Below are positions 1 to 31,324 of a DNA stretch of 31,324 bases, piece by piece. Numbering within the stretch: the stretch's first letter is position 1; every line of letters starts with the position of its first letter. Source of the stretch: a virus; IMG/VR virus record IMGVR_UViG_3300020469_000162, positions 1 to 31,324 of that record; one strand, written 5' to 3'. Made by a program: the position numbers and the translations under genes. The notes under the pieces were generated by a model, which searched no databases, was not told where the DNA came from, and saw nothing but the letters and a program-made list of their open reading frames with translations.

Positions 1-2
1 CA

Positions 3-356
3 CCAATTAATGTATTTTGGGATTTCTTAAAAAATCTAAAAGACTTGGTTGTTTCAGTTAAAATTGAAAGTGCTAAGGCGTGCCATAACGGTAACGTCTT
101 AGCACAAATTTCAAACTCAGAGTTTAGGGTACAAGATATGGCAGGCAACGTAGGCATTTGTAAACTTGTTGAAAAACAAACAAGTGAATTAAAAGATAAT
201 GAAATGACATTATCAGGATTAGTATTAGAATCAAGTGTTTGGGTTTTTATAAAAGAAATTATTGATAGCGTAATGAAAGATTTTGTAAATATAAACTATA
301 ACTGGGAAGTTGATGATGATTCATCTCAACGTATAGTTTTACTTAAAGGTATTTAA
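3..356 (+). CDS. Unidentified protein, 5'-truncated by window edge
   Basis: The reading frame is open from the first bases, so the true start lies upstream; 117 residues are visible. A TTG at position 45 could be read as a start, but the frame continues upstream with sensible codons (PINVFWDFLKNLKDL), so I treat the gene as truncated. The visible part is a mixed alpha/beta soluble protein with no membrane segment or signal peptide and an acidic stretch (VDDDSS) near the C-terminus. The stop is directly followed by the ATG of the next fibre-like gene with no spacer, so it belongs to the same late structural transcript. A baseplate or tail-associated role is plausible from position only; I do not recognise the family. 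Confidence 0.7.
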   Translation, partial: PINVFWDFLKNLKDLVVSVKIESAKACHNGNVLAQISNSEFRVQDMAGNVGICKLVEKQTSELKDNEMTLSGLVLESSVWVFIKEIIDSVMKDFVNINYNWEVDDDSSQRIVLLKGI

Positions 357-1337
357 ATGGGACAGTTTCTACAAACAAACGGTGATTATAACATCAAAAC
401 TAAAGAAGGCGGCGTTGTTAGACTAGACGTTGGTCCTCCAAGTTCAGGCGGACAAGTAATTGTTACTTCTGATCTTATTGTTGAAGGTGATACACTTACT
501 GTAGAAGCAGAAAACTTAAACATAAAAGATAACATAATCCAATTAAACTTTGGTGAAACAGGCGCAGGGGTATCTTTAAGATATTCAGGTTTACAAGTAG
601 ATAGAGGTAGTCTTAATCCTGCTTCATTCTTTTGGGATGATAATGACGATACATTTAATTTAGCAACAGGCAGTCCTGAATCAACATTTAATTACAATAC
701 TACTTTAAGATTAAAAAAGATTACAACAGATTCATCTAGTCCTGATTTAGAATTAATTGGTTATGGTAATGGTGTAATTACAGTTACAGGAACTACAGAT
801 TACGAAAATCAAATTACTGATGATGACGATATTCCAAATAAAAAATATGTAGATGATTCTATTAGAGACAATCCAACTTTCCAAATTATCGATGATAATA
901 CAAGAGTTATTGTTACAGATAAAGAAGTAACAGGATCATTACAATACTTAATTGACAATACAGGTTACAGTTCATATAGCGAAAGTGCTGTAAGCGTATT
1001 GGTTGATAACACACTTAACACACAATTCTATGCAAATAGAGCATTAATACAAGGATTAGAATTTAATCAAAATGAACCAGGAAGTCCTACTATTACTGTA
1101 AACAACACCAATGATAGTATATTTTTACAGACAAACGGAACAGGTAAAGTAAGATTAAATTACGGTTTACAGTTAGATCAAATTGCTGTTGATCCTGCAT
1201 ATATTCCAGATTCAACAGTACAATATTCTAAGCAACCTGGTATTGGTAATACTGGTTTATACTATAGAAATACTAATAATGACACTGATGAATTGATAAG
1301 TAAAAATAAAGCATTGCTGTTTAGCATGATATTTTAG
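357..1337 (+). CDS. Tail-fibre-like virion structural protein
   Basis: A 326-residue protein rich in Asn, Asp, Thr and Gly with short beta-strand repeats, typical of phage fibre and baseplate-attached proteins. The N-terminus (MGQFLQTNGDYNIKTKEGG) leads into a repeated pattern of the kind seen in other fibre genes of this window: VEGDTLTVEAENLNIKDNII resembles the 'GNLNITGNTI' units at 4075-5142, and FLQTNGTGKVRLNYG resembles 'NGTGGVRLGN' there. A linker with consecutive Asp residues (TDDDDIPNKKYVDDSI) lies near residues 155-170; 'iPNKKYVDD' is a common joint in phage fibre proteins. The ATG follows the upstream stop with no gap and has AAAGG at 345-349 as ribosome binding site. A structural role is well supported; the exact place in the virion is inferred. 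Confidence 0.75.
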   Translation: MGQFLQTNGDYNIKTKEGGVVRLDVGPPSSGGQVIVTSDLIVEGDTLTVEAENLNIKDNIIQLNFGETGAGVSLRYSGLQVDRGSLNPASFFWDDNDDTFNLATGSPESTFNYNTTLRLKKITTDSSSPDLELIGYGNGVITVTGTTDYENQITDDDDIPNKKYVDDSIRDNPTFQIIDDNTRVIVTDKEVTGSLQYLIDNTGYSSYSESAVSVLVDNTLNTQFYANRALIQGLEFNQNEPGSPTITVNNTNDSIFLQTNGTGKVRLNYGLQLDQIAVDPAYIPDSTVQYSKQPGIGNTGLYYRNTNNDTDELISKNKALLFSMIF

Positions 1338-1346
1338 GAAAAACAA

Positions 1347-1715
1347 ATGATTAATAACCAACAATTAACTACTACAAGTGACACAAAAGTTTTTACAGCA
1401 TCAACTACAGGTGCCGCTCTTGGCGGTGCAGTCACAGCACAAAATAGGGCTGTAACAAACATTATACTTTGTAATACAGGCGCAGTTACTATTACAGACG
1501 AATCAATTAACAGAACTGAAGTTGATTTATATCTAGTAAAACTAGGTGATGCACCTGTTGACGCAAATAAAATAGTATCAAGTGTAACTGTTCCTGCAGG
1601 TGAAACTGTATTTTTTAGCGATGAGAAAATTATATTAGACGGCGGCGATGAAGTATGGGTAAAGGCGGCAGATGCAAATCTAATCACAGTTACCGTAAGT
1701 TCATTACCTGTATAA
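1347..1715 (+). CDS. Small beta-rich virion-associated protein (paralogue group A)
   Basis: A 122-residue protein with alternating hydrophobic and Thr/Val residues, read as a compact beta-sandwich. The layout is a polar N-terminus, a strand ending in VTNIILCNTG, an acidic loop, then VPAGETVFF and a closing strand IILDGGDEVWVKA. The same plan is seen in the proteins at 5147-5479 and 19323-19652: a 'v..i.l.N.' strand near residue 35-40, 'i..g' before a turn, 'gerl.L..g..i...a' near the end. This suggests three diverged copies. AGGA at 1336-1339 precedes the ATG by 7 nt. It sits among fibre genes, so a fibre or baseplate accessory is likely. There is no known named family I can assign. Confidence 0.65.
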   Translation: MINNQQLTTTSDTKVFTASTTGAALGGAVTAQNRAVTNIILCNTGAVTITDESINRTEVDLYLVKLGDAPVDANKIVSSVTVPAGETVFFSDEKIILDGGDEVWVKAADANLITVTVSSLPV

Positions 1716-1725
1716 GGATGAATAG

Positions 1726-2274
1726 ATGAGATTTTTAAAATCACAATACGTATCAAAATATAGTCCTAACGATAATACTGTTAGAGTAAATTCTTATGGT
1801 AGAGGCGTAATGGATTTTAACGGTGCTGTAATGATTCCAAAAGGAACAACTGCACAGAGACCACAATTGACAGGTGTTAGGCATCCAATTGATGGTAACG
1901 GTTATATAAGATACAACATTGATAATGATGCAGTAACTGGACAGCCTATTGGAATAGAAGCATATGTTGGTGGTGCTTGGCAAGTTGTAAGAGGTCCAGC
2001 AGTTGGAGCAGTATCAATAGAAACACTAGGACCTGGAGACGCTACAGAAACAGTGTTTGGTCCATTATCAAAAGTTCCTGCAAGTGCAAACAATATTATT
2101 GTGCTTGTAGAAAACGTAATGCAGATACCTACAACAAACTTTACATTAGAACAGAGTGCAGGCGGAAGTCTTGCAGGACCTGGCAGCCCATATGCTGACG
2201 GATGGTATTTAAAATTTACCTCACCAGTTCCACTTGCTAAGAATGTAACAGTGTTTACTGGTTTTGCTAACTAG
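1726..2274 (+). CDS. Fibre-tip-like structural protein with TAQRP motif
   Basis: This 182-residue protein carries IPKGTTAQRPQLTGVRHP followed by GYIRYNIDND and 'EAYVGGAWQVV' at about residues 38-85. This is the widespread phage fibre module in which a 'p.GtTaqRP....G.iRyNtdt..levy.g..W' stretch forms a short beta module. The same module ends the proteins at 2285-3958 and 4075-5142. The second half (residues 95-182) has the VSIETLGPGDATETVFGP and VLVENVMQIPTTNFTL pattern of tail proteins with beta-strand hairpins. AAGGA at 1714-1718 lies 7 nt before the ATG, and an earlier ATG at 1718 is closed at once by a stop. A structural role is well supported; partner and site are unknown. Confidence 0.7.
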   Translation: MRFLKSQYVSKYSPNDNTVRVNSYGRGVMDFNGAVMIPKGTTAQRPQLTGVRHPIDGNGYIRYNIDNDAVTGQPIGIEAYVGGAWQVVRGPAVGAVSIETLGPGDATETVFGPLSKVPASANNIIVLVENVMQIPTTNFTLEQSAGGSLAGPGSPYADGWYLKFTSPVPLAKNVTVFTGFAN

Positions 2275-2284
2275 GGGGTAGTAA

Positions 2285-3958
2285 ATGTCACAATTGGGGC
2301 GAATCACTGGTCCGTTACTAAACGCAAACCTACACCGTGACGATATTGATCTTAAAATTTCAAACACAACGTTTGATGCTACTCCAGTATTATTTTTTGA
2401 TGTTGGAACTTCTACAGTAGGTATTAAAACTGATGATCCTAATTCTGACTTTGCACTTGATGTAAGAACTGATACCTTAACAACTAGACTTCAGGTAGAT
2501 GATACAGCAAAAATAGATAACGTTTTAATTAAAGCACCTAATACTTTTTCAACAGTTGTTGGCCCGTTACATATTTTACCAACAAAAACTGCTGGAAGTT
2601 ACATGAACTTCCAAAGAATGCGTTCAGACGATTTAGAATTTAATGATAATACAATAAGTGGAATCATATCTAATCAAACTATAGAATTAGATCCAAGCGG
2701 GACAGGAACAGTTGAATTTACGGCTTCTTCAAATATTTACGGTACCTTAGGAGTTACTGGAAATATTACTATGGATGGAAACTTAACAAAACTTGGCGAC
2801 CTTACTATTGGAGATGAATTATATAATCCTGATGTGGGAGGCGGCTCAGGAGATGTTGTTGAGATTATACCAGACTTTTCTCAATCAATTATACCGGGTG
2901 ATGACAACACATGGGATTTAGGAACAGGAACACTTGTTGATAGTTCTGTAAGAAGATGGAACAATGCTTATATTACAGATAATCTAGTAAATGTAGATAC
3001 TCCGTTACCATTAGAAATAAGAGTAAGCGATCAGCAAAAGTTAGACGGTGTAAATAATGAAATCTTTTCGTTACAAAGTAACGATGATTTAGTTCTTGCA
3101 CCTGACACAGGTATCAATATAATTGAATGGACTCAGTGGAACGAGATTACTGCTACAAGTACGTCAGCCAGTATAAGCGGGTACACACTTACAATAAGTG
3201 GAACAATTGTAGGTACATTTGTACCGGGAATGTTGTTAACTGGAGTAGGTATTATACCAGGAACTATTATTACTGGCACTTCAACAGGAAGCGATAGTGC
3301 AGGAACGTATACGGTTAACTTTAATTATGACGGATCAGGATCAAGACCTGCACCTACAGGAACAATATCCGTATCAGGTGCTACTGATGCAATAACAAAT
3401 CTTACTGATATAGGTGGTGGACCTAGAGAATATCCAGAAACTCCATTGACATTTGCTGGTACAGGAATAGGTTATTTACGATTTACTGATACTAACACAT
3501 TTTTAGTTCCTGCTGCTGGTAATGCAGATAGACCAGCACGTCCTGAACTTGGTGATAGTAGATGGAATACTGATAGAAATATTTTAGAAGTATTTGCAGG
3601 AACAATAGAATCTGTTACAGGAATTGCAGTTGTTACAGGATTACCCAATCAAATAACAGCAGGACTTACAGGTACAACAAACGGCAGTGGAGCAAATGCT
3701 GAATTTACTATTAGTATAGCATCTGGAGCATTGACTACTATAACAATTACCACAGTAGGGCAAAGTTATATTACCGGTGATTTAATTACAATTCTAGGAA
3801 GTTCTCTTACAGGTGGCTCAACACCCGCTAACGATATTATACTAACTGTAGGCGCACAAACCGACGAAGGATATCAATTATCAACTGGTGGTGGTGCTGA
3901 AGTAGACGTTCCTCTTATGGAAGATCTTAGTGACGTATATAGCCTTATGCTTGGGTAA
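2285..3958 (+). CDS. Tail-fibre-like structural protein, paralogue of the 4075 gene
   Basis: 557 residues. The N-terminus (LGRITGPLLNANLHRDDIDL) is clearly homologous to that of the gene at 4075 (IGRISGPLLKANLVRNGVDL), and both end in the same 'LMLG' tail, so they are paralogues. The middle has repeated fibre units (GNITMDGNLTKLGDLTIGDEL). Compared with its paralogue it is about 200 residues longer because of two insertions: about residues 288-372, a Gly/Thr module of the 'vpGmlltGvGiipGTiItGtstG...GTYTVn' type, and about residues 448-527, a 'GqSYitGDlItIlGssltGG' module. The latter is also found in the two giant proteins. AGGGGG at 2273-2278 precedes the ATG by 6 nt. Role: virion fibre or fibre-like appendage; the attachment point is unknown. 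Confidence 0.78.
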   Translation: MSQLGRITGPLLNANLHRDDIDLKISNTTFDATPVLFFDVGTSTVGIKTDDPNSDFALDVRTDTLTTRLQVDDTAKIDNVLIKAPNTFSTVVGPLHILPTKTAGSYMNFQRMRSDDLEFNDNTISGIISNQTIELDPSGTGTVEFTASSNIYGTLGVTGNITMDGNLTKLGDLTIGDELYNPDVGGGSGDVVEIIPDFSQSIIPGDDNTWDLGTGTLVDSSVRRWNNAYITDNLVNVDTPLPLEIRVSDQQKLDGVNNEIFSLQSNDDLVLAPDTGINIIEWTQWNEITATSTSASISGYTLTISGTIVGTFVPGMLLTGVGIIPGTIITGTSTGSDSAGTYTVNFNYDGSGSRPAPTGTISVSGATDAITNLTDIGGGPREYPETPLTFAGTGIGYLRFTDTNTFLVPAAGNADRPARPELGDSRWNTDRNILEVFAGTIESVTGIAVVTGLPNQITAGLTGTTNGSGANAEFTISIASGALTTITITTVGQSYITGDLITILGSSLTGGSTPANDIILTVGAQTDEGYQLSTGGGAEVDVPLMEDLSDVYSLMLG

Positions 3959-3971
3959 TTTTTCCTTTTTG

Positions 3972-3978
3972 CTAAATA
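3972..3978 (+). promoter_or_regulatory. Variant T4-type late promoter box (CTAAATA)
   Basis: CTAAATACTATTG in the 116-base gap between two fibre genes differs at one base from the ATAAATA box found elsewhere in the window. It continues like the T4 late consensus (TATAAATACTATT). Initiation would be about six bases past the box, near 3984. The next gene starts at 4075. The single base change and the lack of transcript data limit confidence. Confidence 0.5.
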
Positions 3979-3983
3979 CTATT

Positions 3984-4010
3984 GTTAACGAGGACCGGCG
4001 TTAACTTTTT
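3984..4010 (+). terminator. Candidate hairpin terminator or 5' leader hairpin
   Basis: GTTAACG (3984-3990) and CGTTAAC (3999-4005) form a perfect 7-bp stem around the 8-base loop AGGACCGG. Five T residues follow (4006-4010). It lies 26 nt past the stop of the upstream fibre gene. The stem is short and AT-rich. Because it begins where transcripts from the box at 3972-3978 should start, it could instead be a stabilising 5' hairpin. Confidence 0.4.
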
Positions 4011-4063
4011 ACTGTGGTCAACTCGCAATGTAAGGTAGTTGGAGGGACAGGATCCCCGTGTAA

Positions 4064-4069
4064 AAGGAG
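4064..4069 (+). promoter_or_regulatory. Ribosome binding site that fixes the 4075 start
   Basis: AAGGAG lies 5 nt before the ATG at 4075. It favours this ATG over the in-frame TTG at 4039, whose extra 12 residues have no counterpart in the paralogous fibre protein at 2285. Confidence 0.8.
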
Positions 4070-4074
4070 AGCAA

Positions 4075-5142
4075 ATGGCGATTGGTCGTATAAGTGGGCC
4101 GCTCTTAAAAGCAAATCTAGTGCGTAACGGCGTGGATTTAACTTTTAGAAATGGAGCAACAGACCCTGATATTTTGTATGTTGATGTAAACAATGCTCGC
4201 ATTGGTGTCAACAATTCAGCGCCTACAACCGATTTACACGTAACCGGTACAACAAGAACAACAACACTAAGAGTTGAAAACGACATTGATGTTGGTAATT
4301 TAAATATTACTGGCAATACAATTTCAAGCGATTTAGACACAATTAACTTTGCGCCTGCTGGTTCAGATCCAGTAATTTATCATTCAGTAGTAAACGTAGA
4401 TGATTTACAAATTGAAGGTAATACAATTTCAACAACTAATTCAAATGCAACATTAGAATTTAGACCAAACGGAACAGGAACACTAGAAGTATTTGCATCA
4501 ACAAACATAGACGGTGACTTATATGTTAGCGGCAATGTAAATGTAGACGGCAATGTTACAATAGGCGGCAATATTACAATTGGTGACGCACTTACAGATT
4601 CAATACAAATTAATGCTGCGATTAAAAGTAACCTTATACCTGAACAAGACAACACATTTGATTTAGGTAGTGCAGCATTTAGATGGAAAAATTTACATGT
4701 CAATAACTTGAATGCAGACCTGCTTACATTGTCTACATTAGATGTAGGTAACTTAATATTTCGCGATAACCAGATTACAACAACAACAAATCAAGACTTA
4801 CACATTGATGCTAATGGTACTGGTGGTGTAAGATTAGGAAATTTAAAAATTACCGGAAATGTTATTACAAACGTTGAACCAAATGCTATTACACAAATTG
4901 CACAAACTGGTAACGGATATTTTAAAATTGCAGGTACAAACGGCTTTGTTCCTCCCAGAGGTAACACAGCACAAAGACCAAGTGCATACGCAGTAATAGG
5001 TATGACAAGATTTAACACAGATACAAACGCATTAGAAGTTTGGGCAGGGACGTCATGGGCATCACCTGCAGGTGCTTCAGGTGCTGTATCAGAAATTTTA
5101 GCAAATGATATTTCAGCATCGTTTGCACTAATGTTAGGATAA
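4075..5142 (+). CDS. Tail-fibre-like structural protein
   Basis: 355 residues from the ATG at 4075, chosen because it has AAGGAG 5 nt upstream and gives MAIGRISGPLLKANL, matching the N-terminus of the gene at 2285. The body is a regular series of short fibre repeats (GNLNITGNTISS, GDLYVSGNVNVDGNVTIGG, GNLIFRDNQI), expected to form a trimeric beta shaft. The unit 'QDNTFDLGSAAFRWKNLHV' (about residues 195-213) is a common phage fibre motif. Near the end come VPPRGNTAQRPSAYAVIGM and RFNTDTNALEVWAGTSW, the TAQRP module, and then a short hydrophobic tail ending LMLG. It represents the uninterrupted form of the paralogue at 2285-3958. A virion appendage role is well supported; whether it is a proximal fibre, distal fibre or baseplate spike is unknown. 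Confidence 0.78.
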   Translation: MAIGRISGPLLKANLVRNGVDLTFRNGATDPDILYVDVNNARIGVNNSAPTTDLHVTGTTRTTTLRVENDIDVGNLNITGNTISSDLDTINFAPAGSDPVIYHSVVNVDDLQIEGNTISTTNSNATLEFRPNGTGTLEVFASTNIDGDLYVSGNVNVDGNVTIGGNITIGDALTDSIQINAAIKSNLIPEQDNTFDLGSAAFRWKNLHVNNLNADLLTLSTLDVGNLIFRDNQITTTTNQDLHIDANGTGGVRLGNLKITGNVITNVEPNAITQIAQTGNGYFKIAGTNGFVPPRGNTAQRPSAYAVIGMTRFNTDTNALEVWAGTSWASPAGASGAVSEILANDISASFALMLG

Positions 5143-5146
5143 TAGG

Positions 5147-5479
5147 ATGCCAACAGTATTTAAAAACGAAGTAGTAACTGGAGTAGGAAAAACTCCTGTA
5201 GATATATTACAGATTATCGCAGGTGTAAGAGCAACAATAGTAGGTTTGAACTTAGCAAACACATCAGACTATGATATGGCTGTAGTGAATGTTTACGTAA
5301 TAGATGAGTCATCTACAGTTGCAAACTATGCTAGACAAATTCCGATACCCCCAGGATCTAGTGCAAAAGTTATTACCAACGGTGAAAGATTAATACTTCC
5401 TGAAACAGCAGGATTAAGATTAGAATGTGATACAGACGATTGCATTGACGCTAGTATCAGTTACGTGGAGATATCATAA
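5147..5479 (+). CDS. Small beta-rich virion-associated protein (paralogue group A)
   Basis: A 110-residue protein predicted to be a single beta domain. VGLNLANTSDYDMAVVNVYV (about residues 36-55) is a pair of strands, followed by IPIPPGSSAKVI and a closing GERLILPETAGLRLE. The order and spacing of these strands match the proteins at 1347-1715 and 19323-19652. It starts 4 nt after the previous fibre gene, and its stop overlaps the next start by one base (TAATG), suggesting coupled translation. The location between two fibre genes points to a fibre-associated accessory. I cannot assign a family. Confidence 0.65.
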   Translation: MPTVFKNEVVTGVGKTPVDILQIIAGVRATIVGLNLANTSDYDMAVVNVYVIDESSTVANYARQIPIPPGSSAKVITNGERLILPETAGLRLECDTDDCIDASISYVEIS

Positions 5480-5841
5480 TGAGTACATATTACTTTGGTC
5501 AAAGTCCAGATAATTCACTAGGCGATAGTCCTCGTTATCTATATATGGTTAGACGAAACGACGATGGCGAAATATTTTTACGTAGAATTGATAATCTAGT
5601 AGACAAAGACACTGTAGACTTAAATTATCCTGGAGTACCAGAACAGACATTTGAAGATTTCGAACCTGGCATTGATTACTTTGACGGTATAGCAGCCAAT
5701 CACGAAAATAATTATGAAAATTTAAGATGGTCACAATATCGTTGGGATCAAAGAAGTATTTTATATTATGTAGATAGCGAAGGAATGCTAGTACAAAGAA
5801 TTAACCAAAATTATCAATACCCGCAAGGTACATCGAGCTAA
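5479..5841 (+). CDS. Unidentified small acidic virion-region protein
   Basis: 120 residues, rich in Asp, Glu, Tyr and Arg. It starts with MSTYYFGQSPDNSLGDSP, has 'RYLYMVRRNDDGEIFLRRID' near residues 19-38, an acidic middle (EQTFEDFEPGIDYFDGI) and a Trp/Tyr-rich section (LRWSQYRWDQRSILYYVD). There are no Cys residues, no membrane segment and no repeat. The aromatic-rich polar composition fits a small structural or connector protein. The ATG overlaps the stop of the preceding gene by one base, and GGAG at 5467-5470 serves as ribosome binding site. It directly precedes the first giant protein, so a partner role for that protein is possible but unproven. Confidence 0.65.
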   Translation: MSTYYFGQSPDNSLGDSPRYLYMVRRNDDGEIFLRRIDNLVDKDTVDLNYPGVPEQTFEDFEPGIDYFDGIAANHENNYENLRWSQYRWDQRSILYYVDSEGMLVQRINQNYQYPQGTSS

Positions 5842-5852
5842 TAGGATAGAAA

Positions 5853-8800
5853 ATGGCAGAATTTAAAATAAGCAGACTTAGGTATACCTGGAGAAATGTT
5901 TGGAATACGTCAACATCTTATAACAAAGATGATGTTGTTAGATATGGCGGTTCAACGTATGTATGTGTTAGACAACATACATCTTCAGCCTTCAAAACAG
6001 ATCAAGACTACTTAGCAAACCCAGGAGATACTGCTCCTACAGTTGCTTGGTTAAAGATGACCGACGGATATTACTGGAGAGGTAATTGGGCAGGTAGTAC
6101 ACTTTATGCTCCTGGAGACTTAGTATTATACGGCGGTGTAGTTTATCTAGTAGCAACTAGTCATACATCAGACACAAATTTTAATACAAATGCTGATAAG
6201 GTAGCAGAATATGTATCGCTTTATGCCTGGACAGCCGATTGGGCAGCAGCAACAAGATACGGAATAGGTGATGTTGTAAGATACAACGGATTTGTTTATA
6301 AATGTATCGCAGAACATACTTCAGGTTCAGTTGCACAAGGTGCTGAAATTGGAAACAATGACAGCCTTGATGATAGTACAAAAGAATTATGGGAAATTGT
6401 AAATGAAGGAATTCAATACGTAGGAACATACGCAACTGCAACAAGATATAGACCTAATGACTTAGTTAAGTACGGTGGAAGTATATTAAGATGTACTGTT
6501 GGGCATACTAGTGCACCAACTATAGATAGCACATACTTTGTTACAGAATTGCCAGGAAATAGTTTTTACCAAACATGGGCAGATGATGTTATGTATGCTG
6601 TTGGCGATGTTGTCAGACACGGTGGACATATCTTTATTGCAAATAAAAATAACAATGATATAAATCCTACAACAAGTTTATATGCTACACCTGATAGAAG
6701 CGTACCAAATGACGAATGGAAATTATTAGCAAAAGGTATAAATCTAGTAGGCGATTGGGCAGTAGGACAGAGTTATAAAACAGGAGACGTTGTTCGTAGA
6801 GGCGGATATGTTTATGTAGCAATTTTAGATACAGCAATAACTGATGACGGTAGTTCTTTAGATTATTTAGATGACAGTAACTGGGAAATTGTTTTGCCAG
6901 GTCAAGCATGGAGAAATGCTTGGACATCAAATAGTCAATTTGAAATTGGTGATATTGCACTATATAGAGGTACAGCATATACTTGTAATGTTGCACACAC
7001 TTCTAGTAGCGAAAACTTTCCAGGAGATAACGGTAGTGGATTTTCATACTGGGATATTCTATCTCTAGCAGGCGAAGGTGTAGGATTAAGTGTTCAAGGT
7101 GATTTATTAACTTTTGATTTAACACGCGGATTAGTAGGAGACGGTTCAACATTTGGAGCAACTTCTTTACCAATTGGAACAGAAGGTCAATTAGTTGCTG
7201 TTAACACTAGTGACAGCATAGAATATAAAACCTATGGTAATGTTCAAAAACTTATATATGTTAGCAATGATGGTATAGATGATTTAAATGCTAATAGAGG
7301 AATAAATCCAGAAAAACCTTACAAAACTATTAGATACGCTGCTGAAAGAGTAGCAAGCAGAGCCGATACTAACGAAACTATAATTAGAGTAAATGCAGGA
7401 ACATATGATGAAGTATTACCTATCGTAGTACCGGAAGGTACTGCAATTAATGGAGCAGAACTTAGAACAACTACAGTTAGACCAAACAAGGCAGATGCAT
7501 CATTAGCAACTGATTTACCTTTCCATAAAATTGCATTAGATAGAATTTCAGATATAGTTGAGGCAGTTGTTCAAAGAACAACAGTTCCAGTAAGTGCAGG
7601 AAACACTGTATCTCAAGTAACTACTAATATAGTATTTCAAACAGTTTCTTATGATCCACCGCAATATGAATTTGGTCCTGATGAGAATGGATTATATGGC
7701 CCAGAGATTTTTCCACCTCCTTTTATAGATACCACTATAGGTACACAGATACAAGATTTGATTGTTGACGACGTTGTACCTTATTTAGATTATTACCTTT
7801 CAAGTGTAGGCAGCAATCCAGTTATAACTGGTTCAAATACTAGAATTGATCATGTTGGGACTGAAACAATTGCACAAGATTATGCTGTCGAAAATGCTAG
7901 ACGAATATTCGAAGCAAATAGACTTTTTGTAATTGCCGAAGTAATTGCGTTTATGAAAGTAACGCAGCCAACTTACACTTTTGATGAAGCAGTATTAACA
8001 GATATGCTGAATAGGTATATAGACGCTTTTATATACGATACTACTTACGTTGGAAATTATGCTTCTTTTCAGGCTGCAAGATATTATAAAAATAAAGTTA
8101 ACGGGTCTGACACTGAAGACATGTTTTATGTTAGAAATGCTACAGGCATAAAAGATTTTACACTTAAAAACTTATCAGGAACACTTAATCCACCAGAAGT
8201 TTTTGAATTATATAAAAGACCAACCGGCGGTGCATATATTTCACTTGATCCAGGTTGGGGTCCGGCCGATACAAGAGGTTGGATTATGAAGCGTTCACCA
8301 TACGTACAAAACTGTACAACATTTGGAGCAAATTGTATAGGACAGAAAATTGATGGTGCATTACATAACGGCGGAAACAAATCAATTACATCAAATGACT
8401 TTACACAGGTTATCAGTGATGGTATAGGTGCATGGGTTTTGAACAATGGTAGAGCAGAACTAGTATCAGTGTTTACATACTACAATCAGATTGGTATGTT
8501 TGCAGAGAAAGGTGGAGTTATTCGTGCTACTAACGGTAACAGTTCATATGGTGACTTTGGTGCAGTTTCAGATGGTAACGATCCTACGGAAACACCTGCA
8601 TTTGCAGAAGTTGACAACCGAACAGGACAAGCAATAGTTGCATCAGCATTTGCTGGAGAAGTAAACGACGAAATACTAATACTTGAATACACAAATGCAG
8701 GCGAAAATTATACCCAGGCTGATTACACATTTGTTGGTTCTGGTGTTAATGCACAAGTTAAACAAGAAGATTTCCGTGATGATGCAGTTTTTGAAGCATT

Positions 8801-11510
8801 AGTAAAAAATTCTCCAACAGATCCAAATGGGACTGTAGGTGCGGGCGGTTATACTAACAAAGGTAACAATGCACAGACAGGAACAACAACTTCACTAACA
8901 CTAGCAACTAATGATGATAGTGCAGAAGCAGAAATACTAGGTTTAAGATTAATTATTACAAGCGGAAAAGGTGCTGGGCAGTACGGTTACGTAACTGCTT
9001 ATAATCCTACTTCAAAAGTTTGTAATGTGTCAAGAGAATCAGATGACGTTGCAGGTTGGGATCATGTTATTCCAGGAACACCATCACAAACATCATTGTT
9101 CACAGACAATACTTACAGATTAGAACCAAGACCAACATTTAGCCATCCAGGGTTTACAGTAGGCGATATTAACATGGGTGCTACTAACGCATGGGCAAAT
9201 GTTGCATATGGAGAAACTACAGCATCATTTAGTGCTGTTTCAGGAACAACAACAGGCGGACTAGGTACACCTATTTCAGAAGCAACATGGAATGTTACAA
9301 AAGTTGCAAGAAAATATACATTAACAAATGTTGATGTAGGCGCAGGATACGAAGTTGGCCAAGAAATTACTATCGACGGCGCTGCACTGGGCGGAACAGC
9401 CGGTGAACATGATTTAGTTATTACTGTATTAGAAGTTTCTGAAGATAGTACAAATACATTAGTGAGATGGGAACATGCAGGAACAGCAGATAGTGGAAAA
9501 TTTGTAGTAACACCAACCGCTGGAGCAGATTTTACATACAGTTCCGATGGTACAACTTGGACAGTAGCAACACTTCCACTGTCCGGAAATTGGAAATGTG
9601 TTGCGGCAGGCGGAAATGCTTTTGTTACACTATCTAGAGGTACTAGTTTTGCAGCATACAGTACAACTGGAACTAGTTGGACTTCTGTTAGTTTGCCTTA
9701 TGATAAAAATTGGAATTCAGTTGTATATGGTAAATCATCTAGCGGCAACGGAGTATTCCTAGCAGTTGCAGCCAATACTGATGCAGGTGTATATAGTACA
9801 GACGGCGGTCAAACTTGGAAAGCAACTACATTACCTGACATAGGTGATTCAACATTTAACGAATGGGTTGATGTTGCTTATGGTGCAGGAAGATTTGTAG
9901 CAGTTGCAAACAGTGGTAACTTTGTAGCAATAGGCGAATATAATTCAGTTACAGATACTTGGACATGGAATCCAGAAATTATGGACGTGATTGATGATTC
10001 ATCAACTAAGGATTGGAGAACAATCACATATGGTAATAACAGATTTGTTACTATATCAGGAACTGGCGAAATTGCATACAGTTTCAACGGAACGATATGG
10101 TACGCATCTGCAATGCCAACACAAGATGGTTCAACAGCACATGACTGGAAAATGGTTAGATACGGACAAGGTGTTTTTATTGCAGTTGGTGATACTGGGC
10201 AGCGTACTATTGCTGGTGACGAACCGACAGACGATACTTCTAGTTATGCAGCATCATCAGAAGATGGAGTAACATGGACAGCAAGAACATTAACACAAAC
10301 AACTAATTGGACAGGAATAGGTTTTGGAAATCCTGATATTTCAACTGGTGACTCAACTACACAATCAAACAGCACAGGCACATGGATTGCAGTTGCTAAA
10401 GATCTTGCTACTGGTAACAAAATTTTAACAGGATCAAGAGCAAAAGGAAGAATTATTGTTGAAAGCAGAAATATTGCTGAAGTAAGAATGTGGGACGTAG
10501 GTAGCGGATACAACGATACTCAACCAACACTTACAATTACTGATCCTGGTAATACAATTGATGCATATGTTGAACTAAGAATGGGCGATGCTGTACTTGG
10601 CCAACCTAGTTGGGTAAACAGAGGTTCAGGTTATAGAACTTCAAGCACACAGGTAAGCGTATTAGGAGATGGTTTTGCAGATGTTATACCAAAAGGACAG
10701 TTTGTAACTATTTCAGGAATAATTGGTCCAGTACCAGGTCCTGGAACACAGTTAAGATTCCGTGGTGCAACAGAATTTTATACTACTCAAACTTCAACAC
10801 TTGAAAAAACTGATAGTAACGGAAGCCAAACAGTATTATTTAGAATAACTCCTAAACTAACACTAAGTGATTTCTTAGAACATACGTCACAAGTAGAAAT
10901 TAGAGAAAGATATTCACAGGTTAGGATTACTGGACACGACTTCCTTGACGTAGGAACAGGAAACGCAGTACAAACAAACTATCCTGTACTTTATTCAACA
11001 GGAATTTATACAGGTGCACCAGAAAATGAAGTTGTAGAACTTAGCGGTGGACGTGTATTCTATACATCAACAGACCAAAACGGTAACTTTAGATGTGGAG
11101 AATTATTTGCTGTTGAACAGGCAACAGGTATTGTAACTATTAGTGCTGACTTCTTTGATCTAGGTGGATTAACTGAACTAGCACTTGGTGGTGTTAGACT
11201 AGGTGGTTCAGGAGCAGTTGTTAGAGAATTTTCAACAGATCCTGCATTTACACAAGATAGTAATAATGTTGTACCAACACAAAGAGCAATTAAAGCATAC
11301 TTACAAAATAGATTAAATGTTGGTGGATCTGATCTACTAACAGCGAGCTTTATTGCTGGTACTATTAAGGTAGGACCTAATCTAATTGATAATGTTGCTA
11401 GCCTCGAAGTATTGTTCCCAGGACCTGTAGCGTTTAGAGGTCCTGATGCAAATATTAGCGGAACATTAGTAGGACAACAACTATTTTTAAGAAGAGAAGA
11501 GGATCTTTAG
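5853..11510 (+). CDS. Giant virion protein with seven CBM-like repeats, beta-helix and propeller-like repeats
   Basis: 1885 residues. Residues 8-400 hold seven repeats of the plan 'W...W....Y..GDvV.YgG..Y.c...HTS', resembling CBM5/12-type carbohydrate-binding modules. Residues about 470-550 contain IYVSNDGIDDLNANRG and 'PYKTIRYAAERV...VNAGTYDEVLPI', a pectin-lyase-like beta-helix start. A conserved block at about 795-910 begins SLDPGWGPADTRGW. Residues 1225-1500 have repeated 'SSDGTTWT...W..vayG.g.FVav' units like Asp-box/BNR propeller blades. The C-terminus (about 1686-1820) has GHDFLDVGTG, GGRVFYTSTDQNGNFRCGE and EFSTDPAF...VPTQRAIKAYL, shared with the next gene. No enzyme active site is evident. 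AGGA at 5843-5846 precedes the ATG. Expected role: long host-surface-binding appendage. Confidence 0.8.
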   Translation: MAEFKISRLRYTWRNVWNTSTSYNKDDVVRYGGSTYVCVRQHTSSAFKTDQDYLANPGDTAPTVAWLKMTDGYYWRGNWAGSTLYAPGDLVLYGGVVYLVATSHTSDTNFNTNADKVAEYVSLYAWTADWAAATRYGIGDVVRYNGFVYKCIAEHTSGSVAQGAEIGNNDSLDDSTKELWEIVNEGIQYVGTYATATRYRPNDLVKYGGSILRCTVGHTSAPTIDSTYFVTELPGNSFYQTWADDVMYAVGDVVRHGGHIFIANKNNNDINPTTSLYATPDRSVPNDEWKLLAKGINLVGDWAVGQSYKTGDVVRRGGYVYVAILDTAITDDGSSLDYLDDSNWEIVLPGQAWRNAWTSNSQFEIGDIALYRGTAYTCNVAHTSSSENFPGDNGSGFSYWDILSLAGEGVGLSVQGDLLTFDLTRGLVGDGSTFGATSLPIGTEGQLVAVNTSDSIEYKTYGNVQKLIYVSNDGIDDLNANRGINPEKPYKTIRYAAERVASRADTNETIIRVNAGTYDEVLPIVVPEGTAINGAELRTTTVRPNKADASLATDLPFHKIALDRISDIVEAVVQRTTVPVSAGNTVSQVTTNIVFQTVSYDPPQYEFGPDENGLYGPEIFPPPFIDTTIGTQIQDLIVDDVVPYLDYYLSSVGSNPVITGSNTRIDHVGTETIAQDYAVENARRIFEANRLFVIAEVIAFMKVTQPTYTFDEAVLTDMLNRYIDAFIYDTTYVGNYASFQAARYYKNKVNGSDTEDMFYVRNATGIKDFTLKNLSGTLNPPEVFELYKRPTGGAYISLDPGWGPADTRGWIMKRSPYVQNCTTFGANCIGQKIDGALHNGGNKSITSNDFTQVISDGIGAWVLNNGRAELVSVFTYYNQIGMFAEKGGVIRATNGNSSYGDFGAVSDGNDPTETPAFAEVDNRTGQAIVASAFAGEVNDEILILEYTNAGENYTQADYTFVGSGVNAQVKQEDFRDDAVFEALVKNSPTDPNGTVGAGGYTNKGNNAQTGTTTSLTLATNDDSAEAEILGLRLIITSGKGAGQYGYVTAYNPTSKVCNVSRESDDVAGWDHVIPGTPSQTSLFTDNTYRLEPRPTFSHPGFTVGDINMGATNAWANVAYGETTASFSAVSGTTTGGLGTPISEATWNVTKVARKYTLTNVDVGAGYEVGQEITIDGAALGGTAGEHDLVITVLEVSEDSTNTLVRWEHAGTADSGKFVVTPTAGADFTYSSDGTTWTVATLPLSGNWKCVAAGGNAFVTLSRGTSFAAYSTTGTSWTSVSLPYDKNWNSVVYGKSSSGNGVFLAVAANTDAGVYSTDGGQTWKATTLPDIGDSTFNEWVDVAYGAGRFVAVANSGNFVAIGEYNSVTDTWTWNPEIMDVIDDSSTKDWRTITYGNNRFVTISGTGEIAYSFNGTIWYASAMPTQDGSTAHDWKMVRYGQGVFIAVGDTGQRTIAGDEPTDDTSSYAASSEDGVTWTARTLTQTTNWTGIGFGNPDISTGDSTTQSNSTGTWIAVAKDLATGNKILTGSRAKGRIIVESRNIAEVRMWDVGSGYNDTQPTLTITDPGNTIDAYVELRMGDAVLGQPSWVNRGSGYRTSSTQVSVLGDGFADVIPKGQFVTISGIIGPVPGPGTQLRFRGATEFYTTQTSTLEKTDSNGSQTVLFRITPKLTLSDFLEHTSQVEIRERYSQVRITGHDFLDVGTGNAVQTNYPVLYSTGIYTGAPENEVVELSGGRVFYTSTDQNGNFRCGELFAVEQATGIVTISADFFDLGGLTELALGGVRLGGSGAVVREFSTDPAFTQDSNNVVPTQRAIKAYLQNRLNVGGSDLLTASFIAGTIKVGPNLIDNVASLEVLFPGPVAFRGPDANISGTLVGQQLFLRREEDL

Positions 11511-11530
11511 GGAGAACTATAGTAACATGG

Positions 11531-11537
11531 ATAAATA
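11531..11537 (+). promoter_or_regulatory. T4-type late promoter box ATAAATA
   Basis: ATAAATATAATATAAC lies in the 50-base gap before the second giant gene, with the box ending 23 nt before its ATG. Initiation would fall near 11543 and leave a leader of about 18 nt containing a weak GGA ribosome binding site at 11550-11552. The box and the bases after it match those at 22153 and 30990. Confidence 0.75.
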
Positions 11538-11560
11538 TAATATAACAATGGAAAGATACA

Positions 11561-14500
11561 ATGGCTGAATTTAAACTAGGTAGAATTAGATTTGTTTGGA
11601 AGGACTCTTGGGCACCTTCTTCAACGTACTACGTCGATGACGTTATACGATATGGCGGCCGTACTTACATTTGTGCGGTAGGACATACATCAGACTCAAC
11701 AGATTTTAACACAGATTTAACGTATAGTCCGACTAAATGGAATCAAATGAGCGATGGTCAATCCTGGAAAGGCGATTGGGCAGTATCTACATTTTACAAA
11801 ATTAACGACGTTGTTAAATATGGTGGTTTACTATACCTTTGTAATGATTCTCACACATCAAATTCAAGTTTAGGAACAGGAGCCGCAGGCGCTGAAACTA
11901 CAACTGGATTAGAAGTAGACGCAGCCAAGTGGGATTTATTTGCTGAAGGTTTTGATTGGAAAACTGATTGGACTGTATTAACAAGATACAAAGTAAACGA
12001 TTTAGTCAAGTATGGCGGAACAACTTATGTTTGTAAAACAGCACATACTTCAACTGCTACAGTTGCAGATGGTTTAGAAGCACAACAAAGTTATTGGGAT
12101 TATTTCAATCAAGGAATTGAATACAAGGGTGATTGGACAACAGCAACTAGATATAAAGTTAATGATGTTGTTAAGAGAGGCGCTGGCTTATGGATAGTCA
12201 AGGCAGCTCAGAGTCATACTTCAACAACAGATTTTGCAGCAGACGTAACTAGCGGATACTGGGAACAGTTTGTAGAAGGTTTTGAATACGAAAATAATTG
12301 GAACATTGGTACTCCTTATCAGTCAGGTGATATTGTAAGATATGGTGGTAACCAATATGTATCAAAAACACAACACACAGGAACAGTTCCTACAGCATCA
12401 AGTCAAACTGATTGGGATTTATTAAGCGAAAACTTTACGTACCAAGGCGATTGGTCTATTAACACATCATATAAGATTGGTGATGCTGTTAGATTAAATG
12501 GATATACATACAGAGCAGTTAAGGATTCTCCTTCAACTGTACTAAGTGTTACTGCAACATCTGCAGTTGATAATACATTTACAGTAGCAAGTACTTCTGC
12601 ACTTGTTGCAAACATGGCTGTTAGATTTACATCAGGTACAATTGGAAATGTATTTGAAGGTGCAACATATTATATTAAAACAGTTACTAACGCAACGCAG
12701 TTTACTATTTCTATAGCGCCAGCAGGAACTGAATTTGTTCCTACAACTGCTACAGGAACTATGGTTGGTAGAGCAGCAGCAATTGCTCCTAACACAACAT
12801 ATTGGTATCAAGTAGCCAGCGGTTTTGCTTGGCAAGGTACATGGACTGATGATAATGGATATTTTGTAGGTGACGTTGTACGCTTTGGTTCAAACAGTTA
12901 TATCTGTATACTAAATCATAGATCAGAAGGTGACGATGGATCAACAGTAGGCGCAGCAGGTGGCGGTGCAGACAATTCAAGACCAGATCAAGATATTTCA
13001 GGAACGTATTGGAATGCATTTACAATTGGTAGTGATGTTTCAGTATTGACAACCGAAGGTGATATGGTTTACTACTCAGGTGCTGGACCAACAAGACTTC
13101 CGATTGGAGAAGAAGGACAAGTTCTAGTATCAACAGGAACACTTCCAGAATGGAAATCATTAGGAAAAACAGATCAAATCTATTACGTTGCTCCGCACGG
13201 AACAGATGGACTTTCACCAGTTCACGGTTCATCACTTGATAGACCATTTAAAACAATTAGATATGCTTGTGAACAAATAGAAGATGGACCAAGAAATCCT
13301 AACGCACAGAATTTGTTAGAAAGAAATAGAATATTCTTACAAAGAGAAACTTCAAGTTGGATCCAATATCAAGTTGCTAACGCTGGCGGCTCTGGTATTT
13401 GGAACGGTTTTGATTTCGACGAATACAAGTGTGAAAGAGACGTTGGTTTTATAATTGATAGAATTATTTGGGATCTTGGACACGGCGGAAATTTAAAAGT
13501 ACGTGCAGCAGCACTATCTTTTGTTAACGGATTTAGTGCAGATGGCGAATTTTCAGCATCGTCAGAAGATAAAGTTTATGGTGGTGCAGGACTTGCAGCA
13601 GAAGCTCAACAGTCTGTAGCAGCATACACATATCTAGAAACAATTATGGGTAATGTATTAGCAAATACAGCACCAGCAGTTGCATATCAAGATGCTACTG
13701 ACTCAACAGCAGTTGCAGACCAATACTTTAACACTGCTATTGTAACTGAAACAGGTGTTACTACAACTGTAGGATCACTGTTAAAGATTGTAACAGATAC
13801 TGTTACAGCAGGCGACACAAGTGCAATTCCAGAAAGAATTGTACCTAATGCATTAGTGTATGTAAAAGCAGGACAGTACAAAGAAATATTACCTATCATT
13901 GTTCCAGCAGAAGTTTGTATATTAGGTGATGAAGTTAGAACAGTAAACGTTGATGCGGCTGACGCAACTGAAAGCGGTACTGACATAACTGATTCGTACT
14001 ACTCTATAGAAACTTTGAAACACTTGAAAGGATTCATTGACAATGTTGTACAAGGTACAACAGTAACTCCTACTACAGGAAACACAACTACACAAGACCA
14101 AACATGGCCTGTAGCAGACGATACCGAAACACCAGCACTTACAGCGAAGTTAGCCGATGTAATCATGGAGCAAATTGATTTTAAACTTGGTGTAAAACAT
14201 ACAACCAATTTAACAGAGCCAACAGGATACAATGCGGGTTACTTGGCAGGTTATGGTACCGCTAAAGAAAACGTTACTGAAAATAAAAAATTCCTACAAG
14301 AAGAAGTTATTCAGTATATTACAAATAACTATCCAACTTTAAAATACAGTAAAACTAAATGTAGACAAGATGTTGGTTACATTGTAGATGCTTTAAGTTA
14401 TGATTTAACTTATGGTGGAAATTATCAAACACTAAATGCAGCAAAAGCATATTGGGATGGAGAAAGTTCTACAAGTGCATTGAATAGTAATGCAGTTACA

Positions 14501-17500
14501 CAAACTATTGCAGCATACAATTACTTAAAAACAATATTAGGACAAATTGTAAGGAACCAAGCAATTACACCTTTACAAACTAATACTCCACGTTATCTTA
14601 ATTCAGATGCAGGTGCTACACCTGCAACGCTTGTAGCAGATAACTTTGATATTATACTTAATACACTTGCTGGTGATTCAACAGGAGCAGACTTACCGTT
14701 TGTTACTGTAACTACAACAGCATCAAATGTTATTACAACAAGTGCAGCACACGGATTACAAGTTGGCGATGCATTTATTCCTTTAGAAAGTTCAAATAAC
14801 TTAGTAGCAAATACAAAATATTGGATTATAAGCACACCAGCAGCAACTACTTTCACAGTTAGTTTAACACTTGGTGGAAGTGTTGTTACATTAACAGACG
14901 CAACAGGACTAAGTGTACCAGCTCACGTTGAGAACTATCCAGCACTAACGAATGCTGTAAGTTCAACAACAGCACTTATCACCGCTGCAGAGACCTTAGA
15001 TGCGCAGCAAGAGGCCCTTGCAACACTGGTTACTACTTACATTACTAACAACTTTCCTACACTTACATATGATTCTGCTAAGTGTAAAAGAGATACAAGA
15101 TTAATTCTCGAAGCAGTTATGTTTGACTTTATGTTAGGTGCTGGAGCATCTAACGCAGACTCAACAAATTTTGCAACACACATTGCAGCAATAGCATATT
15201 TGCGTAGTACTTCAAGCGATGTATACACTAAAGGACAGAAAGCCGCTACTAGAGCGTCTTTCAAATATCTAGCAAGTGTAATTGCTGCTGATACTGCAAC
15301 ATACTTAAACAGTGATGCAACAGCCGCAGCAAGAGTTGCGTTGTTGATGGATAAATTAGACACAATATTCTTTAGTGCAACAAACGAAGGAGATGTTTGT
15401 GCAACTGATATTAGAAACAGAGACTATGCTAGATTAAAACTTGAAGAAAATAGAGCATTTATTAAAGCAGAAGTTGCTGCATATATCGATCAAACATTTA
15501 GCGATACTGCAACAGCAACAGACGCTGGTTTAAATTCAGTAACAATTTCTGATACTAGTTGGTTAGTAAGGAATGTTGCAATACAATTTACAGGAACTGT
15601 AATTGGTGGATTAGCAACAGGCACAACTTATTATGTAAAAGAAATTATTAATGCAACTTCGTTTACTGTAAGCACAACTAGAGACGGTGCTAATGCACTT
15701 GGATTATCAACTGCATCAGGCGGCGCAATGGGCGTTGAAATAGTTTATAGCGAAACAGCATGTGCTAGAGATGTAGACAAATATATTGATGCAATGAAAT
15801 GGGATTTACAATGGTCTTCAAATTATAAATCAAGATATTGCGCAAGATATTATGCCAATTCAGTTACAGGTAGCATGGAAGAAGATTTCTTCTACTTACG
15901 TAACGGAACTGGTTTACGTAATATGACACTTGACGGATTACGTGGAGACGTATTACCACCAAACGAATATGGAACATCTAGAGTATCAGCAGGTGCTTAC
16001 GCTTCATTAGATCCAGGTTGGGGAGTAGATGACTTCCGTACTTGGATTATTGCACGTTCACCATATGTACAAAACGTTGCAACATTTGGTAATGCTGCTA
16101 TTGGTCAGAAAATTGACGGAGCATTACATGCAGGTGGTAACGATTCAATAGTATCAAACGACTTTACACAATTAATTAGTGATGGTATTGGTGCTTGGGT
16201 AGCAAACAATGGTAGAGCAGAGCTTGTATCAGTGTTTACATATTACTCACACATTGGTTACTTGGCTACAGAAGGTGGAAGAATTAGAGGTACAAACGGT
16301 AACAACTCATACGGATCGTTTGGTTCAGTAGCAGAAGGATTTGATTCAACTGAAACTCCTGGAACAGCGATTGTTGATAACAGATTACAGTTTGAAGCAA
16401 CAGTTGGAAGTGTTATGACTGACACTGCTAATAAAATCCTTAACTTTGAATTTACTAATGCTGGATCAGAATACACTGAAACTGAATGGGGACTATTTGG
16501 TGCAGGATCAAATGCAACAGCAGAACAAGATAAAGAATTTAGAGATGACTCTGTATTCGAAGTAAGACTTCTTGATAATGTTGATGATTCAACAGCAGCA
16601 CCAGAAGCAGAAGGAAACTATGGTGGATTTGGATATATTACAAATTCAAACACTGCACAGGGCGGAACAACATCGCAGATTACAATTGCTGCAACTGATT
16701 CTGAAACATCTTTGGCTTATATAGGTATGAGAGTTTACCTAGATGGTGGTACAGGTGTTGGGCAGTTTGGTAATATTGCAACATATAACTCAGGTACTAA
16801 AGTAGCAACTGTTACAAAACCTTCAACAGGCGCAGCAGGTTGGGATCATATAGTACCAGGTACTACTATTGCAGCACCTGATGCATCAACAACTTATACA
16901 ATTGAACCTCAAGTAGCGTTTACTGCACCAACTCATAGTACTACTGCTAGAACTACTAATGGAAGTACAAGTTGGACAGGAATTACATATAGTGAGTTCT
17001 ATAACACTTATGCAACTATTTCACAAAACTCAACAACAGGATCTGGATCTGGAGCAACATTTAATGTTACTGCAAAAGGTACTAAGTATAGAGTTGATTT
17101 AATTGCTGGCGGAACTGGATATGCTACAAATGAAGTTTTAACATTTAACGGTGCAGCAGTTGGCGGAACAACCGGTGCAAACAATATTACACTTACAATT
17201 ACAGCAGTTAATGCTTCCTCTGGTGCAATCCTAGCATTTGATAAGGATGGTACAGCACGAGGCGGAACATTTGTTGCAATTAGTAGTGCAAGTGGTACAA
17301 CAACAAACGCATCATTAGATGCTACTACATTTACTGCAGGCACAGCATTACCAGTAAGTGCAACTTGGACAGGAATTGCTGCAGGACGCTTACAAAGAGT
17401 TATTAGTGCAGGAAATTTTGTTGTAGGACGTTCTTACACAATTACAACACCAGGTGACACACCTTGGTTATCAATTGGATCAACTTCAATTGTTACAGGA

Positions 17501-19300
17501 ACAACATTTGTTGCTACTGGTGTAGGCACATTTACAACAATTGCAGGTGAAGCAAGAGAAAATGCATCAGCAATAGTTGCTATAGCAGGAGGCAGTGGTG
17601 TTGATGATGTTGCTTATTCATTAGACTCTGGTGCAACTTATGTAGCAGGCGGTAATTTACCAAGCACAGGAACTTGGAACGCAATTGGATACGGTGCTGG
17701 TAACTTTATGGCAATCAAAACTGGTACAAACGCAGTTGCACTTTCAATAACTAACGGCGTATCATGGACTTCTCCAGGAACACTACCTAGTGCAACAACT
17801 TGGGAAAGCATTGCATACGGTCAAGGATACTGGGTAGCAGTAGCAAGTGGCGGCACAGCAGCAGCATACTCCAGCGATCTTGGAGTAACATGGACAGCAG
17901 CAACTTTACCAAGCAGCTCAAACTGGAGCAGTGTAACTTATGGTAATAACAGATTCGTTGCAGTTTCATCAACAAACGGAACAGCAGCCGCAGTAAGTAT
18001 TGACGGTGGAGTAACATGGTTAGCAAGTACACTTCCGGCTACAGCACAATGGTCTAATATTGAATACGGACAAGGTATGTTTGTAGCAGTAAGCAACGGT
18101 GCAAATTATGCTACATCACCAGATGGTATTGTTTGGACTGCAAGAACACATGCAGAAAGCAATGGATTAGTAGCAACAGCATTTGGTAATCCACAGCAAG
18201 TAGGTAGTTTCTTAGGAGTTAGACAAGGAAGTGGTAACGGAGCAATGCAAATTAAAGCAGGTGCAACTACTACTGGTAGAGCATTTGTTGCAACTGAAAA
18301 AATATTTGCAATTAGACTTGTAGAGCCAGGCAGTGGATATAGCACAGCACCTACATTAACTATTACAGATCCTAATAATACATACGAAGCACCTACACAA
18401 GTTAGAATTGGTAAAGGTGCATTAGGTTGCCCATCCTTTACTAATAGAGGAACAGGATATACTTCAGCAAGTGCAGACTTGTTAAGTGGTAACGGTTTTG
18501 CAGACTTATTCCAAAGCGGACAGTTTGTTGCTGTAAGAAGACTTTCAAAAATTCCAGCAGTAGGATCAAACGTTGTGTTTGGACACTTGCCAGAAAGAAC
18601 ATTTAAACTGGTACAGGTTATTTCACTACTAGGTTCGTATGATGGAAGTTACACAGCATTTTTACAAGTTGCACCAGATGTAACAGTATTTGATACACCA
18701 CCAGATGGAGCAACAGTAACTACTAGAATTAGATATTCACAGGTACGTTTGACAGGACACGATTTCCTAGATATTGGTACTGGTGGATTTGCTACTACCA
18801 ACTATCCTAATACACCAACTCAGTTGCCAGATCAAGCAAATGAAACAAAAGATAACAACGGTGGTAGAGTATTCTTTACATCAACTGACCAAGACGGTAA
18901 CTTTAGAGTTGGCGACTTGTTTACAATTGAACAATCAACTGGTGTTGCAACATTGAATGCTGATGCATTTAATATTTCAGGACTACAAGAACTTACACTA
19001 GGTGAAGTTACACTAGGTGGTAACTCTGCAAGTGTACAAGAGTTTAGTACAGATCCATTCTTTAGTGCTAATAGTGATAATATTGTTCCAACGCAGAGAG
19101 CAATTAAATCGTACATCAGTTCACAAATTGGTGGCGGTGGTGCTTCTCTTAACGTTAACAGTGTAACGGCTGGATTTGTTACAATCCAAAACAACACTAT
19201 TACTACTACAACAGGCGGTGTAATTGAAATGAATGCTAAATTCAACTTTAAAGGTGGCGTTGTGGGCCTTCCTTTAGCATATAATTACTTTTTGAACTAA
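11561..19300 (+). CDS. Giant virion protein (2579 aa), paralogue of the 5853 gene
   Basis: Domains in order: seven CBM-like repeats (about residues 8-470), the sixth followed by an inserted module (327-407); a beta-helix-like part (IYYVAPHGTDGLSPVHG near 540, 'VKAGQYKEILPIIVP' near 765); four copies of a helical 'KC.RDv..iiDa..wDl..ggN' motif near 622, 932, 1173 and 1399; two more copies of the inserted module (1047-1124, 1317-1396); the SLDPGWGVDDFRTWI block (1477-1595) as in the neighbour; propeller-like 'W..iayG.g..vava' repeats (1917-2204) interrupted at about 1944-2001; and a C-terminal module with GHDFLDIGTG, GGRVFFTSTDQDGNFRVGD and VPTQRAIKSYI (2392-2517). About 700 residues longer than its paralogue, mainly by insertions. 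Likely a surface-binding fibre or whisker; no catalytic residues identified. Confidence 0.8.
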   Translation: MAEFKLGRIRFVWKDSWAPSSTYYVDDVIRYGGRTYICAVGHTSDSTDFNTDLTYSPTKWNQMSDGQSWKGDWAVSTFYKINDVVKYGGLLYLCNDSHTSNSSLGTGAAGAETTTGLEVDAAKWDLFAEGFDWKTDWTVLTRYKVNDLVKYGGTTYVCKTAHTSTATVADGLEAQQSYWDYFNQGIEYKGDWTTATRYKVNDVVKRGAGLWIVKAAQSHTSTTDFAADVTSGYWEQFVEGFEYENNWNIGTPYQSGDIVRYGGNQYVSKTQHTGTVPTASSQTDWDLLSENFTYQGDWSINTSYKIGDAVRLNGYTYRAVKDSPSTVLSVTATSAVDNTFTVASTSALVANMAVRFTSGTIGNVFEGATYYIKTVTNATQFTISIAPAGTEFVPTTATGTMVGRAAAIAPNTTYWYQVASGFAWQGTWTDDNGYFVGDVVRFGSNSYICILNHRSEGDDGSTVGAAGGGADNSRPDQDISGTYWNAFTIGSDVSVLTTEGDMVYYSGAGPTRLPIGEEGQVLVSTGTLPEWKSLGKTDQIYYVAPHGTDGLSPVHGSSLDRPFKTIRYACEQIEDGPRNPNAQNLLERNRIFLQRETSSWIQYQVANAGGSGIWNGFDFDEYKCERDVGFIIDRIIWDLGHGGNLKVRAAALSFVNGFSADGEFSASSEDKVYGGAGLAAEAQQSVAAYTYLETIMGNVLANTAPAVAYQDATDSTAVADQYFNTAIVTETGVTTTVGSLLKIVTDTVTAGDTSAIPERIVPNALVYVKAGQYKEILPIIVPAEVCILGDEVRTVNVDAADATESGTDITDSYYSIETLKHLKGFIDNVVQGTTVTPTTGNTTTQDQTWPVADDTETPALTAKLADVIMEQIDFKLGVKHTTNLTEPTGYNAGYLAGYGTAKENVTENKKFLQEEVIQYITNNYPTLKYSKTKCRQDVGYIVDALSYDLTYGGNYQTLNAAKAYWDGESSTSALNSNAVTQTIAAYNYLKTILGQIVRNQAITPLQTNTPRYLNSDAGATPATLVADNFDIILNTLAGDSTGADLPFVTVTTTASNVITTSAAHGLQVGDAFIPLESSNNLVANTKYWIISTPAATTFTVSLTLGGSVVTLTDATGLSVPAHVENYPALTNAVSSTTALITAAETLDAQQEALATLVTTYITNNFPTLTYDSAKCKRDTRLILEAVMFDFMLGAGASNADSTNFATHIAAIAYLRSTSSDVYTKGQKAATRASFKYLASVIAADTATYLNSDATAAARVALLMDKLDTIFFSATNEGDVCATDIRNRDYARLKLEENRAFIKAEVAAYIDQTFSDTATATDAGLNSVTISDTSWLVRNVAIQFTGTVIGGLATGTTYYVKEIINATSFTVSTTRDGANALGLSTASGGAMGVEIVYSETACARDVDKYIDAMKWDLQWSSNYKSRYCARYYANSVTGSMEEDFFYLRNGTGLRNMTLDGLRGDVLPPNEYGTSRVSAGAYASLDPGWGVDDFRTWIIARSPYVQNVATFGNAAIGQKIDGALHAGGNDSIVSNDFTQLISDGIGAWVANNGRAELVSVFTYYSHIGYLATEGGRIRGTNGNNSYGSFGSVAEGFDSTETPGTAIVDNRLQFEATVGSVMTDTANKILNFEFTNAGSEYTETEWGLFGAGSNATAEQDKEFRDDSVFEVRLLDNVDDSTAAPEAEGNYGGFGYITNSNTAQGGTTSQITIAATDSETSLAYIGMRVYLDGGTGVGQFGNIATYNSGTKVATVTKPSTGAAGWDHIVPGTTIAAPDASTTYTIEPQVAFTAPTHSTTARTTNGSTSWTGITYSEFYNTYATISQNSTTGSGSGATFNVTAKGTKYRVDLIAGGTGYATNEVLTFNGAAVGGTTGANNITLTITAVNASSGAILAFDKDGTARGGTFVAISSASGTTTNASLDATTFTAGTALPVSATWTGIAAGRLQRVISAGNFVVGRSYTITTPGDTPWLSIGSTSIVTGTTFVATGVGTFTTIAGEARENASAIVAIAGGSGVDDVAYSLDSGATYVAGGNLPSTGTWNAIGYGAGNFMAIKTGTNAVALSITNGVSWTSPGTLPSATTWESIAYGQGYWVAVASGGTAAAYSSDLGVTWTAATLPSSSNWSSVTYGNNRFVAVSSTNGTAAAVSIDGGVTWLASTLPATAQWSNIEYGQGMFVAVSNGANYATSPDGIVWTARTHAESNGLVATAFGNPQQVGSFLGVRQGSGNGAMQIKAGATTTGRAFVATEKIFAIRLVEPGSGYSTAPTLTITDPNNTYEAPTQVRIGKGALGCPSFTNRGTGYTSASADLLSGNGFADLFQSGQFVAVRRLSKIPAVGSNVVFGHLPERTFKLVQVISLLGSYDGSYTAFLQVAPDVTVFDTPPDGATVTTRIRYSQVRLTGHDFLDIGTGGFATTNYPNTPTQLPDQANETKDNNGGRVFFTSTDQDGNFRVGDLFTIEQSTGVATLNADAFNISGLQELTLGEVTLGGNSASVQEFSTDPFFSANSDNIVPTQRAIKSYISSQIGGGGASLNVNSVTAGFVTIQNNTITTTTGGVIEMNAKFNFKGGVVGLPLAYNYFLN

Positions 19301-19303
19301 ATA
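19297..19303 (+). promoter_or_regulatory. Weak late-promoter-like box (CTAAATA)
   Basis: CTAAATAAC overlaps the stop codon of the giant gene, 19 nt before the ATG at 19323. It carries the same first-base change as the box at 3972 and lacks the following TATT, so it may be chance. Confidence 0.25.
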
Positions 19304-19322
19304 ACAGTGGAGAACAAATAAA

Positions 19323-19652
19323 ATGGCAACAGGAAGATTAGGAGCAGTAGATTTAGGTGCGTTAGCGTACACTGATTTATACACAGTTCCGGCAGATACA
19401 TTTGCAGTGGCTTCTATTAGCCTTGCTAATAGAACTAGTAGTGCTATTCAAGTTAGAGTAGCAATTACAACAACAGCAGGTCCAGGTGCACCAGCAAATA
19501 GCGAGTTCGTCGAATACGGTACAAGCATTGCAGCAAATGGTGTGTTAGAAAGAACAGGACTTGTTTTAGACACAGGTAAAATTATTAGTATCTATGCTGC
19601 TACCGTTGGAATCAGCGCAGTAGCAATGGGTATTGAGACAGCAACTGTATAA
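19323..19652 (+). CDS. Small beta-rich virion-associated protein (paralogue group A)
   Basis: 109 residues. It begins MATGRLGAVDLGALAYTDLY, then VPADTFAVASISLANRTSS and VRVAITTT, a loop rich in Pro/Gly/Ala, and closes with GLVLDTGKIISIYAATVGIS. Small proteins with an N-terminus of this type are found near fibre genes in T4-like marine phages. The strand order is like that of the proteins at 1347 and 5147. GGAG at 19309-19312 is 10 nt from the ATG. It sits between the second giant protein and the S74-containing fibre. Function is unknown; a fibre-associated or trimer-capping role would fit the position. Confidence 0.65.
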   Translation: MATGRLGAVDLGALAYTDLYTVPADTFAVASISLANRTSSAIQVRVAITTTAGPGAPANSEFVEYGTSIAANGVLERTGLVLDTGKIISIYAATVGISAVAMGIETATV

Positions 19653-19681
19653 TGATAGGTCGTAACTAAGAGGAAAACTAA

Positions 19682-20554
19682 ATGGCAAGAAAGATAACAA
19701 CAGGTGAAGTTGGTGGTGCATTCGGTGGAATTAACATTACGAATACTACTATTAGCGCAGCACCAGGTCTAGACATTACTATTGATCCTCAAGGATCTGG
19801 TAGAGTTAACATACAAGCAAATACGCATTTAGGGTTACAATCTGATTTAAGATTTGGTGACTCAGATGATACAAACTATGTTGCTTTTAAAGCACCTACA
19901 ACTATTGCAAGTGATGTTACATGGACTTTACCAGCAGCAGATGCAACAGTATCAGGATATGCTCTAGTATCAAACGGTAGTGGAGTGTTATCATGGCAAG
20001 CAGCAGGTGCAACACACACTGATGAAACAGCAGCAAGTGCAACATATTACCCTGTTATCACAACACAAACTTCAGGGTTTTTAACAGTTACAGACGTATC
20101 AACAACAAAATTAGCATTCCAGCCAAGTACAGGAAAAATGACACTAGGTGGTAACACAGCATCAACAAGTAAAACTACTGGAACACTAGTAGTAACAGGC
20201 GGTGTTGGAGTTTCAGGAGCAATGTATGTAGGTGGAGATATATATTCATATGCATCTTCAGACAAAAGACTAAAAGAAAACCTTGAAAAAATTGATGGCA
20301 GTTTAGAAAAAATTGCAAAGATTTCAGGATACGAATATAACTGGAACAGCATTGCACAAGAAATGCACCCAGAAAGAACAGAACGTGATTACGGAGTTGT
20401 TGCCCAAGAGGTACAAGAAGTTCTTCCATCAGCAGTAGTAGAAAGAGAAGATGGATATCTTGCTGTAAATTATGAAAGAATTATTCCACTGCTAATAGAA
20501 TCTATAAAAAGTTTAAAAGAAGAATTAGATATGATTAAACGAGGAGACGCATAA
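19682..20554 (+). CDS. Fibre protein with C-terminal S74 intramolecular chaperone domain
   Basis: 290 residues. The N-terminal two thirds is a fibre: ITIDPQGSGRVNIQANTHLG, then 'WTLPAADATVSGYALVSNG', then KTTGTLVVTGGVGVSGAMYV, the well-known run-up to the chaperone. Residues 193-290 are a Peptidase_S74 (endosialidase chaperone) domain: SDKRLKENL with Ser193 and Lys198 in the expected Ser/Lys spacing, YGVVAQEVQEVLPSAV, YLAVNYERIIPLLIESIKSL and a terminal helix. In this family the domain drives trimerisation and then cuts itself off before the serine, here between Ser192 and Ser193. AAGAGGA at 19668-19674 precedes the ATG. It is followed with a 1-nt overlap by the Cys-rich adhesin candidate, suggesting the two are made together. 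Confidence 0.88.
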   Translation: MARKITTGEVGGAFGGINITNTTISAAPGLDITIDPQGSGRVNIQANTHLGLQSDLRFGDSDDTNYVAFKAPTTIASDVTWTLPAADATVSGYALVSNGSGVLSWQAAGATHTDETAASATYYPVITTQTSGFLTVTDVSTTKLAFQPSTGKMTLGGNTASTSKTTGTLVVTGGVGVSGAMYVGGDIYSYASSDKRLKENLEKIDGSLEKIAKISGYEYNWNSIAQEMHPERTERDYGVVAQEVQEVLPSAVVEREDGYLAVNYERIIPLLIESIKSLKEELDMIKRGDA

Positions 20555-21381
20555 TGCCAGTACAATTATCAGACAAAGGTATAGTATATTCCAATAATCA
20601 ACATCAATGTAAAATTGCCGAAGGTTACGAATTTTATGTATATGACGGCGATTGGTGGACACCTTGTAATGGTGGAAGATGTTGTCAATGGTCTGTACCA
20701 GCAGGAACTACATCAATTAAATTTGAAATACTATCAGGTGGAGGCCCAGGTGGCTCATCAGGCGGTGACTATGATAACGGAATTGGTGGACAGGGCGGAA
20801 ACTACGCTGTAAAAACACTACAAAAATCAGTACACAATTTTAGCGATGGCACAAACTACACAATTTGTGCTGCTGGATCTTCAGCATGTAGTTGTTGTTG
20901 TAGATGTAACGTAAACAACCGTCATGGTTGTAGAAGTTACGTTAACGGTACAGGATTAAGTAATTTTTGTGTAACAGGCGGTATGGGCGGTCCTACAGTT
21001 TGGGATAAATCATCAAACTGTTACAACTGTCACATTGGTAACGTTCAGTGTAACAGAGGTTTATATAACAGTAGTTGGCAAGCAAATGCTTGTAACCAAG
21101 CAAGTTATGGCGCTGATATGACATTTAGAGGAACAGCAGGTTCAATGAATAGACAGTACAACTGTTGTGCTGATTACTTTTCAGTGCAGGGTGGCCCTTC
21201 AGGACCATTTGCAGCACCACACGGAGTAGGTGGCAAACACTGGTGTACAGGTAACTTGGCTTGTTGTTCATCACACGCAGCATTTCCAGGCGGTGGCGGA
21301 GCAGGTCACGGTATTGGTTCAAGTAGTGCTTGTTGGGGTTCATTCGGTGCAGGCGGATTAGTAAGAGTAACATACAGTTAA
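20554..21381 (+). CDS. Gly/Cys-rich protein, candidate receptor-binding adhesin
   Basis: 275 residues with about 50 Gly and 22 Cys, very unusual for a phage structural protein. After an N-terminal part (VYDGDWWTPCNGGRCCQWSV) and a beta segment TTSIKFEILSGG, glycine runs appear (GGGPGGSSGGDYDNGIGGQGG near residues 66-86, GGMGGP, GGGGAGHGIG near the end). Cysteines are dense at residues 112-118 (C-S-C-C-C-R-C) and in CC pairs (NCCAD, ACCSS). The C-terminus FGAGGLVRVTYS is the usual closing strand of 'glycine-rich' phage tail proteins. Glycine-rich loops recall the gp38-type adhesins of T-even phages, which contact the receptor, but I see this as analogy, not homology. It overlaps the S74 fibre by one base and precedes an assembly chaperone-like gene. 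The Cys residues may bind metal or form disulphides once outside the cell. Confidence 0.7.
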   Translation: MPVQLSDKGIVYSNNQHQCKIAEGYEFYVYDGDWWTPCNGGRCCQWSVPAGTTSIKFEILSGGGPGGSSGGDYDNGIGGQGGNYAVKTLQKSVHNFSDGTNYTICAAGSSACSCCCRCNVNNRHGCRSYVNGTGLSNFCVTGGMGGPTVWDKSSNCYNCHIGNVQCNRGLYNSSWQANACNQASYGADMTFRGTAGSMNRQYNCCADYFSVQGGPSGPFAAPHGVGGKHWCTGNLACCSSHAAFPGGGGAGHGIGSSSACWGSFGAGGLVRVTYS

Positions 21382-21390
21382 GGATTAAAC

Positions 21391-22116
21391 ATGGCAAATA
21401 TACAAAAAACACTAACTTACAGTTTACCAGATACTATGTATTCATCAACAACTGATCTGGGTAAAACTAGTACTATGAATTATGACGGTCCGGCAGAGAT
21501 CGTACTATGGATTGATAAAGAAACAGGATACTTAGAACAGTGTCATACACACGAAGAAGAGCCTGATTGTCCACTTCCATTAAACCTAAGAAGAGAAATA
21601 TTAAAGGCAGATACTGATGTTAACACAATTAAAATTGTTTTATTGTGGGGTGGTGTTGTAGAACCTAAAGTATACGAAGTATCAGTTGGTCCTAGTGATC
21701 AACCAAACGCTATTATTCCTGATCCTACACATATTTGTGAAGTTTATAACGAATATGCATTATACGATGATTATAAAAAGCCTTTAGAATTCAAAAAGAT
21801 GGAGAGATCAGCCTATGTTGATGGTTGGGATTTCCTAAGGGGTGAAAGAAATCTTAGATTGTCTAACAGTGATGGCAAACTAGCAGAAGATATGCCAGAA
21901 TCATTAAAAACTCAATGGCGAGAATATAGACAAAAACTAAGAGATATGCCAGTAACGTGGGATGGAGTTCCTGGAAATTTGGTAAGATTTCCAATGGCAC
22001 CTGACGATGCGCCTGATCCAAACTTTAATGATGAACATGTTAAAGTTACAATGATCTCTGAAAGAAACAGTGACGATGATGATGCTATTAGTATGCTTCC
22101 AAACGGTGTAAATTAA
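21391..22116 (+). CDS. Tail-fibre assembly chaperone-like protein
   Basis: 241 residues. The C-terminal half has WREYRQKLRDMPVTWDGVPG (about residues 178-197), the hallmark of phage tail assembly chaperone proteins (the 'W..YRqaLRDiP' family found next to fibre genes). The N-terminal half has a beta part (EIVLWIDKETGYLEQCHTH) and TIKIVLLWGGVVEPKVYEV, possibly a binding module for its client. The C-terminal tail is acidic (NSDDDDAISML). AAGGA at 21380-21384 precedes the ATG by 6 nt. The immediate upstream neighbour, the Gly/Cys-rich protein, is the natural client. Whether it stays in the virion is not visible. Confidence 0.72.
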   Translation: MANIQKTLTYSLPDTMYSSTTDLGKTSTMNYDGPAEIVLWIDKETGYLEQCHTHEEEPDCPLPLNLRREILKADTDVNTIKIVLLWGGVVEPKVYEVSVGPSDQPNAIIPDPTHICEVYNEYALYDDYKKPLEFKKMERSAYVDGWDFLRGERNLRLSNSDGKLAEDMPESLKTQWREYRQKLRDMPVTWDGVPGNLVRFPMAPDDAPDPNFNDEHVKVTMISERNSDDDDAISMLPNGVN

Positions 22117-22152
22117 ACTATTCACATTACTACCTCAGTATAAATCTACAAA

Positions 22153-22159
22153 ATAAATA
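22153..22159 (+). promoter_or_regulatory. T4-type late promoter box ATAAATA
   Basis: ATAAATATTATAAC is in the 79-base gap before the GT9-like gene. It shares the downstream ATTAT-like sequence with the box at 30990. Initiation is expected near 22165, giving a leader of about 31 nt with AAAGG at 22180-22184. It should drive the whole cassette to 28636. Confidence 0.75.
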
Positions 22160-22194
22160 TTATAACTACAGCATTTAGCAAAGGTTATAATATT
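22156..22194 (+). repeat. Perfect 11-bp inverted repeat in the cassette leader
   Basis: AATATTATAAC (22156-22166) and GTTATAATATT (22184-22194) are exact reverse complements separated by 17 bases. The left arm overlaps the late promoter box and the right arm ends one base before the ATG at 22196. The arms are almost pure A/T, so chance cannot be excluded. Confidence 0.6.
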
Positions 22195-22195
22195 A

Positions 22196-23128
22196 ATGAA
22201 AAAAGCATTCTTTATTAACGGTGGTGCAGGTCGCGTTCTTTGTGCGATTCCAGCACTAGAATATCATTTAAAAAATATAGATCCAACAGCACCTATTATT
22301 GTAGAAGGTTGGATTGATTTATATCTTACTAGCAAAATACTAGTAAACAACACCTTTCCTGCTAATGATCCTAATCTTTTTGACAAATTGAAAGATAGAG
22401 AAATTATTACACCTGAACCTTACAAACTTAATGCGTATTTTACTCAACGAGCCAATCTAGTTCAATCCTTTGACATGTTGATTAACTATGATTATCCACC
22501 TGAAACAGTTCCAGAAACAAAAGAATATAACGAACTCTTTGTAGGAAAAAAAGATATTGCAACAGGAGAAGAGCTAGTAGCAGAAGCAAAAAGACATTTC
22601 AAAAAAGATAAAGTTATAATATTTCAACCATTTGGATCTACTGCTACAATACATGGCGGTGTAATTGTTGATGAAAGCGGCAGGTCGTTTGAAGTAGATG
22701 ATATTATAGACTTACTTGAAGAATTGAATAAAGATTATGCTGTCATACTAATGAGCAGTATGAAAATACCAACTGATAAAAATCTTAATGTAATGTTTCC
22801 AGAAGAAGTAAGTTTATTACAATGGACTGCAATTATCAATGCTGCGGATTATTTCTTAGGTTGTGATTCAGTAGGACAACATGTTGTTCACGCTCTTAAA
22901 AAACCTGGCACAGTAGTTATAGGTAGTACATTTCCTGAAAACATTTCCTATCCGGAGAGCACTACACTAAAAATTATAGACAACGGAATAGGTGAAAGAA
23001 AATATTCTCCTTTAAGAGTCGCAATAGATATTAGGATTGATAGACAGAATGAAAACTTAATGAAACTGAGCTCAGACACTAAGAAAAAAATTGTAAAACA
23101 AATTAAAGATACTTTAGGAAAACAATAA
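22196..23128 (+). CDS. Glycosyltransferase family 9 (heptosyltransferase)-like protein
   Basis: 310 residues. The N-terminus FFINGGAGRVLCAIPALEYH has the glycine-rich acceptor-side loop and 'iPAl' of GT9 enzymes (heptosyltransferases WaaC/WaaF). FQPFGSTATIHGG near residues 140-155 sits where GT9 has its inter-domain sugar-nucleotide loop. LGCDSVGQHVVHALKKPG (about 221-238) followed by VVIGSTFPENISYP matches the GT9 'tDSg..HlA.alg.P.v.lfG.t.P' site, with Asp224 and His229 conserved. GT9 enzymes usually transfer L-glycero-D-manno-heptose from ADP-heptose, and ADP-heptose genes follow in this cassette. Donor and acceptor here are inferred. It is the first gene after the late promoter and overlaps the next ATG by one base. 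Confidence 0.75.
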   Translation: MKKAFFINGGAGRVLCAIPALEYHLKNIDPTAPIIVEGWIDLYLTSKILVNNTFPANDPNLFDKLKDREIITPEPYKLNAYFTQRANLVQSFDMLINYDYPPETVPETKEYNELFVGKKDIATGEELVAEAKRHFKKDKVIIFQPFGSTATIHGGVIVDESGRSFEVDDIIDLLEELNKDYAVILMSSMKIPTDKNLNVMFPEEVSLLQWTAIINAADYFLGCDSVGQHVVHALKKPGTVVIGSTFPENISYPESTTLKIIDNGIGERKYSPLRVAIDIRIDRQNENLMKLSSDTKKKIVKQIKDTLGKQ

Positions 23129-24954
23129 TGAGAAAAACAGGCTACATTGCAGGAATTGCTAGAGGGCACAATGCAGGTGTTTGTCTTTTAAAAGACGGCG
23201 AAATTGTATTTGCAATTGAAGAAGAAAGATTATCCCGTTACAAATACGACGGAGGACCTCTTGCAAGTATGATTAAAATTTTAGATTATACAGATAAGAT
23301 TGATTATCTTGCAATATCTCATACGCAAGACGCAGACGAACCTCTAAACGATTATGTCCGTCAAGATGTATATACTGCACTTGCTAGAAAATTAAGATTA
23401 ATTGAAGACCCTGAAACACAGGTTGTTAAATATCATGCTCAACATCACAGAAGTCATGCTGCACTAGCATTTTATAGATCAGGATTTGAAAAGGCAAGTG
23501 CTATAATTGTTGATGGAGCAGGAACATTTGTAGAACGACCAGATGGACAAACTATGTTTGAGGTTGAAAGTATATACGATTGCGCATATCCTGCAACATT
23601 TACAGAAATTTATAAGCATTTTGGAGGAAACGGGCCTTGGAGAACTGAGCACTATAACGCAGACGGTAGTGCTACAGAAGTAATGATAAACGATAAAGCA
23701 GGTATTGTTAAAGCATATGAAGCAGTAACTAGATTTTGCGGATTCGATTCAATTGAAGCCGGTAAAACAATGGGACTATTTCCATATGGTGAACCAAACA
23801 AAGCACCTAAGATTTACACTAATGCTTTTGGTGGCAACAAAGATTTATTTACTTGTACATATCCTAATGGAGCATGGGTAGATGAATCTGAATTCCCAGA
23901 GATTAGAGATAGAATATATGATCCGAGTGATATAATTCGATCTGCTAAAGATCCAGACAACCAAGATGAACAAGACAGAATTCAAGAACTGCTTAGAAAA
24001 TCTGACAGAGAAGATGTTACACTACTTCCATCACGCAGAAACATGGCATATAATGTTCAAGTAGAATCTCAACAACTAGTACTTGATTTAATATTAAAAT
24101 CAATTGAACGCACTGGTAATAAAAATATTGTTATCAGCGGCGGTTATGCTTTAAATTGTGTTGCTAATTATTTCTTTTTAAAACATTTACCAGAAGGTGT
24201 AAAAATATATGTAGAACCTGTTAGCAATGATGCAGGTACTGCAATGGGTGCAGCATTTTATCATTATTATCTTACATCTCAAGATAACAAATTAAGAACT
24301 AAAGATGAAAACTTATTTTTAGGACCAGTACAAAATATTACTGAAGATATAATTAGAGAAACTGCAAAGAAATACAATGGTAATGTAACAACAGATGTAG
24401 ATTATAAACAAGTTATAGATACTATTAGAAACAAAAATATTGTAGCACTATATCAAGAAAGAGGAGAAAGCGGTCCTCGTGCATTAGGTAATCGTTCTTT
24501 AATGTATGACCCAACAGATCCAAACGGCAAAGATTTTGTTAACTTGGTTAAGAAGCGTGAATATTTTAGACCTTTTGCTGCAACTGTATTACAAGATGAT
24601 GTGCATGAATGGTTTGATTTACGTGGAATGGAAGATTCGCCTAGCATGATGTATGCAGTCAATTGCCAACCTGGCGTAAAAGAAAAAATACCAGCAGTCA
24701 TACATGTAGACGATACATGTAGAATACAAACAGTTACTAAAGAACAAAATGAACATTGGTACAATTTGATTAAAGAATTTAAAAACCAAACAGGAGTACC
24801 TGCATTGTTTAATACTAGTTTTAATTTAGGCGGAGAGCCATTAGTTGAAACTATTGATGATGCTATGCGTACTCTTTATAATTCAGGAATAAATTATATC
24901 TATTTTCCTGCAACGAAAATGCTAGTAAATATAGAGCATAATGAAAGGCGGTAA
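23128..24954 (+). CDS. Carbamoyltransferase, NodU/CmcH family
   Basis: 608 residues, full length for the family. The N-terminal ASKHA-like half has IAGIARGHNAGVCLLKDGEI and FAIEEERLSRYKYDG, then His103-x-x-His106-His107-x-x-His110 (HAQHHRSH), the metal-binding His cluster. VDGAGTF and 'IEAGKTMGLFPYG' follow. The C-terminal half has ESGPRALGNRSLMYDP starting at residue 447, YFRPFAATVL and FNTSFNLGGEPLVETIDDA, all family hallmarks. These enzymes use carbamoyl phosphate and ATP to carbamoylate a hydroxyl of a sugar or secondary metabolite. Family members modify Nod factors, cephamycin, and a heptose in Pseudomonas LPS core. The start overlaps the upstream stop by one base. The substrate is not identifiable from sequence; the heptose pathway alongside makes a heptose a good candidate. 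Confidence 0.92.
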   Translation: MRKTGYIAGIARGHNAGVCLLKDGEIVFAIEEERLSRYKYDGGPLASMIKILDYTDKIDYLAISHTQDADEPLNDYVRQDVYTALARKLRLIEDPETQVVKYHAQHHRSHAALAFYRSGFEKASAIIVDGAGTFVERPDGQTMFEVESIYDCAYPATFTEIYKHFGGNGPWRTEHYNADGSATEVMINDKAGIVKAYEAVTRFCGFDSIEAGKTMGLFPYGEPNKAPKIYTNAFGGNKDLFTCTYPNGAWVDESEFPEIRDRIYDPSDIIRSAKDPDNQDEQDRIQELLRKSDREDVTLLPSRRNMAYNVQVESQQLVLDLILKSIERTGNKNIVISGGYALNCVANYFFLKHLPEGVKIYVEPVSNDAGTAMGAAFYHYYLTSQDNKLRTKDENLFLGPVQNITEDIIRETAKKYNGNVTTDVDYKQVIDTIRNKNIVALYQERGESGPRALGNRSLMYDPTDPNGKDFVNLVKKREYFRPFAATVLQDDVHEWFDLRGMEDSPSMMYAVNCQPGVKEKIPAVIHVDDTCRIQTVTKEQNEHWYNLIKEFKNQTGVPALFNTSFNLGGEPLVETIDDAMRTLYNSGINYIYFPATKMLVNIEHNERR

Positions 24955-24956
24955 CG

Positions 24957-25577
24957 ATGGATGTCGAAGGACAAATTTTTCAATTATTTCCAACACCTTT
25001 ATACACCTATAAATTAGAAAACCAAGCATATACAGATGTGCAAAACGAATTACAGCCTATAGTTGATAAACTATATAATGAAGGAACTTGGGGACAAAAT
25101 CCAAATTGGGGTTCATCTTCACAATATCTATCTAATCAAGGTGACTTTTTTGAGCATCTATTGCAATTAGAAAATATGAAAACAACCGGTGAAACTATTA
25201 TGCATCACTGTGTAAATTACATGGCAGCAATGAATGTCCAACCTGCCTACAAAGCAGCGATGACTTCTTCATGGTTAACTTTAAACAAGCCTGGACTTTC
25301 TTCGCATATTCATGATCATGGTAATGCCCATATTAGTGGAGTATATTGGTTTAAAACTAGTGGAGATGACGGAGATATTGTTTTTAGAAATACACTGAAA
25401 GCGTTAAAATGTAATCCTATTGGAAGTTCTATTGCACATGAAAATTCTTTTTCGCCTGAGCAAGGTAGACTAATTTTGTTTCCAGGATTTTTAGACCACA
25501 GTGTTAATGAAAACAAAACTAACGGAGATAGAATTAGTATGTCTTTTAATATCTTGTTAGAAACAGGCGCAGTATAA
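24957..25577 (+). CDS. 2-oxoglutarate/Fe(II)-dependent oxygenase-like protein
   Basis: 206 residues. It opens FQLFPTPLYTYKL, the typical start of the 2OG-FeII_Oxy family common in marine T4-like phages. The metal region is HIHDHGNAHISGVYWF (residues 117-132), with His119 and His121 at the family positions before 'SGvyY'. The distal ligand is His181 in FPGFLDHSV, and Arg192 in GDRISMSFN is placed to bind 2-oxoglutarate. The family hydroxylates proteins, sugars or small molecules; the substrate is unknown. AAAGG at 24944-24948 lies 8 nt from the ATG, 2 nt after the carbamoyltransferase stop. First of four such proteins in this operon. Confidence 0.85.
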   Translation: MDVEGQIFQLFPTPLYTYKLENQAYTDVQNELQPIVDKLYNEGTWGQNPNWGSSSQYLSNQGDFFEHLLQLENMKTTGETIMHHCVNYMAAMNVQPAYKAAMTSSWLTLNKPGLSSHIHDHGNAHISGVYWFKTSGDDGDIVFRNTLKALKCNPIGSSIAHENSFSPEQGRLILFPGFLDHSVNENKTNGDRISMSFNILLETGAV

Positions 25578-26314
25578 TGTTGCATATTTTTGGAGATAGT
25601 TTTTCAATCCCCCAGAGCCATATGAACGAAGTGTTTGGTCCTCATGGAACACCAGTAACATACATGCCTTTAGAAAAAACTTGGACTACGATTGTCAAAG
25701 AAAGCATACTTGGAGATAGCGAATATATAAATGATTCTGTGTTAGGATGCTCTAATGATTACATTTATTATAAACTGGCTGAAAGAGAATCTTCATTTAA
25801 GGAAGGGGATTTTGTCATAATACAACCGACTTCTATGCATAGAGAATGGTTCTTTGAAAATAAACCATACATGGCAATTCAACTAGCGACAACGATAACT
25901 CCAGGTGTTGATGTTACAGAAGAACAGTATCAAGCAATAGAAATGTATAAAAGACATTTATATTTCGAAAGACGAAATATTATACATTACAGCATGTTTC
26001 TTGATTCATTAGCACGTAAAGTTAAGATGTATGGAGAACATAGAATCCGTTGTCTAATTCTCCCTGGGTTTGACAATGTTCCAGGAGTAAAGGGTAACTT
26101 ATGTGAAACATCAGGATTAGAATTTAATAACGAAAAGACTGCTATAGCATATTACGATAAAACCGGTGATCTTAGATTTAATCATTTTTCAGAAGTTAAT
26201 CATAAGATTCTAGCAGATAAAATAATCGAATTCTTTAAGACTGGTAAAACTGTAGATCTTACAACCGGGTTTAAAACTGGTATATATACTAAGGAAACAT
26301 TAAAAACATGTTAA
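25577..26314 (+). CDS. SGNH/GDSL-hydrolase-like protein
   Basis: 245 residues. MLHIFGDSFSIPQSH carries block I of SGNH hydrolases with Ser8 as the nucleophile, and GCSNDYIYY (from residue 57) is at the block II/III position with the oxyanion Gly/Asn. RFNHFSEVNHKILADKI (from residue 200) corresponds to block V with His203 or His209. The usual Asp three residues before the catalytic His is not there (Arg200; Asp198 is nearest), so activity is uncertain. Family members are esterases or O-acetyl transferase partners acting on glycans, lipids or small esters. It overlaps the upstream stop by one base and the next gene by seven. A role in removing or adding acyl groups on the glycan made by this cassette is inference. 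Confidence 0.68.
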   Translation: MLHIFGDSFSIPQSHMNEVFGPHGTPVTYMPLEKTWTTIVKESILGDSEYINDSVLGCSNDYIYYKLAERESSFKEGDFVIIQPTSMHREWFFENKPYMAIQLATTITPGVDVTEEQYQAIEMYKRHLYFERRNIIHYSMFLDSLARKVKMYGEHRIRCLILPGFDNVPGVKGNLCETSGLEFNNEKTAIAYYDKTGDLRFNHFSEVNHKILADKIIEFFKTGKTVDLTTGFKTGIYTKETLKTC

Positions 26315-26922
26315 AAATTTCACTTGAAGGTTATCCGGTTGGTATAAAAGAATTAGAACCACAGGATCTTAAAAGTTTACAGGATTATTACCTACCGTTA
26401 ATTTTAGATGGAAGTAATACAGGAAGTTCTAATAATGCTAGTAAAATTTCTAAGAATCTATCTCAACGTTGGGACGATTCAGATTTTTTTAAAAAATGGA
26501 ATGATACATTACTACCATCACCTTATATACAAGATTATATTGATTCATATTTGTTTAAATTTCCTTATAGTGTAGACATAGAGACTTGGTATAACGTACA
26601 TGAGCAACACGATCATCAACAATTACATGATCATATTACAACTAACGTGCCAGCGTTTTCTTGTGTTGTAATTTTAAAACAGCCTAGTCCAGAAGCAGGA
26701 CAATTTGTTTTTAGGACACCTAACTTATCAAACCATTTAAAGTATTTAGAATTAGATCCTATGAATGATTATCCTAATGCTTTCTACCCTGAAATGAAAG
26801 AAGGGTTATTACTAATGTTTCCTTCTTGTTTAGAACACTATGTACATTTTAATCAAACATCTGAACCTAGAGTTGTGTTTTCATCAAACATTATATTAAA
26901 AAGGAAAGGAGATTTACTCTAA
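26308..26922 (+). CDS. 2-oxoglutarate/Fe(II)-dependent oxygenase-like protein
   Basis: 204 residues. Histidine-rich metal region HEQHDHQQLHDHITTN spans residues 98-113; His107 and His109 align with the ligands of the first oxygenase of the operon. FPSCLEHYVHFNQ gives His177 as distal ligand, and Arg188 in EPRVVFSSN is the probable 2-oxoglutarate contact. N-terminal 80 residues are helical and less conserved. It starts 7 nt inside the preceding gene, which suggests coupling. It is a diverged relative of the protein at 24957, not a recent duplicate. Substrate unknown. Confidence 0.78.
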   Translation: MLKISLEGYPVGIKELEPQDLKSLQDYYLPLILDGSNTGSSNNASKISKNLSQRWDDSDFFKKWNDTLLPSPYIQDYIDSYLFKFPYSVDIETWYNVHEQHDHQQLHDHITTNVPAFSCVVILKQPSPEAGQFVFRTPNLSNHLKYLELDPMNDYPNAFYPEMKEGLLLMFPSCLEHYVHFNQTSEPRVVFSSNIILKRKGDLL

Positions 26923-27464
26923 TGGATGATATTATTCCGTTTCCTATTACTGTAAGACCATTTAAGGAACACAATCAACTAAAACAGCAAGTACTAGATG
27001 CTATTCATGCACAAGAAAATGCAGAACATATGACTGCACCCGACAGTGATATTGTTAAATGTGATTGGAATACTGCAAGATATGATGGAGATAGAGAGTG
27101 GTTGAAACTAATAAATCCTTCTCTTTCTATGCACATTAATAAGTGGTGTCAAGAAATGGGATATAAAACATTTGGTATTACTGAAATTTGGTTTCAACAA
27201 TATGCAAAAGGCGGCAAGCACGCATGGCATACACACAGTAACAACTTTACAAATGTTTATTACGTAAACTTGCCAGAAGATGCACAAACAGAATGGATTA
27301 ATCCGTTAACTAAAGATACACATACATTTGACGTACACGAAGGAGATATAGTTACATTTCCTAGTTGGGTCATACATAGAGCTCCTGTTAATAATACAGA
27401 AGAAATAAAAACAATTATTTCATGGAACATGGATATATCTATAGAGGATGACCATCATGACTAA
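26922..27464 (+). CDS. 2-oxoglutarate/Fe(II)-dependent oxygenase-like protein
   Basis: 180 residues. Starts MDDIIPFPITVRPF. The core is HAWHTHSNNFTNVYYVNL (residues 100-117), with His103/His105 as ligands and the 'Fs.vyYv' strand after it. The distal ligand is His152 in FPSWVIHRAPVNN. At the usual Arg position the sequence is IKTIISWN, so a Lys (163) may take its place in binding the 2-oxoglutarate carboxylate, or activity may be altered. The C-terminus is acidic with a His/Asp tail (EDDHHD). The ATG overlaps the preceding stop by one base. Substrate unknown. Confidence 0.78.
   Translation: MDDIIPFPITVRPFKEHNQLKQQVLDAIHAQENAEHMTAPDSDIVKCDWNTARYDGDREWLKLINPSLSMHINKWCQEMGYKTFGITEIWFQQYAKGGKHAWHTHSNNFTNVYYVNLPEDAQTEWINPLTKDTHTFDVHEGDIVTFPSWVIHRAPVNNTEEIKTIISWNMDISIEDDHHD
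27444..27447 (+). promoter_or_regulatory. Ribosome binding site that favours the 27457 start
   Basis: GAGG directly abuts the ATG at 27448, leaving no spacing, but is 9 nt from the in-frame ATG at 27457. The later ATG is therefore preferred, giving MTKKLAYEVIDNF. Confidence 0.6.
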
Positions 27465-28005
27465 AAAATTAGCGTACGAAGTAATAGATAATTTTTTAGA
27501 TAAAGAATACTTTGATGCAATAAAAACTGCATTAACATCAGACGACATAAGTTGGTTTTATAGAGATAATTTAACATCAAATAATGATGAAAGCGGTATG
27601 TTTTATTTCACACATAATTTTTTTTACAACAACACTGTTTCTAGTCCTTTTTTTAATCTGCTCGAACCATTATTCACTAGATTAAACACTTCTTCGTTAC
27701 TACAAGTTAGGGCGAATTTGTCCATAGGTAAAAAGGACATATACGAATCTTCGTGGCATACTGATTTAGATGATGGAAATTCTAAAACAGCCATAATGTA
27801 TATGACAACATGTAATGCTAAAACCCTGCTAGATGTTGAAAAAGAAATAATTAATGTTGATTCTGTTGAAAATAGGATATTAATTTTTGATACTGATATT
27901 CGTCATAAAATGATAAGTGCAACAGATACCAAAAGAAGAATTATTATTAATTTAAATTATAAGAATAAAACTTCAGACCAAGATATTAAAGTTGCATGGA
28001 TATAA
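27457..28005 (+). CDS. Prolyl-4-hydroxylase-like 2OG/Fe(II) oxygenase
   Basis: 182 residues from the preferred ATG at 27457 (27448 is an alternative three codons upstream). The opening YEVIDNFLDKEYFDAIKTAL is typical of prolyl-4-hydroxylase-type folds. SSWHTDLDD gives the classic His101-x-Asp103 pair, and IRHKMISATDTKRRIIINLN gives distal His150 and Arg160/161. This is a different subfamily from the three preceding oxygenases, which use a His-x-His arrangement. It overlaps the preceding gene by 8 nt and ends one base before the GmhB-like ATG. Substrate unknown: a protein side chain or sugar are both possible. Confidence 0.78.
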   Translation: MTKKLAYEVIDNFLDKEYFDAIKTALTSDDISWFYRDNLTSNNDESGMFYFTHNFFYNNTVSSPFFNLLEPLFTRLNTSSLLQVRANLSIGKKDIYESSWHTDLDDGNSKTAIMYMTTCNAKTLLDVEKEIINVDSVENRILIFDTDIRHKMISATDTKRRIIINLNYKNKTSDQDIKVAWI

Positions 28006-28006
28006 A

Positions 28007-28636
28007 ATGATTAAAAACTCAATTACTGTAGGACTAGATAGAGACGGAACAATAAACGAAGATCTTGGAACTTATGTTACCCATCCTATGCAATTCAAAC
28101 CTATAGAAAATAGTATAGAAGCGGTAACACTTCTTAGAAAAAAAGGTTACAATATTGTTGTACTAACTAATCAAGCCGGAGTTAGTAAAGGTATAATGAC
28201 TACTGAAGAAGTTGCTGTTGTACATGATTATATGCTTAATTTGTTAGGAGAAGCAGGTTGTGATAGCATAGATGGAATTTACTATAGTCATACAAGCCAG
28301 AAGAACGATATGTTTGCTAAACCAAATATTGGTATGTTTAAAAAAGCAGAATCTGAATGCAACTTAAAATTTAAAGGCGGATTTTATGTTGGAGATAAAT
28401 TAACAGATTTAAAAGCAGCAGAAAAAATAGGAGCAACACCTATATTAGTTCGTACCGGTTATGGGGAAGAAACAGAAAAAAAGTTAAAGAAATTTACCTA
28501 CAAAAACCTTGCAAGAAAAGTTATGGTGTTTGATAACTTGTGGGCATTTGCTAGTTCTTTACCAGATCCTGAAATAGAAAATGCAGCATGTAAAGAAATT
28601 ACATCGTCTGCAGGTATAAAAGCATCTTTTGTTTAG
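28007..28636 (+). CDS. gmhB: HAD phosphatase, GmhB-like (heptose-1,7-bisphosphate 7-phosphatase)
   Basis: 209 residues from the ATG at 28007, one base after the previous stop; a TTG at 27992 is in frame but would overlap the upstream gene and lacks a ribosome binding site. HAD motif I is LDRDGTIN with Asp11/Asp13, motif II LTNQAGVSKG at 53-62, motif III Lys105 in AKPNIGMF, and motif IV YVGDKLTDLKAA with Asp130/Asp134. The TNQ.G..G and KP...M pattern is that of GmhB/HisB-N phosphatases. In the heptose pathway it removes the 7-phosphate before nucleotide activation. The zinc-binding Cys pairs of classic GmhB are missing from the loop before KPN. The C-terminal 30 residues extend beyond the usual end. 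Its stop overlaps by 4 nt the convergent hldD-like gene. Confidence 0.8.
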   Translation: MIKNSITVGLDRDGTINEDLGTYVTHPMQFKPIENSIEAVTLLRKKGYNIVVLTNQAGVSKGIMTTEEVAVVHDYMLNLLGEAGCDSIDGIYYSHTSQKNDMFAKPNIGMFKKAESECNLKFKGGFYVGDKLTDLKAAEKIGATPILVRTGYGEETEKKLKKFTYKNLARKVMVFDNLWAFASSLPDPEIENAACKEITSSAGIKASFV

Positions 28637-29445
28637 ACACCTTCAATATATTCTTTTACAGTTTTAAACTGTATATCAAAAATATTTAGTAACTTGGTTA
28701 TATCTGCACAGGTATATTCTTGATATTGCCCTTGTAATTCCTCCGGCATTGGAATATACTTTATATCTGCATTATATTTTTTTGCAATTATTTCTGCAAC
28801 TGTTTGGAAACTGGTTGCAGAGCCTGTACCAATATTGTACAAGCCAGACTCTTTAACATGCAGCATCATTTGCTCATGTATGTCACACACATCACCTACA
28901 AAGATAAAATCTCTTAGGTACTTGTCACTGTTTTCAAACAAAGTAATAACACTTTCTTCCTCTGCTTGTTTTGTAAACTTTGTTATAGGACTTGCCTGTG
29001 TGCCCTTGTGTTCTTCTCTAGGTCCGTATACATTAAAATATCTCATACCCTGTACACATACCTTATGTTTTTGTTGCCATATCCATCTATCAAATAGATA
29101 CTTGCTCCAAGCATAAGGACTCTGAGGTTGTTTAGGATCATCTTCTCCAAACTTTTCATATGGTCCATATACACTTGCACTAGATGCATATTGAAAATTT
29201 ACACCTTTAGAATTACATTCATTGAATATCCATTTAGAAAATTCATAGTTTTGTGACATAATCTTGTCAACATCTCTTTCGCTAGTACTAGATATTGCTC
29301 CTAGATGTATTACCCAATCATATCCGTCAACACAAGGCTTATGATTTTCATCATAATCATAGCCATGAACTTCGTGTTCTGTTTGTAAATGATCAATTAG
29401 ATGTTTTGCAATAAACCCTTTTTCTCCAGTAATTAATATTATCAT
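28633..29445 (-). CDS. hldD: ADP-L-glycero-D-manno-heptose 6-epimerase-like (HldD) SDR protein
   Basis: 270 residues (bacterial HldD is about 310). Rossmann NAD(P) site ITGEKGFIAKHL at residues 5-16, with Ala13 where a Gly is usual. HLGAISSTSERD (47-58) and RYFNVYGPREEHKGTQAS (135-152) are diagnostic of HldD rather than general sugar epimerases. Catalytic Tyr111-x3-Lys115 is in SPYAWSKY, and Lys147 in EHKG matches the second catalytic residue of the family. YLRDFIFVGDV and GLYNIGTGSATSFQTVAEII are the C-terminal substrate part. It converts ADP-D,D-heptose to the L,D form. The ATG overlaps the kinase stop (ATGA), and it ends the minus operon, overlapping the convergent gmhB-like gene. Confidence 0.86.
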   Translation of the reverse strand: MIILITGEKGFIAKHLIDHLQTEHEVHGYDYDENHKPCVDGYDWVIHLGAISSTSERDVDKIMSQNYEFSKWIFNECNSKGVNFQYASSASVYGPYEKFGEDDPKQPQSPYAWSKYLFDRWIWQQKHKVCVQGMRYFNVYGPREEHKGTQASPITKFTKQAEEESVITLFENSDKYLRDFIFVGDVCDIHEQMMLHVKESGLYNIGTGSATSFQTVAEIIAKKYNADIKYIPMPEELQGQYQEYTCADITKLLNIFDIQFKTVKEYIEGV

Positions 29446-30197
29446 ATTTGTTTTAGATCCTCTTCTGTAAGTACGTATACTCCGCTGTGTTGCACAGATA
29501 ATGCTGCGGCGTTATTAGCGTGCATAATTGACTGTTCTATGTTGTTGCAGTTTAAATATGAATATGCAAGCACAGATAAAAATGTATCTCCAGCACCGCA
29601 TACATCGTGAACTTCAACTACAGGTGCATTATAAGTATTACCTTTGTATGTAGCACCTTGTTTACCTTTTGTTACTATTAAATCGCTACAAAAGGTTTTT
29701 GCACGATTATATTCAAGATCGTTTATTTTAAGTATGCAGCCTTCAAATTTATCAAGATAAAGTTTTTTAGTATCAACAAATACAGGCCCTTTAAATTTAC
29801 TACGTAGACTTATAATTAAATCTTCAGTTACAAATCCTTTGTTATAGTCACTTATTACTATAGCATCATAGTCTAAATTATGAAATTCAACGTTGCAAGA
29901 TTTGACTTTGTCTTCTTTGTCAACTCTTATTAAATGCTGTCCTGATCTGTAATCAATATATCTTGATTTAGTTATTTGTTCTTTGTTTGTAACAAACTCT
30001 ACATCGCACCCAAATGCTAATAAGTTTTCATTAACATTAGCAGCCATGCCAGGATTTATTTTTGTATTTTTATATTGAAATACAGGAACGGGTGCTTCGG
30101 GACTTATACGATCAGTACTACCATAATGGTATTCGTCAGTACAACTATCCCCGATTAATAATATCTTGTATTTTTTTTGTTGTTGAATAACCATCAT
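29442..30197 (-). CDS. HldE-type heptose-7-phosphate kinase (PfkB family), stand-alone
   Basis: 251 residues; the kinase part of bacterial HldE is about 310, so this is a compact form. IGDSCTDEYHYGSTDRISPE near residues 15-34, directly followed by APVPVF, is the HldE kinase signature. PGMAANVNENLLAFG is the ribokinase-fold sugar site, RSGQHLIRVDKED matches the HldE 'QLLRlD.E' segment, and VISDYNKG is also shared. VCGAGDTF with catalytic Asp204 is PfkB signature 2. It would phosphorylate heptose-7-phosphate at C1. Its start lies 53 nt inside the upstream cupin-nucleotidyltransferase gene in another frame, with GAGA a few bases upstream. In E. coli this kinase and the nucleotidyltransferase are one protein; here they are separate and in reversed order. 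Confidence 0.86.
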   Translation of the reverse strand: MMVIQQQKKYKILLIGDSCTDEYHYGSTDRISPEAPVPVFQYKNTKINPGMAANVNENLLAFGCDVEFVTNKEQITKSRYIDYRSGQHLIRVDKEDKVKSCNVEFHNLDYDAIVISDYNKGFVTEDLIISLRSKFKGPVFVDTKKLYLDKFEGCILKINDLEYNRAKTFCSDLIVTKGKQGATYKGNTYNAPVVEVHDVCGAGDTFLSVLAYSYLNCNNIEQSIMHANNAAALSVQHSGVYVLTEEDLKQI

Positions 30198-30924
30198 TTA
30201 TCTCATAAAATTCGATTGCGTTACAATGTTCTGCACCTACAATTCTCTTATCTTTGTAATCACTGCCTTTTACCATTATATCAGGATTATATTCTTTTAT
30301 AATATCTACTAGTTCTTGTTCTGAATCAAAATAAGAAATATCATCAACTGCTTTTAAATTAGACAGTAAGTTTAGTCTTTCATCTAAAGAATTAATAGGT
30401 CTATCCGAACCTTTTAATTGTTTAATTCTATCATCACTATCTATAGCAACTAACAAATGATCTCCTAATGATTTTGCATAGTTTAATAATTCAATATGTC
30501 CTTTATGAATAATATCAAAACTACCATTTACAATAATTTTTTTGCCTGACTGCTGACTGCTACCTGGAAAAACTCTGTAGTTGTCTTCAACACTGTCGGC
30601 TGTGCTTACTTCAAATATTTCACTCATTTCTTCAAGTGCTTCTAGTTGATGTGGCTGTAAAGGAGGATTGTGCCACTTGTCGCCTGCTACTAATTCTTTT
30701 GTATGTACCGTTGCATCTTTAGTATCAATCCATTTAAGCAAAAATTTACCCGAATTTACAAACCATGTTTCTTCTTTTTCTTTATGAAAATGCATGCTAA
30801 ATTTAGCACCTACTTTTTCAAATACCATAATCTTTCCACAGTACTTTTCATTAGTGGCCCATATTAATTCATAGCCCCAACCTTTTTTAATTTTTCCTTC
30901 TAAACGTGTATGCATTTTATCCAT
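30145..30924 (-). CDS. Cupin fused to HldE-type nucleotidyltransferase
   Basis: 259 residues. Residues 10-120 are a cupin: GWGYELIWATNEKYCGK, metal ligands His45, His47 and Glu51 in MHFHKEKEETWFV, and His92 in NPPLQPHQLEAL; this looks like the cupin domain of phosphomannose-isomerase-like proteins. After a Ser/Gln linker (GSSQQSGKK), residues 129-259 are a cytidylyltransferase-like domain with VNGSFDIIHKGHIELL (HxGH at 140-143), KGSDYKDKRIVGAE and a terminal STTKKI. This matches the C-terminal domain of HldE, which makes ADP-D,D-heptose from heptose-1-phosphate and ATP. The fusion to a cupin is unusual; the cupin may act on a sugar phosphate or bind the product. First gene of the minus operon, with a late promoter box 17 nt upstream. 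Confidence 0.84.
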   Translation of the reverse strand: MDKMHTRLEGKIKKGWGYELIWATNEKYCGKIMVFEKVGAKFSMHFHKEKEETWFVNSGKFLLKWIDTKDATVHTKELVAGDKWHNPPLQPHQLEALEEMSEIFEVSTADSVEDNYRVFPGSSQQSGKKIIVNGSFDIIHKGHIELLNYAKSLGDHLLVAIDSDDRIKQLKGSDRPINSLDERLNLLSNLKAVDDISYFDSEQELVDIIKEYNPDIMVKGSDYKDKRIVGAEHCNAIEFYEINDGYSTTKKIQDIINRG

Positions 30925-30940
30925 TATATGTGTACTTTAT

Positions 30941-30947
30941 TATTTAT
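30941..30947 (-). promoter_or_regulatory. T4-type late promoter box ATAAATA, minus strand
   Basis: Read on the minus strand the sequence is GATAAATAATAA. The box ends 17 nt before the ATG at 30924, so the leader would be only about 11 nt and without a strong ribosome binding site. It faces away from the box at 30990 and would drive the three heptose genes to 28633. Confidence 0.65.
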
Positions 30948-30989
30948 CTTGTTCTTGTAACCCACAAAAAATAATAATGACGCATATGG

Positions 30990-30996
30990 ATAAATA
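30990..30996 (+). promoter_or_regulatory. T4-type late promoter box ATAAATA
   Basis: GGATAAATATTATGG, divergent from the box at 30941-30947. Initiation is expected near 31002, with GGAGAG at 31007-31012 and the ATG at 31023. The 98-base gap 30925-31022 holds these two promoters and no gene. Confidence 0.75.
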
Positions 30997-31022
30997 TTAT
31001 GGTAACGGAGAGAATATAAAAT

Positions 31023-31324
31023 ATGTCACTAATTCCAATTTTTCCTGGCGTAAGAATAGTACCTAGAGATGAAGATTATCTTGATAGAAAATCAGGCTCT
31101 CGTGGTGAAATTTTCTTCGATAAGGATAATCAATCACTTAGAATATTCGATGGTGCCAACGTTGGCGGAACACATATTCTAACACCTACAAACGTAGCAA
31201 AACAAATTACATCTTCGGGTGTTGCAACAGTTACTTTTAGTACAACAGTTGCAAGAAATGCTGGAGATACAGCAAATGTATATTATTATAACGGAGTTGA
31301 AAATCCTGAACTAACACTAGTTGT
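31023..31324 (+). CDS. Fibre-like structural protein, 3'-truncated by window edge
   Basis: 100 codons are visible, starting MSLIPIFPGVRIVPRDEDYL and open to the end of the window. GEIFFDKDNQSLRIFDGANV near residues 29-48 is the same 'G.i.yd.dt..l.vfdG' structural unit that ends the fibre proteins at 1726 and 4075. The following Thr/Val-rich strands (VATVTFSTTVARNAGDT) fit a fibre protein. The ATG has GGAGAG 10 nt upstream and a late promoter box at 30990. It shows that structural genes resume after the heptose and oxygenase cassette. Confidence 0.7.
   Translation, partial: MSLIPIFPGVRIVPRDEDYLDRKSGSRGEIFFDKDNQSLRIFDGANVGGTHILTPTNVAKQITSSGVATVTFSTTVARNAGDTANVYYYNGVENPELTLV

Follow-up and report, generated by a model that had tools for sequence, protein, structure and literature searches.

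The locus studied here raises the question of whether a virus can encode the whole route to ADP-heptose when the gene for its first enzyme, GmhA, seems to be missing, and to which acceptor the sugar would be transferred. The window, that is, the whole stretch of 31,324 nt analyzed, corresponds to the IMG/VR record IMGVR_UViG_3300020469_000162, which is a fragment from a marine virus of bacteria. Its closest isolates are cyanophages with about 50% protein identity. The initial annotation regarded ADP-heptose made by a phage as notable; heptose genes in cyanophages are nevertheless not new, since they have already been published (PMC7378029).

The heptose cassette and its four classical enzymes

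The four ORFs of ADP-heptose type described earlier indeed lie side by side (Table 1), and every one of the diagnostic motifs quoted for them is present. In profile searches, which had been suggested as a check, the best NCBIfam match of each enzyme is its ADP-heptose family, with competing enzymes far behind. For the HldD-like protein the next enzyme reaches 61 bits, for the HldE-C domain the cytidylyltransferase model TIGR01518 reaches 56 bits, and the kinase, which belongs to a separate phage family (phrog_8133), also finds its best family by a wide margin. All four score under the curated cut-offs (345 bits for TIGR02198, 181.5 for TIGR02199, 274.6 for TIGR02197 and 178 for GmhB), and thus they are divergent members of these families.

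The kinase contains both the RISPEAPVPV block and the GAGD(T) motif, being about 50 residues short, mostly of the lid. HKGH (HxGH) and STTKKI are found in the nucleotidyltransferase, while the HldD-like protein keeps YxxxK and, in the alignment to 1eq2, the lysine of its HKG corresponds to E. coli residue 178. The phosphatase has the HAD motif DxDGT, but its segment SHTSQKNDMFAKP contains no cysteine, in contrast to the Cys/His zinc-binding loop of E. coli GmhB. For this gene we prefer the ATG at 28007 over the TTG at 27992; in the longer version, the matches to relatives start only at residue 6-9. The four enzymes are under purifying selection (dN/dS of 0.07-0.25, and 0.08-0.14 for the kinase). 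Judging from these sequence features, the four classical steps are very probably encoded in the window. The families of kinase, phosphatase, adenylyltransferase and epimerase, and their clustering, are shared with the classical GmhA-type pathway, from which the window differs by the kinase and nucleotidyltransferase on separate ORFs, by the shortened kinase and epimerase, and by the phosphatase without zinc-loop cysteines.

Table 1. Features of the heptose cassette and its flanks in the window
Feature	Position	Strand	Evidence
GT9-fold glycosyltransferase (T4-GC 302), probable heptosyltransferase	22196..23128	+	PF01075 in relatives; fold match of model
NodU/Nol-like carbamoyltransferase	23128..24954	+	PF16861 and PF02543
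Accessory block	24957..28005	+	gene order kept in relatives
2OG-Fe(II) oxygenase-like genes of the accessory block	24957-25577, 26308-26922, 26922-27464, 27448-28005	+	
SGNH-like gene of the accessory block	25577-26314	+	motif only
GmhB-type heptose-bisphosphate phosphatase, step 3	28007..28636	+	PRK08942 140.7 bits; 4pnh/2gmw/3l8h
HldD-type ADP-heptose 6-epimerase, step 5	28633..29445	-	TIGR02197 244 bits; 1eq2 E 2e-47
HldE-N-type PfkB heptose-7-phosphate kinase, step 2	29442..30197	-	TIGR02198 150.5 bits; best solved relative HldA 4e84
Cupin-nucleotidyltransferase fusion ORF	30145..30924	-	
HldE-C-type adenylyltransferase domain of the fusion, step 4	30145..30558	-	TIGR02199 124 bits; phrog_7878
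Cupin domain (residues 1-122 of the fusion), proposed sedoheptulose-7-phosphate isomerase, step 1	30559..30924	-	profile, model, GmhA displacement
GATAAATA box, possible late promoter of the cupin-nucleotidyltransferase/kinase/HldD operon	30941..30948	-	

The earlier view that all these genes carry late promoters found no support. There are zero occurrences of the T4 late consensus TATAAATA in the window, and GATAAATA has three copies, a count not above chance, all of them preceding an ORF start by a few tens of bases. Within the cassette, the latter is found directly upstream of the minus-strand operon only, with none before GmhB. The placement between fibre genes stands for the upstream side, where giant fibre genes are found; downstream, the sole hit of a truncated ORF (31023 on) is a weak one, in a PHROG with no assigned function.

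The cupin domain and the first step

As described earlier, GmhA is absent: no SIS_2 (PF13580) was found in the window, and a local HMM search found none in the viral loci. The idea that it lies elsewhere in the phage was also rejected, since this domain was not found in any of 33 records of related phages, 7 of them complete cyanophage genomes. A "phosphoheptose isomerase" is given as gmhA among well-characterized phage auxiliary metabolic genes (PMC9238414). We discarded the cyanophage protein bearing this name as the missing GmhA, as it has about 110 residues with DxDGT...T/S...GKP...DD motifs and weak Pfam matches to HAD-type families, none to SIS, and its best solved relative is the capsule biosynthesis protein 9iqw (E 1.1e-10).

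What the initial annotation overlooked is that the nucleotidyltransferase is fused to an N-terminal cupin of about 120 residues, a small barrel unrelated to GmhA, the SIS-fold enzyme of the classical pathway. In the family alignment, HxHxxK (H45, H47) and H92 are invariant and E52 is near-invariant. The best profile match among solved structures is the D-lyxose ketol-isomerase 2y0o (E 4e-6), and the Lyx_isomer profile matches 25 of the 27 members, weakly. The model (pLDDT 95.7) has a fold near those of archaeal phosphomannose isomerase (7zvm/7zvy) and D-lyxose isomerase (2y0o/7nzo), with the His/Lys/Glu/His pattern in common, although identity in the fold alignments is 17-25% and the phage family has conserved blocks of its own (WGxE, YCGK, E-S-T, D-x-x-R). 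Cupin sugar isomerases perform ketose to manno/lyxo-type aldose chemistry. The label "cysteine dioxygenase" for the cupin has no support among the families listed by the profile and fold searches.

The cupin fold is promiscuous, and by structural Z alone the isomerases (13.6-14.7) are not told apart from other cupins, with quercetinase and oxalate decarboxylase fitting the model as well or better. The top structural match is CapF (Z 15.9), which combines SDR and cupin and has a nucleotide sugar as its substrate. It could therefore be that a host GmhA supplies heptose-7-phosphate and the cupin acts later, for example epimerizing or tailoring the ADP-sugar as the CapF cupin domain does. A cupin-HldD fusion in one cellular cupin locus is consistent with this, and GmhA may exist in certain hosts of related phages, as a GmhA-sized SIS protein occurs in about 28 of 151 Cyanobiaceae (hand count). 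About four fifths of these sampled genomes lack one, however, and an enzyme of a later step would be expected alongside GmhA, which is the opposite of the pattern found in cells. Among 49 loci with an HldE-N kinase from Nanoarchaeota-type and Patescibacteria genomes, mostly incomplete MAGs, GmhA is present in 25 and the cupin in 12, with both in none (hypergeometric 2.9e-5, treating loci as independent of relatedness). Kinase-cupin fusions mirror kinase-GmhA fusions, and on the kinase tree the starred branches require 4 or more switches between GmhA and cupin. For these reasons we consider a later-acting cupin unlikely. An unlinked SIS protein occurs in some of the cupin-bearing cellular genomes (G054, G154, G051).

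The displacement pattern instead suggests that the cupin is a sedoheptulose-7-phosphate isomerase in place of GmhA, which we regard as likely. In viruses, the cupin is accompanied by kinase, nucleotidyltransferase and epimerase in 71 of 80 loci found via the cupin, and all 27 kinase-bearing phage loci found via GT9 contain it. Some relatives are in loci without heptose genes, and therefore the cupin substrate need not be heptose. Because the cupin takes the place of GmhA in cellular loci of these two small-genome phyla and resembles an isomerase of the same class, the phage probably does encode the "missing" first step.

The pathway would then start with the cupin domain converting sedoheptulose-7-phosphate to D-glycero-D-manno-heptose-7-phosphate. 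Phosphorylation at position 1 by the HldE-N-type kinase, removal of the 7-phosphate by the GmhB-type phosphatase, adenylylation by the HldE-C domain fused to the cupin and 6-epimerization by the HldD-type enzyme would follow. The earlier description of a near-complete pathway lacking only GmhA is thus better worded as probably complete with a cupin in its place, and, leaving the acceptor aside, we find it on balance probable that the window encodes this route. If true, a widespread cupin family would receive a function, a gap that small-genome archaea and bacteria show in this pathway would be filled, and the auxiliary metabolic gene "phosphoheptose isomerase" would be re-annotated, affecting the gmhA of PMC9238414 if it belongs to the same HAD-type family. 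Among the open-access papers searched, we found none on cupin, GmhA and heptose together, nor on DPANN and ADP-heptose.

The GT9-fold gene and the acceptor of the sugar

Upstream of the cassette, a GT9-fold gene is unannotated in the window and "hypothetical" in the isolates. PF01075 hits with E of 0.1 or lower occur in 18 of 19 relatives (the strongest at 4.7e-6), and heptosyltransferase III was found in 4 of 5. On its own, the window protein gives 15.7 bits, under the cut-off of 22. A profile search of solved sequences returned no significant match. The model (pLDDT 86) retrieves over its whole length the heptosyltransferases WaaF, WaaC and TibC at Z 19-22, the next unrelated folds being at Z 11.6, although identity is 10-17% and TibC is aligned only in its part after residue 93. 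An invariant Arg13 replaces in the phage family the Asp13 of WaaC, the proposed catalytic residue of that enzyme. From this modeled fold, the protein is probably a heptosyltransferase.

This gene is linked to the carbamoyltransferase, which accompanies it in 77 of 80 viral loci, to fibre genes and to the heptose cassette. Of the 22 GT9 loci whose downstream flanks are long, 6 have no kinase within reach. The initial proposal of ADP-heptose synthesis near fibre genes is supported by family scores, retained catalytic residues, cassette conservation, purifying selection and this linked gene. Nevertheless, scores under the curated cut-offs in all four proteins could mean that heptose-family enzymes were repurposed for a related activated sugar, such as one made from a mannose-type precursor; two cupin relatives adjoin a GDP-mannose-dehydratase-like gene (read by eye), and transketolase-like and further sugar genes are found in some phage clusters. 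We judge this quite improbable, given that four enzymes independently favor heptose families by wide margins, that the linked GT9 has a heptosyltransferase fold, and that, in cells, this cupin shares loci with enzymes that exceed the curated TIGR02198, TIGR02199 and TIGR02197 cut-offs.

Heptose would be moved onto an acceptor by the GT9-fold enzyme, with possible modification by the carbamoyltransferase. The likely role of the cassette is to supply the virion or the host surface with heptose, perhaps in carbamoylated form. The same pathway could serve a change of the host surface, excluding other phages or masking the receptor, as published for pelagimyophage glycosyltransferases (PMC7029224); the cassettes of P-TIM68, S-SM2 and S-T4 sit among other glycosyltransferases. 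This alternative, which competes with the acceptor part only, is possible yet doubtful. The GT9 gene comes after the giant fibre genes in the window and relatives, in a Vibrio phage large structural genes flank a related GT9 and no other glycan gene is annotated there, and no flippase, polymerase or ligase was recognized near the window cassette. We infer that a virion tail-fibre protein is the most likely acceptor and a host surface glycan less likely, with the chance of heptosyl transfer to the virion protein falling a little short of even. Marine Synechococcus LPS is reported without heptose (PMC4515613), a puzzle raised earlier for a cyanobacterial host. Glycosylation of the virion rather than of LPS, if true, would give phages of hosts with heptose-free LPS a reason to carry a heptose pathway. 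Only tentatively do we propose the wider scenario, in which a so far unrecognized, non-orthologous sedoheptulose-7-phosphate isomerase of cupin fold displaced GmhA repeatedly in small-genome archaea and bacteria. Marine phages would use this form, making their ADP-heptose pathway self-sufficient, and with a heptosyltransferase they would decorate their own tail fibres with (carbamoyl-)heptose.

Among the closest known arrangements is the T4-GC 302-308 cluster of the cyanophages P-SSM2, S-CAM1, S-SSM7 and Sf-FS3, in which genes for GT9, carbamoyltransferase, nucleotidyltransferase, kinase, phosphatase, cupin and HldD-like proteins also adjoin fibre or neck genes. The window differs from it by a full-length GmhB instead of the 110-residue HAD-type protein, and by the cupin fused to the nucleotidyltransferase.

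ADP-heptose enzymes and the cupin-NTase fusion

Within this 31.3 kb virus record, four ORFs had been assigned to ADP-heptose families by the initial annotation, and profile searches match all four as claimed: GmhB with 140.7 bits against 57.5 for the next non-heptose enzyme, HisB (generic HAD models set aside), HldD with 244 against 61, HldE-N with 150.5 against 43, and HldE-C with 124 against 56. None reaches the curated family cut-offs, and they are therefore divergent members. Solved relatives concur with these assignments (HldA 4e84, HldD 1eq2, GmhB 4pnh/2gmw, and cytidylyltransferase-type folds). The HldD-like protein retains YxxxK and the HKG lysine; the kinase retains RISPEAPVPV, SDYxKG and GAGDT, being about 50 residues short, mostly in the lid region. 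All cassette genes show dN/dS of 0.07-0.25 between the window and relatives. The closest isolated phages, at about 50% identity, infect Prochlorococcus and Synechococcus. Cyanophages were already known to carry heptose genes (PMC7378029), and pelagimyophages LPS-type genes (PMC7029224).

The nucleotidyltransferase (NTase) ORF is a fusion of a cupin, which had been overlooked (phrog_7851, residues 1-122), and the NTase itself (phrog_7878, residues 123-259). In isolated cyanophages the two parts are encoded separately within one cluster (T4-GC 307 and 304). Searching with the fusion protein gave 80 viral loci, of which 76 include the NTase, 74 the kinase and 74 the epimerase; all three occur together in 71. 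To remove ascertainment through this protein, a second set was fetched via the GT9 gene, a probable heptosyltransferase; the cupin is present in all 27 kinase-bearing loci of this set, and GmhA in none of them. One viral contig carries a second, degenerate cupin copy besides its intact fusion.

The cupin profile has D-lyxose ketol-isomerase 2y0o as its top solved match (E 4e-6), closely followed by other sugar isomerases and oxidative cupins, and weak Pfam matches to Lyx_isomer (25/27 members) and MannoseP_isomer (17/27). The predicted structure (pLDDT 95.7) matches, among many cupins, the CapF cupin domain (Z 15.9), archaeal phosphomannose isomerase (14.7) and D-lyxose isomerase (13.8), and this modelled fold is by itself insufficient to pick the function. 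Isomerising sedoheptulose-7-phosphate to D-glycero-D-manno-heptose-7-phosphate involves the same ketose-to-manno-aldose chemistry as going from fructose-6-phosphate to mannose-6-phosphate. Two contigs of deltaproteobacteria (L115, L120) have a cupin relative beside a gene that by eye resembles GDP-mannose 4,6-dehydratase, which hints that other family members may be phosphomannose isomerases; this fits a sugar isomerase family, yet warns of variable substrate.

Cupin and GmhA in cellular loci

If the cupin does GmhA's job, it would be expected in GmhA's place within cellular loci (DISPLACEMENT of GmhA in cells). Scanning genome contigs with the cupin alignment revealed Nomurabacteria, Woesearchaeota and Nanoarchaeota loci with cupin, HldD, kinase, GmhB and NTase, several with a GT9-like gene nearby. 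Locus L159 has a cupin-HldD fusion and the Bdellovibrionales contig L177 a kinase-cupin fusion. The two loci that were scored have enzymes attaining the curated cut-offs of TIGR02198, TIGR02199 and TIGR02197.

Genomes were then sampled regardless of cupin, except G051, G043 and G036 in the first set and G049 in the second, which entered via the cupin scan. The phylum to which L159 belongs has the kinase in 34 of 148 genomes, with GmhA at 16 kinase loci, the cupin at 7 and both at none; in that of locus L156, the kinase occurs in 15 of 287 (GmhA 9, cupin 5, both 0). Pooled, the 49 loci give 25 with GmhA, 12 with the cupin and none with both (hypergeometric 2.9e-5, which ignores relatedness). 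Kinase fusions to GmhA (G134, G153, L222) and, in either order, to the cupin (G087, G098, G204, L218, L219, L221) are mirror images, and well-supported branches of a 43-locus kinase tree force at least 4 partner changes. The mutual exclusion, mirrored fusions and repeated partner change are what one would expect were the cupin to carry out the GmhA step. Counting against a clean replacement, a few cupin-bearing genomes have an unlinked SIS protein; the sampled genomes are mostly incomplete MAGs. No report of a cupin replacing GmhA was found in the open-access literature searched.

GmhA absence and the T4-GC 306 gene

GmhA had also been described as absent from the window, and the search agrees: no SIS_2 domain occurs there or in 33 related phage records, including complete P-SSM2, S-CAM1, S-SSM7, P-TIM68, S-SM2, Sf-FS3 and S-T4. 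Despite this, those complete genomes have a gene labelled "phosphoheptose isomerase" (T4-GC 306). We reject this label, since the product is a small HAD-type protein of about 110 residues with DxDGT, T/SARG, GKP and DD motifs and no SIS domain. Its best solved relative is the capsule biosynthesis protein 9iqw (E 1.1e-10), and Pfam gives weak HAD-type matches and nothing else. In the window, its place is occupied by a full-length GmhB. Virus-survey gmhA calls based on this family are probably wrong.

A SIS protein of GmhA size was counted by hand in about 28 of 151 Cyanobiaceae genomes; most hosts of this kind would therefore offer a phage no dependable GmhA. Heptose is reported absent from the LPS of marine Synechococcus WH8102 and CC9311 (PMC4515613).

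Positions of features in the window and in related contigs
Feature	Location	Strand	Remark
ADP-heptose cassette	28007-30924		
GT9 gene	22196-23128	+	T4-GC 302; labelled hypothetical in isolates
Oxygenase-like ORF	27448-28005		PHROG family 274
Glycine-rich protein	20554-21381		275 residues
GATAAATA copy	11530		
GATAAATA copy	30941	-	
GATAAATA copy	30989		
T4-GC 306 copy	L001:9740-10084		public label "phosphoheptose isomerase"; equivalents elsewhere
T4-GC 306 copy	L002:9725-10048		as above
T4-GC 306 copy	L003:10691-11026		as above
Degenerate cupin	L017:400-750		no HxH metal motif
GT9, Vibrio phage D505	L182:7989-8726		

GT9 gene, its possible acceptor and other features

The window GT9 protein alone matches the GT9 profile weakly, while 18 of 19 relatives match. 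Its model matches the heptosyltransferases WaaF and WaaC, as well as TibC, a protein heptosyltransferase, at Z 19-22; the next unrelated fold scores 11.6. In WaaC, an Asp is catalytic at a position where the phage proteins have an invariant Arg, so their transferase activity remains putative. A carbamoyltransferase accompanies the gene in 77 of 80 viral loci, with oxygenases and heptose genes downstream in many.

Fibre genes precede GT9 in the window, and very long, fibre-size ORFs also lie on longer GT9-bearing contigs. In Vibrio phage D505, a related GT9 is flanked by large structural genes; heptose genes are absent nearby, and no other glycan genes are annotated near it. Related genes were matched in 31 Vibrio phage records, and the hosts of these phages presumably have their own ADP-heptose synthesis. 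Because of these structural neighbours, we prefer the virion as acceptor, a weakly supported choice.

Each of the three GATAAATA copies is correctly oriented and precedes an ORF start by a few tens of bases, and this motif is possibly the late promoter of the phage; the T4 late-promoter consensus TATAAATA is absent from the window. The oxygenase-like ORF has no Pfam match, and the sequence of its product resembles that of a 2OG-Fe(II) oxygenase (HTD...H...R); the family name, DNA endonuclease V, looks wrong. The glycine-rich protein is unusually cysteine-rich, its gene being flanked by those of a Peptidase_S74-containing protein and a tail assembly chaperone-type protein.
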